A stretch of DNA of 45,019 nt from a virus. Of this stretch, positions 1 through 45,019 are shown piece by piece. The stretch spans positions 1 through 45,019 of IMG/VR virus record IMGVR_UViG_3300048020_000066, one strand, 5' to 3'. Under the pieces are notes generated by a model that worked only from the letters and a program-made list of their open reading frames with translations, had not been told where the DNA came from and searched no databases. The position numbers and the translations under genes were made by a program. The first letter of the stretch is position 1, and every line of letters starts with the position of its first letter.

Positions 1-4
1 TCTC

Positions 5-2521
5 CTAACCAAAGAATGAATCTAAACTTGCAACTGGTTCTACATTCCAGTTAATTAAGTTTACGATATTCTTTAATGGTTCTGTAAATGCTTTATCAAA
101 TTGCATATCATAATCAATGAATCTATGTAAATCTAGTTCCCTAGGAAGTGAACTGATAAACGATATGACATTCTCATTGATTGGGTTTGGTGTTGTGAGA
201 TATGAGAAACGAATCTTATCTGAGTTCTTAATCATTTCATATCTCATGTCGAGGTTCTTGGATTTCAATAAGTTGTTGTGTAGTAGAGAACCTCGAACAT
301 GAATTGGTGTTCCCTTAGAATAAATGTTTGTTGGACAAGAGTATTGTGCAAGATTCTTTACACCTCTTGGGAATGCAACCTCTTCGGGTGGAAGGTTTCT
401 GAACTCTTTACGTGCAGTCTCTACGAACTCCCATAGTTCTTGTTCAGTTCCATTCATAACCACCTTTAAGGCTTCTGTTAGTTTTGTTCTGACCCATTGA
501 GGTGTAGAAGACTTTGCAGTTTCGATACCCATCATTTTAAGTTTCGGTTCTGCAAGTCTTACACCTTCGTTGTCATATACATTTAGAATGTATCTTTTCT
601 TTGCAGTCCAAATACCTCTGTCTGCAATTACTTCTCTCCCCATTTGCATTTTTTGTTGGAATGCATTAGTGTATTCTGCAAGGTCTTTGAATCCTTTTGC
701 AAGAACTTGTTCAATCATTCCTTCGGATTTGTTTAGGAAATCTACAATCTTGGTCTTGTCTGTTTCTTCGGGTAAGACTTTCTTAACCAGTTTGTCCATA
801 GTGATATAGACTGAATCAGTATCCATTGCAATCACATAGTCTTCGTTATCTGTTTCAAGTGTTTTGTTTAGGAACTCATTGATAGTTTTCTCTGACCACT
901 TGATAATTAACTGACCACTGGTTGTAATTGACTCTGCAAGGTCAATAGAAAAGAATGCAAAGTATTGATTTGCAAGAGCTCCATATGCAGAGTTAAGTGC
1001 AATCTTACGAACCTGTTGATTGTTGTATGCACGTTTGATAAGTGTATCAAGTTCTTTCTTACGTTTGGTTTCTTTACAGAGTTCTCGTTCTTTCTGATAA
1101 CCAATCATTTTCTTCTTCCACTCTTTTCTCTCGTCATAGAGTCGTTCCATAAGTTCGGGAAGGAAACCTTGTTTATCTTTAGAATACATTACACCATTTG
1201 GACACACTGTATGACCCTGTTGATACACATAAGATAAGTCTGATTCTTTGTTTAACATTCTCTCCACATTGATATCTTGTCTGTTTCCCTTTATCATTTT
1301 CTCGGGTGAGATATTGTATTGCATAATAATATGTGGATACAGTGAGTTCAAGTCGAATGACACTACCCAATCATGTCCACCGACTATTGGGTCTTTAACA
1401 TATGCACCAACGATTTGGTGTGTCTTATCATTACCACTCTTTAGTCTTTGTGGTGGTGTTTGTATGTTTTGTTCTTTGAGGTGATTGTAGATTATAGTTT
1501 CCCAATACTTCACCATTCCGAAAGTGTCATTGTAATTACACTTTGCATTGTATGACATTGCACAAGTCAATTCAATCAGTCCTAGTTTCTCTTCTAGTTC
1601 TTCAACAAGGACAACGTCTTTGACATTGTATTCTAAGAATTTTGCATAGTCCTGTTTGTAAAGTGTATGAAGATTTCCATACTCTGAGTAATCTAGTTTA
1701 CCAGTTCCAAGTTCTACTTGTGCAATGTTTTCTAGTTTGTAGGATTCTTGATTTACGAATGTATGTTTACGATACAGTTCAAGATAGTCAAGAACATTGA
1801 TACCATATAGATTGAATATCATTTGTTTCTGACCAAAACCCGAATGGAATTCTCTCACGTCACATTGATTCCATGGTGAAAGCTTCTTGTGTTCTCCCTC
1901 ACCAAGTATTCTGTCGATACGATTACATAGATATGTAATATCGAATGAGTTTACATTCCAACCTGTAATGATATCAAAAGATTCTGTTCTCCAGTATTTG
2001 ATAAACTTGAGTAATAGTTCTGATTCATTTTTACAGTTGTAATAAACTACGTCTGTTCTGTTGTGTTCCCAAGGGCCGATACCAAAGACATGTGTATCTT
2101 TACCAATTGGTTTCAATGAAATTGCATTGACCTTTTCGTTTGCATAGATTGGTTCGGGGAATCCGTCTTCACACTCACACTCAATATCAAGTGTTGCAAT
2201 CTTTATGTGTTTCAAGTCAAACTCTATGTCACCTTGAAACTTATCTGCAATGTAAGTGTAAATGTATCTGTCGTATCCATGGATTTCGAATCCTTCGACA
2301 CCACTGTATCTCTCTCTGAACTTTCTTGCACCACCCATAGAGTTTAGATTCACTGCTTCCAGTGGTCTTCCGTCTAAACTTTTGAATGGTGTTTCCCCTT
2401 TCTTAGAAGGGATATAGTGATTTGGTCTATAAGATACAGAAAGTTTTTGTTGTTTTCCGTTCTTATAACCTTTGACTAGAATCTTGTCTCTAGTCCGACA
2501 AACATTTGTATAGAAATCCAT
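5..2521 (-). CDS. 43: DNA polymerase gp43 (family B)
   Basis: Replicative T4-type DNA polymerase with proofreading exonuclease, 838 aa (T4 gp43 is about 900). Exo I is D112-I-E114, the same numbering as T4. Exo II (GWNVNSFD) and Exo III (EYNVKDVV) follow. Polymerase motif A is DLNSLYPHI from D390, motif B KIALNSAYGALAN near 506-518, motif C DTDS at 567-570. All catalytic acidic residues are present, so it should be active. The C-terminus is SLDSFFG, the sliding-clamp-binding tail known from T4/RB69 polymerases. In T4 gene 43 follows regA; here about 11 kb of cargo separates them. A consensus early promoter ends exactly 6 nt before the ATG and there is no Shine-Dalgarno, so the transcript is probably leaderless. 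Confidence 0.98.
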   Translation of the reverse strand: MDFYTNVCRTRDKILVKGYKNGKQQKLSVSYRPNHYIPSKKGETPFKSLDGRPLEAVNLNSMGGARKFRERYSGVEGFEIHGYDRYIYTYIADKFQGDIEFDLKHIKIATLDIECECEDGFPEPIYANEKVNAISLKPIGKDTHVFGIGPWEHNRTDVVYYNCKNESELLLKFIKYWRTESFDIITGWNVNSFDITYLCNRIDRILGEGEHKKLSPWNQCDVREFHSGFGQKQMIFNLYGINVLDYLELYRKHTFVNQESYKLENIAQVELGTGKLDYSEYGNLHTLYKQDYAKFLEYNVKDVVLVEELEEKLGLIELTCAMSYNAKCNYNDTFGMVKYWETIIYNHLKEQNIQTPPQRLKSGNDKTHQIVGAYVKDPIVGGHDWVVSFDLNSLYPHIIMQYNISPEKMIKGNRQDINVERMLNKESDLSYVYQQGHTVCPNGVMYSKDKQGFLPELMERLYDERKEWKKKMIGYQKERELCKETKRKKELDTLIKRAYNNQQVRKIALNSAYGALANQYFAFFSIDLAESITTSGQLIIKWSEKTINEFLNKTLETDNEDYVIAMDTDSVYITMDKLVKKVLPEETDKTKIVDFLNKSEGMIEQVLAKGFKDLAEYTNAFQQKMQMGREVIADRGIWTAKKRYILNVYDNEGVRLAEPKLKMMGIETAKSSTPQWVRTKLTEALKVVMNGTEQELWEFVETARKEFRNLPPEEVAFPRGVKNLAQYSCPTNIYSKGTPIHVRGSLLHNNLLKSKNLDMRYEMIKNSDKIRFSYLTTPNPINENVISFISSLPRELDLHRFIDYDMQFDKAFTEPLKNIVNLINWNVEPVASLDSFFG

Positions 2522-2527
2522 GTAGTT

Positions 2528-2557
2528 ATTATACTACAATAGGGTCTATTCTGTCAA
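2528..2557 (-). promoter_or_regulatory. Early sigma70-type promoter of gene 43
   Basis: On the minus strand, TTGACA (2552-2557), an 18-nt spacer and TATAAT (2528-2533), both perfect consensus. TATAAT is followed by AACTAC and then the gene 43 ATG, placing +1 on or next to the A of the start codon. Confidence 0.85.
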
Positions 2558-2785
2558 TGTGGTTCTGTCTGTATATTCTGAAAAATGTTTTTTAACTACG
2601 TCTTTTATATCTTCGTAATGTGCAATCTGTTCCATTTCTTTTTGAATGGTTTCTACATGGTCTCCATGTTCTGCAACACCAACTGAATTCTTGCATTGAA
2701 CAAGAATGTTAGCTTTATGTTTTGCAATCTGACCGTCTGCATGTCCGATAACACCTCTAAGAATTTCACTTGTCATATCTTTCAT
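2546..2785 (-). CDS. Hypothetical protein, 79 aa
   Basis: Unrecognised small soluble protein rich in His, Lys and acidic residues, with a predicted helical C-terminal half. No signal peptide, membrane segment or Cys cluster (one Cys). Its ATG overlaps the stop of the upstream Sm-like gene in a TAATG arrangement, and GAGGT a few bases upstream can serve as Shine-Dalgarno. It is therefore translationally coupled in the lysozyme/Sm-like mini-operon. The gene 43 promoter -35 box lies just inside its 3' end (2552-2557). I recall similar short proteins in T4-like cyanophages but no assigned function. Confidence 0.8.
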   Translation of the reverse strand: MKDMTSEILRGVIGHADGQIAKHKANILVQCKNSVGVAEHGDHVETIQKEMEQIAHYEDIKDVVKKHFSEYTDRTTLTE

Positions 2786-3060
2786 TACTTACCTCTTTTA
2801 TTACCTGTTGCAACTTTGAAGTTTGTTTCTAATTGTGGTCTTGGTTCAAAGACTGTTTGCACTAAATTTTTATTAATAAGAAAGTTATATTCTTTTGCAT
2901 ACGGAATCCATGGTGCAAGTTTCACTTCGAACTTTCCGTCTTGCACGTCTGTAATACAAAGTTGTGCATCAACAATTTTATAGTCACCAAATAAAGTTTT
3001 TTCAACAAAACCTATGATAACTTCTCCTGTATCAAGTCTTATACATTTTACTTTAGACAC
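2785..3060 (-). CDS. Sm-like (LSm/Hfq-fold) small protein
   Basis: About 91 aa. The N-terminal core reads as an Sm1-like strand pattern (CIRLDTGEVIIGFVEKT), followed by short beta strands and a WIPYAKEYNF segment. The pattern recurs in the protein at 28784-29272 (VVKLKTGSEIVGMVRET then FYPYAPL), suggesting paralogous Sm-fold proteins that may bind RNA. There is no in-frame ATG: I chose GTG at 3060, about 10 nt after an AGGAG and overlapping the lysozyme stop by 8 nt. TTG at 3069 is the alternative. It sits between lysozyme and a small hypothetical gene. The fold assignment is inferred from pattern only. Confidence 0.7.
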   Translation of the reverse strand: MSKVKCIRLDTGEVIIGFVEKTLFGDYKIVDAQLCITDVQDGKFEVKLAPWIPYAKEYNFLINKNLVQTVFEPRPQLETNFKVATGNKRGK

Positions 3061-3508
3061 TTCTGACAATCTCCTGTAGTTCGATTGAACGTCTTCCTAC
3101 TTGTTTGAACCAACGTGAGTCTTCCATTTCGACTGCAACCTTTTCCCAATCACATGCAACAACACCTTTCCACATATTATTAAACTTACCAAATCTAGTT
3201 CCTCCTAGATTGAAAGTCATGTTTATGAGAACATGTTGTATATCTTCGGGAAGTGCATAGAAGTCTTCTCCTCCTTTTGACTCAAACACATGAATTGTTT
3301 CTTCTACGTGTTTTTCAAAATCGAGTTCGTAAACTTCGTCTACTCTTTCTTGTGAGACTGGTGTTCCAGCTGGTTGACCATATTCGGGGTCACCTTCTTT
3401 GACTAAGTGTCCAACACCAAAAGTTAAGTATCCTAGTGAGTCTTCATATATTTCTAAGACTTCACCTTCGTGTCTTTTAATCTGTTCCTTTAGAATCTCT
3501 TTGTTCAT
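3053..3508 (-). CDS. e: T4-type lysozyme (endolysin, muramidase)
   Basis: 151 aa (T4 gpe is 164). Cleaves peptidoglycan glycan strands at lysis. The catalytic triad is visible: E14 (RHEG), D23 (IYEDSLGY) and T29 (LTFGVGHL), aligning with T4 E11, D20 and T26. C-terminal landmarks INMTFNLGGTRFGKFNNMW and SRWFKQVGRRS match T4 INMVFQMG and SRWYNQTPNRA. No signal peptide, so release needs a holin. A GAGGAAAG Shine-Dalgarno precedes the ATG, and the gene overlaps its neighbours on both sides. Candidate holins are the small membrane proteins at 12778-13885 and 27974-28698. Confidence 0.93.
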   Translation of the reverse strand: MNKEILKEQIKRHEGEVLEIYEDSLGYLTFGVGHLVKEGDPEYGQPAGTPVSQERVDEVYELDFEKHVEETIHVFESKGGEDFYALPEDIQHVLINMTFNLGGTRFGKFNNMWKGVVACDWEKVAVEMEDSRWFKQVGRRSIELQEIVRSV

Positions 3509-3791
3509 TCTCTTTCCTCGCTTGTTCTTCTATGAGTTCGACTAATATATCACCCATGAGATTGTTTAGTTCGTTATTATTTAGGAGTTCTTCGAGGTCA
3601 TGATTTTCGGGAACTTTGACTATATCCCTTTGGAAATTTAAGTGTTTTTTACCTTCTACAAATTCTACTTTACCATAAACATAGATAACACCTTCCCATT
3701 CTCCTTTAGTAATTTGAATGCCTGACATATCAAGTTTGTTATTGTCTACTACACAATAAACCCCTTCGTCAAATAGTGGTGTATTAACCAA
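3477..3791 (-). CDS. Hypothetical protein, 104 aa, TTG start
   Basis: Unrecognised acidic protein. The N-terminal half is beta-like (EWEGVIYVYGKVEFVEGKKH); the C-terminal half is helical and charged (LEELLNNNELNNLMGDIL). The best start is TTG at 3791, about 7 nt after GGAGAG inside the methyltransferase 3' end. The first in-frame ATG (codon 22, 3728) would cut conserved-looking sequence and has no clear Shine-Dalgarno. It overlaps the methyltransferase by 8 nt and the lysozyme by 32 nt, so it is part of one polycistronic unit. Function unknown. Confidence 0.75.
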   Translation of the reverse strand: MVNTPLFDEGVYCVVDNNKLDMSGIQITKGEWEGVIYVYGKVEFVEGKKHLNFQRDIVKVPENHDLEELLNNNELNNLMGDILVELIEEQARKENEQRDSKGTD

Positions 3792-5220
3792 AGAAACTCT
3801 CCAGTGATTGTCTTCTATTAGGTAAGAATAAATCTTTATTTGTTTTAGAGAACCACCATACGTTTTCCATGTATAGTTTTTTCATAAAGTCTTGCATTGC
3901 AGTTCTATCAATACCTTCTTTATCTGATACTTGATTGTCGTCACTATCACCTTTCACGTCTGACCACTTCTCTAAGAATGCAGTAGAAGATTGAGGTCTT
4001 TGCATGATTCTCATTCCTATCTGACCTTTGAAGTGTTCTCTTAATTCGTCTACTACTTCGTCACATGAAGGGAACATTTTACCTTTCACCTTCGGATTCA
4101 TAATATTAATAAGTAAGTGTCCGTCTTCGGATAACACTTCAAATGATTTTTTAGAAACTGGAATGAAGAAGTCATCTCTCCATGATTCATATTCTGAGAA
4201 CTTACTCCATGATTGGTCTTCTTCATGTTCTCCACCTTTGTTATATGTCTCTGTTGAGAAATATGGTGGTGAAGTAAATGCACAATCTACTGGTGGGAAT
4301 TTTTCATAAGGAATATCCTCTGCACCACTCCTATAGATTACAACTCTCTTCTCACCAACTGACATAAACTTGTCTTTGGTTTCTGTAATTGTAGGTGTAT
4401 TACCTGTAAGAATCTTTTCATATTCTATACATTGTTTCTTATACACTTCGAATGTGTTTGGATTAGGGTCACAACCAATATACATTTCTGTTCTTTGACT
4501 TGCAAAGAATCCACATAGTCGGTCACCCCAACCACAACTAGTGTCTAATACAATTCTTGCATCAGTCATTTCATAGAAACACTTTGCAACTACTGGTTTG
4601 AATTGTGTTGCAATATAGGCTCCTAGTCTGAATGCCATTCTGTAAGTGTCTTCTCTTAATGAACCACCTACTAACTTAACTATTTCTTTTCCGTCTACGT
4701 CTGTTGATATCTCTTTTTGAATATCATTAACACCTCTCCATATTGCACCGAGAGGTGATTTTAATTCTTTTGCAGTTGATTCTTTAAATGCATTCAATGG
4801 AGCTCTATGTCCATATGAATCACATGCAAGTCTTAAGTGTTGCATGAAGTAATCACTTGCATCATTAAATGTGGAAGGTGCATTGACCATTCCATGTCCC
4901 CATTCTGAATATGGGTATTTGTAGTCGTCATATTTTTCTACGACTTCTTCTTCTAAATTTTCGTGTGGATATACAAACTTCCATACATCATAATGTAAGA
5001 GTTTGATAAAAGTGTTTCTCATATCTTCATGAGAGATTTGTTTTAGAGGAAACTCGGGTCTTTCTTTTTCGATATAATCTGCAAGAACCTCACGGAACTT
5101 TTCTCTTCCGTATTCTTCTGTTAATGCATCAAAGAGTTTACCCTCAATTAAAGGTAAACCCTTCTCGTTTGCATTGTCTTTTAAGACTTGATATAGTTTA
5201 TCCGACAAACTCGTCCCCAT
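3784..5220 (-). CDS. Orphan DNA methyltransferase (TSPPY type) with clamp-binding tail
   Basis: About 478 aa amino-methyltransferase. Roughly 220 N-terminal residues without a motif I recognise are followed by AdoMet motif I (VLDTSCGWGD, near 226) and catalytic motif IV TSPPY (near 316). TSPPY is typical of N4-cytosine or N6-adenine enzymes. No restriction endonuclease is adjacent, so it is an orphan enzyme, perhaps for self-modification of phage DNA. The last ten residues, RRQSLESFFG, match the QxxLxxFF clamp-binding pattern and resemble the polymerase end SLDSFFG, implying recruitment to gp45. The start is ATG 5220; GTG at 5232 is an alternative. It overlaps the peroxiredoxin stop. Base specificity cannot be told. 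Confidence 0.88.
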   Translation of the reverse strand: MGTSLSDKLYQVLKDNANEKGLPLIEGKLFDALTEEYGREKFREVLADYIEKERPEFPLKQISHEDMRNTFIKLLHYDVWKFVYPHENLEEEVVEKYDDYKYPYSEWGHGMVNAPSTFNDASDYFMQHLRLACDSYGHRAPLNAFKESTAKELKSPLGAIWRGVNDIQKEISTDVDGKEIVKLVGGSLREDTYRMAFRLGAYIATQFKPVVAKCFYEMTDARIVLDTSCGWGDRLCGFFASQRTEMYIGCDPNPNTFEVYKKQCIEYEKILTGNTPTITETKDKFMSVGEKRVVIYRSGAEDIPYEKFPPVDCAFTSPPYFSTETYNKGGEHEEDQSWSKFSEYESWRDDFFIPVSKKSFEVLSEDGHLLINIMNPKVKGKMFPSCDEVVDELREHFKGQIGMRIMQRPQSSTAFLEKWSDVKGDSDDNQVSDKEGIDRTAMQDFMKKLYMENVWWFSKTNKDLFLPNRRQSLESFFG

Positions 5221-5719
5221 CGTTCCATGCACAACCTGTTAGTCCACCTGCTTGTAAACCTTGTAAAGTTCTAAGAACTTCGGTGTGGTTTCTTCCAGTG
5301 TCTAATGCATTGACTGACGCATGTTGGATTGTTCTGTTTTTGTCAAAGATAAAGGTTGCACGATAACATACACCCTCTTCTTCATTAACAATACCTAATA
5401 GTGAAGATAATCCTAGTCCACAATCAGCTGCAAGTGTATGTCTGATATTACCTATCAATTCATTCTCTTGTTTCCATGCTAATTTACAGAACTCATTATC
5501 ACCACTAATTCCTATCACGTTTGCATGGTCGACTAAATTGTCAAAACCAGCAATCTCTGTAGGACATATAAAGGTAAAGTCTTTTGGATAAAAGTAGATT
5601 ACTGACCAATCATGTTTTAATGGTTGATAATTTTCGTCTACACTAACTCTCACAAATTCGTTGTTTTCATTTATTCCTTGCAGTGAGAAAGCAGGGAATT
5701 GTTGTCCAACTGTTAACAT
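5198..5719 (-). CDS. 2-Cys peroxiredoxin (AhpC/TSA family)
   Basis: 173 aa thiol peroxidase that reduces hydrogen peroxide and organic peroxides. The peroxidatic site is PKDFTFICPTE with P45, T49 and C52. The supporting Arg is in YRATFIFDKN. C163 in the C-terminal GCAW segment can act as resolving Cys, as in Prx1/AhpC enzymes. The C-terminal tail is short. It needs a host thioredoxin or AhpF-type reductant; none is encoded here. AAAGGAG precedes the ATG and a sigma70-like promoter lies upstream within a 9-bp inverted repeat. It is followed by the methyltransferase with an overlap. Probable role: protecting the infected cell against oxidative stress. Confidence 0.93.
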   Translation of the reverse strand: MLTVGQQFPAFSLQGINENNEFVRVSVDENYQPLKHDWSVIYFYPKDFTFICPTEIAGFDNLVDHANVIGISGDNEFCKLAWKQENELIGNIRHTLAADCGLGLSSLLGIVNEEEGVCYRATFIFDKNRTIQHASVNALDTGRNHTEVLRTLQGLQAGGLTGCAWNDGDEFVG

Positions 5720-5740
5720 AATAATTCTCCTTTATATAAA

Positions 5741-5778
5741 GATACACCCATTATACAATATAACGGGTGTATCGTAAA
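5741..5778 (-). promoter_or_regulatory. Peroxiredoxin promoter within a 9-bp inverted repeat
   Basis: GATACACCC (5741-5749) and GGGTGTATC (5765-5773) form a perfect inverted repeat with a 15-nt centre. The centre holds TATAAT on the minus strand (5750-5755). TTTACG (5773-5778), 17 nt upstream, is a 4/6 match to a -35 box. It may be a repressor or activator operator, or a hairpin that also ends the hsp20 transcript. There is no long U-tract, so a terminator is less convincing. Confidence 0.55.
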
Positions 5779-5786
5779 GGGGTTTT

Positions 5787-6197
5787 CTATTTAATTTTAA
5801 TAGAAACTGGTTTATCCTCTTCGGGGATAACTCTAACCAGTTTGACGTGTAGAATTCCGTCTACCATGTCTGCACCACTAACCTCAACATCATCTGCAAG
5901 TGTAAAGGTTCTTTTGAAAGCTCTTGAAGCAAGTCCTTTATGGACAAAATCCTTTGAGTCTTCATCTACTTTACCTTCGATTGATAAGACATTTCTTTCT
6001 TTAGTGATATCAATGTCTTTCTTACCAAATCCTGCGACTGCGAGTTCAATGCAATAGTTCTCTGCATCTTCCTTTACAATGTTATAAGGTGGGTAGTTAG
6101 TAGTCGTATGATGTGTTAGTCTTTCGAGTTCATCGAAGTATCTATCAAATCCTACAGTAAGCGGTCTGAATTGACCAAATATATCTAAATGCGTCAT
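5787..6197 (-). CDS. hsp20: Small heat-shock protein Hsp20 (IbpA-like)
   Basis: 136 aa ATP-independent holdase chaperone. The N-terminal arm (FGQFRPLTVGFDRYFDELE) resembles IbpA. The alpha-crystallin domain spans about 35-125, with LAVAGFGKKDIDI, the conserved SRAFKRTFTL strand and GILHVKL. A C-terminal I-x-I motif (SIKIK) for oligomer assembly is present. Hsp20 genes are common in T4-like marine phages, where they are thought to assist virion protein folding. The ATG is preceded by AGGAGAAAAAT. It has its own promoter and a roughly 140-nt structured leader (6198-6342), suggesting post-transcriptional or temperature control. Confidence 0.94.
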   Translation of the reverse strand: MTHLDIFGQFRPLTVGFDRYFDELERLTHHTTTNYPPYNIVKEDAENYCIELAVAGFGKKDIDITKERNVLSIEGKVDEDSKDFVHKGLASRAFKRTFTLADDVEVSGADMVDGILHVKLVRVIPEEDKPVSIKIK

Positions 6198-6203
6198 ATT
6201 TTT

Positions 6204-6342
6204 CTCCTATTATAGCAAGTTAATATATCCTAACCTCATTTGAGCATTAGGTGTGAGAACCGAGCTCTTTTGAAGAAATGGGGTCACTTGATGTCGGCGT
6301 TGCCCAATCCAAGTTCCAAATCCGAGCTCTTTTTAAGTTCTC
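6204..6342 (-). promoter_or_regulatory. Structured 5' leader RNA of hsp20 (possible RNA thermometer)
   Basis: Non-coding 189-nt gap whose minus-strand RNA folds into three helices. (I) GAGAAC/GTTCTC (6337-6342 with 6255-6260) encloses two copies of AAAAGAGCTCGG whose self-complementary GAGCTC can pair, plus ACTTG/CAAGT inside. (II) CCTAA..CTCA-AA-TGAG..TTAGG at 6229-6251. (III) TTGCT-ATAAT-AGGAG at 6204-6218, covering the Shine-Dalgarno. TTGCT opposite AGGAG resembles the UYGCU block of ROSE heat-shock thermometers. The folding is by eye; the thermometer role is inference. Helix III is short. Confidence 0.5.
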
Positions 6343-6348
6343 TACTAT

Positions 6349-6378
6349 ATTATATATGGTCTTTTATGATTTAATCAA
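6349..6378 (-). promoter_or_regulatory. Promoter for the hsp20 leader
   Basis: TTGATT (6373-6378), 18-nt spacer, TATAAT (6349-6354) on the minus strand. The spacer equals that of the other early promoters here. The predicted +1 is at about 6342, the first base of leader helix I. Confidence 0.55.
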
Positions 6379-6386
6379 GAGGGTTT

Positions 6387-6776
6387 TTATCTTTTTTTAC
6401 AATTTTTTTGTGAATCAGTTAATACATTGTAATTATTACCGACCACTAGGAACATTAAACCATTAACTTGTCGGATACTTCGACTAGACAAGTTTCCTTG
6501 TTTCTTATCATATTTTAATGCTGGAACAAAGACTGCCGTTTTTACAAAAACCATATCACCGATTGAAGGCCTCTCTCCTATGATAGGATTTAGTTCTCTT
6601 ACACAATCGTATTGAAGACCACGATAAGTTGAGTAGACATCTAATAATTGTAATGTGGTAAAGACTACCCAGTCTGTTGATGTGGGTGGTTCAACTATTC
6701 TCCAATGGAGTGTAGATAGTGACTTGTTCTTCTTTTCCCTTAACTTTGATTCTATCAACTTCTGAGAATTTTCCAT
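6387..6776 (-). CDS. Small polytopic membrane protein (DUF5658-like)
   Basis: 129 aa from the ATG at 6776, overlapping the cyclase 3' end by 86 nt. The reading frame stays open further upstream, but that part is antisense-frame shadow of the cyclase. The region after the overlap looks real: a hydrophobic segment TTLQLLDVYSTYRGL, then CVRELNPIIGERPS, VFVKTAVFVPAL and NGLMFLVVGNNYNVL. The D-x-x-x-T...ELNP...K pattern resembles DUF5658-type membrane proteins. It is the last gene of the curli/cyclase operon. The start is uncertain because no Shine-Dalgarno is obvious. Function unknown. Confidence 0.6.
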   Translation of the reverse strand: MENSQKLIESKLREKKNKSLSTLHWRIVEPPTSTDWVVFTTLQLLDVYSTYRGLQYDCVRELNPIIGERPSIGDMVFVKTAVFVPALKYDKKQGNLSSRSIRQVNGLMFLVVGNNYNVLTDSQKNCKKR

Positions 6777-8544
6777 TCGGACATTGTCGATATGTCTCTG
6801 ATGATAACAACACGTCCACCCCTTCGTAATTACGAGTTTGTCCTTCGAGTCTAGCTCCCAAGTTGACGGCGTCTCCAATGACGGAATAGTCAAATCTAAG
6901 TTCTGACCCCATGTTTCCAACGATGCACTCACCAGTGCTAATCCCAATACCCACGTTAATGGGTGGAAGATTAAGTGGTTGCAATTCTTCATTGAGTTCC
7001 TTAGTTGCTCGTAAAACTTCGAGTGCAGATTTAACTGCTAGTTCAGCATGATTTGGACAATCCAAAGGTGCATTCCAAAAACTCATTATGCAGTCGCCCA
7101 TGTATTTGTCTATGGTTCCTTTATTATTTAGTATAATTTTAGTTTGCATGTCTAAGAACTTGTTTATGAGTTCTACCAATCCTTCGGGGTCGTCTTTGTT
7201 TTTATAGTGTTCGCTTATGGGGGTGAATCCACATATGTCCATAAACATGAATGTCATTTCTTTTCTATCACCACCAAGTTTTAATAATTCGGGGTTTTCT
7301 GCAAGTTGGTCAACCATGTCGGGAGATAAATACTTTTGAAACTGCTTCTTAATTTGTTCTTTGAGTTGATAGGTTTTATAGTATTTGTTGAAAGAAGCAT
7401 GTCCAAACACAACTATGGAGGCCATCGATGAGTAGAAGATATCGAAAAGAACGAAACTTGAAGTCCACAAATAGAAACCCAAACCCACCTGAAATCCAAC
7501 AATACCTAGACTCACTATCCCCGAAAAAATTGTGGGAAGTGTGTAGACCGATACCATTATTCCTAGAAGGACTGTCAAAAGAAGAACAGTCTCTAAAAAT
7601 TCAAGATAGTAGGATTGTTGTATTTGAACTCCTGTGGAGACGGACTGGAGGATTGAAGCTTGAACTTCGTGGGGATACTTTACACCCACTGGGGTTGAAA
7701 CTGGATTATTCAGACCTTCCGCCGTCAGACCCCATATCAGAATCTTATCTTCTAAATTAACTAGAGGTAAATCTTTTGCAGACACCCTCTCGAATTCATT
7801 CCAATATCCTATAAGGATATCTGCAGTTGGAGTGGTTTCGATGGGGGGTTGTCTCCCTATACGAATCCATTCTATTCCAACTTCGGGTGTCACTCTAGTC
7901 TGATAATTCTGTTGGTCAAACATTGCACGTAAAACTTCTAGTGCAACTGAAGGATACACTACACCATTTGCAGAAACAATCAATGGTGCAGAACGAACTG
8001 TTCCGTCAAAGTTTGCAGTTCCACTGACTGGTGGTGTTGTGACCGTGACTCCACTACCATAAGAATTTTGTTCTAAGATAGGTATTGGACTTGCAATACC
8101 CGAGAAAGTCCATATATGGTCTTCTATATTTCCTCCACCAAACACACTTGTTCTAACGAATGGTGCAGAACCAGTGTCCTTTTGTATGGTCGGTGCAGAA
8201 GATAAAATCGATAAACGATTAACTAATCCTTCTGCAAATAATTCATCTTTTCCTGAAATCCTATCAGGTTCTTTGAAGAGTTGAGTAAAAACATGTGTAT
8301 TAGTGTATGAAGTGTCAAGCATTAAATCCCTGTAAATAGACCTTGGCCATGGATACTGACCATACACTTCAAGTGAAGGTTCGTCTATATCTACTAAGAC
8401 AATGTTATCTACCTGAACTATTTCCTGAGATTGGTGTAGATAATCAAAGTAAGACCATGATACATTTTCTATAAAATAGGGATTCCAAATTTTAAGTCCG
8501 AATAGCAACCCTATAGTCACTACGACTGTTTTCCACGAATACAT
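6691..8544 (-). CDS. CHASE2-domain class III adenylate cyclase
   Basis: 617 aa membrane sensor-cyclase making cAMP. An N-terminal membrane helix (about 5-20) is followed by an extracytoplasmic CHASE2 domain (about 30-300, with VDIDEPSLEVYGQYPWPRS and PVGVKYPHEVQASIL), three membrane helices (about 310-385), a short linker and a cyclase domain (about 430-610). Metal-binding D436 (FMFMDICGFT) and D484 (DKYMGD), adenine-selecting K480, substrate D552, and transition-state N561/R565 (VNLGARLE) are all present. It should be active and specific for ATP. The ATG overlaps the curlin stop (TAATG). CHASE2 cyclases often accompany FecR-domain proteins in bacteria, as here. Phage-borne copies are unusual. 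Confidence 0.93.
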   Translation of the reverse strand: MYSWKTVVVTIGLLFGLKIWNPYFIENVSWSYFDYLHQSQEIVQVDNIVLVDIDEPSLEVYGQYPWPRSIYRDLMLDTSYTNTHVFTQLFKEPDRISGKDELFAEGLVNRLSILSSAPTIQKDTGSAPFVRTSVFGGGNIEDHIWTFSGIASPIPILEQNSYGSGVTVTTPPVSGTANFDGTVRSAPLIVSANGVVYPSVALEVLRAMFDQQNYQTRVTPEVGIEWIRIGRQPPIETTPTADILIGYWNEFERVSAKDLPLVNLEDKILIWGLTAEGLNNPVSTPVGVKYPHEVQASILQSVSTGVQIQQSYYLEFLETVLLLTVLLGIMVSVYTLPTIFSGIVSLGIVGFQVGLGFYLWTSSFVLFDIFYSSMASIVVFGHASFNKYYKTYQLKEQIKKQFQKYLSPDMVDQLAENPELLKLGGDRKEMTFMFMDICGFTPISEHYKNKDDPEGLVELINKFLDMQTKIILNNKGTIDKYMGDCIMSFWNAPLDCPNHAELAVKSALEVLRATKELNEELQPLNLPPINVGIGISTGECIVGNMGSELRFDYSVIGDAVNLGARLEGQTRNYEGVDVLLSSETYRQCPNGKFSEVDRIKVKGKEEQVTIYTPLENS

Positions 8545-9347
8545 TAATTACCTTGTGTCACTGATACAGAACAACCACCTACCGTAATACAATTTTGTGT
8601 AAGTGAATATGTTTGTGCTATACTTCCTGTTTGGGTTAAACTTAAATCTGTCGGGTAAGTTCCACCTATTGTTATTGTTGCAGTGTGAGCTCCAGTCTTT
8701 TTCTGAACTATTGCAACTTCATTTGAATCGTTATTAATTGTTCCTGTAAGTGTCTTATTTCCATTCTGCATTTGTTTTGCATAAACATCATTATAATCAC
8801 CGTAAATGTTCCATATCATACTATGTTGAATAGTATCTGAATCTTGTTTCTGACTTCCTTTGAAATCATTATAGTCACCATGGATATCTAATCTTACATA
8901 GTTTCCACCAGGCTCATATCCGTCATAACTCCAATTAGGTGATAAACTATTATTGTTTTCATATCCTTGTCCAAAAACAACTTCATTGTAATTACCCCAA
9001 ACATGAAATCCAAAATCGTTATCATTACAATTTCCTGATGAACACTTCTGTCTAACGTCTATATCATTATTATATCCGTCTAAGTCACCACCCCATTGTT
9101 TGCCTGAACCCCATGTATCAGTATAACCAAAATACAATCCATTACCTTGTTGTAAAAGATTTATTGTATTGTTTTGGTGGTCAAAGGAAAACCGTGCAAG
9201 GTTGTTATAACCTATTTGGTCTATATTTAAATCTGCATTGTCACCACCACTGACTTGTTCTACATGAACGTGATTATCGTCTGCATAAGAAAACATAGGG
9301 ATTATTAAAATCCCTATGAAAAGAAATGTTTTCTTTAAAATAACCAT
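8544..9347 (-). CDS. Secreted curlin-like amyloid repeat protein 1 (CsgA/CsgB-like)
   Basis: 267 aa with an N-terminal signal peptide (hydrophobic 6-20, cleavage near SYA). Curlin-type repeats are visible: NIDQIGYNNLA, LLQQGNGLYFG and several G-x-Y-N-D/E-V/F units (GNYNEV, GDYNDF, GDYNDV), then SLTQTGSIAQTYSLTQ. Q, N and G dominate, as in amyloid subunits exported through CsgG. Four Cys residues (CSSGNC, and CITVGGC near the end) are atypical for CsgA. No Shine-Dalgarno: the ATG lies inside the preceding 48-aa gene, implying coupling. It is followed directly by the cyclase. It could be fibre subunit or nucleator. Confidence 0.8.
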   Translation of the reverse strand: MVILKKTFLFIGILIIPMFSYADDNHVHVEQVSGGDNADLNIDQIGYNNLARFSFDHQNNTINLLQQGNGLYFGYTDTWGSGKQWGGDLDGYNNDIDVRQKCSSGNCNDNDFGFHVWGNYNEVVFGQGYENNNSLSPNWSYDGYEPGGNYVRLDIHGDYNDFKGSQKQDSDTIQHSMIWNIYGDYNDVYAKQMQNGNKTLTGTINNDSNEVAIVQKKTGAHTATITIGGTYPTDLSLTQTGSIAQTYSLTQNCITVGGCSVSVTQGN

Positions 9348-9481
9348 TGTAATATTAATATTGTTAATATACCTTTAAACCATGCGAACCACATAGCTTG
9401 ATACTGAGTCATACCGAATTCGTTTAACCACCATTCGGTTCTTCTCTCATGCCACTTAAGTAATTTAGCAAAATTATCCAT
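9335..9481 (-). CDS. 48-aa single-span membrane protein
   Basis: Short ORF with a perfect AGGAGG Shine-Dalgarno 6 nt before the ATG, stronger than those of its neighbours. The protein starts MDNFAKLLKWHERRTEWWLN. It is Trp-rich and ends in a hydrophobic stretch (GILTILILQWLF), consistent with one C-terminal membrane helix or an amphipathic interface helix. It overlaps the curlin-1 start by 13 nt and probably drives translation of that gene. I recognise no family. Possible roles are accessory membrane factor for curlin export or a lysis peptide. Confidence 0.8.
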   Translation of the reverse strand: MDNFAKLLKWHERRTEWWLNEFGMTQYQAMWFAWFKGILTILILQWLF

Positions 9482-9502
9482 AAGTTGCCTCCTGTATAGT
9501 AT

Positions 9503-10660
9503 TTAGTTAGATTGATTGATAAAGATACGTATGCTGGGGTCTCCGTTTCCGAACTCTATTATACCTTCCCAACCTTCTACCCTAGTGTCTATGAAACCCG
9601 AACCACCTGATGCAACGGTTATTTCAATAACACCATTCACATTTCTATACAAATACAAGTCTCCGTCTTCTACAAATATGTTAAATTGTGAGTCTTTATT
9701 GAATCCTAGTGTTGCACCCTTTAGGTCATACTCACCTGTTTTTCCTTTTTGTCTGTCACCAAGACTTGCAGTTGTCTTTTCTAATGCTTCTACTATGTCT
9801 AATAAATCTGTAAGGAAGTCTACATCTAGAAAATCTATATCTAGTCTACTTCCTCTTGCATCATAATTCTCATCTGTATAATCATCTATATCTTTTTCTA
9901 ATTCATTAAATTCTAAAAAATCAACATCAAGAACACCTTGGTCTTGGTCGAGGTCATCTGCAGCCTGTTCTTCTACTGCTTGTTTTACTTCTTGTGGTGG
10001 GTTAACAATAAACATATTGTCAATGAGACCAACTGTTAAATTGTTTATTACTACTGATTGAGTTGGTGGTTGGTCTAAACTTGATACCATTGTTGCTTGG
10101 TAAGCTTGGTTTAGAATTGTTTCTCCACCTTCATTATACACTCTGATTTCACCCGAAGGAGTCACTCCGTCCTCGTCTGGCAAAAGTATAACAAGTGTTC
10201 TTCCTAGTTCATCAATAGTTGTTGTGAAATCTGTTCCGTTAATTGCTATCTGAGCAGTTGGTGTTTGTATGTCTATGTTTGCTTTCTTTATTTTGTTTCC
10301 CTTACCCGAAGCAAATCGTGCCGTTCCTTGCACCATTCTCATAGCCATTTTTGATTTAGAAGGGTCGGGGTCGTAATACACTTCGTCAATGTATACAACT
10401 GTATGTTCGATTAGGTCAAGTTTTTCTTCGTCTAAAAACTCAATCTTCATTCTACCATTTACGGTTTCTGCAACGTCATATAGTTCAATACCAAAACCAA
10501 CGTTTGGTTTTTCTATATCTTGGTTTTGTCTTGTGAGTTTAGATAGTCCGATAGATTCTACAATATCACCAATGGGGTCACTATGTATGACCCCACTGAT
10601 AAACATGAGATTAATTACTATCGCTAGATGAATCTTTTTGAGTAATTTGGATTGTTGCAT
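9503..10660 (-). CDS. FecR-domain secreted protein
   Basis: About 385 aa. An N-terminal signal peptide (KKIHLAIVINLMFISGVIHS) precedes a FecR-like domain at about 40-205. The FecR signature is clear: ARFASGKGNKIKKANIDIQTPTAQI, with TPTAQIAINGTDF and LGRTLVILLPD. A low-complexity acidic stretch with DVDFL/DIDFL repeats (about 240-290) follows, then a beta-rich C-terminal domain. The start is ATG 10660 inside the curlin-2 3' end. FecR-domain proteins of this secreted type are commonly encoded next to CHASE2 cyclases, as here. It probably acts in the periplasm or outside the cell, not as the classic anti-sigma regulator. Confidence 0.85.
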   Translation of the reverse strand: MQQSKLLKKIHLAIVINLMFISGVIHSDPIGDIVESIGLSKLTRQNQDIEKPNVGFGIELYDVAETVNGRMKIEFLDEEKLDLIEHTVVYIDEVYYDPDPSKSKMAMRMVQGTARFASGKGNKIKKANIDIQTPTAQIAINGTDFTTTIDELGRTLVILLPDEDGVTPSGEIRVYNEGGETILNQAYQATMVSSLDQPPTQSVVINNLTVGLIDNMFIVNPPQEVKQAVEEQAADDLDQDQGVLDVDFLEFNELEKDIDDYTDENYDARGSRLDIDFLDVDFLTDLLDIVEALEKTTASLGDRQKGKTGEYDLKGATLGFNKDSQFNIFVEDGDLYLYRNVNGVIEITVASGGSGFIDTRVEGWEGIIEFGNGDPSIRIFINQSN

Positions 10661-11345
10661 TATCACTTGTAATATCCAGTGTAATTAGTGCATTAGGTGT
10701 TGCACATGCAGCGTTTGACGGCGAACATGTTCCACTAATTTGTGTAATATCCATATCTGCACTATCTCCGTCTAGGTCAACAACTATAGATTGTTCCCCG
10801 TCTGACTGAAGTGTGTTAATATTATTACTTGAACCCGTGACTTCAAAGTCCCAAGTTAAGTCATCACTTTCCCAATCAATATCAAAAACATTCGAACTAC
10901 CGATTAGTATTAAGTCTGAATTAAGTCTCTCTGCACTATACACACTACCTTGGTCAAGGTCGAAAGTATTACTACTTCCAGTGACATCAAAGTTAATGTC
11001 TGATGAGTCTGCACTACCTACATCTCCGATTAACCAGTCTATACTGTTTGAATCACCAGTAAAGTCTAGTTTATACACTGAACTATCTGCTTCAACAGAA
11101 CCGAACAGCTTATTTGAATTTCCTAAAAAGTCCAAATCAAAGTCCAAAGTTGCACCAGTAATAGTCATAGCTGCTGAAGCAGTTGCATCAGAACCTATCT
11201 TATTACCAAAACCAATTTGGTCTATATACAAGTCTAAAGTATCACCTGTTTGGGTAATCTTAATCTCGTTGTCATCAGTGGATTGTGCGAAAAGAATTGG
11301 TGTCGACATTATTGCAATTAAGCAAAAACTAATAAGTTTATTCAT
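10611..11345 (-). CDS. Secreted curlin-like repeat protein 2
   Basis: 244 aa with signal peptide (LISFCLIAIMSTPILFAQS). The mature part starts with curlin-like units (IKITQTGDTLDLYIDQIGFGNKIG) and continues with a repeated G-[DNS]-S-N unit flanked by alternating Asp/hydrophobic strands (FLGNSNKLFG, FTGDSNSIDW, VTGSSNTFDL, LIGSSNVFDI, VTGSSNNINT). It ends with DITQISG and IQITQKD. It is strongly Asp/Ser-rich and acidic, unlike classic CsgA. AGAGGAAAACGAAA precedes the ATG. It is encoded right after the CsgG-like pore, with its start overlapping. It is probably an amyloid-like beta-solenoid substrate of the CsgG/CsgF system. Confidence 0.8.
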   Translation of the reverse strand: MNKLISFCLIAIMSTPILFAQSTDDNEIKITQTGDTLDLYIDQIGFGNKIGSDATASAAMTITGATLDFDLDFLGNSNKLFGSVEADSSVYKLDFTGDSNSIDWLIGDVGSADSSDINFDVTGSSNTFDLDQGSVYSAERLNSDLILIGSSNVFDIDWESDDLTWDFEVTGSSNNINTLQSDGEQSIVVDLDGDSADMDITQISGTCSPSNAACATPNALITLDITSDNATIQITQKDSSSDSN

Positions 11346-12285
11346 TTTCGTTTTCCTCTGTATTTAAATCATGGAGTTCGTTTTTCCCATCTGCTTGATG
11401 AGGGTGACGATGTCCATCTGTTATTTTCCAAAAACCTCTATCGTGTCCTTGGTAAACTAATTCCAGCACTGCAGCTTCTATTGCAGTTCTCACTGCATAA
11501 GTCACTGATTCATTATTTCCCACTCCGTCTTCAATCTCTACCAACTGAGTTCCTTGTTCAACATATTTAAATATGTCACCACTTCCTCCAACTGATAATA
11601 TAGATTTCCGAGTCTGCACATTCAATAACACTTCACCAGTAAGAACTGAAACAGCTCTCATGGATATTGTCACAATGTCTTGACGATATTGTTGACTATA
11701 TCCAATTCCGAGGGTTCTTGCGCCTGTTCCCCCAGTTCTGACATTAGTGTCATATCCTATTATTCCACCTTCAATTATAATTCCAGCAAATAATAGGGGT
11801 TGGACACCTTTTGCTTGAGTGTCCGTTGCTTTCGCAAAATCTTGTCTTGCAGAACGTATGATTTGTCTTTCTCTGACTAATGCGTCTATACCATTTCGTT
11901 CTACGACTCTAAACCATGTTCCACCACCAGCAGTCTTAAGTGCATCGATAACCATTTCGACACCACCTTGGGTGACTGCAGTAGAGAAATCTGCAATACC
12001 TTCTCTGTTTTTTCTCTGACCAGTTTTGTCTGTAAAATTATAAACTGCAACTATGGGTCTCTCTTCGGCAGGTGGTAAGTTTAATAACTCAACAAAAGAA
12101 GGTAAGTTAACTACAACGGGTGCTTCTACACATATGTAGTTTCGGGATATAGGTTTACGTATCCCAGTTATTGCGTCCTTTCTTACTCCGTCTTCCCAGT
12201 TCTTACAATCTTGTGGGGTGTCTGAGAATTTTGGGACACTGGCACAACTAGAAACTAAAAGTGCAACTAGTAAATATCTCAACAT
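11338..12285 (-). CDS. csgG: CsgG-like curli secretion pore lipoprotein
   Basis: 315 aa (E. coli CsgG is 277). Lipoprotein signal with lipobox VSSC (C14). CsgG family motifs: PIVAVYNFTDKTGQRK, STAVTQGGVEMVIDAL, WFRVVERNGIDALVRERQI, FAGIIIEGGIIGYDTN, and the RQDIVTISMRAVSVLTGEVL region. The family forms a nonameric outer-membrane channel that exports curlin subunits. The C-terminus has a His-rich tail (HRHPHQADGKNELH) not typical of E. coli CsgG. The start overlaps the csgF-like stop (TAATG). There is no CsgE partner nearby, so gating may be by host or unrelated proteins. Confidence 0.93.
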   Translation of the reverse strand: MLRYLLVALLVSSCASVPKFSDTPQDCKNWEDGVRKDAITGIRKPISRNYICVEAPVVVNLPSFVELLNLPPAEERPIVAVYNFTDKTGQRKNREGIADFSTAVTQGGVEMVIDALKTAGGGTWFRVVERNGIDALVRERQIIRSARQDFAKATDTQAKGVQPLLFAGIIIEGGIIGYDTNVRTGGTGARTLGIGYSQQYRQDIVTISMRAVSVLTGEVLLNVQTRKSILSVGGSGDIFKYVEQGTQLVEIEDGVGNNESVTYAVRTAIEAAVLELVYQGHDRGFWKITDGHRHPHQADGKNELHDLNTEENENE

Positions 12286-12785
12286 TATCCACCACCGTCA
12301 CCCGTTCCAATGTCGGGGTCTTGACCGAAGTTTCCAGTTCCGATTGGTATTTCAATCACTGTTTCAGAACCACTAGAATCAACGATAGTCATTTTAATAA
12401 CGTCTGTTCCTTCTGCATTAGTCACTACTTCCCATGTTATAATACTTCCTTCAAGTGCAAAAGAACCAAAGTTTGTTGCATTGTCATTACTGAACATTGA
12501 CTCGACTAATTGTTTAGACAACTGAGCATAAATTCTGCTTTCTAAGTTTCTAATAAATTTTGCAAGTGTAGTATTTTCTGCTTCTCTTTGTGCAGCTTTT
12601 TCGGCACTTGCTAATGCGTCCTCTATTGCTTTCTTACGGCTGGATTCTTGGTTCTCAATCGTAAGATAATGAGCACCAGTTCCTATGCCTGAGAATGAGG
12701 GATTTTTAAATTTGTGAACTATATCAGCTTCAACTGAAAATGATAGTAGACACAACAAATATGTAATAGGTAATACTTTAGTCAT
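12285..12785 (-). CDS. csgF: CsgF-like curli assembly factor
   Basis: 166 aa from the ATG at 12785, chosen because GGAAGGAATCT precedes it; an upstream in-frame start at 12818 would put a basic stretch before the signal peptide. The signal peptide is VLPITYLLCLLSFSVEA. The mature N-terminus FKNPSFSGIG matches the FxNPxFGG CsgG-binding segment of CsgF. A helix (about 50-115) follows, then a C-terminal beta part (EGSIITWEVV..TVIEIPIG). CsgF plugs the CsgG pore outside the cell and anchors the nucleator. It is encoded directly before the csgG-like gene, so the pore pair is kept together. Confidence 0.88.
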   Translation of the reverse strand: MTKVLPITYLLCLLSFSVEADIVHKFKNPSFSGIGTGAHYLTIENQESSRKKAIEDALASAEKAAQREAENTTLAKFIRNLESRIYAQLSKQLVESMFSNDNATNFGSFALEGSIITWEVVTNAEGTDVIKMTIVDSSGSETVIEIPIGTGNFGQDPDIGTGDGGG

Positions 12786-13062
12786 TGTTAGATTCCTTCC
12801 TTTTCTTTTCATTTTCACGGTATTCTAAAACAACGTCAACTTTTTCTTTTAAACGAATTAAGTCTTGGTCAAGCATTCTTGTTTGGTCAATGACTCGAAT
12901 CAATGCAAAGTGCATTTTTTCTATTTCGGGGTCTATATGTTCACTAATAAAGTTCCATACAAAATAAACGAAATATCCAAGTCCTACCATCATGACTACG
13001 GGGAATCCGTAATCGGTAATCAATTCTACAATCATAGGGACTTCTGAAACTACTTCTTCCAT
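12778..13062 (-). CDS. Small membrane protein, BhlA/UviB holin-like
   Basis: 94 aa: a short acidic N-terminus, one hydrophobic segment (about 17-37, FPVVMMVGLGYFVYFVWNFI), then a charged coiled-coil tail ending in KKRKESNND. This layout matches BhlA/UviB-type holin-like proteins and also the neighbouring 98-aa protein at 13062-13358, of which it may be a diverged duplicate. GGAGGGATTA precedes the ATG, which overlaps the upstream stop. It overlaps the csgF-like start by 8 nt, so it is part of the curli operon. A holin role is inferred from layout only. Confidence 0.75.
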   Translation of the reverse strand: MEEVVSEVPMIVELITDYGFPVVMMVGLGYFVYFVWNFISEHIDPEIEKMHFALIRVIDQTRMLDQDLIRLKEKVDVVLEYRENEKKRKESNND

Positions 13063-13358
13063 TAATCCCTCCTTACATCAAGTTTTCCGTCCTCTATAAA
13101 GTTCTCTGCTCTTGCAACTCTGTCTATATCGGGTCTTAACTCTAATGCACTTGACACTAACATATCTATCTTAATCATTTCGTTAGACATTGTTCTTGCA
13201 CGATTCTCTAAAGATTCGCAAAACATTGTTAGTGTTTTTATGGAATCAACTATACCTTCCATGATTTGTCTAATTATTAGAAAGATGAATACACCCATGA
13301 CCAATGCCATTGCAATTGGGACACCCACATCACCTATCAAATCGAATATAGCTTCCAT
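13062..13358 (-). CDS. Small membrane protein heading the curli operon
   Basis: 98 aa. The N-terminal hydrophobic helix (about 9-31, VGVPIAMALVMGVFIFLIIRQI) is followed by a long amphipathic helix and a charged tail. The topology equals that of the next gene product (TM then coiled coil), as in BhlA/UviB-type proteins or oligomeric membrane adaptors. It is the first gene after the late promoter TATAAATA, which lies 5 nt before the ATG; there is no Shine-Dalgarno, so a leaderless late mRNA is predicted. Function unknown. Confidence 0.75.
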   Translation of the reverse strand: MEAIFDLIGDVGVPIAMALVMGVFIFLIIRQIMEGIVDSIKTLTMFCESLENRARTMSNEMIKIDMLVSSALELRPDIDRVARAENFIEDGKLDVRRD

Positions 13359-13363
13359 ACTTC

Positions 13364-13371
13364 TATTTATA
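13364..13371 (-). promoter_or_regulatory. Late promoter TATAAATA of the curli operon
   Basis: Exact T4-type late box on the minus strand, 5 nt before the ATG at 13358. It sits directly behind the terminator of the previous gene. With T4 spacing (box at -13 to -6), +1 falls on the A of the ATG. Confidence 0.75.
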
Positions 13372-13400
13372 TAAAAAAAGGGAGCATGAGCTCCCTTTTT
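13372..13400 (-). terminator. Rho-independent terminator
   Basis: Minus-strand RNA GGGAGC-TCAT-GCTCCC followed by seven T. It ends the transcript of the 13416-13661 gene and isolates the curli operon from upstream transcription. Confidence 0.85.
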
Positions 13401-13415
13401 GAGATTGTTTCCTAA

Positions 13416-13661
13416 CTATTTTAGTTGGTCACGAATTTCTGAAATAACTGCAGATTTAGCACCACTTTTCTTGACTTTCAGATTTTTCTTCTCTGCAAGT
13501 TCAATCAATTGGTTTTTAGTTAACTTCTTTAACTCTGCAACACTTGGTTTTTTAGGTTTTGATACTGGTTTAACAGATACTTCAACCTTCTTATCTTTTT
13601 TGTTGTTTGAGACAAAGTAAGCAATTACTAAAACGACTAGTATGATTCCTATAATTTCCAT
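13416..13661 (-). CDS. Membrane-anchored HeH/SAP-like domain protein
   Basis: 81 aa. N-terminal membrane helix (IIGIILVVLVIAYFV), a basic Lys/Pro/Val linker (about 20-38), then a HeH/SAP/Rho-N-like helix-extended-helix unit (LKKLTKNQLIELAEKKNLKV...SEIRDQL). Such domains bind nucleic acid, so the protein may tether DNA or RNA at the membrane; this is inference from pattern. AGAGGTAATAAATT precedes the ATG. It is followed by a strong terminator and lies between regA and the curli operon. Confidence 0.78.
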   Translation of the reverse strand: MEIIGIILVVLVIAYFVSNNKKDKKVEVSVKPVSKPKKPSVAELKKLTKNQLIELAEKKNLKVKKSGAKSAVISEIRDQLK

Positions 13662-13678
13662 AATTTATTACCTCTTAT

Positions 13679-13885
13679 TTACTTATCTAACAATGGGTTT
13701 TTATCTTTAGCTTTACCGATTGCAAGTGCAAGGACTTCTAAGTATTTATATACTTTAGCCCACATTTTATCATCATGTGGTGTAGGTGTCAAAGCGACAA
13801 TTACACTACAAATAGATATTACGACTGGAATTACCATTAATAAGTTCCAAATCCCCATAATGAAGTCTATGATAGCTGAGAACAT
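13679..13885 (-). CDS. Small membrane protein, holin-like candidate
   Basis: 68 aa. The start at 13885 is decided by AGGAGG five nt before the ATG and a late promoter TATAAATA at 13900-13907; the longer frame to 13963 lies inside regA. Hydrophobic stretch about 5-35 (IIDFIMGIWNLLMVIPVVIS, ICSVIVALT) can form one or two membrane helices, then a short charged C-terminus. The size and late control fit a holin or antiholin, but no family is recognised. It is followed closely by the HeH-domain membrane protein. Confidence 0.82.
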   Translation of the reverse strand: MFSAIIDFIMGIWNLLMVIPVVISICSVIVALTPTPHDDKMWAKVYKYLEVLALAIGKAKDKNPLLDK

Positions 13886-13899
13886 AGTTCCTCCTGTTA

Positions 13900-13907
13900 T
13901 ATTTATA
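13900..13907 (-). promoter_or_regulatory. Late promoter TATAAATA
   Basis: T4-type late box within the 3' end region of regA, 14 nt before the ATG at 13885, with a Shine-Dalgarno between. It supports the short start for the 68-aa protein and late expression of it and the next gene. Confidence 0.75.
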
Positions 13908-13917
13908 ATCCCTTTAT

Positions 13918-14328
13918 TTAGGGATTTGACGACCCAATTGAGTATTTTGTTGTCAATTTCCATTCATTTTTTTCACGAAATGGAATGATTTTTATCTGAC
14001 TCAATGGTGCTTTTGGTTCGGAAACTTGATTTGAGTTGACTACTGAGACTAGTTTCCATTGTTCTAAAAGTGACACTATAGTGTTCCTTCTTGCAATGTC
14101 TGACTCATCTAAGTTGGACGGTTTACCGTCTAGTTTGAATAGTTCTTTAAAATGTGTTATGTAATACTTACCACGTTTGTGAAGTATATGACATGATTGG
14201 AATAGTTCCTTATCTTTACGAGAGGCTACACCAATACGTGAGAGTGTTTCTCTTATTTTTAAAAAATCTTCTTTTTCGGGGAATGTGACCTCTACTAGGT
14301 CTTTTACTATATCTTCTTGGTTATCCAT
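13918..14328 (-). CDS. regA: RegA translational repressor
   Basis: 136 aa; T4 RegA is 122. It binds ribosome-binding sites of early phage mRNAs and represses translation. Clear T4 matches: EDFLKIRETLSRIGVASRKDKELFQSCHILHKRGKYYITHFKELFKLDGK, split here by T4 landmarks QSCHIL, HFKE and DG; and EWKLTTKYSIG near the end (T4 EWKLVPKYTIGN). The start is ATG 14328, overlapping gene 62 by 8 nt; a GTG four codons upstream is possible. In T4 gene 43 follows immediately; here a promoter and accessory genes follow. Confidence 0.95.
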   Translation of the reverse strand: MDNQEDIVKDLVEVTFPEKEDFLKIRETLSRIGVASRKDKELFQSCHILHKRGKYYITHFKELFKLDGKPSNLDESDIARRNTIVSLLEQWKLVSVVNSNQVSEPKAPLSQIKIIPFREKNEWKLTTKYSIGSSNP

Positions 14329-14713
14329 TATCTCTACCACCAGTTTTCATTCTGTTTTTCAATTCACGATATTGTTTATCAGATAGTAGGTTGACATACT
14401 CTTTTGCCTCTCTTGTTGATATCTGATAATACTCTTTTATAGTATCGAGTTTTTTACTAACATAAGGTTTACTCCATTTAGAGAACCTTTGTCTTTTCCT
14501 AAGAGTATTTAGGAAAAAGAGGTATTGAAGACGGTTATCAGAACCATGTCTGATATTCATCTCGTTAGTAAGAAAAACAGAATCTTGGTGATAAGATAAT
14601 GCTTTATTAATTAAGAATGGTTGATATGCTTTCTCTTCAACCTCATCAACCATGAGGTTTTTTTTGTCGTAAGAGACCGACTTTACAAAATCAAAAGGAT
14701 TTCTTTTAGACAT
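14321..14713 (-). CDS. 62: Clamp loader small subunit gp62
   Basis: 130 aa, shorter than T4 gp62 (187) but typical of marine T4-like phages. With gp44 it forms the ATPase that loads the gp45 clamp. Recognised from position (44-x-62-regA) and motifs NPFDFVKSVS, YQPFLINKALSYHQDSVFL, NEMNIRH, LQYLFFLNTLRKRQRFSKW and the YYQISTREAKEYVNLLS helix. It overlaps the preceding and following genes by 8 nt each, so the replisome genes are translationally coupled. Confidence 0.9.
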   Translation of the reverse strand: MSKRNPFDFVKSVSYDKKNLMVDEVEEKAYQPFLINKALSYHQDSVFLTNEMNIRHGSDNRLQYLFFLNTLRKRQRFSKWSKPYVSKKLDTIKEYYQISTREAKEYVNLLSDKQYRELKNRMKTGGRDNG

Positions 14714-14975
14714 TTCTAAGATATTCGTATACTAGTTCTTCACCTTTGAGTTCTTCTCCAAAGTAAAGTGTATGACCGTCATGTGTATGTCTCTCAACAA
14801 GTCCACTATTGTATTGTATATCCATTACAGACCTTCCGTCTTCGGTATCTTGTGGTCTTGTATCATACCACATTGAACCAAGTGAATGTGCATGAACTGA
14901 CTTAACAGTTCTTGACCACTCCTCAGCTGCAAGTAAATCCCTCTGATATTGAACTCTCTCATCATATTGTGTCAT
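14706..14975 (-). CDS. Hypothetical protein, 89 aa
   Basis: Unrecognised protein between the 41-aa gene and gene 62. Features: a charged N-terminal helix (YDERVQYQRDLLAAEEWSRT), then a His- and Tyr-rich part (SVHAHSLGSMWYDTR, VERHTHDGHTLYFGEE). No signal or membrane segment. Its ATG overlaps the stop of the upstream small gene (ATGA), and its 3' end overlaps gene 62 by 8 nt. Probably co-translated with the clamp loader; function unknown. Confidence 0.82.
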   Translation of the reverse strand: MTQYDERVQYQRDLLAAEEWSRTVKSVHAHSLGSMWYDTRPQDTEDGRSVMDIQYNSGLVERHTHDGHTLYFGEELKGEELVYEYLRNV

Positions 14976-15097
14976 GTGTTGTCTCCATCTCTATATTCCA
15001 CACCGTGTTTGTTAAACATTCTATCTGCCTGTCTTTGAAAAGACTTTTCGATTTGTCTATCAAACCACCTAAAGAACCATTGTCTGAGTTTACCCAT
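14972..15097 (-). CDS. 41-aa basic protein between genes 44 and 62
   Basis: Short ORF linking gene 44 and the 89-aa gene with overlaps at both ends (start inside the last codons of gene 44, stop as ATGA with the next start). The sequence begins MGKLRQWFFRWFDRQIEKSF. It is strongly basic and amphipathic, rich in Arg, Trp and Phe, and ends in RDGDNT. The perfect packing between two genes supports it as real. No family recognised. Confidence 0.7.
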   Translation of the reverse strand: MGKLRQWFFRWFDRQIEKSFQRQADRMFNKHGVEYRDGDNT

Positions 15098-16037
15098 TTT
15101 TGAATTTACACTCCGACATGATTTCAGTTAAACATGCAACGAAATTGATTTCACTATCCATTGCAAATGCAGACTTGTATTGATAGTCTGCAATAAAAAG
15201 AACTGCAGCTGGAACACTAGAAGGTTCTAGTCTTTGTTCCAATGCATTGAAAACTTTTCTGTAAAGTGTATCGAAGTCGTTGTCACTATTCTGACCAACC
15301 CACTTCCTCATACCTTTCCAGTTCTTGTCTGCAATCATATCAATGAGAGGTGTAAGTTTCTCTTCGGCTAGTGTTGCAATAAGACCCGTGTCAATAACAC
15401 CACCAACACCATAACGTTGCACTTCATTGATACACCTTCTGAAATCGGGGAAGAACTTTAGAATAAGTTCTACTAAAACCTTTTCTTCATATTTGATATC
15501 TTCCAACTCACAAATCTCTTTAAGTCTTTGGAGGAAGACACCAGCAAGTGTTTGTTTATCTTTTGGTGTTAGTTTGAAATCTATTACAGTTGTTCTTGAA
15601 TGTAGTGGTTGTATTATTCTATTCTTGTAATTACAAGTGAATATGAATCTACAGTTAGAAGAGAACTCTTCAATAAAGTTTCTCAACGCAGGTTGAACTG
15701 AGTCTGCAGAAATATAATCTGCTTCGTCAAGGATTACAACCTTTGCACCACCACTTAAGGATACTGTAGAAGCAAAGTTTTTGATTTTGGTTCTTAGTGT
15801 GTCAATCAATCTACCTTCATCAGAACCATTGATAACGATAAAGTCTGCACCCATTTCATTACATAATGCTTTTGCAACTGTAGTTTTACCTACACCTGCT
15901 GTTCCACATAACATAAGATTGGGTATCTCACCTTGATTGACAAATTCTTTGAATGTCTCTTTAAGACTCTGAGGTAGTATCGTGTCCTCAATTGTTTGAG
16001 GACGATACTTTTCTACGAATAAAAATTCTTGTTTCAT
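15090..16037 (-). CDS. 44: Clamp loader large subunit gp44 (AAA+ ATPase)
   Basis: 315 aa (T4 gp44 is 319). ATPase motor of the clamp loader. Motifs: VEKYRPQTIEDTILP at the N-terminus, Walker A GTAGVGKTT (about 44-52), Walker B VVILDEADYIS, sensor 1 FIFTCNY, and the SRC-like arginine finger LHSRT. The ATG follows CTTATT; the nearest Shine-Dalgarno (GGAGG) lies about 19 nt upstream, at the end of a small ORF, which fits T4-type translational control of gene 44 by RegA. The upstream intergenic segment has a 7-bp inverted repeat. Confidence 0.96.
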   Translation of the reverse strand: MKQEFLFVEKYRPQTIEDTILPQSLKETFKEFVNQGEIPNLMLCGTAGVGKTTVAKALCNEMGADFIVINGSDEGRLIDTLRTKIKNFASTVSLSGGAKVVILDEADYISADSVQPALRNFIEEFSSNCRFIFTCNYKNRIIQPLHSRTTVIDFKLTPKDKQTLAGVFLQRLKEICELEDIKYEEKVLVELILKFFPDFRRCINEVQRYGVGGVIDTGLIATLAEEKLTPLIDMIADKNWKGMRKWVGQNSDNDFDTLYRKVFNALEQRLEPSSVPAAVLFIADYQYKSAFAMDSEINFVACLTEIMSECKFKNG

Positions 16038-16046
16038 AATAAGAAG

Positions 16047-16163
16047 TTAAAACCCCTCCGAATTAACTGTCATAAGAACCCTTGAAGATTGATGAGATGT
16101 CTTATGTCCCGTATGCATTGCAGAGACTAGCACAATACCTACACTATTATATAGGTTAAACAT
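16047..16163 (-). CDS. Possible 38-aa ORF between genes 45 and 44
   Basis: Short ORF starting inside the gene 45 stop region (ATGTTTAAC) and ending 9 nt before gene 44. Ser/Val/His-rich, begins MFNLYNSVGIVLVSAMHTGH. No own Shine-Dalgarno, but the overlap with gene 45 and the GGAGG near its end resemble a coupled leader peptide. The DNA also contains CATAAGA/TCTTATG as an inverted repeat with a 22-nt loop, so the segment may instead be a structured leader of gene 44. Confidence 0.3.
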   Translation of the reverse strand: MFNLYNSVGIVLVSAMHTGHKTSHQSSRVLMTVNSEGF

Positions 16164-16821
16164 TGTATTTGCTATCAGGCTCCAATGCAATAAAATATTC
16201 TAAATCCACATCTTTGTTATTAAAGTGTGAGATTCCTTTTGACGAAACTAGAACTTCATAGTTTCCGTCTAACACTTTAAGGTTCTCAATCTTAAAGTTC
16301 ATAGTGTATGAAACACCATTTCCCTCACCCACGATTCTTGAGAATGTGTTTGAAGTTGAATTTTTCTTATCAGTCACTTCCAACTTGATTGTTGTTCCGT
16401 CACTTGATAGGACTAAGTCACCTACACCTAGAACACTAGCTGCTTTCTGCAACTCGTTTAGAAGTGTAGAAGAGATATCAATACCGATTTCTGCATCAGG
16501 CATTGTTATCATTTTCTCGGGTGAAGTCACCATACCTTCACTTGCATAGAAATATGCAAGACTTGAATTGTTGTCTGCAACTGTTAAACTTGCATCACCA
16601 AATTGAAAGTCGGGGTCTTCCAGTAAACTGGTTGCACCTAAGAATTCAGGCAGATTGTAGATACTGAAATCTTGAGGAAAGTCCTCAGATACAGTTGCAA
16701 CTGCAAGAATGTTTTTCATATTAGAGATTGTTTGAAGTGTATTACCACTACTTACTTTAATCCCTTGGTTAATTGTTGAGAAGTTCTTTAGAACGTCCCT
16801 CGTATCATTACTTATTTTCAT
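16156..16821 (-). CDS. 45: Sliding clamp gp45
   Basis: 221 aa (T4 gp45 is 228). Trimeric processivity clamp for gp43; in T4 it is also the mobile activator of late transcription with gp33/gp55. Recognisable N-terminus KISNDTRDVLKNFSTINQGIKV and the C-terminal FIALEPDSKYNV end. The start is the ATG at 16821 in a TGATG overlap with the DUF3310-like gene; AGGAGACTAAAAA lies upstream. Two proteins in this window (gp43 and the methyltransferase) carry C-terminal tails suited to bind it, and gp55 a weaker one. Confidence 0.95.
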   Translation of the reverse strand: MKISNDTRDVLKNFSTINQGIKVSSGNTLQTISNMKNILAVATVSEDFPQDFSIYNLPEFLGATSLLEDPDFQFGDASLTVADNNSSLAYFYASEGMVTSPEKMITMPDAEIGIDISSTLLNELQKAASVLGVGDLVLSSDGTTIKLEVTDKKNSTSNTFSRIVGEGNGVSYTMNFKIENLKVLDGNYEVLVSSKGISHFNNKDVDLEYFIALEPDSKYNV

Positions 16822-17123
16822 CACTTTTTAGTCTCCTGTTTATCGTGAACATGAAGCATGAATAGACCATAATGTAAAACCTTTAGAAGGTCTGCTCTAT
16901 TCTTACCACCTTTTTTACCGTATCGTTGTGCATACTTCAATATGTTCCCGATACAAAAACCCTCACCATGTCCACTGTCAATAATAAATTCAGTGGATTG
17001 GTATTTGTTTAAACTATAATGTTGGGCATAGGTCTTATCAATATACTGGGAAAACTCCTTTAAGAGTTCTCCCTCGTTATATTTGTAGTCTATTGACTTT
17101 GATTTAACTTTTTTACCAAACAT
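16821..17123 (-). CDS. DUF3310-like protein
   Basis: 100 aa from ATG 17123 (ATG 17132 possible). The C-terminal half carries the DUF3310 signature: FCIGNILKYAQRYGKKGGKNRADLLKVLHYG, seen as the landmarks GNILKYAQRYGKKGG and DLLKVLHYGLFML. The family is frequent in phages and of uncertain function; some members are annotated as nucleotide kinase-like. The start lies next to the stop of the CobS-like ATPase gene and its TGA overlaps gene 45. It is probably an early gene, transcribed with the AAA protein and the replisome genes. Confidence 0.82.
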   Translation of the reverse strand: MFGKKVKSKSIDYKYNEGELLKEFSQYIDKTYAQHYSLNKYQSTEFIIDSGHGEGFCIGNILKYAQRYGKKGGKNRADLLKVLHYGLFMLHVHDKQETKK

Positions 17124-17124
17124 A

Positions 17125-18372
17125 TTAATCATTATACTCTGAAGACTCAGTTTCGTCAACTGGGTTTTCAGCATTTAGGTCGACACCTGCGTCGATTTTA
17201 GTGTAAAGGTCGAGGATACTATTTCTAGTCTCTTCGTCAAACCTTGAAATACACATTTGAATTGACTTCAGTTTGTCACCAAACATTCTGAATGCATTGA
17301 CAATGTGAACCAGTCTTCTAGTAGTGACAACATCATCTATCGCACCTTCATAGTAAGTTTTTCTGATTATGTCCGCCCAATCTACTAGTTTGGTCACGAA
17401 CTCTTCGTCAACGTCTCCACTGAGTTCCATTTCTTTTGCAAGAATTTTTCTCTCAGTAGTCACTGGTGGATATTCTTGTTGCATTGTGATTGCAAACCTT
17501 TCCAACATAGCTTCATTCATGATTTGAGTTCCAATGAACTTTCCATCTTCAGAACCTTGTCCTTTAGTGTTTGCAGTCGCAAGGATAGTGAAACCTTTAG
17601 CAGGTGTCACCCACTCACCAGTTTTCTTGATTAGGTATCCTTTACCTTCAAGAACTGATTGTAGACACATTAATTTGTTAGAACCCAAGTCAACTTCGTC
17701 TAAGAGAAGGACAGCACCTTTTCTCATAGCTTTGATAACAGGGCCTTCTCTGAAGACAACATTACCATTGACTAAAGTGTGACCACCCATTAGGTCGTCT
17801 TCATCAGTCTCAATAGTGATATTGACTCTGAAGAGTTCTCTCTTCAATTGAGCACAAGTTTGTTCAATCATTAATGTTTTACCATTACCACTTAGTCCAG
17901 TAATGAATACTGGGAAAAAGATTTTAGACTTGATTATGTTCTTGACATCTTTGAAGTGTCCGAAAGGAACATAGTTAGACATTTTCTCGGGAATGATTTT
18001 GACATTGTCATTCATATTAACAGAAGCAGTAGCAGCTGCAACTGGCATGTTAGAACTAGCAACTGGTGCTGGAACTGGAACAACTTTTGGTTGTTCTACT
18101 GGTGGGACAATTGCAGATTCAGTATATCCACCGTTGTATCCACCCATAACTTGAGTAAGATTGAAGACACCATTGTCTCTAAAATCATACCTTGAAGATT
18201 TAACCCAGTATGGGAATGAACCCACTGCATTAATTTCTTCTTTAGTAAAAACCGTCTGTTCGGGATATGACTTGGAAAGTGCTTCCAAAAATTCCTTCCT
18301 ATCGGGTGTAAAATGAAACGGTTTTCCACCAACGGTAATCGATTCATCTCTGTTATAACTTCTTTTATCCAT
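17125..18372 (-). CDS. cobS: CobS-like MoxR-type AAA+ ATPase
   Basis: 415 aa from ATG 18372, preferred because AAAGGAG precedes it; an ATG at 18408 lies 7 nt after a promoter -10 and would be nearly leaderless. The N-terminal about 110 aa are variable and include a Pro/Val/Ala linker. Walker A is GLSGNGKT, Walker B VLLLDEVD, sensor 1 ILATANT, and the C-terminal helical lid follows. Such proteins are annotated as cobalt chelatase subunit CobS in many marine T4-like phages, without the rest of cobalamin synthesis. The nearby CobT-like VWA protein suggests a MoxR/VWA remodelling pair. Confidence 0.9.
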   Translation of the reverse strand: MDKRSYNRDESITVGGKPFHFTPDRKEFLEALSKSYPEQTVFTKEEINAVGSFPYWVKSSRYDFRDNGVFNLTQVMGGYNGGYTESAIVPPVEQPKVVPVPAPVASSNMPVAAATASVNMNDNVKIIPEKMSNYVPFGHFKDVKNIIKSKIFFPVFITGLSGNGKTLMIEQTCAQLKRELFRVNITIETDEDDLMGGHTLVNGNVVFREGPVIKAMRKGAVLLLDEVDLGSNKLMCLQSVLEGKGYLIKKTGEWVTPAKGFTILATANTKGQGSEDGKFIGTQIMNEAMLERFAITMQQEYPPVTTERKILAKEMELSGDVDEEFVTKLVDWADIIRKTYYEGAIDDVVTTRRLVHIVNAFRMFGDKLKSIQMCISRFDEETRNSILDLYTKIDAGVDLNAENPVDETESSEYND

Positions 18373-18415
18373 ATAGTCTCCTTTTAAGTTATTAGTTATT
18401 TTTCTCATCTTGTAT

Positions 18416-18445
18416 AGTATACTAAAAAGTGAAGGTCATTGTCAA
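18416..18445 (-). promoter_or_regulatory. Early promoter of the CobS-like gene (conserved repeat copy 1)
   Basis: TTGACA (18440-18445), 18-nt spacer, TATACT (18416-18421). The spacer ends in TCACTTTTTAG, shared with the promoters at 21248 and 21784. The -10 is 7 nt before an ATG at 18408. Confidence 0.85.
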
Positions 18446-18450
18446 GTGTT

Positions 18451-18693
18451 TTACTTAATTGATTCAAATCTAGTTCCCATTTTTAGTTGTTGTTTCTCAT
18501 TCAACTCACCACCATTATTGACCCAAATTCTAAATGCAAAACATTCCTTCTCTTCGGACTTGCATTCATTGAACATAGGACAATCATATCTGACGCAGGG
18601 TGAAGGCCCCACGTCCATAACTGCATCTGCAAATTTACTATAATCGTTTACAGTTGAGATGTAGTAAGCTGGGTCGACTTGTAATGTCTTCAT
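18451..18693 (-). CDS. Small Cys-cluster protein, 80 aa
   Basis: Unrecognised protein with four Cys in C-x4-C-x5-C-x6-C spacing (PCVRYDCPMFNECKSEEKEC, about 33-51), suggesting a bound zinc or Fe-S cluster. The N-terminus resembles a short helix-strand unit; the C-terminal part is charged (NNGGELNEKQQLK). The start overlaps the previous stop (ATGA). It lies downstream of the CobT-like gene and just before the CobS-like promoter. Function unknown; a small metal-binding partner of the CobS/CobT pair is a guess. Confidence 0.8.
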   Translation of the reverse strand: MKTLQVDPAYYISTVNDYSKFADAVMDVGPSPCVRYDCPMFNECKSEEKECFAFRIWVNNGGELNEKQQLKMGTRFESIK

Positions 18694-18893
18694 TGTGTTT
18701 TCTCCATAATTGTTTGTAAAGTGTATCTGTTATCCAGTAGTGTCACTTCAAAAGTGTCTAGGATATAATCGTGTTCCACGATATAAGGTGCTTCCTCATT
18801 TCTTGATTGTAGAATCATAACCCTATTGGTAAAATCCCTGTAATCGTCTCTCTCTAAAATGAATGTTTCATTCATCATATATTTTGCTTCCAT
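18690..18893 (-). CDS. Hypothetical protein, 67 aa
   Basis: Unrecognised small acidic protein with alternating beta/alpha pattern (NETFILERDDYRDFTNRVMI, DTFEVTLLDNRYTLQTIME). No Cys, membrane or signal features. The start is coupled to the CobT-like stop (TAATG) and its own stop overlaps the next start, so it is made with both neighbours. Function unknown. Confidence 0.78.
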   Translation of the reverse strand: MEAKYMMNETFILERDDYRDFTNRVMILQSRNEEAPYIVEHDYILDTFEVTLLDNRYTLQTIMEKTQ

Positions 18894-21241
18894 TATGCTA
18901 TCTCCTTAATGAATTCATTGGTTAAAAATCTTGAAGTAGTTTTAGACTTTTGGTTTCTTTTGAAAGCAGCTAGAACTCTAACTTTTTTCGCATCGACCAA
19001 TTCTTCGTCTAACTCATCGGTTCCTTCAGTTCCGATTGAACTTGCAGAGGTAATGAAGAGTTTGTTATATCCGTGACAGTTAACAACCATTCCAGTTTTT
19101 CTACACTGCAACCACTCAGTTTTGTAATCTGAATAGTATTCTGTTTTTTTAACTTCACTGTAGATTTGAACAAAGTCTTGTTTCTTACCAACAACAAAGT
19201 ATCCAGTGACAATGACACCAGTTTCTTTAGAAATCCAGTCAAGGATATTCTGAGTTCTTTTGAAGTCACCACCTCTGTAATATCTTCCAGTAGATATTGG
19301 GTAGACTCTTCTTGAATATGGGTCAATGATTTCAATATGTTGGTCAACATTCCATGTATCCATTTCTTCATTAGTTTGTTCTTTGATTTGAGCATTAGTC
19401 TCTTCAGTTCTCTGAAGAACATCAGAACCATGAGAATAACCATCAGTGATAACTGTTAGGATTGATTTCTCAATACCATATTCTTTTTGGAAATCTCTGA
19501 GAAGTGTTCTCATTGAAAATAGTGTATGGTCAAGAGGTGTTCCACCAAGACCGAATCTTTGAGGAACAGAATATCTTGGAAGGTAAATGTAATACCCGTC
19601 ATATTCTTGGACATAGTGTGTTCCCTCGAACCAGTCATTCCAAATTTCAACTGACTTCTCAAATTTTCTTCCATAACCACTTAGTCTATCTGCAAAGTAG
19701 TCATTCCAAATCTGAGAAATATACATAAACATTTCTTTGTATTCTCTAGTGTTTTGTTTGTCTGAGAATAGTTCAAGTAATTGTCCATTGTCTCTTCTAT
19801 ATCCGTCTTCGTCTCTCTCGTAATTGTCTGAGAAGAGATAAACTCTGTGAGGAATGTTTGCTTTTCTGCAGAACATTGTTAGGACAAGTGCTTGTTCGAT
19901 TAGGTCAAGAACCTCATCGTGGATAGAACCACTCCAGTCAATCATTACGTTAACACCATGGTTCTCACCTTCAGGCAAGTAAGTCACTCTTTTGAAAATG
20001 TCATCAACAATCTGATATTTTGCAAGAGCATTCATATCAAGTTTTCCAGTTTTACCACTGAAGGCATGAACAGCTCTTTTTGCAGATTGTTTCATTTCGA
20101 ATTCCTTCACCATATGATTCACAATCTTTTTGTTTTTAGCTTCTAGTTTGTTCATAGTGTGAAGTGCAACTTCTTTGTTTTGTGCATTACTGTCTTTAAA
20201 GAATGATTCTCTCATATCTTTTAGTAAATCTTTGTAAGACACTTTGACACTTCTCATCATGTCATTTTCTTTTGTGTATTTGTCTTTGAGGTCAACACTG
20301 ATTTTGATAATGTTTTCTTCTGAATATAACTGACCTTCGTTGTTATGTGCATTGTGTTCAGTGATTGATTCCCTTGCACCGTCTTCGTCATCATACTCAC
20401 CACTGGAAGCTTCTTTACCACCAGTCATTTTTCTTTGTGACTTACCTTCTTCTTCAGTTTCTTCTTCAGACTCTTCCTCACCTTCTTCTTTTTCTTCTCC
20501 GTCTTCAGAGTTTTCTGAATCTCCTATCTCGGGAAGGTTGTCTTCGTCTTCGTAATCTTCGTCTGAATCACCGAAGTCATTGTCAAACTCTTCTGACTCA
20601 TCTCCGTCTTCGTCTTCTTCTTCATCACCAATGTCAAACATTTGAGGAACCATTTTTAAATCGTCTTCAGTTCTTGTCTCATTCTCTTTTGACCATTCGT
20701 AAATTGCAGTTGCACATTCAACAACCTCTTCCCAAGTCTGACATCTGTTAGACCAGTCTAAGAATTCTTGTTCTTCTTGAGTGAGTTTGATTTGAATCCT
20801 TGAACCACATTTTGTGATAAGGTTGATTTTATCAATCAATGAAAGTTCTTGTAGATTTCTATCTTTGATTCCAAAGAAATCCATATCCATTAATTCATTG
20901 TATGCTTTGTAAAATGATTTTCTAAGACCTTGATATTTGTTCTTAATCATTTTCTCAATCCTAACGTCTTCAACAACATTAAGATATCCTTTAAGTGTTC
21001 TGTTTTTTGTCACTGCAGAATGAACACCTTCATATGGTGTATTCAGTGCATGAGATACTTCATGACCCATAAACAAGTCATAAAGTTCGGGTGAGATTTC
21101 GTCTTTAAGAATAGGACAACAAAGTATTCTATTCTCTAAATCGAAATATGCAGTTGGAACCTTCTTATGAACTATAGTAAGGTTTTCGGTAGCCATTAAC
21201 TTGGCAAGTGAGTCTTTTTGGTTTCTTATTGAATTTGTCAT
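18893..21241 (-). CDS. cobT: CobT-like VWA-domain protein with HExxH motif
   Basis: 782 aa. The N-terminal part has a metallopeptidase-like H60-E-x-x-H64 (GHEVSHALNTP). A long acidic low-complexity stretch (about 200-310) links to a helical middle. A von Willebrand A domain begins near 440 with MIDAS DWSGS and later LTVITDGYSHGSD. The layout matches CobT-like partners of CobS/MoxR ATPases, which transmit ATP-driven remodelling to targets; many phages label it peptidase. The promoter -10 TATACT ends 6 nt before the ATG and there is no Shine-Dalgarno: leaderless early mRNA predicted. The exact substrate is unknown. Confidence 0.88.
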   Translation of the reverse strand: MTNSIRNQKDSLAKLMATENLTIVHKKVPTAYFDLENRILCCPILKDEISPELYDLFMGHEVSHALNTPYEGVHSAVTKNRTLKGYLNVVEDVRIEKMIKNKYQGLRKSFYKAYNELMDMDFFGIKDRNLQELSLIDKINLITKCGSRIQIKLTQEEQEFLDWSNRCQTWEEVVECATAIYEWSKENETRTEDDLKMVPQMFDIGDEEEDEDGDESEEFDNDFGDSDEDYEDEDNLPEIGDSENSEDGEEKEEGEEESEEETEEEGKSQRKMTGGKEASSGEYDDEDGARESITEHNAHNNEGQLYSEENIIKISVDLKDKYTKENDMMRSVKVSYKDLLKDMRESFFKDSNAQNKEVALHTMNKLEAKNKKIVNHMVKEFEMKQSAKRAVHAFSGKTGKLDMNALAKYQIVDDIFKRVTYLPEGENHGVNVMIDWSGSIHDEVLDLIEQALVLTMFCRKANIPHRVYLFSDNYERDEDGYRRDNGQLLELFSDKQNTREYKEMFMYISQIWNDYFADRLSGYGRKFEKSVEIWNDWFEGTHYVQEYDGYYIYLPRYSVPQRFGLGGTPLDHTLFSMRTLLRDFQKEYGIEKSILTVITDGYSHGSDVLQRTEETNAQIKEQTNEEMDTWNVDQHIEIIDPYSRRVYPISTGRYYRGGDFKRTQNILDWISKETGVIVTGYFVVGKKQDFVQIYSEVKKTEYYSDYKTEWLQCRKTGMVVNCHGYNKLFITSASSIGTEGTDELDEELVDAKKVRVLAAFKRNQKSKTTSRFLTNEFIKEIA

Positions 21242-21247
21242 ATTATT

Positions 21248-21277
21248 AGTATACTAAAAAGTGAGAGTCATTGTCAA
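21248..21277 (-). promoter_or_regulatory. Early promoter of the CobT-like gene (repeat copy 2)
   Basis: TTGACA (21272-21277), 18-nt spacer ending TCACTTTTTAG, TATACT (21248-21253), then AATAAT and ATG. Nearly identical to copies at 18416-18445 and 21784-21813. Confidence 0.87.
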
Positions 21278-21280
21278 CCC

Positions 21281-21553
21281 CTAGGAACAAAATAATTCCC
21301 AAGCACCGCTGACACCTATTGCAGAGTTATCACAACCTTGTCCTTCAAAGAACCATTCTAGTTTTAAACCTTTGAAATCGTCCAAGTATATTATTGTTTC
21401 GAACCAGTCGTCAACTCTATGACTTCCAATCTTCTCAAAGAATTTACCTTTTATAAAGTTTTCATGAACTTCAGTCACGTGTCCTTCATATTCTAATTCA
21501 TTTTGAGTAAACCTAATTTGGTCATACTCTCTCATTATTTCAGTTAAATTCAT
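21281..21553 (-). CDS. Hypothetical protein, 90 aa
   Basis: Starts at ATG 21553, behind GAGGTGTTAGT and overlapping the previous stop by ATGA; the frame is open to 21571 but that lies within the upstream gene. Predicted alpha/beta protein (LTEIMREYDQIRFTQ, FFEKIGSHRVDDWFETIIYLDDF). It ends in GAWELFCS. No membrane segment. Probably an early gene from the promoter at 21784. Function unknown. Confidence 0.78.
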   Translation of the reverse strand: MNLTEIMREYDQIRFTQNELEYEGHVTEVHENFIKGKFFEKIGSHRVDDWFETIIYLDDFKGLKLEWFFEGQGCDNSAIGVSGAWELFCS

Positions 21554-21756
21554 ACTAACACCTCGTCCCACATTTGAGACACTAAGACACTTCTTGCATA
21601 GTCTATGATATTTGCACCATGCACGTCATCTCCAGTGAATTTAGACACTTTATATACGTTTACTATATTAAGATTAGACATTACGTCCATATCGGACATA
21701 GAATCAACGTCTAGTATGATTCCGTCCATTATTTGGTCGTTATAGATATTTGACAT
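21550..21756 (-). CDS. Hypothetical protein, 68 aa
   Basis: Small acidic protein rich in Asp, Met and Val (IILDVDSMSDMDVMSNLNIV). Preceded by AAAGGAG 7 nt before the ATG and by the early promoter repeat copy 3, giving a leader of about 20 nt. It is coupled to the following 90-aa gene. No family recognised. Confidence 0.78.
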   Translation of the reverse strand: MSNIYNDQIMDGIILDVDSMSDMDVMSNLNIVNVYKVSKFTGDDVHGANIIDYARSVLVSQMWDEVLV

Positions 21757-21783
21757 ATTTACTCCTTTTTTTAATACTCTACT

Positions 21784-21813
21784 AGTATACTAAAAAGTGA
21801 GGGTTATTGTCAA
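21784..21813 (-). promoter_or_regulatory. Early promoter (repeat copy 3)
   Basis: TTGACA (21808-21813), 18-nt spacer ending TCACTTTTTAG, TATACT (21784-21789). The -35 box lies directly at the 3' end of the 2OG-oxygenase gene. It drives the 68- and 90-aa genes. Confidence 0.87.
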
Positions 21814-21817
21814 GTTT

Positions 21818-22477
21818 TTAGAACATTTTTCTGAGGGATACGTGGTCTAAATTTAGATTTTTAGTTTTTTCGTCTGTTATCATTCTTTCATAATTAGAGG
21901 TGAACCACTGAGAAATAGTGAATCTAGAACCTCTTCTGACGGGATATACACCATGTTCATGGTCTATACCTCTGAATACAATACCACTTCCAGCTACAGG
22001 TGTTATAGTTTCTCCTATTGCACCCAAGTTTGGAAAGTATGTTTCTCCTCCTTGATAACTTTCATGACCGTTTATATATAAGATTACAGTCCATTCTCTT
22101 GAAGGAGTTTCTTCGACAAGATTGTGTTTCATATCTTGATTGGAATAAGTGTCAAAGTGTGGTTGTTGAACACCACCGATTTCCCACTCATTGATTGCTT
22201 TCATTTCGGGATATACTTGTTGTCCAGTAGCTGCATAGATATTTGAAACTACGTCATACGATATTCTCTTGAATATATCTCTTACCCAAGGCGTATGAAT
22301 ATGGATATAATCTATACCCGTATAATCTGACCCGTCTCCAATTGAACGAATATGTTTATGTGTTCGAAACCACCTTATCAGACTCTTCGATTCCTCCTCC
22401 GTTATCAGAGGTATCATCATTAGACTGTTGTCTATCTCGTTCTTGGATTGCTCTTGCAATTGCAATTCTTCTTTCAT
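21818..22477 (-). CDS. 2OG-Fe(II) oxygenase (prolyl 4-hydroxylase-like)
   Basis: 219 aa. Iron ligands H-x-D in QPHFDTY (about 106-108) and the distal H in DHEHGVYPV with the 2OG-binding R of GSRFTISQWF. The strands TVILYINGHESYQGGETYFP and GSGIVFRGIDHEHG are typical of the P4Hc family. Such enzymes are common in marine T4-like phages; substrate unknown. The ATG at 22477 overlaps the deformylase gene by 122 nt and is preceded by purine-rich AAGAGAAG; ATGs at 22420 and 22417 just before the domain are alternatives. Confidence 0.88.
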   Translation of the reverse strand: MKEELQLQEQSKNEIDNSLMMIPLITEEESKSLIRWFRTHKHIRSIGDGSDYTGIDYIHIHTPWVRDIFKRISYDVVSNIYAATGQQVYPEMKAINEWEIGGVQQPHFDTYSNQDMKHNLVEETPSREWTVILYINGHESYQGGETYFPNLGAIGETITPVAGSGIVFRGIDHEHGVYPVRRGSRFTISQWFTSNYERMITDEKTKNLNLDHVSLRKMF

Positions 22478-22979
22478 AATCTTCTCTTTTTCTTCTTTCT
22501 TTAGGACGTGATTTTAATGCACGTTCTAATTTAAGTCTACTTGCACGTTGTAAGAAAAGAACACCATTTAGGTGGTCACATTCGTGTTGAACACACCTTG
22601 CACCTAAACCATTCAGATACAATACATTCTCTTCACCGTCTGCATTTTGATATTTAAATTCTATCTCTTTTGACCTTTTAATCATTAGATAAAGGTCGGG
22701 AAATGAGAGACAACCCTCTTTCATTAATTCTGTATCTTGAGACACTTTAGTAATCTCGGGATTGAAAAATGCAACCGTTCCTTGGTCTGCAGTTTTCATA
22801 ACAAAAACTCTATAATTTAAACCTAATTGATTTGCAGATAAACCTAAACCACCAAATCGTTCCATTGCATCTGCAAGATTTTTTTCAATCTCTTTAGGGT
22901 CTTCGGGTGGATTCTCGAAGTCAAATTCGGGTGGTGGGGTTCTTAAGACCTTTGAAGCCTCGTCTATCAATTCATACAT
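22356..22979 (-). CDS. def: Peptide deformylase
   Basis: 207 aa. Removes N-formyl from nascent proteins. Motif 1 GLGLSANQLG (about 44-53), motif 2 EGCLSFP with metal ligand C90, motif 3 QHECDHLNG with H132, E133 and H136: complete Fe/Zn site. After residue about 150 a highly charged Arg/Lys/Glu tail (RLKLERALKSRPKERRKRED) extends to 207, longer than most phage deformylases; part of it overlaps the next gene. AGGATAAAATT precedes the ATG. It probably boosts maturation of phage proteins, as proposed for marine phage deformylases. Confidence 0.95.
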   Translation of the reverse strand: MYELIDEASKVLRTPPPEFDFENPPEDPKEIEKNLADAMERFGGLGLSANQLGLNYRVFVMKTADQGTVAFFNPEITKVSQDTELMKEGCLSFPDLYLMIKRSKEIEFKYQNADGEENVLYLNGLGARCVQHECDHLNGVLFLQRASRLKLERALKSRPKERRKREDYERRIAIARAIQERDRQQSNDDTSDNGGGIEESDKVVSNT

Positions 22980-22983
22980 AATT

Positions 22984-24501
22984 TTATCCTAATAAGTGGA
23001 AGTTATCTCCACCTCTTGCATTTTGAACGTTCTCTATATCTATATTGAAAAATTTCATTAATTGTTTGAACATTTCTTTACCTAAAGAAGCAATCTTCTT
23101 TAAAAATCCTTTTATTCTTTTCAGTGCTTTTTTAAATGCACTCATAACTTTATTGAAAAGTTTTTGTGATTCCTTTCCAAGTGATTTAACTGATTTCTTT
23201 AGTGTGTCTAATATTCCTTCGTCCAATAAAACTTTGTTTTCTTCCATGAGAGAACCCAATCCCTCTTTTTCTAATTCTTCTATAAAGATTCTATTTGCAG
23301 TTATAGGTTTATGTTCCTTTTGTTCTAGTGCAAGTTGTAATGCAGAATAGGCTGGTGAATTACCACCACCTTTTTTAAAGGATACATATGGTTTTAAAGA
23401 ATCTGAATATTGTTTTATAATTGCTGAATTCATACTCTTTATATCGTGATATTCAACCTTTCCGTCTAGAGCAAACTTTGCTATATAATTTGCAGCTGCT
23501 TTTTGGTCTGCACCACCAAACTTTGCAGCTCCAGTAGAGGCTTCCCAAACTACTGCACGACCAAACGTTCCACCGATTTTTTTATCGTTTCTTAATACTT
23601 CTTGTAGATATTTTGAAAGTTCTTTATTTTGTTCGTCAACTTTTTTAAAGTTTTGAGTTGAGTCACTCTCTTCCCCGTCCTTTAATCTTCTTGCAAGGTC
23701 ACTGGCATTAGTTGTTGTTGCAAGTTTTTCCATATGTGTATACATTTTACTAACTAATTCTTTACCAAAAGATTTGTCTTGTTCACCACAATGTGCAAGT
23801 GCAGCCTTTATCAATGCAACTGCTTCTTTCTTTTCGGGTGAGGCAAGTCTTGAACCACCTTCTTTTTTAAGTGAGATTCTTTCTTTCCATGAGGCACCAG
23901 CAATATCTGTTTTAGGTGTCTTATTACCAGCACCTTCCTTTCTCCAAATATCACCTAAACTAACATTTAATCCACCCTTTCCAGTATGAACTAATTTAGT
24001 ATCCTTAACTTTTTTATTAAAATTGACTGCAACCTTTTTAGCAATTTCATGGTGCATAGGAAACTTTTTCCATGTTTCTATAACACTATCGTCTGACTTT
24101 TGTTTGTTAAGTTTATTATACTCTACAACAATTAAGTCTTCCCATTCTGCACCCGAAGGTGGTGACCCGTCTGCTTTGTAGTGTATCCAACTTGAAGCTA
24201 AAGGTGCTTCAGAATTAGTTTTTACATGTAATACTTTACCACTATCTTGACCTTGGAAGTATTTCTCTCTAGTTCCATTCTCGTCACCATAAAACAAATC
24301 GGGGTTTTTAACTGGTTTAACAATAGTGACCTTTTCCATGTCACTAAAAATACTTGATATATCTTTATTAGTTCCTTTCCATACAAAACTGTATCCAATA
24401 ACATAATCGGGTTTCATTATTGAAGCCTCAGATATAACTTTAGGTAAGTCTAATTTGACACCTTCGTATGTTGGATTAGTGAACTCTGAGAATGATTTCA
24501 T
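22984..24501 (-). CDS. Candidate capsid-targeted internal head protein
   Basis: 505 aa from ATG 24501; the frame is open to a TTG at 24525 inside gene 46. The N-terminus MKSFSEF resembles the T4 capsid-targeting sequence MKTYQEFIAE, and VISE|A at 22-26 fits the gp21 protease site (I/L-x-E before A/G). The middle is mixed alpha/beta with many Lys and Gly-Gly; the C-terminal about 75 aa are amphipathic and basic (FKKALKRIKGFLKKIASLGK), possibly membrane- or DNA-active. Late promoter TATAAATA sits 5 nt before the ATG, so it is a late, likely virion protein. Function unknown. Confidence 0.72.
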   Translation of the reverse strand: MKSFSEFTNPTYEGVKLDLPKVISEASIMKPDYVIGYSFVWKGTNKDISSIFSDMEKVTIVKPVKNPDLFYGDENGTREKYFQGQDSGKVLHVKTNSEAPLASSWIHYKADGSPPSGAEWEDLIVVEYNKLNKQKSDDSVIETWKKFPMHHEIAKKVAVNFNKKVKDTKLVHTGKGGLNVSLGDIWRKEGAGNKTPKTDIAGASWKERISLKKEGGSRLASPEKKEAVALIKAALAHCGEQDKSFGKELVSKMYTHMEKLATTTNASDLARRLKDGEESDSTQNFKKVDEQNKELSKYLQEVLRNDKKIGGTFGRAVVWEASTGAAKFGGADQKAAANYIAKFALDGKVEYHDIKSMNSAIIKQYSDSLKPYVSFKKGGGNSPAYSALQLALEQKEHKPITANRIFIEELEKEGLGSLMEENKVLLDEGILDTLKKSVKSLGKESQKLFNKVMSAFKKALKRIKGFLKKIASLGKEMFKQLMKFFNIDIENVQNARGGDNFHLLG

Positions 24502-24506
24502 ATTAC

Positions 24507-24514
24507 TATTTATA
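24507..24514 (-). promoter_or_regulatory. Late promoter TATAAATA of the internal-protein gene
   Basis: Exact box, immediately after the gene 46 stop and 5 nt before the ATG at 24501. No Shine-Dalgarno lies between, predicting a leaderless late mRNA. Confidence 0.75.
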
Positions 24515-26230
24515 TTATTCTGCAATTCTCGAGAAGTTTTTATACTTTTCGAATCTGATTACGTCATTAAACTTATCATACAAAGCTTCACCTTTATGAG
24601 ATATGATAAATGCATTTGTTTTCTCTGTAAGTGTATTTAAAAGTTTTAAGAAATCGTCTGTTCCTTGTGAGTCTAATGAAGAATCGAAAACTTCGTCTAA
24701 AATCAATAGGTTAGTGTTCACTGAGTTCTTCATTCTTGCAACACTTCTCCATGTGAATAGTAGTGCAAGGTCGATTCTCATTTTCTCCCCTTGTGAAAAG
24801 TTATCGTATTTGAATACGTCTCTGAATCTAGACTTGATTGTTTCTTCAAACTTTTCATTCAATTCAAAACCAACATAGAATTCTAATTGTGCAAGATACT
24901 TGTTAATTAGTTTATTCATAATAGGAACATACTGTTTGATAATCTTTTGTCTTACACCTTGGTCACGTAATAACACTTGTGCAATCTCAAAGTAGTGTCC
25001 ATTTTGTGTAAGTGTTTCTTTCTTTGCATGTAGAATATCTAGTTTGTCTTCACTATCATTGATACGTTCTTGCACGTCACCATTACCAGTTCCTTCTTTT
25101 TTCAGTTCTTCTATTTCTTTCTGAATCTTCTGAACAAATTTTTGATTAGATACAACCTCTGTTTGTAGAATACCAATCTCTTTTTGAATCTTAGTTATTT
25201 CGTCTTGGATTCCGTTGATTTCTTGGATTCTATTGTTGAGTTCTTCAACTTGTAAATCGAGTTGTGACACCGCTTCCTTGATTTCTGCGACCTTATCCTG
25301 TTTTTCCTCAATGTGTTTCTTCTTGTGTTCACTGTCTAGACCCTGTTTGCATGTGGGACAATCGTCATTGTTCTCATAGAATTCAATGTCTTTAATTGCT
25401 TTCTTTCGAGCGTCCTCGAGTCTAGCTTCCATGTCAACTGTTTGTTTGAGTTTATTCTCTTTAGTATCTTTATCTGTGATGGTGGATTTTTTCTCCACCA
25501 CATTTTCCGTCTTTTCATCTATGTCCCCTAAAAGTTTGTTAATATTCTCTTGAGTTTCATTAACGGTGTTCTCATATTTTTTTACTTTTGCATCACGATT
25601 ATCACGAAGTGCATTAAGTTGTTCATTCAATCCATTAATTCTTTCTTCAAGAAGTTCGATTTCATGATTATTCTCTCTAACCTCAACAGTATGATTAGAA
25701 ATCTTTTTCTTAAGGATATCTCCCATAGTAGAAAAGATTGATATATCCAAAAGGTCTTCTACAAGTTTACGTCTTTCAGTTGCCTTTAATTGCATGAAAG
25801 GTGTAAAGTTTGCTGACCCGAGGATTGCAACTTGAGTAAAGGAACGATAACTCATTTTGAGTATGTTCTTTTCTAAGTGTTCTTGATAATCTCTGACTGT
25901 TGCGTCTTGATTGACCAACACGTCATTGACATATAGTTCGAATTTGTTTGGTTTTGCACCACGTATAACTTTGAATTCTTTCTTACCAATAGAGAACTCT
26001 ACGACTACCATTAGAGCTCCTCCATTGACAGAATTGATTAGAAGGTCTTTCTTTAGATTTCTGAATCCCTTACCATAGAGTCCAAAACAAAGTGCATCAA
26101 GTAATGTTGATTTACCAGCACCATTATCACCTAAGATTAGTGTTGTTTGATGTTTGTCTAGTCGTATTTCTGTGTATTTGTTTCCACTGGATAGTAAGTT
26201 CTTATATCTTACCTTCTTAAAATTTATCAT
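24515..26230 (-). CDS. 46: Recombination endonuclease subunit gp46 (SbcC/Rad50-like)
   Basis: 571 aa (T4 gp46 is 560). ATPase half of the Mre11/Rad50-type complex that resects DNA ends for recombination-dependent replication. Walker A GDNGAGKST (about 34-42), coiled coils about 170-420 with the zinc hook CPTC (DDCPTCKQGL), signature SQGEKMRIDLAL, and Walker B LLILDEVFD. Its start overlaps the gene 47 stop. The late promoter for the next gene abuts its stop. Confidence 0.96.
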   Translation of the reverse strand: MINFKKVRYKNLLSSGNKYTEIRLDKHQTTLILGDNGAGKSTLLDALCFGLYGKGFRNLKKDLLINSVNGGALMVVVEFSIGKKEFKVIRGAKPNKFELYVNDVLVNQDATVRDYQEHLEKNILKMSYRSFTQVAILGSANFTPFMQLKATERRKLVEDLLDISIFSTMGDILKKKISNHTVEVRENNHEIELLEERINGLNEQLNALRDNRDAKVKKYENTVNETQENINKLLGDIDEKTENVVEKKSTITDKDTKENKLKQTVDMEARLEDARKKAIKDIEFYENNDDCPTCKQGLDSEHKKKHIEEKQDKVAEIKEAVSQLDLQVEELNNRIQEINGIQDEITKIQKEIGILQTEVVSNQKFVQKIQKEIEELKKEGTGNGDVQERINDSEDKLDILHAKKETLTQNGHYFEIAQVLLRDQGVRQKIIKQYVPIMNKLINKYLAQLEFYVGFELNEKFEETIKSRFRDVFKYDNFSQGEKMRIDLALLFTWRSVARMKNSVNTNLLILDEVFDSSLDSQGTDDFLKLLNTLTEKTNAFIISHKGEALYDKFNDVIRFEKYKNFSRIAE

Positions 26231-27294
26231 AGATAGTTATGTTCGTCCAAAGCCTCATTATATAAAGATGTCATAAGTTCGGAAAGTGGTTTTTTCTTTC
26301 CTTGTATCTCTAAACCGTCAATATAGTTATTTAATATAGTTAGGGTGTCTTCAATATCTTCTATATCATCGTCACCATAAAAATCCATGTGTTTGTTGTC
26401 GTCTACAACTGCAACGTGTAATGGATTTGCAGAATGTAGTTTATCTAAGAATGTATCAAACCAATATGGATTCTCTTTATTAACTACAATAACTTTTACA
26501 AACTTACCAGTGTATTTTGTATAATCTGCATTACTAATAGTTTCAAAAGTTTCTTTCTCGTCATTATAGAATGATTTTTCAAACATAGTGATTGGATTTA
26601 AAACTGGTGTTAACTCTTGTGTATCAGTATCAAAGATATGGAAGTATTTGTTATCTCCATAATCTGACCAAGTAAATTGCATTTGAGACCCAAGATATCT
26701 GATATTTGCAAATTCAGATTTTTGGTGGAAATGACCACTCAATACTTTCTCAAATCTTTTTACATAAGAATGGTCTAGTCCGTGTTGACACGTCATGCCT
26801 GGCATCATAAGAGCTCCTTCAAACTCAAAGTGACCCATACACCAACTTGCATTTGCACTCATTAAGAAGTCAACTGCGTCTGCATAGTTTTCGGGATTAA
26901 TCCATGGAACAAGTGCAATGTTAAATCCGTCATATTCTTTGACTTCACATTCTTGAATGACATTTACATTTTCTTGATTATATAATAACAACTCGGGTGA
27001 GTTTACTTCGTTAGTATTCTTATAATAAGTATCATGATTACCAAGAATCAAATCCATAGTAATACCCTTTTCATTCATAGGTTCTATGAAATGTTTGATA
27101 TTTGCTTTCATAGAAGCAAAGTTTATATACTTTCTCCTATCAAAGTAATCACCTAAGTGAATAATATGATTGATTCCGTTTTCTTCCAAATAGGGGAAGA
27201 ACACTTCATTGTAGAATCTTCCTTGGTAATTTGACATTTCTATCATATCACCTCGGACACCACAATGGGTATCATTTAGTAATGCAATTTTCAT
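26227..27294 (-). CDS. 47: Recombination endonuclease subunit gp47 (SbcD/Mre11-like)
   Basis: 355 aa (T4 gp47 is 339). Metallophosphoesterase nuclease. Motifs: NDTHCGV (D-x-H), HLGDYFDRR (GD), LGNHDTYY (GNHD), GHFEFEG, and LSGHFHQKS (GHxH). All metal ligands are visible. It overlaps both gene 55 (start) and gene 46 (stop) by 4 nt, so the nuclease pair and the late sigma factor are one translational unit. Confidence 0.96.
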   Translation of the reverse strand: MKIALLNDTHCGVRGDMIEMSNYQGRFYNEVFFPYLEENGINHIIHLGDYFDRRKYINFASMKANIKHFIEPMNEKGITMDLILGNHDTYYKNTNEVNSPELLLYNQENVNVIQECEVKEYDGFNIALVPWINPENYADAVDFLMSANASWCMGHFEFEGALMMPGMTCQHGLDHSYVKRFEKVLSGHFHQKSEFANIRYLGSQMQFTWSDYGDNKYFHIFDTDTQELTPVLNPITMFEKSFYNDEKETFETISNADYTKYTGKFVKVIVVNKENPYWFDTFLDKLHSANPLHVAVVDDNKHMDFYGDDDIEDIEDTLTILNNYIDGLEIQGKKKPLSELMTSLYNEALDEHNYL

Positions 27295-27839
27295 TCAGTA
27301 AATTTTTCTAAGTTAGTTGTTTTCTTTTTTGTTGTTTTTCTTGACTTTCGAGGTTCATAGTCGACACGATTCATATTCTCTTGCATCCATTCAACATTAG
27401 TGTTGATTAGGGTTGGGTCATGAGCACCGTCTATAGTATTAAATGCATCAGTAATCATACCAGCTGCGTCTGTTGCCTGTTGTTTTATGAAGACTTGTTT
27501 TTTCTCCTTTTGGATTCGTCTTAGGAAGGCATAATAACAGATTTGAGTGATATATGCGAATGCATTATCTGATTTCTCTCTGTTGAAATTTCCGATATAC
27601 TGAATACAATTTTCAATTGCATCACATATCATTTCATCTCTATATGTGTAGTTGATAAAATTAGGACGAGTCGATAATCGAGTCGCAATCTTATAGATAC
27701 ATTCACCAATGTATTCTGTCATTTGAGGTTTGACCTTACCTTTTTCTTCTGCAAGTTTACATGAAATGTTATACTCGGAGACTGCTTGAGTGAACTCTTT
27801 GTTATTAACGTAGTGTTCATTTTGTTTTTTAGTAGTCAT
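27291..27839 (-). CDS. 55: Late sigma factor gp55
   Basis: 182 aa from the ATG at 27839 (T4 gp55 is 185). Divergent sigma70-family factor that directs host RNA polymerase to TATAAATA late promoters. Family landmarks: YRDEMICDAIENCIQYIGNFN and NAFAYITQICYYAFLRRIQKEKKQ (region 2-like). A GTG five codons upstream lies within the promoter -10. The C-terminus TNLEKFTE after a basic stretch resembles the clamp-binding end of T4 gp55. TATAAT lies 6 nt before the ATG: leaderless early mRNA predicted. Confidence 0.95.
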   Translation of the reverse strand: MTTKKQNEHYVNNKEFTQAVSEYNISCKLAEEKGKVKPQMTEYIGECIYKIATRLSTRPNFINYTYRDEMICDAIENCIQYIGNFNREKSDNAFAYITQICYYAFLRRIQKEKKQVFIKQQATDAAGMITDAFNTIDGAHDPTLINTNVEWMQENMNRVDYEPRKSRKTTKKKTTNLEKFTE

Positions 27840-27845
27840 GTATCT

Positions 27846-27874
27846 ATTATACACAAAAATCCTTATATTGTAAG
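27846..27874 (-). promoter_or_regulatory. Early promoter of gene 55
   Basis: TATAAT (27846-27851) with a 4/6 -35 match CTTACA (27869-27874) at 17-nt spacing. The -35 overlaps the stem of the upstream terminator. The -10 is followed by AGATAC and the gene 55 ATG. Confidence 0.65.
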
Positions 27875-27885
27875 GGGGTTTTTAA
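27856..27885 (-). terminator. Rho-independent terminator after the small membrane-protein operon
   Basis: Minus-strand CCTTA-CAATA-TAAGG followed by ATTTTTG. The other strand also has a T-run, so it may work in both directions. Short stem, hence moderate strength. Confidence 0.6.
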
Positions 27886-27973
27886 GTATTTATTTTTTTG
27901 AATTATTTGAAGAAACCCACTAGACATGTGGGAAATCTATGATAAAATAACTATGTCCCAGCGGGGATATATA

Positions 27974-28111
27974 CTAATAAGAGATGATATCTTTAACTCT
28001 ACTCTTTGATAACGTTTGTATTTCTACTGCACGACTCATTCTATCTATCTCACCAACGGCAAGATAAAACATGCATAAACTTAAAGTTGTTCCTATTATA
28101 TAGTGTTTCAT
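27974..28111 (-). CDS. Small membrane protein E, 45 aa
   Basis: Last gene of a five-gene chain. The start overlaps the previous stop (ATGA). N-terminal hydrophobic helix (YIIGTTLSLCMFYLAV), then a charged C-terminal segment (EIDRMSRAVEIQTLSKSRVK). The topology looks like one membrane span with a soluble tail. No family recognised. A 100-nt stretch with a terminator and the gene 55 promoter follows. Confidence 0.72.
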   Translation of the reverse strand: MKHYIIGTTLSLCMFYLAVGEIDRMSRAVEIQTLSKSRVKDIISY

Positions 28112-28281
28112 ACGAATTGATTTATTATCCAAAATGAGAGTATCATAAAACCGAAAACGAGGACTTGCACAACTGACATTACTGCAACTTGTTTCATAGG
28201 GTGAACTTCGACAATTTTCTCAACTATAGATTCACTAGGTGAGAGATTTACAACTTGCAGAGCTTTTCTTTCAAGACTCAT
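28108..28281 (-). CDS. Small membrane protein D, 57 aa
   Basis: Soluble N-terminus (SLERKALQVVNLSPSESIVE), then a C-terminal hydrophobic helix (VAVMSVVQVLVFGFMILSFW) ending INQFV. The ATG directly follows the gene C stop with overlap. AAAAGGAAAACAA precedes the start, an acceptable Shine-Dalgarno. C-terminally anchored. Function unknown. Confidence 0.75.
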   Translation of the reverse strand: MSLERKALQVVNLSPSESIVEKIVEVHPMKQVAVMSVVQVLVFGFMILSFWIINQFV

Positions 28282-28430
28282 TTGTTTTCCTTTTGTAATT
28301 TTCTTATATTCATTGCAGCGTTCAAATCTTCTGCACTGTAGATTGCCATACGTAAATCATGCATAGGTGCATACTTCAAGTATAGATAAGATATGATAAC
28401 ACTGAGAGTAGATATTATGAAAAATTCCAT
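28278..28430 (-). CDS. Small membrane protein C, 50 aa
   Basis: N-terminal membrane helix (FFIISTLSVIISYLYLKY) and a charged amphipathic tail (DLRMAIYSAEDLNAAMNIRK). The start overlaps the gene B stop (TAATG). No family recognised. Coupling on both sides supports it as a real gene. Confidence 0.72.
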   Translation of the reverse strand: MEFFIISTLSVIISYLYLKYAPMHDLRMAIYSAEDLNAAMNIRKLQKENK

Positions 28431-28522
28431 TAAGATATTCCTGTAATTGATATAACGGACACCATGAAGATAGCCACAAGTGTGGTTATCTCCAAAGTAT
28501 CTCTTAGTTTTTCGAAGTTCAT
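28430..28522 (-). CDS. Very small membrane peptide B, 30 aa
   Basis: A 30-residue ORF starting in the gene A stop (ATGA overlap) and ending in TAATG with gene C. Short charged N-terminus (MNFEKLRDTLEI) then one hydrophobic span (TTLVAIFMVSVISITGIS). Too short for standard gene callers; packing between coupled genes makes it likely translated. Confidence 0.6.
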   Translation of the reverse strand: MNFEKLRDTLEITTLVAIFMVSVISITGIS

Positions 28523-28698
28523 ACGAATGTCATAGATGATGAGAAATACATCACTATAAATGGTAGTAAGAACGGAAGAGTCATCAGCACTAGAAATTCG
28601 ATAGTGTCAACCAGTTTTCTCTTTACGGGTCTAACTTGGTGGTTGACTTCTCTAGCTTTTCGCACCATGCTCTTCGCAAAAAAAGTTGCTGTGGTCAT
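28519..28698 (-). CDS. Small membrane protein A, 59 aa
   Basis: First gene of the chain, with AGGAAAACC before the ATG and late promoter TATAAATA 38 nt upstream. Basic N-terminus (FAKSMVRKAREVNHQVRPVK) and a C-terminal hydrophobic segment (FLVLMTLPFLLPFIVMYF). The positive-inside rule predicts an N-in orientation. It might be a holin or membrane adaptor; no family recognised. Confidence 0.75.
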   Translation of the reverse strand: MTTATFFAKSMVRKAREVNHQVRPVKRKLVDTIEFLVLMTLPFLLPFIVMYFSSSMTFV

Positions 28699-28736
28699 GG
28701 TTTTCCTAAAATTAAGTTATAAGTATTTTGTATAAG

Positions 28737-28744
28737 TATTTATA
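28737..28744 (-). promoter_or_regulatory. Late promoter TATAAATA of the five-gene membrane operon
   Basis: Exact late box on the minus strand, 38 nt before the ATG of gene A; the leader of about 33 nt carries a Shine-Dalgarno. Confidence 0.75.
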
Positions 28745-28783
28745 AGTCTAAATTATACGCACTTATTTAGACAAAAAGAAATC

Positions 28784-29272
28784 CTAATGAATCTTTTTTG
28801 GGTCTTTCGGTGGGACTGCAGATTCGAACTCACTCTCTGCAAGTTCTTCAAAATAATCATCAAACAAATCTTCTTCTTTAACATTTTTAAGAATAGAATC
28901 AACTGCAGCTTTCATGTATTCTTTTGAGGCACCTTTCAAATCATTTGTTAAAGGTATGGTTCCTTGTTCTACCATTTCTAACCACCTTGCAGAGGCTTCG
29001 TCATAAAAAGGAATGAACTGTTTATTCATACTACTTCTATGTAATACTTCCGTAAAAGGTATCATTATTATAGGGTCTTCACTCAAAGGTGCATAAGGAT
29101 AGAAGGTTGCAAGTGTTGAATTGATTGGTTGTTGAACTGATAAGTGACATATCATAGGAAGTGTGACACTGATACCTTCTGTTGTTTCCCTAACCATACC
29201 AACAATCTCTGAACCAGTCTTCAGTTTAACTACTTCGTATTTTTGTTTTAGTAAATCTTTGGGTGTTGCCAT
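28784..29272 (-). CDS. Sm-like domain protein, 162 aa
   Basis: N-terminal beta-rich domain about 10-90: YEVVKLKTGSEIVGMVRETTEG, then FYPYAPLSEDPIIMIPFTEV, resembling an Sm/LSm barrel and matching the protein at 2785-3060. The C-terminal half is helical and acidic (ILKNVKEEDLFDDYFEELAE) with a basic end. It is encoded directly after uvsW (TAATG coupling) and before the membrane operon. Proteins of this kind recur beside uvsW/55 in marine T4-like phages as unknowns. A role in RNA binding is inferred. Confidence 0.75.
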   Translation of the reverse strand: MATPKDLLKQKYEVVKLKTGSEIVGMVRETTEGISVTLPMICHLSVQQPINSTLATFYPYAPLSEDPIIMIPFTEVLHRSSMNKQFIPFYDEASARWLEMVEQGTIPLTNDLKGASKEYMKAAVDSILKNVKEEDLFDDYFEELAESEFESAVPPKDPKKIH

Positions 29273-30717
29273 TAGTCTAAGTCGAATTGTTTTATCTCGT
29301 AGGAAAAGTTTTCCTCGTTATAGATATTTATTCTTTCTTTTAAGTGACCAAGTGTGAAATTATCACATTGCAAATCGTCTGCAATATCAAATAATCTCAT
29401 CTTTTCTTTACCCTCAGTCTTTCTTAGACCACGACCAATAGATTGCAAGTTTCTGATTCTAGATTTAGAAGGACTTGCAAAAACTACATTATCAATTTTC
29501 TTTATATTAACTCCAGTAGAAAAAGTTCCGTATGACGCTAGTATGACACTATCGTTAGATTTTTCTACCACCTCTCTGACTGTTTCTCTATCTTCTGTAT
29601 CTGTTCCACCATAGACATAATGTAAGTCTTCTACTCTTCCGTCTAACATAGGATATAAGACTTCACCATGTTTTTCTACGTATTGAAACAACACAAGTGT
29701 ATTACCTTTTAAACTTGCAACTAAATTTGTTATGAATTTGTTTCTACTATCATTCGATACCAAGTAATCCATTTCTTCTTGGTATGACAGTTTTTTCATT
29801 TTGGTATGACGAAGTATGACACAATCTATCTGTAAATCAGCAATCGTTCCTTCTTCCATTAACTCGTATGACGTTATGACCTTTTTTACAGGGCCGAACA
29901 AACCTTCAAGTTGAAGTCTATGAACTTCTGAACCGTCTAGTGTTCCAGTTGTTCCAAAACGAACACCAGTGTGTTTCATTTTCTCTAATATACCTTTTAA
30001 TGTTTGTGCTTTGAATAGATGTGCTTCGTCTCCTATTACTACGTCAAATCCTTGTAAGACTTCTTTAGGTGCTTTAGCAAAACTCTGCCATGTCGATATC
30101 GTAATGTCAGCAGAAAATACAGGTTGACCACTATAAATTTTACAAATGTCTTCATTGTATCCATACTCTTTAAAATCCTTCGCCATCTGTTCTACTAATG
30201 AAGTAGTCGGGACGATTATAATAGTTTTACAATTTGGTAGAGACATTTCTCCCTCATACCACCTACATAACAAATAAATGATTAACGACTTACCACTTGC
30301 AGTAGGTGATAATAAAAGTTGTCTACCATATTGCACTGCAGTTTTGAATGCTTCTATTTGATAATCACGTGGTTCAAAAGGAAGACCCAAGCCTGGAATT
30401 AGACCGTCACCATTAATGAAGAAATCTACGTCTTCATCTGTAATCTTTGTTTTGTCTCCGATAACTTCTTGTATACCACCGAATTCATAACCACGTTCTC
30501 TACAGAATTCGTCAACGTATGGAAGTAATCCAATATAAATTTTATGTGTCTTCATTGAGAAGAGTCTGACTTTACCGTCCCAAAACTTATTCTTATAAGA
30601 AGGCATGAACTTTGCGCCTGGGACTGTAAAAGAAAAGAAATCATATAGGTCTCTTGCAAGACCGTCATCACAATGAACTTTCATGAAGACATCGTCTATC
30701 TTCGATACTCTAACCAT
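29272..30717 (-). CDS. uvsW: UvsW-type RNA/DNA helicase
   Basis: 481 aa (T4 UvsW is about 500). SF2 helicase that unwinds R-loops and branches DNA during late replication and recombination. Motif I SPTASGKS (about 137), motif Ia TIIIVPTTSLVEQM, motif II GDEAH, motif III GTTGT, motif V SYGTFSTGVNIK and motif VI QSIGRGLRK. The N-terminal small domain (KVHCDDGLARDLYDFFSF) fits UvsW. It starts right after the oxygenase stop. Confidence 0.95.
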   Translation of the reverse strand: MVRVSKIDDVFMKVHCDDGLARDLYDFFSFTVPGAKFMPSYKNKFWDGKVRLFSMKTHKIYIGLLPYVDEFCRERGYEFGGIQEVIGDKTKITDEDVDFFINGDGLIPGLGLPFEPRDYQIEAFKTAVQYGRQLLLSPTASGKSLIIYLLCRWYEGEMSLPNCKTIIIVPTTSLVEQMAKDFKEYGYNEDICKIYSGQPVFSADITISTWQSFAKAPKEVLQGFDVVIGDEAHLFKAQTLKGILEKMKHTGVRFGTTGTLDGSEVHRLQLEGLFGPVKKVITSYELMEEGTIADLQIDCVILRHTKMKKLSYQEEMDYLVSNDSRNKFITNLVASLKGNTLVLFQYVEKHGEVLYPMLDGRVEDLHYVYGGTDTEDRETVREVVEKSNDSVILASYGTFSTGVNIKKIDNVVFASPSKSRIRNLQSIGRGLRKTEGKEKMRLFDIADDLQCDNFTLGHLKERINIYNEENFSYEIKQFDLD

Positions 30718-30718
30718 T

Positions 30719-31411
30719 TTATTTGAACTGAGGCCCTAATAACCAACCCACTAATGAGTTTCTTGAACCAGCACTAACTGAGGTGACTTGGTGTTGTAAT
30801 TCGGAAGGGAATATAATAACACTTCCTTTTGTTTTTGCACTGAAAGGTGCAGTATGTGTTAAAAGATTTACATCAATATGTTTATGGTGAGGTAATAGTC
30901 TATCAAATACTGGAGTTGGTTCTATCCATTGAAAATTTCCACCTTCATAATCATCGGGGTCTGACAATTGAATTGTGCAACTTAGTTTACGAATCTCACC
31001 AGTTGGATATGTTGAATTTGTTCCACCTGCGTCTGTATGCCATGTATAAAAATCACCCCTTGGTCTATCGGGTTTATGTCTATAATTAGTATATTGGAAA
31101 TTTTCAAAATTAGTAAAATCCCATTTCCAGTCTTTATCTAATGATGCATATTGGATTGCAGCTGCAAGTTTTTCATGGAATGATTGTGGTAAATCTTCAT
31201 GCATTAACCATTTTACTTGTGATTGTCTTATTTCATTAGAAATTACACCATGTTCTTGAGTTTCACCATCGGGGTCAATGATATCACCAGCACCATTTCC
31301 AACTGCACCAGTTTCCCAGTTCTTTTTATTTGCAGATGCATATATTTCATCTACTTCTTTAGATGTAAAGAAACCTTCAGCTATCCAAACACTTCCTTTT
31401 ACATATTGCAT
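30719..31411 (-). CDS. 2OG-Fe(II) oxygenase (second)
   Basis: 230 aa from ATG 31411, chosen because it forms TAATG with the uvsY stop; an upstream TTG is in frame. Iron ligands H-x-D in FYTWHTDAGG and the distal His in ELQHQVTSV, followed by R in GSRNSLVGW. YEGGNFQWIEP and GSVIIFPSELQHQV are typical of PiuC/P4H-type oxygenases found in cyanophages between uvsY and uvsW. Substrate unknown. It is the second such enzyme in the window. Confidence 0.9.
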   Translation of the reverse strand: MQYVKGSVWIAEGFFTSKEVDEIYASANKKNWETGAVGNGAGDIIDPDGETQEHGVISNEIRQSQVKWLMHEDLPQSFHEKLAAAIQYASLDKDWKWDFTNFENFQYTNYRHKPDRPRGDFYTWHTDAGGTNSTYPTGEIRKLSCTIQLSDPDDYEGGNFQWIEPTPVFDRLLPHHKHIDVNLLTHTAPFSAKTKGSVIIFPSELQHQVTSVSAGSRNSLVGWLLGPQFK

Positions 31412-31854
31412 TATGACCCTGCCATGAATTTTCTCCAATCGATTGTATTCTTAATCGTTTGGTGTCTCCAAGTGATATTTTGCATACACTCTTTGAGATA
31501 TTCTATTGTGACTTTTAGGTATTCTATTTTTGCATTGAGTTCTTGAATATCTTTATCAGAATTGTAGAAAATTTGTAAATCATTTTTCATAACTTTCAAT
31601 CCGTCTAAAGGGTCATCATTCCAACCCAACTCTTTGATTTGTTCTTGTGACATTTTTCCGTTATACCACAACCACTTATTCTTTAGAAGTGTATCATATT
31701 TAAATTGATACTGTTTCATAACAAGTATCTTACTGGATAACAAGTCTTGGTATTTTGCGTGGAGTTTAGGAACTTCTAAAGACGATTTATCTAATTCGAT
31801 ATCGTCTATTTCACAATCCTTTTCCCACTCTTTCTTAATTTCATCTAAAGTCAT
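31411..31854 (-). CDS. uvsY: UvsY recombination mediator
   Basis: 147 aa (T4 UvsY is 137). Loads UvsX recombinase on gp32-coated ssDNA. All-helical, with LDEIKKEWEKDCEID at the N-terminus and STEYLKEC-like helices near IEYLKECMQNITWRHQTIKNTIDWRKF at the C-terminus (landmarks YLKECMQNITWRHQ). The assignment rests on these and on the neighbouring uvsW. There is no Shine-Dalgarno; TATAAT at 31863-31868 and late-like CATAAATA at 31872-31879 lie upstream. Confidence 0.88.
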   Translation of the reverse strand: MTLDEIKKEWEKDCEIDDIELDKSSLEVPKLHAKYQDLLSSKILVMKQYQFKYDTLLKNKWLWYNGKMSQEQIKELGWNDDPLDGLKVMKNDLQIFYNSDKDIQELNAKIEYLKVTIEYLKECMQNITWRHQTIKNTIDWRKFMAGS

Positions 31855-31862
31855 AATATACT

Positions 31863-31879
31863 ATTATACCATATTTATG
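31863..31879 (-). promoter_or_regulatory. Possible promoter(s) of uvsY
   Basis: CATAAATA (31872-31879), a one-base variant of the late box, and TATAAT (31863-31868), 8 nt before the ATG. No good -35 for the TATAAT. One or both may be used. Confidence 0.4.
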
Positions 31880-31897
31880 TGGTATTTAATAGGTGTT

Positions 31898-32434
31898 TTA
31901 AGAGGTTGATTCGATATCGTAATATGTGAATCTGAACTCAACTGTTGCAACAACAGCGTCTGTTTCAGCACCACTTTGCAGTTCTATACCACTGAGGGAT
32001 ATAGGGAATGCATCGTGAAACCTAAAGAACTTATTAGGTATGTTTTTATTGGTATTGACCACTATAGTTATGTCGGAATACTGATTTAAATCGTTCTCAA
32101 CGTCACTGAGGAGTCCTGTAGAGGTTTTTGTAGTCCCTACGTAAGCTTCATATGCACTTGGGTCTGATACTGGGACGATTGCGTTCATCCAATCATACAT
32201 CTCTTTAAAGTTTGCAAGGTCTTCGTCTACTAAGAATGATACACTTAGTGATTCGAATGACACTTTATCGCCAGGGAAAAATGCGTCCAGTCCTACACCA
32301 GCTGCACTTATTGTTTCTGTAAATGATAAGCCTGGGATATTAACTGATTGCACATAGTATTCCACTGTTGGAACTTTGTCAATTAGTAATCTAAAATTAT
32401 TCTTATTAAGAATAGATTTGTTTATTTCAGTCAA
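31898..32434 (-). CDS. Tail-tube-like virion protein (second gp19-like protein)
   Basis: 178 aa. Pattern NNFRLLIDKVPTVEYYVQSVNIPGLSF at the start (landmarks FRLLIDKVP, VQSVNIPGLS), FLVDEDLANFKEMYDWM in the middle and DAFPISLSGIELQS..ATVEFRFTYYDIE at the end resembles tail-tube proteins and differs from the true gp19 at 38436. Proteins like this lie near gene 23/uvsY in marine T4-like phages and are often labelled gp3 or structural; a baseplate-tube connector or tail completion role is possible. It overlaps the upstream 72-aa gene by 8 nt. Confidence 0.78.
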   Translation of the reverse strand: MTEINKSILNKNNFRLLIDKVPTVEYYVQSVNIPGLSFTETISAAGVGLDAFFPGDKVSFESLSVSFLVDEDLANFKEMYDWMNAIVPVSDPSAYEAYVGTTKTSTGLLSDVENDLNQYSDITIVVNTNKNIPNKFFRFHDAFPISLSGIELQSGAETDAVVATVEFRFTYYDIESTS

Positions 32435-32645
32435 GTTTTATTACTCTCTTATTTGTTGAAGTATCAAAGTAATCACCATCTCTATATTCTCTAGTGACGA
32501 TTTCCTCACATAGATATCCGTCTTTCTCATATAGTGTAGTAATTTTTCTACTAATAATTCCTTTAGTTGTCTCTTCACCTTGTGGGAATGCTTTGTCTGA
32601 CCAAGGGCCTTCCAACACTTTCACTGTTCTTTCATAATCTGTCAT
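32427..32645 (-). CDS. Hypothetical protein, 72 aa
   Basis: The start at ATG 32645 is chosen because AGAAGGAATAACT precedes it. A GTG at 32684, exactly 5 nt after the late box, would make a 13-residue longer leaderless form. Charged beta-rich protein (SRKITTLYEKDGYLCEEIVTR) with a single Cys. Late promoter TATAAATA and a leader hairpin lie upstream. Function unknown; encoded with the tail-tube-like protein. Confidence 0.75.
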   Translation of the reverse strand: MTDYERTVKVLEGPWSDKAFPQGEETTKGIISRKITTLYEKDGYLCEEIVTREYRDGDYFDTSTNKRVIKLD

Positions 32646-32660
32646 AGTTATTCCTTCTAA

Positions 32661-32697
32661 AGGGGGTGAATAATTCCACCCCACAATACTATTTATA
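32661..32697 (-). promoter_or_regulatory. Late promoter TATAAATA and leader hairpin
   Basis: TATAAATA at 32690-32697, immediately after the stop of the 71-aa gene. The leader then carries GGGGTG-8 nt-CACCCC (32661-32681), a stable hairpin just before the Shine-Dalgarno of the 72-aa gene, which could stabilise the mRNA or control translation. Confidence 0.7.
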
Positions 32698-32698
32698 G

Positions 32699-32914
32699 TT
32701 ATTTCTCATTAACAAATTCGTTTAATTGTCTTGCAACTGAAATAACCTCTTCCGTTGACACAAATTGGTCACCATATGGTTTCTTATCGTTTTGGAAGTT
32801 ATTGTTGTGTTCAACAATCGCCTCATTATTACGATAGATATTACCTTCTAGTAATCCTTGTGCTTGGTTTAGTAATTCGGCTCTGATTTCGAAGCCTGAT
32901 TTTCCGTTTGACAT
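32699..32914 (-). CDS. Hypothetical protein, 71 aa
   Basis: Preceded by AGGAGGAAATT at ideal spacing. Helical protein (SGFEIRAELLNQAQGLLEGN, STEEVISVARQLNEFVNEK) with an Asn-rich centre. Similar small proteins follow gene 23 in marine T4-like phages, in my recollection, without known function. The leader (32915-32977) contains a TGTATC/GATACA hairpin at 32947-32963. Confidence 0.78.
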   Translation of the reverse strand: MSNGKSGFEIRAELLNQAQGLLEGNIYRNNEAIVEHNNNFQNDKKPYGDQFVSTEEVISVARQLNEFVNEK

Positions 32915-32977
32915 AATTTCCTCCTGTGTGTATGTGTGTTTATGTCTGTATCTTAATGATACACTATTATTTAGGAC

Positions 32978-33006
32978 ATAAAAAAAGGGGACTTAGAGTC
33001 CCCTTT
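32978..33006 (-). terminator. Terminator of gene 23
   Basis: Minus-strand GGGGACT-CTA-AGTCCCC followed by seven T, 20 nt after the gene 23 stop. Strong GC stem, typical of the gene 23 terminator position in T4-like phages. Confidence 0.92.
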
Positions 33007-33025
33007 AGTTCGAAATCTAATTCGA

Positions 33026-34321
33026 TTACAGAATGTTTGATACTGCAAATTTTCTGTAGTATTGGTTTGTTCCTGCTGAAGCAAGTCCGTCTGAAGGTGT
33101 TGAACCAACAAAAGGATTAGATACCATTCCGTATCTTGTTTTGAAACCAATTTTTGGTTGGAATGTATTCTCACCAACTGCACGAACCATTTGTAATGGA
33201 ACGTATGGGCAATAGAATAATCCAGCGTCATAAGGGTTTGAACCTCTATAACCAACTGTTAAGTAGTCTGAAGACGCATATGGGTCTATGTAGACTTTAA
33301 CTCTTCCGTTTAATACACCAGCAAAAGTATTACCAGTATCATCAACGTTTAAGTTGGTTGAAAGAGCAGGTGCGTAATCTAATACACCAGCCATTGACAA
33401 TGCTGAAGCTACGTCTGAAGAACATAGAATAAAGTTTCCTTTACCCCTTCTTGTTTCTTTAGCAATAACATTTGATTCTCTTTCGATTTGGAACAATAGT
33501 CCTTTGAACTTTTCTACAGACCATCTACCGTTTGCATCAACGTCCAAGTTGAAAGTTCCTGCTGAAGCTGTAGCAGCTGCACCAGTTTTCGCTTGGTTGT
33601 TAACACTTCTCACAACTTCCCTGTTTATTTCAGCAAGGATTTCTGATGATAGAATGTTTGCAAGTTCTGATTCTGCATCAAGACCGTGGATTGCTTTGAG
33701 GTCTTGTGCTAATTCTAATGAATATTCCGCTTTAAGTGCTCTTGACTTTGCTGTCACTGTAGCTTTCTCAATTGAGAATGCCATTTCAGCAAAATGGTTT
33801 CCAGCACCGTCACCTAGTGACTCTGCTGAAGCTGTTGACATACCACCTGAAGTTTGTGACCCATAAGAACCGTTAAAAGGGTCTCCTGAGTGGTCACTTC
33901 CTACTGAAGTTGATGTTGTTTGAGCAGATGCTGAATAATCAGTTCTAGCTTCGTTATGTAAAGCTTCTGATGTATTCAATCTATCAGCGTCAACGTCATC
34001 GTTATATCTTGCTTTCATAGCAAATATAAGTCCAGTTGGGCCTGTCATTGGTTGAACACCGCAAATGTCGTATGCAACGAGATTTGGCATAGCACGTCTT
34101 ACTAATGAAATCAAAATCGGATCCCAGTTAGAAATACCTGTGCCAGTGGAATTTAAAGGTGCTGCTTCTGCAAGAGTAGCTCTATCTTCGTTTAAAGCTT
34201 TCTCTTGGTTTTCAAGGATAACAGCTGTGACTGCACGTTTGTAGTTGTCTTCGATTTTTGGTAAATCGGAGTGCTCTAGAATCGGCTCCCACTTGTCCTG
34301 TAAGTTTTCTGATAAAAACAT
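33026..34321 (-). CDS. 23: Major capsid protein gp23
   Basis: 431 aa, smaller than T4 gp23 (521) but usual for marine relatives. HK97-fold subunit of the head. N-terminus LQDKWEPILEHSDLPKIEDNYKR, then APLNSTGTGISNWDPILISLVRRAMPNLVAYDICGVQPM (landmarks ISLVRRAMPNL and DICGVQPMTGPTG), which are gp23 hallmarks; C-terminal GLFYCPYVPLQMVRAV and FQPKIGFKTRYGM. In T4, gp21 removes the N-terminal 65 residues. AAAGGAAAGAAAC precedes the ATG. A strong terminator follows. Confidence 0.97.
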   Translation of the reverse strand: MFLSENLQDKWEPILEHSDLPKIEDNYKRAVTAVILENQEKALNEDRATLAEAAPLNSTGTGISNWDPILISLVRRAMPNLVAYDICGVQPMTGPTGLIFAMKARYNDDVDADRLNTSEALHNEARTDYSASAQTTSTSVGSDHSGDPFNGSYGSQTSGGMSTASAESLGDGAGNHFAEMAFSIEKATVTAKSRALKAEYSLELAQDLKAIHGLDAESELANILSSEILAEINREVVRSVNNQAKTGAAATASAGTFNLDVDANGRWSVEKFKGLLFQIERESNVIAKETRRGKGNFILCSSDVASALSMAGVLDYAPALSTNLNVDDTGNTFAGVLNGRVKVYIDPYASSDYLTVGYRGSNPYDAGLFYCPYVPLQMVRAVGENTFQPKIGFKTRYGMVSNPFVGSTPSDGLASAGTNQYYRKFAVSNIL

Positions 34322-34339
34322 TGTTTCTTTCCTTTAAAT

Positions 34340-35692
34340 TTAACCTAATGGTTTTAGTTTACTTAATGCCTCTGAGTATGATGCAATTGTAGGGTCTAGA
34401 ACAGGTTCTTTATCTTCTGATATTTCTCCAGTTCCTTCTTCTACTACTGTATCCTCAGAGATGGTTTCACCTTCAATTGGGAAGTAAGCTTCTTTGATTT
34501 CTGATACTTTATCACTAAAGTCTTCGATATCTTTAAAGTCTACACCATTTGCAAGTGATTCCATTTTCTCTTTTTGTGATTCAGTTAAGTCTTCGCAGGC
34601 TTCTCTAATCACATTACTTCTCTTTAAAAGGTCGTTCTCTTCGACAATTTCCATATTTTTAGATACTTCGTTGTCTAATTTCTCTTCCATTTCATCGAGA
34701 CGATTTGCGAGTTCATCAATAACATTATACTTATCTTCAGGGACATCAACATAGTGTTCTACGAACAATGTTTTTAATCCTTCGATAAAGTTTTCAGTCA
34801 TTTCTGACCTCAAACCTCTTTCTATCGCAAGTTCGTTTTCTTTCGTCCACTCGTCTGCACAATATGTAAGATACTTGTCAACTGCTTCCGCAAGGTCACC
34901 TTTAACTTTCTCTACTGAGGTTTTTAATTCTTCTGAATACTGAGACTCAAGTTCTTCTTTGATTTCAGCAACTTTTGAAGTCACTGCAGCTTTGAAGATT
35001 GTCTTAGCTTTTTCTTGATTTTCTTCTGAAAGGTCAAGTGCTTCTGAGATTGCAGATAGGTCGTCTTCTACTTCTATCTCTACTAATGAAGATTCAAGTT
35101 CCGCAGAAGTTTCTTCGTCAACAGATTCTTCTTTGACTTCTTCTTCTTTCTCTTCTTCTTCTTCGTCTTCATACTTCTCACGAATCTTAGCAACTTCTTC
35201 GTTATCAAGTTTCTTAAGTGTTTCAACGATTTTTCTAGCGACTTCTGCTTTTGTCAAGGTTTCGTCAACTTCTTCTTCTGATATTGAACCAAAAGTTTTT
35301 TGAAGTTCCTCTTTAGTCATTTCCTTCATGTTGTTGACGATAGCTTTGATGTTCTCCATTTTAGATGTTTCTTGAACATCTTTAGAAGAGTCTTCCTCTC
35401 CTTCTTTGAGCTTCTCACCTTTCATAGGTTTGTCTGCACCTTTCTTCTGAGGGTCACCTTCGTTAGAAGGAGCTTTCTCAGCAGATTTTACTGATGCAAC
35501 AGCTTTGTCAACAGGATTTTCTTCAGGTTTGACGACATCACCTTTTCCGCTTTCGATTTTCTCAGCGTCAGATGACCCTTGTTTTACAGGCTTCTTGTCA
35601 CCATCTTCAGCTTTAGCATTAGGTTGTTGACCTTCCTCTATAGCTTCAACAGTTTCTTCAACTGTATCTAGGTTTGTTTCTAACTCTGCCAT
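34340..35692 (-). CDS. 22: Prohead scaffold core protein gp22
   Basis: 450 aa, much longer than T4 gp22 (about 270). Very acidic, coiled-coil rich. The first about 210 residues are low-complexity Glu/Lys/Ser/Asp (including EKYEDEEEEEKEEEVKEES), an apparent extension; the C-terminal half (LSEENQEKAKTIFKAAVTSK onward) fits the scaffold family. It is degraded by gp21 in T4 heads; many x-x-E sites are visible. CAGGAGAAAAAC precedes the ATG, and late promoter TATAAATA lies upstream. Confidence 0.9.
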   Translation of the reverse strand: MAELETNLDTVEETVEAIEEGQQPNAKAEDGDKKPVKQGSSDAEKIESGKGDVVKPEENPVDKAVASVKSAEKAPSNEGDPQKKGADKPMKGEKLKEGEEDSSKDVQETSKMENIKAIVNNMKEMTKEELQKTFGSISEEEVDETLTKAEVARKIVETLKKLDNEEVAKIREKYEDEEEEEKEEEVKEESVDEETSAELESSLVEIEVEDDLSAISEALDLSEENQEKAKTIFKAAVTSKVAEIKEELESQYSEELKTSVEKVKGDLAEAVDKYLTYCADEWTKENELAIERGLRSEMTENFIEGLKTLFVEHYVDVPEDKYNVIDELANRLDEMEEKLDNEVSKNMEIVEENDLLKRSNVIREACEDLTESQKEKMESLANGVDFKDIEDFSDKVSEIKEAYFPIEGETISEDTVVEEGTGEISEDKEPVLDPTIASYSEALSKLKPLG

Positions 35693-35720
35693 GTTTTTCT
35701 CCTGTTTGAGTTTACTTTTT

Positions 35721-35728
35721 TATTTATA
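35721..35728 (-). promoter_or_regulatory. Late promoter TATAAATA of genes 22-23
   Basis: Exact late box, 28 nt before the gene 22 ATG, just after the gene 21 stop; the leader includes CAGGAG. Confidence 0.78.
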
Positions 35729-35730
35729 TG

Positions 35731-36384
35731 TTAGAGATTCCTAATGAACCTCTTCCATTGGTTTAACTTGACTTCTTCCAACTTATTTGACTTTGCTGAC
35801 CTAATTTCAGTCTGCATTTCGTCAATTTCTTGTGCAGTTAGTCTACCATTTTGGTAAATCCACTCTACACCTTCCATTATACCATTAACAAAAGCTTCGG
35901 GTGCAGACGGGTCTGCAACGATATCTCCTGCTGTGGCAAGTTGAAAGTCGTCTTTCACTACTTGAGAACCACCTTTTTGTTCTAGTGAACCCAGTCCTCT
36001 AGATGATACTCCTAATTTAGCACCGTCATCGATAAGATTTCTCACAATCATACCGTTTGGTGTGCTTAAAATTTTTGCACGTCCCACATAGTTATTACCA
36101 TCTTCTTCTAATTTGGTAATCAAGTGAGACACTTTGTCTAAATTGATAGTTGGGCCTTCGGGGTGTCCTAACTCACCGAAAGCACGGTCTTGTTCAACAA
36201 ATTCTTTATTATATCTGTTGACTTCTTTCTGCATAACCTCTTTAGGATACACACGACCATTTCTGTTTTTGATTTCTGATTGCATAAAGACACCTTCGAT
36301 GAAGTAATCTTTTTTACCTTTTTCATTAGCTTCCACTATTACTGGTGAAACACTATAATTATTAAACTCTGATATTAATTTCAT
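35731..36384 (-). CDS. 21: Prohead protease gp21
   Basis: 217 aa (T4 gp21 is 212). Serine protease that matures the prohead by cleaving after I/L-x-E. Catalytic His in FGELGHPEGP and Ser in GVSSRGLGS are visible, with the order typical of the herpes-assemblin-like fold. NRNGRVYPKEVM is a family landmark. It overlaps gene 68 by 23 nt. Confidence 0.95.
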   Translation of the reverse strand: MKLISEFNNYSVSPVIVEANEKGKKDYFIEGVFMQSEIKNRNGRVYPKEVMQKEVNRYNKEFVEQDRAFGELGHPEGPTINLDKVSHLITKLEEDGNNYVGRAKILSTPNGMIVRNLIDDGAKLGVSSRGLGSLEQKGGSQVVKDDFQLATAGDIVADPSAPEAFVNGIMEGVEWIYQNGRLTAQEIDEMQTEIRSAKSNKLEEVKLNQWKRFIRNL

Positions 36385-36667
36385 TGAAAATTTCCTCTAT
36401 GTCTATGTTTTCTTCCTCGGACATTTGTTTAATGACATCTTTCATACCTTTCATTTCTTTTTCTGCAGATTTCAAGTCCTTATATGTTGCACCTCCGAAG
36501 TCCTGTCCATCTACGTATACATGAACCTTACCTCTATATTCAGTGTAAGAGATATTAATCTTCTTACCACCAATTTTTACAACATCTGTCTTTAGGTCTT
36601 TATGACCACGTGGCAATTTAAATTTTGCCTCACGTAATTCGACTGATATCTCTGCAAAGGATTTCAT
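36362..36667 (-). CDS. 68: Prohead core protein, gp68-like
   Basis: 101 aa, placed exactly where T4 has gene 68. N-terminus MKSFAEISVELREAKFKLPR resembles a capsid-targeting leader, and LRE|A fits a gp21 cleavage site. A small beta domain (KKINISYTEYRGKVHVYVDG) and charged helices follow. Identity is from position and layout more than sequence. The start overlaps the gp67-like stop. Confidence 0.75.
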   Translation of the reverse strand: MKSFAEISVELREAKFKLPRGHKDLKTDVVKIGGKKINISYTEYRGKVHVYVDGQDFGGATYKDLKSAEKEMKGMKDVIKQMSEEENIDIEEIFNEINIRV

Positions 36668-36852
36668 TACTGAGCTTCACCCGTTGGTTCTGCTTGAGTT
36701 TTATCTATCCAATCTACTTGCATTTCAACTCTTTTCATATCGATTGCTTCTGCAGACTTCTGTTTGATTCCGTCAAAGACTTGGTCTTTTGCAGTATCTA
36801 ACTTTCCTGCTTCAATAGAGTTTACTATTTCTTTTGCTATTTCACTACTCAT
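36667..36852 (-). CDS. 67: Prohead core protein, gp67-like
   Basis: 61 aa, at the T4 gene 67 position between portal and gp68. Helical and charged (SEIAKEIVNSIEAGKLDTAK, KSAEAIDMKRVEMQ), short like T4 gp67 (80 aa). Probably a minor scaffold component. It follows gene 20 with a 3-nt gap. Confidence 0.75.
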   Translation of the reverse strand: MSSEIAKEIVNSIEAGKLDTAKDQVFDGIKQKSAEAIDMKRVEMQVDWIDKTQAEPTGEAQ

Positions 36853-36855
36853 TTA

Positions 36856-38391
36856 TTAAAATCCCCCGAAGTCATCTTCACTTCCTTCATCTGATTCACC
36901 CTCTCCTTCACTGGAGATTTGTTTATCAATTAATTTAATGTCTTCTTCTGACTGTCTTAATACATATTTTCTTACCCATTCTTTTGAGTAATATGTCCCG
37001 ACATAATCAGAAACATTTGAGAGAGTATCTATTCTCTCTCTTATGATTTCTGCATCTTTCAACTCTGTAAAGTGGTTGTCTGTTGCATAATCATACTGGA
37101 AGAAGTCTTTAACTTTATCAAATTCTTCTCCACTTACGATTTCCTTAAGAACTAATTGTGTCTTAAGAATATCTGTAAAAACTCTTGCAAACTTCTTCTG
37201 AAGTCTGTTTGTGAACTTATTAAATTTAAGTTCGTCTCTAGAAATTTCAGACGCACGACCCATATTGAATCCGTTGTCTGCTTCCATTCTAGAAGCTGGA
37301 ACATTAAGAGACTGATACAACTTCTTCTTGAAGTATTCTATATCGTCTATATCTGCAAGGTTTTGTCCACCAGGCAGGGTAGTAATCTCTGTTCCTCTAC
37401 CACCTTCTCTTCTAGGCAACCAAAAATCTTCTAACATACTCATATGTTTTCTATCATCTTTGATTTCACCTGTATCTGCATTGTAGACTAACTTGTTCTT
37501 GTATCGGTTCATAACGTCTGCAAGATACTGTTCTGCCTTTGCTTTAGGAAGGTTTCCTACGTCAATGTAGAAAATTCTTCTTTCGGGTGCTCTTGATATT
37601 CTGTAAATAACAAGTGCATCTTCCATCATTGCTAACTGATTTGCAGTCTTCAATGCTTTATGCAAATACCCGATTACAACATTCTTAGTGTAATCTAATA
37701 AACCCGAAGTAGTGTATGTCACAGCTTCAGGTGCAATTTTGACTGTAGTCCCCTCTGTTGCAGTGGACTTATCAAAACCTTTATCATTGAAAAGATAAAA
37801 CTCTTCAATTTTCTTAATTCTGTCGACCTTTGTCTTAGGGTCTTTCTGTTTTTCTATGTTTCTGACCTTCTTAATCTTAATCGGGTCAACATTTCTTAGG
37901 TCTACAATACCTAATTTTGGTCGTGACGAATCAACGACCTTATGGAAGTAAATCCTTCCGTCTACATACCACTTTCTGAATAATTCATGAGAGTTCTGAT
38001 TGAACTTCATTATAGATAAGATGTGATTAAACTCTTCTTGTATCTTAGTTTTGATACTGTCAGAGAGTTTTACATCTCTGAGGTCGAGTGATACTATCTT
38101 ATCTGATGTGTCAGAAGTGATACACTCATTAACAATATCTTCGATTGCCGAATCACACTCGGGAACCAAAGAGGTTTCACGGTATCTACGAATGAGTTCT
38201 GCCTCATTCTTAATACCACCTTCCATATCGACATATGACCCGTAGGCTGCACCCGATATGAAACCACTTTGTTGTTCGATGACGGGTGTGCCGTCATCGT
38301 CAACTGGTGGCACAAAGGACTTTTGATTCTTGTCCTCTATTGCACGTAATTCTTCCCTTTTACGGGATATTTCAAACCCAAATAATTCCAT
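36856..38391 (-). CDS. 20: Portal protein gp20
   Basis: 511 aa (T4 gp20 is 524). Dodecameric head vertex through which DNA is packaged and ejected. Landmarks: SFVPPVDDDGTPVI, RRYRETSLVPECDSAIEDIVNE, RISRAPERRIFYIDVGNLPK, MLEDFWLPRREGGRGTEI and NVPASRME, all conserved in T4-like g20 (the marine diversity marker). Acidic Gly/Ser C-terminus. Late promoter TATAAATA lies 5 nt before the ATG without Shine-Dalgarno: leaderless late mRNA predicted, besides read-through from gene 19. Confidence 0.97.
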   Translation of the reverse strand: MELFGFEISRKREELRAIEDKNQKSFVPPVDDDGTPVIEQQSGFISGAAYGSYVDMEGGIKNEAELIRRYRETSLVPECDSAIEDIVNECITSDTSDKIVSLDLRDVKLSDSIKTKIQEEFNHILSIMKFNQNSHELFRKWYVDGRIYFHKVVDSSRPKLGIVDLRNVDPIKIKKVRNIEKQKDPKTKVDRIKKIEEFYLFNDKGFDKSTATEGTTVKIAPEAVTYTTSGLLDYTKNVVIGYLHKALKTANQLAMMEDALVIYRISRAPERRIFYIDVGNLPKAKAEQYLADVMNRYKNKLVYNADTGEIKDDRKHMSMLEDFWLPRREGGRGTEITTLPGGQNLADIDDIEYFKKKLYQSLNVPASRMEADNGFNMGRASEISRDELKFNKFTNRLQKKFARVFTDILKTQLVLKEIVSGEEFDKVKDFFQYDYATDNHFTELKDAEIIRERIDTLSNVSDYVGTYYSKEWVRKYVLRQSEEDIKLIDKQISSEGEGESDEGSEDDFGGF

Positions 38392-38396
38392 ACTAA

Positions 38397-38404
38397 TATT
38401 TATA
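38397..38404 (-). promoter_or_regulatory. Late promoter TATAAATA of gene 20
   Basis: Exact box, 5 nt before the gene 20 ATG. It overlaps a TATACC/GGTATA inverted repeat (38401-38423) that would form a hairpin in read-through transcripts from gene 19. Confidence 0.75.
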
Positions 38405-38435
38405 CCACCCTTTTAGGGGTATATTTCACTTTTAA

Positions 38436-38933
38436 TTACTGAACTCTTTCCCAGTGAGAGAAAGTAAAGTCAACTGTAAATTCCTCTAGTGCATCAACTG
38501 TATCGTAAGATAGTTCGATTGCACCTATATTTTTAGGGAACATGTTGAAAAACTCGTATCTCGCAAGGACGGAGTCATCTTTGTTAAGTTGTTCTACGAA
38601 AGCTCTAGAAATAAGATAGTCTGTAGAAGTTGAACCTTCTCCACTATCCATAGCTTGAATCTCTTCTTGCCATGCTTCTAGACCACTTCTTACTGAAAAC
38701 TCAACATCGTTGATTACTGTAATCTGCCAATCTTCGAATGTTCTTTCACCCGCAAGTTTAAGGTTATGTCCTCTGAAAGGAACGATAACTTCTCCTAAAG
38801 TCCCTGCTGGGATATTAGCAGCTTTACACAAGAATTCAATTTTATTTCCAGCTCTTGGTATAAAAACTTTGAATCGGTTGGCACGTGGGCCTCCACCTAT
38901 AAGTTGTGCTTTAAATTGGTCTATACTCGCCAT
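38436..38933 (-). CDS. 19: Tail tube protein gp19
   Basis: 165 aa (T4 gp19 is 163). Inner tube of the contractile tail. Matches T4 landmarks: NRFKVFIPRAGNKIEFLCKAANIPAGTL, GHNLKLAGERTFEDWQITVINDVEF (landmarks AGERTFEDW and VINDVEF), FFNMFPKNIGAIELSYD and FTFSHWERV. AAGGAGAACTAA precedes the ATG. It follows the sheath gene with a 10-nt gap. Confidence 0.96.
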   Translation of the reverse strand: MASIDQFKAQLIGGGPRANRFKVFIPRAGNKIEFLCKAANIPAGTLGEVIVPFRGHNLKLAGERTFEDWQITVINDVEFSVRSGLEAWQEEIQAMDSGEGSTSTDYLISRAFVEQLNKDDSVLARYEFFNMFPKNIGAIELSYDTVDALEEFTVDFTFSHWERVQ

Positions 38934-38943
38934 TTAGTTCTCC

Positions 38944-40932
38944 TTAAACTGCACTGTAAATCTCTTCAAAGTCAACACCACTTCTGGCAGCAACAAAGTT
39001 GAGAGTTATAAAGTTAATACTTCTAGCAGGTTTCACAAAGATAGAACATACAAATTCGTTTCTATCTATAACTGTATCAGTGTTGTTAGTTTCATCACAT
39101 AATACTGAGAAGTCTACTAGACCTCGTCTATTCTTAACGTCTCTTAAGAAAGGTTCTACAGCAGCACGGAATTGAGCTCTTGTGAATGCATCATTGAATT
39201 CAAAGAGTTGTGATTTCGCTGCAACTGCGATTGCTTTTTCAAGAACGATAAACAACCTTCTAACGTTAATTCTGTCAAATGCAGAAGGTGAAGTTAGTGC
39301 TGTTTTATCTCCGAATAATACTGTTCCTTGACCTGCGAATGTGCATACTGGGTTAATTCTTGCACGATATAAGTCATCTCTTGATGATTGTGAAGGATTA
39401 AAAGCAAGTTTAGTAATACCTAAGTATTGACCTCTTGAGAAACCAGCAGGTGAGAACCATGGGTCTCTTAACAAGTCTGACCTTGCCATTATACCAGCAG
39501 TATGTCCGTTAGCGGGAACATAACAGTATTTGTCGTTGTATCTGTCGTATGAATACACCCAACCACTATCTAACACTGCATATGAGGAAGAAGTGACTGC
39601 AGCGTAATCTGCAATAACATTTGTTGATTGTGTTGATTCACTTGAAACACCTACGACACTTGCACGTCTTGGTGAGCAAATAACCATGCAGTCTTTTCTG
39701 TTTTCTGCAATTTGAATAACGTTATTTACGATTGTGTTGTGGTCTGCAAGAATATCTTGTTCATTACCACTACCGTCATCTGTTCTTGTTGAACCTACGA
39801 TTAAGAATGATACGTCAATTGTCTCTGCATCACCGAAATGGTCTGTATAAGCACCATGTTTCTGACCAGCAGTTGGAACTCTTCCGTCAACACCACCACC
39901 TAGTGATACGTTGATTACTGCAGAAGGTCTTCCGAAAGCTGATGTTGCAGATTGTAAATGTGTTCTTGTTTCGTTTGCACTTGCAAGTAGGTCTGTTGAA
40001 TGACCTGACCAGTAAACGTAGTCTGATTCTCTTGCAATTACATTTTTGTAATAGTTTGATTGTCCTTGACTGTCTTTACTGTCTGACGCAAGTGATAAGA
40101 AACCGTAAGTTTCTAAAACTGTATTTTGAACCCCTGAGAAAAGTCCGTCTTCGTCTACAACTACTACGTGAAGTTCATCGTCTGAACCTCCAGCAGATGT
40201 TGCTGTTCCTGACTTAGCAGGTGCTTTATCGAAAGAGTTATAAAACTCCCAATATCTATCTATATTTGCACCTGAAGCGACTAACGCAGTTAGACCTGTT
40301 CCAGCGGGTTGTCCGATTGCTTCAACAACAATTGAAGTTGAATCGGGTATTGAAGTCACTCTATACTCTGTATTGTGACCTGCGAACTTAACAATGTCTC
40401 TTACAAAGAATACTGCAGACGAAGTCACTGAAATAGTTGTCTGTCCTGCTGATTCTTGTGCAGATGTTGTAGTCACTGTATCGTTGAAATATGCATCTGA
40501 TGACGCACATACTGAAACTTTTAATGAATTACCTAATGAACCAGCATATTTTGAAATCCAATTACCTACTGTTCCGTTTTGTGAACCGTCTTGGTAAGTA
40601 GATACATACTCATCATTATTTTTTAGTAATGCAGTTCCACTTGATGCGTTTGCATTGTTTAGAGATGTAGAATTGATTCTCACTACTCTTAGTGAAGAAC
40701 CATATTTAAGGAATGCTTCTGCTGAATAGAAGTCTTCTGCTCCAGCATCAGTATTAGCTGGTTGATAAAAATTATCGACTAGACCCTTTGCATCTGAAAC
40801 TGTTATAACTTCATCAACAGGGCCCCATTGGAAATGTCCAGCAAATGCACCTGTAGTTGATGAAACGGCTGGAACAACATTTGTCAGGTCTACCTCTTTT
40901 ACCTGAACGCCTGGTGATACTTGAAATGCCAT
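38944..40932 (-). CDS. 18: Tail sheath protein gp18
   Basis: 662 aa (T4 gp18 is 659). Contractile sheath. N-terminus SPGVQVKEVDLTNVVPAVSSTTGAFAG and C-terminal FVAARSGVDFEEIYSAV are sheath hallmarks, as are NVRRLFIVLEKAIAVAAKS and FNPSQSSRDDLYRARINPV. The middle carries the variable outer domains. AACAGGAGTAAAAGT precedes the ATG; a late promoter lies upstream. Confidence 0.97.
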   Translation of the reverse strand: MAFQVSPGVQVKEVDLTNVVPAVSSTTGAFAGHFQWGPVDEVITVSDAKGLVDNFYQPANTDAGAEDFYSAEAFLKYGSSLRVVRINSTSLNNANASSGTALLKNNDEYVSTYQDGSQNGTVGNWISKYAGSLGNSLKVSVCASSDAYFNDTVTTTSAQESAGQTTISVTSSAVFFVRDIVKFAGHNTEYRVTSIPDSTSIVVEAIGQPAGTGLTALVASGANIDRYWEFYNSFDKAPAKSGTATSAGGSDDELHVVVVDEDGLFSGVQNTVLETYGFLSLASDSKDSQGQSNYYKNVIARESDYVYWSGHSTDLLASANETRTHLQSATSAFGRPSAVINVSLGGGVDGRVPTAGQKHGAYTDHFGDAETIDVSFLIVGSTRTDDGSGNEQDILADHNTIVNNVIQIAENRKDCMVICSPRRASVVGVSSESTQSTNVIADYAAVTSSSYAVLDSGWVYSYDRYNDKYCYVPANGHTAGIMARSDLLRDPWFSPAGFSRGQYLGITKLAFNPSQSSRDDLYRARINPVCTFAGQGTVLFGDKTALTSPSAFDRINVRRLFIVLEKAIAVAAKSQLFEFNDAFTRAQFRAAVEPFLRDVKNRRGLVDFSVLCDETNNTDTVIDRNEFVCSIFVKPARSINFITLNFVAARSGVDFEEIYSAV

Positions 40933-40971
40933 ACTTTTACTCCTGTTAATGTTAAAAGTTGTTTACTGTTT

Positions 40972-40979
40972 TATTTATA
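40972..40979 (-). promoter_or_regulatory. Late promoter TATAAATA of genes 18-19
   Basis: Exact box, 39 nt before the gene 18 ATG, in the 67-nt gap after gene 17; the leader contains CAGGAG. Confidence 0.78.
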
Positions 40980-40999
40980 ACTTTATAAAACTCAACAAA

Positions 41000-42601
41000 C
41001 TATAATTTCAATGGAACGTCCATTGATTTATGATACCATCGGTCTCCTTCACTATCTACAAAGGTTTCTTGTTGATTTCCTCCATCAAAAATCCCAGGCG
41101 GTAGTAAATCGTCCTCAATTAGTTTCTGTTGTTCTGAATACAATAAATCCTTAACAGCTGTATCTGTTAAGTGAACAAAGTATTCAGTTGTCACAAACCA
41201 ACTAAACAATACCAAATTCATGACCATATCGTCATTATATCCTCTATCTGCTTCCCAACTATTACCTTTATGCACAAAAGTCATTAATTCTGTAATAGTG
41301 TGTCTGTCATTCAGAATAAGTCTATTCTCTTCCAATAATTCTTTCAGTGTAGAACAACCGATACGTTTAATCTTACGGGACATAGTGACTCCTATATCTT
41401 CCGCTTTTAATTGTCCTTGGACAAAAACATTCGGATATTCTATGTCATAGTGCAATTGATTTGCAACTGTTCCACCTTCTGCATTATTTTCAATGATAAC
41501 AACTGGTTCATTGTAATGTCTTACATACTTATTTATAATATCGGGAAAGAGAAGAGGTGACACCATATTGTCCCTATATGTGCATACTTGTTTGAATGGA
41601 CTTGTAGTCACGTCTATAATTGTAAATGATGAGTAGTCCATACCTCTACCTTTGGATACGTCAACCGTGCAGACATATCTATGACCTTCAATTGGTTTTT
41701 CATATAGAAAAAGGTTGTCTTTATTCCAGTCGGGGTCTAATGCTCTCATACCCAATAGTGTATTACTATTGATAAGTGTATTACCAGTTCCTAAGAATGA
41801 GTTTCCATACTCTTGTTCAAATTGTGCTTCTGAAGTGTTTGCAATTGTTTCTTTCTTCCACTCTTCGTCTCTGCCAGGCACGTCAAACCAATTAATAAGA
41901 AATGATTTGTATTCTGACTGGTCATGAACTGCACTTTCATATATCTTATGGAACATATTACCTACACCGTTTGCAGTAGAAGTAATAATAACCTTTGAAT
42001 CTTTACCCGAGGTCACAACGGGATATGTTGCAGTATAGAATGTCTCTGCATCGTCTACGAATGCAAACTCGTCAAGATACAATAAGTTGATTGACATACC
42101 ACGAATTGAACTTGAAGAAGTTGCAGCTGCAACGACTTTACTATCATTTGCAAATTCTATTGACCCTTTGTTAAGAATCTTAACCCCAGGCTGTAAGAAG
42201 AATGGAACAGACTCTAACATGGTCACGACACGTGCAATCATTTCCCTTGCAATTGCACCTTTGTTAGCAAGAACTGCTACAGTGACTTCGGGTTTAAATA
42301 ATAGAAACCACAATAGATATGCACAAGAAGTAATTGATTTACCACTCTGTCTACTTGCAAGAACGACACTAAATCTATTCTCGTCATAGTGATTGATTAG
42401 GTTTTCTTGATATCCACGAAGTGTGAAAGGAACCATACCTTCGTCTAGTGATATAATTTGTGTATAATTTTCAATGAAGTGTGTAGGGTTTTCAGAACAC
42501 TTCAAGTATTCTGCCATTTCTTTATCGGTGTATTTGGTCTCTACACCAGCCCTTTTGATTAGATTATTACCTAGATAACCTTCATTTTTTGAATCAGTCA
42601 T
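41000..42601 (-). CDS. 17: Terminase large subunit gp17
   Basis: 533 aa (T4 gp17 is 610). DNA-packaging ATPase-nuclease. Walker A ASRQSGKS (about 80-87), Walker B LLYLDEFAFVD, coupling motif IITSTANG, then the RNase H-like nuclease domain from CTVDVSKGRGMDYS with further acidic residues (IENNAEGG; DRGYNDDMVMN). No intein or intron. It overlaps the gene 16 stop by 8 nt. Confidence 0.97.
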   Translation of the reverse strand: MTDSKNEGYLGNNLIKRAGVETKYTDKEMAEYLKCSENPTHFIENYTQIISLDEGMVPFTLRGYQENLINHYDENRFSVVLASRQSGKSITSCAYLLWFLLFKPEVTVAVLANKGAIAREMIARVVTMLESVPFFLQPGVKILNKGSIEFANDSKVVAAATSSSSIRGMSINLLYLDEFAFVDDAETFYTATYPVVTSGKDSKVIITSTANGVGNMFHKIYESAVHDQSEYKSFLINWFDVPGRDEEWKKETIANTSEAQFEQEYGNSFLGTGNTLINSNTLLGMRALDPDWNKDNLFLYEKPIEGHRYVCTVDVSKGRGMDYSSFTIIDVTTSPFKQVCTYRDNMVSPLLFPDIINKYVRHYNEPVVIIENNAEGGTVANQLHYDIEYPNVFVQGQLKAEDIGVTMSRKIKRIGCSTLKELLEENRLILNDRHTITELMTFVHKGNSWEADRGYNDDMVMNLVLFSWFVTTEYFVHLTDTAVKDLLYSEQQKLIEDDLLPPGIFDGGNQQETFVDSEGDRWYHKSMDVPLKL

Positions 42602-43001
42602 TATTCTTTTCTTTCTTCAAAAACTTTTGTAGTTCTGAAGTAGAACCAACGTATAGGTGATTTTCGACTTTACCTATTCTTTGTTCGTCTTCCTTTTCTA
42701 AATCTTTTAATTTCTTTTGAACGTCAATGAGTTTCTCTGCAGTATCGGCTACAGTCTTTATTAACTGTCCTGCGACCTCATATGCACGTGGGTGTTCGGT
42801 TTCTTTGGATAGTTCTAATATACCTTCAATTGCATCTTGACCACGTTCTACGAGGTTATAGAGGTTCTCTCTTGCATATTTGTAGTCCGTATCGATATTC
42901 TCTATCCTTGACGGAACTTTGACTACCTTGGTTTCTTTTTTAATATCAGAATTGATATCTAATAAAGAATCTAACTTTTCATCTACTGTTTCTTTTGTCA
43001 T
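42594..43001 (-). CDS. 16: Terminase small subunit gp16
   Basis: 135 aa (T4 gp16 is 164). Regulator of packaging that recognises DNA and stimulates gp17. Recognised from position (15-16-17) and the central coiled coil YARENLYNLVERGQDAIEGILELS, landmarks RENLYNLVERGQ and ELSKETEHPRAYEVAGQLIKT, shared with T4-like gp16. Basic/acidic ends, no obvious HTH. It follows gene 15 with a 2-nt gap. Confidence 0.93.
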   Translation of the reverse strand: MTKETVDEKLDSLLDINSDIKKETKVVKVPSRIENIDTDYKYARENLYNLVERGQDAIEGILELSKETEHPRAYEVAGQLIKTVADTAEKLIDVQKKLKDLEKEDEQRIGKVENHLYVGSTSELQKFLKKEKNND

Positions 43002-43003
43002 AA

Positions 43004-44044
43004 TTAACTGTCATCGGTTTCACTAAAACTTTCTTTAGAACCGTCATCATAAAATGTCACTGTTTCTGCAACTACGAAAGTGTCGTTAGGTTGAACAGAA
43101 CCAACAAATTTAAGTGTTGTTTTATCACTAAGTGTCACATTTGAACTTAGATTTAATGATAATTTATCACTTGCAATTGACGAAACTGTTGGATTTGTTG
43201 ATAAGTTTGTTCCAAACACTTCGTCTCCTACACTTATACTATTATTTATTGTAGTTGGGAAGGTCACTTCTGTTGAATTGGACACTGCATTTGATTTCTC
43301 TCCAAACGCAGGTTCATAGTGTTTAACCTCTTTGACCAATCCACTTTCATTAATTTGTGAAGTTGTGAACTGTCCCGAAATATCTGTATTGATATATTCT
43401 CTTTCAACAACATTTTTAATAACACTTCCAGTGTAAACAGGGCCGAAGAAGTAAATTTTCATAGAAAAATCTAGTGTATACTCTATAACTCGTCTTTCTT
43501 CAAAAGAACCTTCATAAGTATCTTCTAGTGCAACACTGTTTAATGTGATTGGAACGTCTCTAGTATCAGACATATCGTCAATCATTTTCATAGTGACTGT
43601 ATATTCGGGTTGGAAATATGGTAATATCTGTTCTACAATCTGTAATGCATCAGACATGTTCTTTGCAAGAACACTTAGTGTAAAGTTTAGATTATATGGT
43701 GCTGGATTATATTGATATGAACGATTGGTTCCGTCTGTTTCTAAACTTGATTTAGAATGACGTATTAATTTGTTCTGTTGTCTTGTAGGGTCATATTCAA
43801 ATCCCGTCAATTCAAATGCCATTCTTGGTAAGTTGATTGAAGTGACGTTTAAATCCCTCTCTTTTGCATCTTCTGTAAGTCTTGCAAGGAACTTTTGTTT
43901 AGGGCCGTATGAAATAGGAACTAGATTTCTTGTTAAAACTGTTCCGTCTTCTTTGATTTTTTTAGTATAGATATTATTGAATAGTGTTCCAAATATCGAT
44001 ACAGACCTTTTGATAGTCTCATTGTAAAAATATGTTCCAAACAT
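43004..44044 (-). CDS. 15: Tail sheath stabiliser / completion protein gp15
   Basis: 346 aa (T4 gp15 is 272). Terminator at the head-proximal end of the tail. N-terminus MFGTYFYNETIKRSVSIFGTLFNNI and PISYGPKQKFLARL are gp15 hallmarks, as are LPRMAFELTGFEYDPTRQQNK and MKIYFFGPVY. The C-terminal about 120 residues (Ser/Thr-rich, beta) extend beyond T4 gp15, with a short repeated DKLSLNLSSNVTLSDKTTL stretch. Coupled to gene 14. Confidence 0.94.
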   Translation of the reverse strand: MFGTYFYNETIKRSVSIFGTLFNNIYTKKIKEDGTVLTRNLVPISYGPKQKFLARLTEDAKERDLNVTSINLPRMAFELTGFEYDPTRQQNKLIRHSKSSLETDGTNRSYQYNPAPYNLNFTLSVLAKNMSDALQIVEQILPYFQPEYTVTMKMIDDMSDTRDVPITLNSVALEDTYEGSFEERRVIEYTLDFSMKIYFFGPVYTGSVIKNVVEREYINTDISGQFTTSQINESGLVKEVKHYEPAFGEKSNAVSNSTEVTFPTTINNSISVGDEVFGTNLSTNPTVSSIASDKLSLNLSSNVTLSDKTTLKFVGSVQPNDTFVVAETVTFYDDGSKESFSETDDS

Positions 44045-44901
44045 TAAGGTTCTCCAAACGGATTCGTTTCACTAAAGTCTAGATAATTATTATCCTTATC
44101 TTCGAAGTCTTTATTTTGTGCAACACTTCCTTCCATAGTCATTACGTCAACAATACTTGCAATCGTTCTTGTTGCACCCGAAGTTGCACCAATAAGTCTG
44201 TCTCCTTGTGCAAGTGTAGTAATATTGTCTTTAATAATAAGTTCTCTGTTAGAACCTCTGAAGTTTACAACCTCACCTACTACAACACTATCCAATGTGA
44301 CACTTTCATTTGCAACATAACTTCCTGAATCACCTTCACCTTCTGACATAGACATAGTAATTGTATATGCACGGTCTTGTTCGACCAAGTCTGCATCTGT
44401 TCCAGTATCGAAATCCTCTCCACTGTATTCGAACAATGAACAACGCATTTTGAATACAAATAGTTTTCCTAACTGGAAGAAAGGGTTTTGGTCTTCTACG
44501 AATCTTATTTCAAACATAGAACCTGAAAGTGGGAAATAAATTAAGTCCCCTTCGTTTGGTCTAAGTGAAGTTGCAAGGTTAGAATCTAGTGATATGAATC
44601 TCTCCCATGTTCTTAAAGATATAACAAAGGTTGCTTCTTCAGCAATTTGAACACCGAACTTAGACATGAGGTCACCCTCACCTTCAAATCCACCAGCTGG
44701 ATTTTCCAAATACATTTCTACAGAATATGCATCACCGAAACGTGATTGAACATCTTCCGTTAAAATTGTGTCTTCTTCTACTACTTCTCTCGGTAGATAA
44801 AAAACATCATGACCATAAAATCTTAATGATTCAACAACTAAATCTTCGTAAAGGTGTTGTTCAGTAGAGACTGCATGGTTAAAAAATACATTTGTAGGCA
44901 T
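44044..44901 (-). CDS. 14: Neck protein gp14
   Basis: 285 aa (T4 gp14 is 256). Head-completion collar protein joining head and tail. N-terminus TNVFFNHAVSTEQHLYEDLVVESLRFYGHDVFYLPRE (landmarks EQHLYEDLV and IYGHDVFYLPR-like RFYGHDVFYLPRE) is characteristic, followed by the RFGDAYSVEMYLEN segment and LIYFPLSGSMFEIRFVE. A repeat-like beta insertion (SYVANESVTLDSVVVGEVV) lies near the C-terminus. It starts 4 nt after the gene 13 stop. Confidence 0.94.
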   Translation of the reverse strand: MPTNVFFNHAVSTEQHLYEDLVVESLRFYGHDVFYLPREVVEEDTILTEDVQSRFGDAYSVEMYLENPAGGFEGEGDLMSKFGVQIAEEATFVISLRTWERFISLDSNLATSLRPNEGDLIYFPLSGSMFEIRFVEDQNPFFQLGKLFVFKMRCSLFEYSGEDFDTGTDADLVEQDRAYTITMSMSEGEGDSGSYVANESVTLDSVVVGEVVNFRGSNRELIIKDNITTLAQGDRLIGATSGATRTIASIVDVMTMEGSVAQNKDFEDKDNNYLDFSETNPFGEP

Positions 44902-44905
44902 AATA

Positions 44906-45019
44906 TTAACCCATCATATCCATGACTGGCATTTCAAAATTCAGTCGGGATTCTTCTTCTAATCTTGTTATCTCGTCTTGTGCTTCTTGTTTCATTGCAG
45001 AACCGTCTAGTGTTATACC
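44906..45019 (-). CDS. 13: Neck protein gp13, C-terminal fragment
   Basis: Open frame entering from the window edge; 37 residues visible, ending ESRLNFEMPVMDMMG. The charged helix (KQEAQDEITRLEEES) and position directly before gene 14 fit gp13, the head-completion partner of gp14. Truncated only by the window boundary, not broken. Identity rests on order. Confidence 0.75.
   Translation of the reverse strand, partial: GITLDGSAMKQEAQDEITRLEEESRLNFEMPVMDMMG

Follow-up and report, generated by a model that had tools for sequence, protein, structure and literature searches.

What does a T4-like marine phage do with genes for the export of curli-type fibres, and what part do the less familiar genes that travel with them play? 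This question is raised by a cluster at positions 6,387-13,358 of IMG/VR record IMGVR_UViG_3300048020_000066, the whole 45,019 nt of which, referred to here as the window, were analysed. Every gene named in the original prediction, which had been made from the sequence alone, was located where it had been placed, on the minus strand, and two small genes at 12778-13358, HK1 and HK2, were added as members of the unit. Read in the minus-strand direction, the unit thus encodes two membrane proteins of ~95 aa (HK1 and HK2), CsgF, CsgG, curlin A, a FecR-domain protein, the small membrane protein TM48, curlin B, and a CHASE2 cyclase. The features are as follows:

13375..13400, no strand assigned: hairpin resembling a terminator, immediately upstream of the late promoter, a scan hit on the plus strand with a T run following on the minus strand as well
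13364..13371, minus strand: T4-type late promoter TATAAATA, predicted from a consensus match
13062..13358, minus strand: HK1, 98 aa, one N-terminal transmembrane helix and a second helix (phrog_18771, E=3e-24)
12778..13062, minus strand: HK2, a 94-aa paralogue of HK1 (phrog_18771, E=5e-25)
12285..12818, minus strand: CsgF, a signal peptide followed by the pore-constriction peptide FKNPSFSG (PF10614, E=7e-16)
11338..12285, minus strand: CsgG, outer-membrane lipoprotein pore with lipobox Cys14 (PF03783, E=2e-51)
10611..11345, minus strand: curlin A, secreted acidic curlin-type subunit with the tail IQITQKDSSSDSN (PF07012, 22.6 bits)
9503..10666, minus strand: FecR-domain protein (PF04773, E=1e-8)
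9335..9481, minus strand: TM48, membrane protein of 48 aa found in some of the modules
8544..9347, minus strand: curlin B, secreted Asn/Gly/Gln-rich curlin, a predicted beta-solenoid ending in VSVTQGN (recognised by family profile)
6691..8544, minus strand: CHASE2 sensor with a class III adenylate/guanylate cyclase (CHASE2, E=2e-27; cyclase, E=4e-19)
6387..6992, minus strand: DUF5658-like ORF overlapping the cyclase gene, start uncertain (weak match, under the cut-off)

The profile matches of CsgG and CsgF bear out the prediction of a curli-like secretion cluster inside a T4-like phage. Residues 60-290 of CsgG matched E. coli CsgG structures in the PDB (E=6e-45), the lipobox cysteine was invariant in 14 relatives, and the protein is 47% identical to CsgG of the cultured phage HTVC008M. 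Translation of CsgF probably starts at an internal ATG preceding TKVLPITYLL. Its PF10614 match spans nearly the whole profile, while a phmmer search against the PDB returned no match for it. Since the phage protein aligns colinearly with bacterial CsgF, constriction peptide included, the divergent novel CsgF fold claimed for phage Melnitz is unsupported here. CsgE is the periplasmic gate of the E. coli system and is not present in every type VIII system. As had been predicted, CsgE (PF10627) was found neither in the window nor in eight other phage contigs; because alphaproteobacterial modules likewise lack it (PMC9599517), CsgE does not define the type VIII class as a whole.

Two curlin-like secreted proteins had also been predicted, and both were recovered. 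Curlin A, which contains 39 D+E versus 6 K+R, scored above the 20.7-bit cut-off of the Pfam curlin family PF07012, and its best PDB match was a weak one to CsgA (E=0.05). Curlin B alone scored 13.6 bits, under that cut-off; when a profile of 51 relatives was compared with 177,635 PDB sequences, the two best matches were to the fibril of E. coli CsgA (E=6e-4) and to a second protein with curlin repeats (E=0.0015). The structural model of curlin B (pLDDT 79, pTM 0.76) contains 18 strands and has beta-helix proteins as its nearest structural neighbours, and a Foldseek search of the PDB gave no significant match, the proteins returned being mostly beta-helix proteins. A match to the CsgA fibril in VIA-align (Z 10.4) was given no weight because of its rmsd of 8.5. 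Repeats of the form hydrophobic-x-hydrophobic...GxxN occurred in curlins A and B above the level of shuffled sequences (P<=0.0005).

Conservation was counted over the best 80 FecR loci. HK1, HK2, CsgF, CsgG, and curlin A were present in all 65 loci with enough upstream DNA, and curlin B and the cyclase in all 39 with enough downstream DNA. Purifying selection was evident in every core gene, both curlins included (dN/dS 0.09-0.27), with values of 0.09 for HK1, 0.11-0.13 for CsgG, and ~0.11 for the cyclase, whose metal-binding residues Asp436 and Asp484 were kept in 14 of 14 sequences. The ORF at 6387-6992 is the least constrained gene and occurs in part of the relatives. The same T4-like genes flank the module in relatives (regA, gp62, and gp44 upstream; Hsp20 and AhpC downstream), the cultured phages HTVC008M and Melnitz share its gene order, and gp23 is 66% identical to the gp23 of each. 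Capture of host genes through misassembly or binning, which had been raised with the original prediction and to which the placement of several relatives in MAGs labelled bacterial might point, we regard as having a negligible chance of being correct, because a T4-like genome surrounds the cluster, the same flanking genes recur in independent contigs, the identical gene order is found in more than 100 virus contigs, and cultured phages carry the module. Inheritance of the FecR-domain protein and the cyclase from a bacterial curli operon was also rejected, as phage-type FecR, HK, or cyclase relatives were absent beside ~66 bacterial CsgG genes (flanks <=10 kb). A full and actively maintained gene set for curli-type fibre export is carried by this T4-like marine phage. 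The cluster is real but is a fresh instance of a known module: gene sets of this kind from ocean phages have been in print since 2020, and the curli annotations in marine phages to which the original prediction referred are correct, being described in PMC7029224, PMC9004378, and PMC9599517.

Where the unit would begin is indicated by its promoter. The window contains ten late promoter sites, all on the coding strand, against 3.6 expected over both strands, and the one anticipated before the cluster lies at 13371-13364, with a predicted transcription start that coincides with the ATG of HK1. Of 72 loci, 39 had such a site upstream of HK1, as did 20 of 32 further loci, compared with none of 72 before HK2, none of 74 before CsgF, and hardly any before other module genes. 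As a consensus match that goes undetected in about half of the relatives, it remains a putative promoter. HK1 and HK2 take their names from pelagiphage modules, where genes of this type are called 'HK' (histidine kinase; PMC9599517). HK1 and HK2 have one transmembrane helix each, none of the 33 family members had a Pfam kinase match (HisKA or HATPase), and HK1 had no Pfam match at all. The second helix of HK1 probably faces the cytoplasm. CsgF was found in 78 of 80 loci retrieved with HK2. Assignment of HK1 and HK2 to a known family yielded only weak and mixed matches, including some to PHROG holin and spanin families (6 of 33 members, best 1e-4), by which the pair may be holin-like.

The FecR-domain protein and the CHASE2 cyclase were both confirmed by their domain matches, and the former departs from its label. 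A signal-peptide-like helix (residues 5-23) opens the protein, with the FecR fold (~29-217) directly after it, followed by an acidic, helical, low-confidence linker and a C-terminal beta domain (308-387); a cytoplasmic N-terminal anti-sigma part before a membrane helix was not found. In the model (pLDDT 77), the FecR fold superimposed on the FecR domain of PupR with Z=15.2 and rmsd 2.4 over 135 aligned residues, and no clear structural match was listed for the C-terminal domain. This fold is similar to the FecR domain found in cell-surface signalling proteins, its first part also resembling a domain for cell-surface anchoring.

The C-terminus of the protein reads IRIFINQSN, in which Q385 was invariant in 50 sequences. 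A C-terminal strand of the form [hydrophobic]-x-[hydrophobic]-x-Q was present in 79 of 79 FecR proteins, 76 of 79 curlins A, 59 of 64 curlins B, and 51 of 76 bacterial curlins, versus 3 of 263 other phage ORFs. With a PSSM derived from the tails of bacterial curlins, 35 of 79 FecR tails and none of 651 other phage ORFs were recognised at >=4 bits; as curlin A itself was recognised in just 19 of 79 cases, this match is supportive rather than proof. The motif is short and could reflect convergence on an edge strand. The label 'iron regulator' looks like a misannotation, and the protein is more likely a fibre or periplasmic component dedicated to curli and coupled to the cyclase. A more specific proposal, possible though doubtful, is that it is a new curli component whose tail strand enters CsgG or starts the fibre, so that it takes over from CsgE or CsgB the gating, anchoring, or nucleation of fibres and reports the state of the pore to the cyclase; if so, fibre export and cAMP signalling would be united in one phage-borne machine.

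The explanation that we favour, and consider reasonably probable as a whole, is that of a late-transcribed type VIII module making curli-like fibres, with the FecR-domain protein as a dedicated part coupled to the cyclase. The module would be transcribed late as one unit from the first small membrane gene. As homology shows, CsgG forms the outer-membrane pore with CsgF seated on it; late in infection, curlins A and B would be exported and build fibres of the curli type on the infected cell. The exported FecR-domain protein, with its curlin-type strand, would serve as neither an iron nor an anti-sigma regulator; it would most likely act in the periplasm or at the pore or the fibre base and couple export to the CHASE2 cyclase, which may then make cAMP in the infected cell, by analogy with bacterial pairs of periplasmic FecR-domain and CHASE2 proteins. 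Against this coupling, just 2 of 30 alphaproteobacterial FecR loci contained a CHASE2-type cyclase relative within the short stretch read. The benefit most likely lies in an altered surface of the infected cell, by which cells are held together or other phages blocked, and we prefer neither of the two. Both roles have been proposed before (PMC7029224, PMC9004378, PMC9599517), and clumping was not seen in cultures infected with Melnitz, whose genes are the same (PMC9004378), which counts against fibre formation.

Two other explanations place the emphasis elsewhere. CsgG, with or without CsgF, might have taken on a new role as an outer-membrane pore, setting the time of lysis or admitting molecules, with the other genes accessory; a lysis role of this kind was proposed for Melnitz (PMC9004378), and the late promoter and the holin and spanin matches of the HK1/HK2 family are consistent with it. 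However, neither curlin gene is ever missing from a contig of sufficient length, both evolve under purifying selection, and CsgF retains its bacterial layout down to the constriction peptide, so this explanation is unlikely, and the help with lysis suggested by the original prediction becomes less probable for the module. We give an equally low chance to cAMP being the main product, with the FecR-domain protein and cyclase sensing the pore or fibre to reset host physiology and the fibres secondary: the conserved catalytic residues and low dN/dS of the cyclase argue for it, as does the pairing of FecR and CHASE2 known in bacteria (PMC5192318), but it leaves two conserved curlins, CsgG, and CsgF unexplained. 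Under the fibre explanation, amyloid export by phages of hosts not known for curli would rank among the stranger traits known from the abundant phages of the ocean.

Pelagimyophages were described as carriers of curli modules in 2020 (PMC7029224); reports from 2022 cover pelagiphages with the present gene order (PMC9599517) and the OM43 phage Melnitz (PMC9004378). Like the cluster described here, the pelagiphage type VIII module (PMC9599517; PMC7029224) belongs to marine T4-like phages, comprises one or two 'HK' genes, CsgF, CsgG, CsgA/B, FecR, CsgA/B, and adenylate cyclase, and lacks CsgC, CsgD, and CsgE; sequence similarity is moderate only, and the 48-aa membrane gene is extra here. Our reading of the gene names differs from that of the pelagiphage papers and offers a testable correction, in that the 'histidine kinases' show no kinase domain and the 'iron regulator', rather than a canonical FecR, is probably an exported curli-dedicated protein. 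Further contributions of this instance are close relatives, signs of selection in all core genes including both curlins, and a conserved late promoter that fixes the predicted start of the unit; the promoter before the first small gene, the lack of a kinase match in HK1 and HK2 and their tie to the module, and the reading of the FecR tail strand were not found in the descriptions in PMC7029224, PMC9599517, and PMC9004378. The curli operon of Melnitz, a Methylophilales phage, is syntenic with the present module; its paper reports csgA/csgB as lacking, whereas two proteins with curlin repeats are annotated in the record deposited for the phage (PMC9004378). With bacterial curli operons (E. coli csg and alphaproteobacterial CsgF-CsgG-curlin clusters) the phage module shares CsgG, CsgF, the curlin families, and the curlin C-terminal strand; unlike the bacterial loci examined, it has a FecR-domain protein, a CHASE2 cyclase, and the phage-type HK1/HK2 pair, and CsgE was not found in it. 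The FecR-CHASE2 coupling would instead have its parallel in systems for which no curli genes are described and whose functional equivalence to the phage pair is suggested by analogy. In the BiofilmReg operon of Burkholderia, a periplasmic FecR-domain protein is paired with a CHASE2 membrane sensor (PMC5192318), and in S. meliloti the outer-membrane barrel NsrA feeds CHASE2 cyclases (CyaD/NsrA; PMC13001267), a cAMP pathway within which a FecR-domain protein has been studied. The phage module resembles the Burkholderia pair in joining an exported FecR-domain protein to a CHASE2 sensor, the output of these bacterial systems being biofilm or cAMP.

The minus strand of the window, a virus record of 45,019 bases, carries T4-like genes for DNA polymerase, clamp loader, regA, a gp46/47-like nuclease, the gp23 major head protein, portal, tail sheath and terminase, and the nearest gp23 matches are those of Pelagibacter phage HTVC008M and Methylophilales phage Melnitz (66% identity). 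The original prediction of a curli-like cluster inside a T4-like phage was confirmed, with the following extent:

13371-13364, minus strand: T4 late promoter motif TATAAATA, directly 5' of HK1
13358 down to 6691, minus strand: curli cluster
down to 6387, minus strand: DUF5658-like ORF, weakly constrained, extending the cluster

Two small ORFs (13416-13661 and 13679-13963), one of them membrane-like and both kept in many relatives, separate regA from the module. Profile searches bore out the predicted CsgF, CsgG, FecR-domain protein and CHASE2 cyclase, and one of the two curlin-like proteins exceeded the Pfam curlin cut-off. Curlin B fell below it; when a profile of 51 curlin B relatives was searched against the whole PDB sequence set, the two best matches were E. 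coli CsgA and another curlin-repeat protein, and its predicted model is a beta-solenoid. As originally claimed, CsgE was not found, here using PF10627 in the window and eight other phage contigs.

The late promoter proposed ahead of the cluster was located as a consensus match immediately before HK1, the first of two small membrane proteins (HK1 and HK2), and is adjoined by a terminator-like hairpin. The motif precedes HK1 in 39 of 72 relatives' loci, and in 20 of 32 in another, earlier set. Among the same relatives it precedes HK2, CsgF, CsgG, curlin A and FecR in none, and curlin B (5/72), the 48-aa gene (5/34) and the cyclase (1/58) rarely, and we therefore place the start of the unit at HK1, including the HK1/HK2 pair. 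In 21 of the 39 relatives with the motif, transcription is predicted, from the spacing, to start on the HK1 ATG itself, making a leaderless phage mRNA possible; the predicted start in the window (13358-13371) likewise falls on this ATG.

A CsgG scan of virus contigs recovered 24 relatives with identical gene order, and a FecR scan recovered hundreds. Among the 80 best of these, the module was complete in every locus with sufficient flanks (65/65 upstream, 39/39 downstream), and an HK2 scan found HK1 in 80/80 and CsgF in 78/80, with gaps mostly reflecting short contigs; as the scanned loci are the closest matches, these counts are no measure of the number of phages that have lost some of the genes. 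A 1.5-kb record titled Salmonella phage S.Kent 1-2-1 (OR851715.1, match H9) also encodes a CsgG relative and is probably a bacterial fragment. Nei-Gojobori dN/dS between the window and three close relatives was 0.09-0.10 for HK1 and HK2, 0.17-0.20 for CsgF, 0.11-0.13 for CsgG, 0.14-0.19 for curlin A, 0.13-0.17 for FecR, 0.25-0.27 for curlin B and 0.10-0.11 for the cyclase, with weaker constraint on the 48-aa gene (0.24-0.50) and the DUF5658-like ORF (0.4-0.5). The low values for curlin A and curlin B indicate that the curlins are maintained as proteins.

For Melnitz, whose cultures show no clumping, the preferred reading is that CsgG is a lysis-timing pore (PMC9004378). We find this less favoured, since CsgF of the window aligns colinearly with bacterial CsgF and both curlins are under constraint, which together favour a module serving fibre export.

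The FecR protein has been read as an iron-dependent regulator (PMC9599517). The phage protein (9503-10666, minus strand) begins with a signal-peptide-like helix followed directly by the FecR fold, and neither its sequence nor its predicted model contains a cytoplasmic anti-sigma part. By structure comparison the modelled fold resembles PupR (Z 15.2), and its first part resembles the cell-surface anchoring domain PDB 5ix9 (Z 6.9, 74/76 residues), which we take to be a large bacterial adhesin's pore-anchoring domain. Alphaproteobacterial relatives, whose open frames often span from 800 to several thousand residues, align to residues about 20-235 only, mostly around 20-205; the phage proteins have in addition an acidic linker (low-confidence model) and a C-terminal beta domain. 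The protein ends in I-x-I-x-Q-x-N or a near variant in 79/79 complete relatives. Curlin A and curlin B end similarly, as do 51/76 bacterial curlins but hardly any other phage ORFs (3/263). This shared ending is evidence tying the FecR protein to fibre or pore, short of proof because the motif is short.

The cyclase retains metal-binding Asp436 and Asp484 in 14/14 relatives, and its cyclase domain is alignable with solved adenylate cyclases. In Burkholderia, exported FecR-domain proteins adjoining CHASE2 sensors control biofilm (PMC5192318), and NsrA, an outer-membrane barrel, feeds CHASE2 cyclases in Sinorhizobium (PMC13001267). As the phage operon likewise unites a pore in the outer membrane and a FecR protein in the periplasm with a CHASE2 cyclase, a similar relay from pore through FecR protein to cyclase is suggested by analogy. 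At two alphaproteobacterial loci (L215, L220), a CHASE2-type cyclase relative is encoded on the strand opposite to FecR-domain proteins with open frames of >1,000 aa.

The HK1-HK2-CsgF-CsgG-curlin-FecR module also occurs in virus contigs of jumbo-phage size, IMGVR_UViG_3300028126_000265 (216,820 bp) and IMGVR_UViG_3300024228_000554 (339,794 bp), both with a terminase match and the latter with a divergent gp23 match. Two contigs of 121 and 142 kb in a 'Sphingobacteriales' MAG (JAAXIF010000105.1 and JAAXIF010000028.1) look like phage contigs, probably mis-binned, because they carry the phage module, the former additionally with the window phage's flanking genes.

The cluster is a known kind of module: CsgF and CsgG are known from pelagimyophages (PMC7029224), the complete gene order, including FecR, the cyclase and both curlins, from two phage families (PMC9599517), and the module also from Melnitz (PMC9004378). 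No phage-type FecR, cyclase or HK relatives lay beside about 66 bacterial CsgG genes, within flanks of at most 10 kb, in agreement with PMC9599517. As far as these three papers go, the new points are where the promoter lies, that every core gene is under constraint, how 'HK' and 'FecR' are re-read, and the occurrence of the module in 217- and 340-kb virus contigs.

Follow-up and report, generated by a model that had tools for sequence, protein, structure and literature searches.

The window analyzed here is the whole stretch of 45,019 bases of a virus record, which derives from a marine phage and contains T4-like genes, as judged by eye. Its minus strand carries a curli (T8SS) cassette whose last gene codes for an adenylate cyclase (AC), and two further coding frames, one on each strand, appear to overlap the AC gene. 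The features are the following, each with the evidence on which it is based:

6387..6992, minus strand: putative gene for a DUF5658-like protein, 201 amino acids, whose codons 1–100 lie in the +1 frame of AC codons 518–617 (6691–6992); open frame and synonymous identity.
6691..8544, minus strand: protein with CHASE2 and class III adenylate cyclase domains, 617 amino acids, ATG start; Pfam, residues and model.
7325..7332, plus strand: GATAAATA, a motif like T4 late promoters; conserved position and codons.
7417..7421, plus strand: GGAGG, putative Shine-Dalgarno (SD) sequence of the antisense gene; sequence context and conservation.
7428..7760, plus strand: putative antisense gene, 110 amino acids, inside AC codons 262–373; stop depletion, conserved ATG and SD.
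8544..9347, minus strand: curlin2, a second curlin-like protein, 267 amino acids; no Pfam match, viral HMM matches common to the first curlin.
9503..10666, minus strand: FecR-domain protein, 387 amino acids; PF04773, E 1.4e-8.
10611..11345, minus strand: curlin (CsgA/B-like), 244 amino acids; PF07012, E 1e-4.
11338..12285, minus strand: CsgG; PF03783, E 2.1e-51.
12285..12818, minus strand: CsgF; PF10614, E 7.3e-16.
12778..13062, minus strand: small cassette protein resembling a transmembrane or coiled-coil protein, 94 amino acids; phrog_18771, no Pfam match, syntenic.
13062..13358, minus strand: paralogous small protein, 98 amino acids; phrog_18771, no Pfam match, syntenic.

The cassette runs in the order two small membrane-like proteins, CsgF, CsgG, curlin, FecR, curlin2 and AC, and this order is conserved in related viral contigs. 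The gene set and order CsgF-CsgG-curlin-FecR-curlin-AC are those of the pelagiphage T8SS module, to which HTVC008M belongs, as far as the available portions of PMC9599517 and PMC7029224 describe it. According to the available portion of PMC9599517, the module is found in podo- and myo-pelagiphages, includes FecR and AC (the latter not always present), is of alphaproteobacterial origin and is expressed in metatranscriptomes; FecR and AC are called alien to bacterial curli operons. The curli part is described in the corresponding portions of PMC7029224 and PMC9004378. In PMC9599517, a histidine kinase gene precedes CsgF. At this place, the window has the two proteins of 94–98 amino acids (12778–13358), which match phrog_18771 and no Pfam family at E 0.1. 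Neither CHASE2 nor an overlap in the AC gene is mentioned in the portion of PMC9599517 available, whereas both are found here. In a CsgG scan, FecR and AC are found in all 33 loci which have at least 5.5 kb downstream (33 of the 79 loci have that much), a figure biased to near relatives because the loci are the best matches to the CsgG alignment used.

The preliminary description of this sequence considered a phage AC unusual, but such an AC is already known. It is annotated as adenylate/guanylyl cyclase in HTVC008M (AGE60353.1) and likewise in Melnitz, PHROG 35576 covers the whole protein, and it closes the pelagiphage curli cassette published in PMC9599517, to judge from the portion available. 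With the cassette already in print, the cyclase itself adds little new. A tblastn search with the AC matched 8 of 50,697 phage records. Two of them, from Acinetobacter (H7 and H8), were rejected: H7, the one examined, contains mfd and isc genes and looks like a bacterial contig. In IMG/VR, the window AC has 250 relatives and the HTVC008M AC at least 585; 80 of each set were studied.

Just downstream of the cassette, the window has peroxiredoxin (AhpC/TSA) and Hsp20 genes (5198–6197). The second curlin protein of HTVC008M (L082, 6658–7980) has a PA14 domain plus curlin repeats.

The minus-strand frame at 6691–8544 codes for a protein with both of the domains previously proposed, each over its curated Pfam cut-off: CHASE2 (PF05226) at residues 14–328 (E 2.5e-27, 96.5 bits, cut-off 26.3) and Guanylate_cyc (PF00211) at residues 428–609 (E 4.2e-19, 69.3 bits, cut-off 21.9). 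The catalytic residues D436, K480, D484, D552, N561 and R565 occupy exactly the positions given in the preliminary description. We take D436 and D484 to be the metal Asp pair, K480 and D552 the Lys/Asp pair for ATP, and N561 and R565 the residues for the transition state. Their conservation was followed in an alignment of 83 viral ACs (the window, 80 IMG/VR loci, HTVC008M and Melnitz). D436 is found in 81 of them (one Y in L061, one gap), K480 and D484 in 82 each (one gap each), D552 in 80 (one S in Melnitz, two gaps), N561 in 79 (one S in Melnitz, three gaps) and R565 in 80 (three gaps). Mean identity to the window is 0.85 in the cyclase domain, the best conserved part of the protein, 0.69 in CHASE2 and 0.67 in the transmembrane region.

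An AlphaFold2 model of the AC was obtained from a 48-sequence alignment (pLDDT 87.9). Membrane helices are predicted around CHASE2, as had been proposed, but four of them are likely, not three: residues 4–20 before CHASE2, and 312–335, 338–363 and 370–403 after it. CHASE2 would lie between N-terminal and C-terminal membrane helices, as in CHASE2 receptor cyclases. The cyclase domain of the model overlays Pseudomonas aeruginosa CyaB (3r5g) with Z 27.1 and rmsd 1.6 over 187 residues, with 36% identity. The VIA-align overlay covers mainly AC residues 379–617, so the CHASE2 fold is barely probed. Comparing the catalytic domain alone, the cyclase fold and the catalytic residues are the same, and no misaligned ligands, a case considered in the preliminary description, are seen in the predicted structure. 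The N-terminal part of CyaB is different from that of the phage AC. K480 and D552 fit the pattern of CyaB, an adenylyl cyclase, while the guanylyl cyclase Cya2 (2w01) has E at the K position. The sequence supports an ATP-type class III cyclase which is encoded by a phage, is catalytically complete and has a CHASE2 sensor. We regard it as a real inner-membrane CHASE2 adenylate cyclase which is probably active, as judged from its residues and model.

Activity is probably not kept in all relatives, but lost or altered in some, because Melnitz has D552S and N561S and L061 has D436Y. The AC of the cultured phage Melnitz (L083, 9983–12031), with S at both the adenine-binding Asp and the transition-state Asn, also has a C-terminal extension. 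From these residues, it is possibly inactive.

The window phage cannot be tied to one host: the terminase most similar to its own is that of Phage C48C1 (54.6%), which has no named host. A SAR11 16S probe gave matches in two of 385 genomes, and the 197 genomes in the family of one of them were searched. We take the probe sequence to be SAR11, and hence this family to be SAR11 as well. The cNMP-binding domain PF00027 is matched in 12 of these 197 genomes and in none of the other 185. Three of the 12 matches have E about 1e-14, eight are weak, and seven are in an 870 amino acid frame. At E ≤ 1, none of 16 phage records, several of which are fragments, has a PF00027 match. PF00211 is over its cut-off in two of the 197 genomes, both times on phage-like contigs. 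We have rejected these matches as a class III AC of SAR11 itself, as both contigs contain curli cassettes and, by eye, phage genes; the match in G453 is below the cut-off. Curli cassettes with AC are found on phage-like contigs binned in two genomes of this family (L312 and L313, in G398 and G434). An 863 amino acid protein of the same family (L316, 3497–6088), found in several genomes, matches a cNMP-binding domain weakly and could receive cAMP.

These results bear on the idea, put forward in the preliminary description, that the cyclase reprograms host transcription via a host CRP-type receptor. The class III AC with K480 and D552 typical of ATP use, the 12 genomes with PF00027 and the host which is not fixed all agree with it. 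It nevertheless appears unlikely, as the great majority of the presumed SAR11 genomes and all 16 phage records lack a cNMP domain match, and both cyclases over the cut-off in this family are on phage-like contigs. Because most SAR11 genomes sampled have no cNMP-binding protein, the classical CRP route is doubtful, and unlikely in most strains, if SAR11 is the host. In that case, the case for host carbon metabolism being reprogrammed through cAMP is weak as well. With a receptor missing in most of the SAR11 genomes sampled, the role of phage cAMP becomes a sharp question. An alternative explanation is that the cyclase domain is a remnant, and that the protein acts as a membrane sensor or scaffold whose output is not cAMP. 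The missing receptor and the substitutions in Melnitz and L061 fit this explanation. We consider it quite improbable, since nearly all 83 viral ACs retain the catalytic residues and no other domain is as well conserved as the cyclase.

The AC gene appears to code for other proteins as well. For this analysis, ACs were divided into clade A, which are window-like, and clade B, which are HTVC008M-like and also include Melnitz. In 75 of 77 clade A sequences, no stop interrupts the +1 frame of the catalytic domain over the last 80 or more codons before the AC stop. This is so in 0.15% of synonymous shuffles, which retain the AC protein and its codon use and do not model evolution. In clade B the frame is open in 0 of 81 sequences, with stops at the same place. 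Among 20 clade A representatives with less than 85% nucleotide identity, 3 stops are seen where 132 are expected; these come from a single sequence, L047, in which the AC is short too. The start codon of the nested frame is ATG in 69 and TTG in 7 of the 77 clade A sequences, and is absent in one. The overlap is 95–107 codons long in 71 of 76 sequences, 122 in four and 46 in one. An SD-like string precedes the start in 50 of 76, just GAAG in 15 of those 50; in the window, AAGGA is followed by five bases and the ATG (6992). Median synonymous identity over 1355 divergent pairs is 0.69 in the overlap and 0.52 immediately before it.

The protein encoded in this frame is related to DUF5658 (PF18902). 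In the window the match is weak, 20.6 bits vs. a gathering cut-off of 25.2, and it lies at residues 113–157, beyond the overlap. In a set of 20 relatives (A3), 18 match at E ≤ 0.1, and L389 is over the cut-off with 25.7 bits. Many of the nested N-termini look like signal peptides by eye, including that of the window. A model of the protein has pLDDT 70 overall, is below 50 at residues 1–48 and is confident solely past the overlap. A structure search with this model gave one clear match, an uncharacterized protein from an uncultured virus. The gene also occurs without a long overlap: it follows the AC with a short overlap in L377 and L389, and lies between FecR and AC in L313, each form with its own hydrophobic N-terminus. 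As the DUF frame is continuous with the 3' end of the AC gene, its domain might be made as an AC fusion by ribosomal frameshifting. We think this very improbable: the open frame starts about 100 codons upstream, at an ATG or TTG conserved in 76 of 77 sequences, and the three forms with little or no overlap each have a hydrophobic N-terminus of their own. A separate gene with its own start is the reading that we prefer.

The second overlap is antisense, under the end of CHASE2 and the membrane helices. A conserved protein of about 93–112 amino acids is encoded there in 53 of 62 distinct clade A sequences, with 21 invariant positions among 18 aligned members. Its frame has 9 stops in 19 representatives vs. 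81.5 expected. Synonymous identity at AC codons 276–400 has medians of 0.73 and 0.69, compared with 0.43–0.50 before. Recombination as the cause of this constraint was dropped after divergent-pair and antisense tests. ATG and SD are present in all 53 carriers, while both together appear in 1.7% of shuffles. The nine sequences without the gene have no SD (0/9), and the ATG is absent in all of them bar one. They form one clade nested in the carriers, so the gene looks as if it had been lost once.

A possible promoter accompanies this gene. We take GATAAATA, at 7325, to resemble T4 late promoters, which have a TATAAATA-like element. The ATAAATA heptamer starts 102 nt before the antisense ATG, and the distance is the same in 52 of 52 other sequences. 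The corresponding sense codons TAT TTA TCN (TATTTAT) are fixed in 53 of 53 carriers; the nine other sequences have TAC TTA TCA for the same amino acids, and TATTTAT in 0 of 9. The heptamer occurs a single time on the plus strand of the window, and on the minus strand motifs of this type precede several structural genes, as seen by eye. The case for a promoter depends on conservation, because, by a rough estimate from base composition, the window has no fewer copies of the heptamer than chance would give. A sigma-70 scan gave no signal (12 sites vs. 12.0 expected). A late timing of the gene is suggested by this motif.

The antisense protein has 233 matched relatives in IMG/VR. No homologues were found outside an AC gene: 79 of 80 loci are inside an intact AC and one is in a split AC. 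There are no matches in phage records or in Pfam, and the best match in PHROGs has E 0.14. Weaker homologues are present in L348, L377 and L389 (HMM E 6e-25 to 5e-19). They add little, because they are about half identical to the window in the antisense protein, and to the same extent in the AC region.

Both overlaps were also followed in a held-out set of 28 distinct ACs from the CsgG scan, outside the training set. The +1 frame is stop-free in 17 of them, all with a DUF match; the remaining 11 have 4–14 stops, and 8 of these 11 have no DUF match. Antisense ATG, SD, late motif and absence of stops are found together in 10 of 28. Seven sequences have both overlaps, three only the antisense one and ten only the DUF one. 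Since each occurs without the other, the two overlaps are separate modules. Clade B, which includes HTVC008M, has neither of them.

Could these frames be open by chance, codon bias or shared ancestry, with no overlapping genes? The sequences are related, so the counts are not independent, and conservation of the AC protein is reflected in other frames. We give this explanation very little credit. Stops are far below the shuffle expectation in both frames, the sister clade carries stops in the +1 frame at the same place, and synonymous identity is higher in both overlaps. The antisense ATG, SD and late motif are found together in every carrier and, but for that one ATG, are jointly missing in the nested clade. 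The held-out set agrees. Frames open beyond synonymous expectation, reduced synonymous change and conserved start and ribosome sites (SD-like strings in only 50 of 76 for the nested DUF gene) are what is expected of overlapping genes. There is strong evidence in the sequences that the AC gene is dual-coding twice in the clade of the window, and the two proteins are presumably translated.

As far as we have searched, dual coding of the AC gene is new; we found no description of it in the literature, judging by titles and the first part of abstracts. As in the overprinted viral genes reviewed in PMC8227390, insofar as the available part of the review describes them, two proteins would come from one DNA stretch. 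Unlike those cases, the gene in question codes for an enzyme of cellular type and carries one gene on its own strand plus another, antisense to it, which has a late-type promoter motif. Catalytic and membrane-domain codons which each serve a second protein would provide a strong example of overprinting in genomes that are not small and compact. This is notable because the largest related records have 130–152 kb, with no obvious need to save space. The two genes are hidden from standard annotation in many marine phages, as indicated by the antisense relatives in IMG/VR, and scanning for synonymous constraint could reveal other hidden genes.

The AC and FecR genes are also found together in bacteria. 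Among the nearest bacterial AC loci (the best 80 of 568 confirmed), 39 have a FecR homologue, which in 23 is directly upstream, on the same strand and within 500 bp. HMMs for CsgG, CsgF and curlin matched none of these 80 loci. Conversely, CsgG is found in 66 of 385 genomes searched for alphaproteobacterial curli; among 20 regions examined, 5 are clusters with csgF, csgG and curlin, and neither FecR nor AC was found in the 20 kb covered for any of these 5. The available portions of two papers describe similar pairs: CyaD1 is near the FecR-domain gene SMc02177 in Sinorhizobium (PMC5498481), and clusters of Campylobacterota pair CHASE2-AC with FecR genes (PMC9239204). In these accounts, the bacterial systems have a CRP-type protein (Clr), or a phosphodiesterase and a TPR protein, and no curli, while no receptor was found for the phage. 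As FecR and CHASE2-AC recur as a pair in bacteria apart from curli, the cassette of the phage has the appearance of a curli module to which a FecR/CHASE2-AC module was joined. It is plausible that the AC responds to the secreted fibre, as had been suggested, given its place at the end of the curli cassette and the FecR-domain genes next to its bacterial relatives. By analogy with these pairs, it may sense secretion via FecR.

Taken as a whole, the explanation which we consider likely is that a probably active CHASE2 AC closes a known curli cassette, that its gene contains two further coding frames, and that the cassette links secretion to cAMP signalling. Curlins would be exported by CsgF and CsgG, and the periplasmic FecR-domain protein would report the state of secretion to CHASE2. 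The DUF5658-like membrane protein, partly encoded inside the AC gene, perhaps also reports to it. CHASE2 would then switch cAMP synthesis in the cytoplasm. Within the same AC gene, the +1 frame would hold the 5' half of the DUF5658-like gene, and the opposite strand an antisense gene that has an SD and a late-type promoter motif of its own.

A further proposal is more tentative, and we would not be surprised if it proved wrong. About a third of the AC gene (212 of 617 codons) would be read twice, for the start of a secreted DUF5658-like protein and for a complete antisense gene which has a late promoter of its own; the curli cassette and the cAMP sensor may be turned off late, while a new late protein is made. 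The phage could switch them off in this way because an antisense late transcript would oppose the AC/curli message. If true, this would be a testable early/late switch.

A different arrangement is found in a marine alphaproteobacterial locus (L129, 8248–12802 and 18328–21273). On one side of the AC is a gene for a HlyD-type secretion protein with a fused cNMP-binding domain, on the other a stand-alone cNMP-binding gene, and a giant protein with RTX and FecR domains is encoded nearby. This arrangement might correspond to a cAMP-linked type I secretion system.
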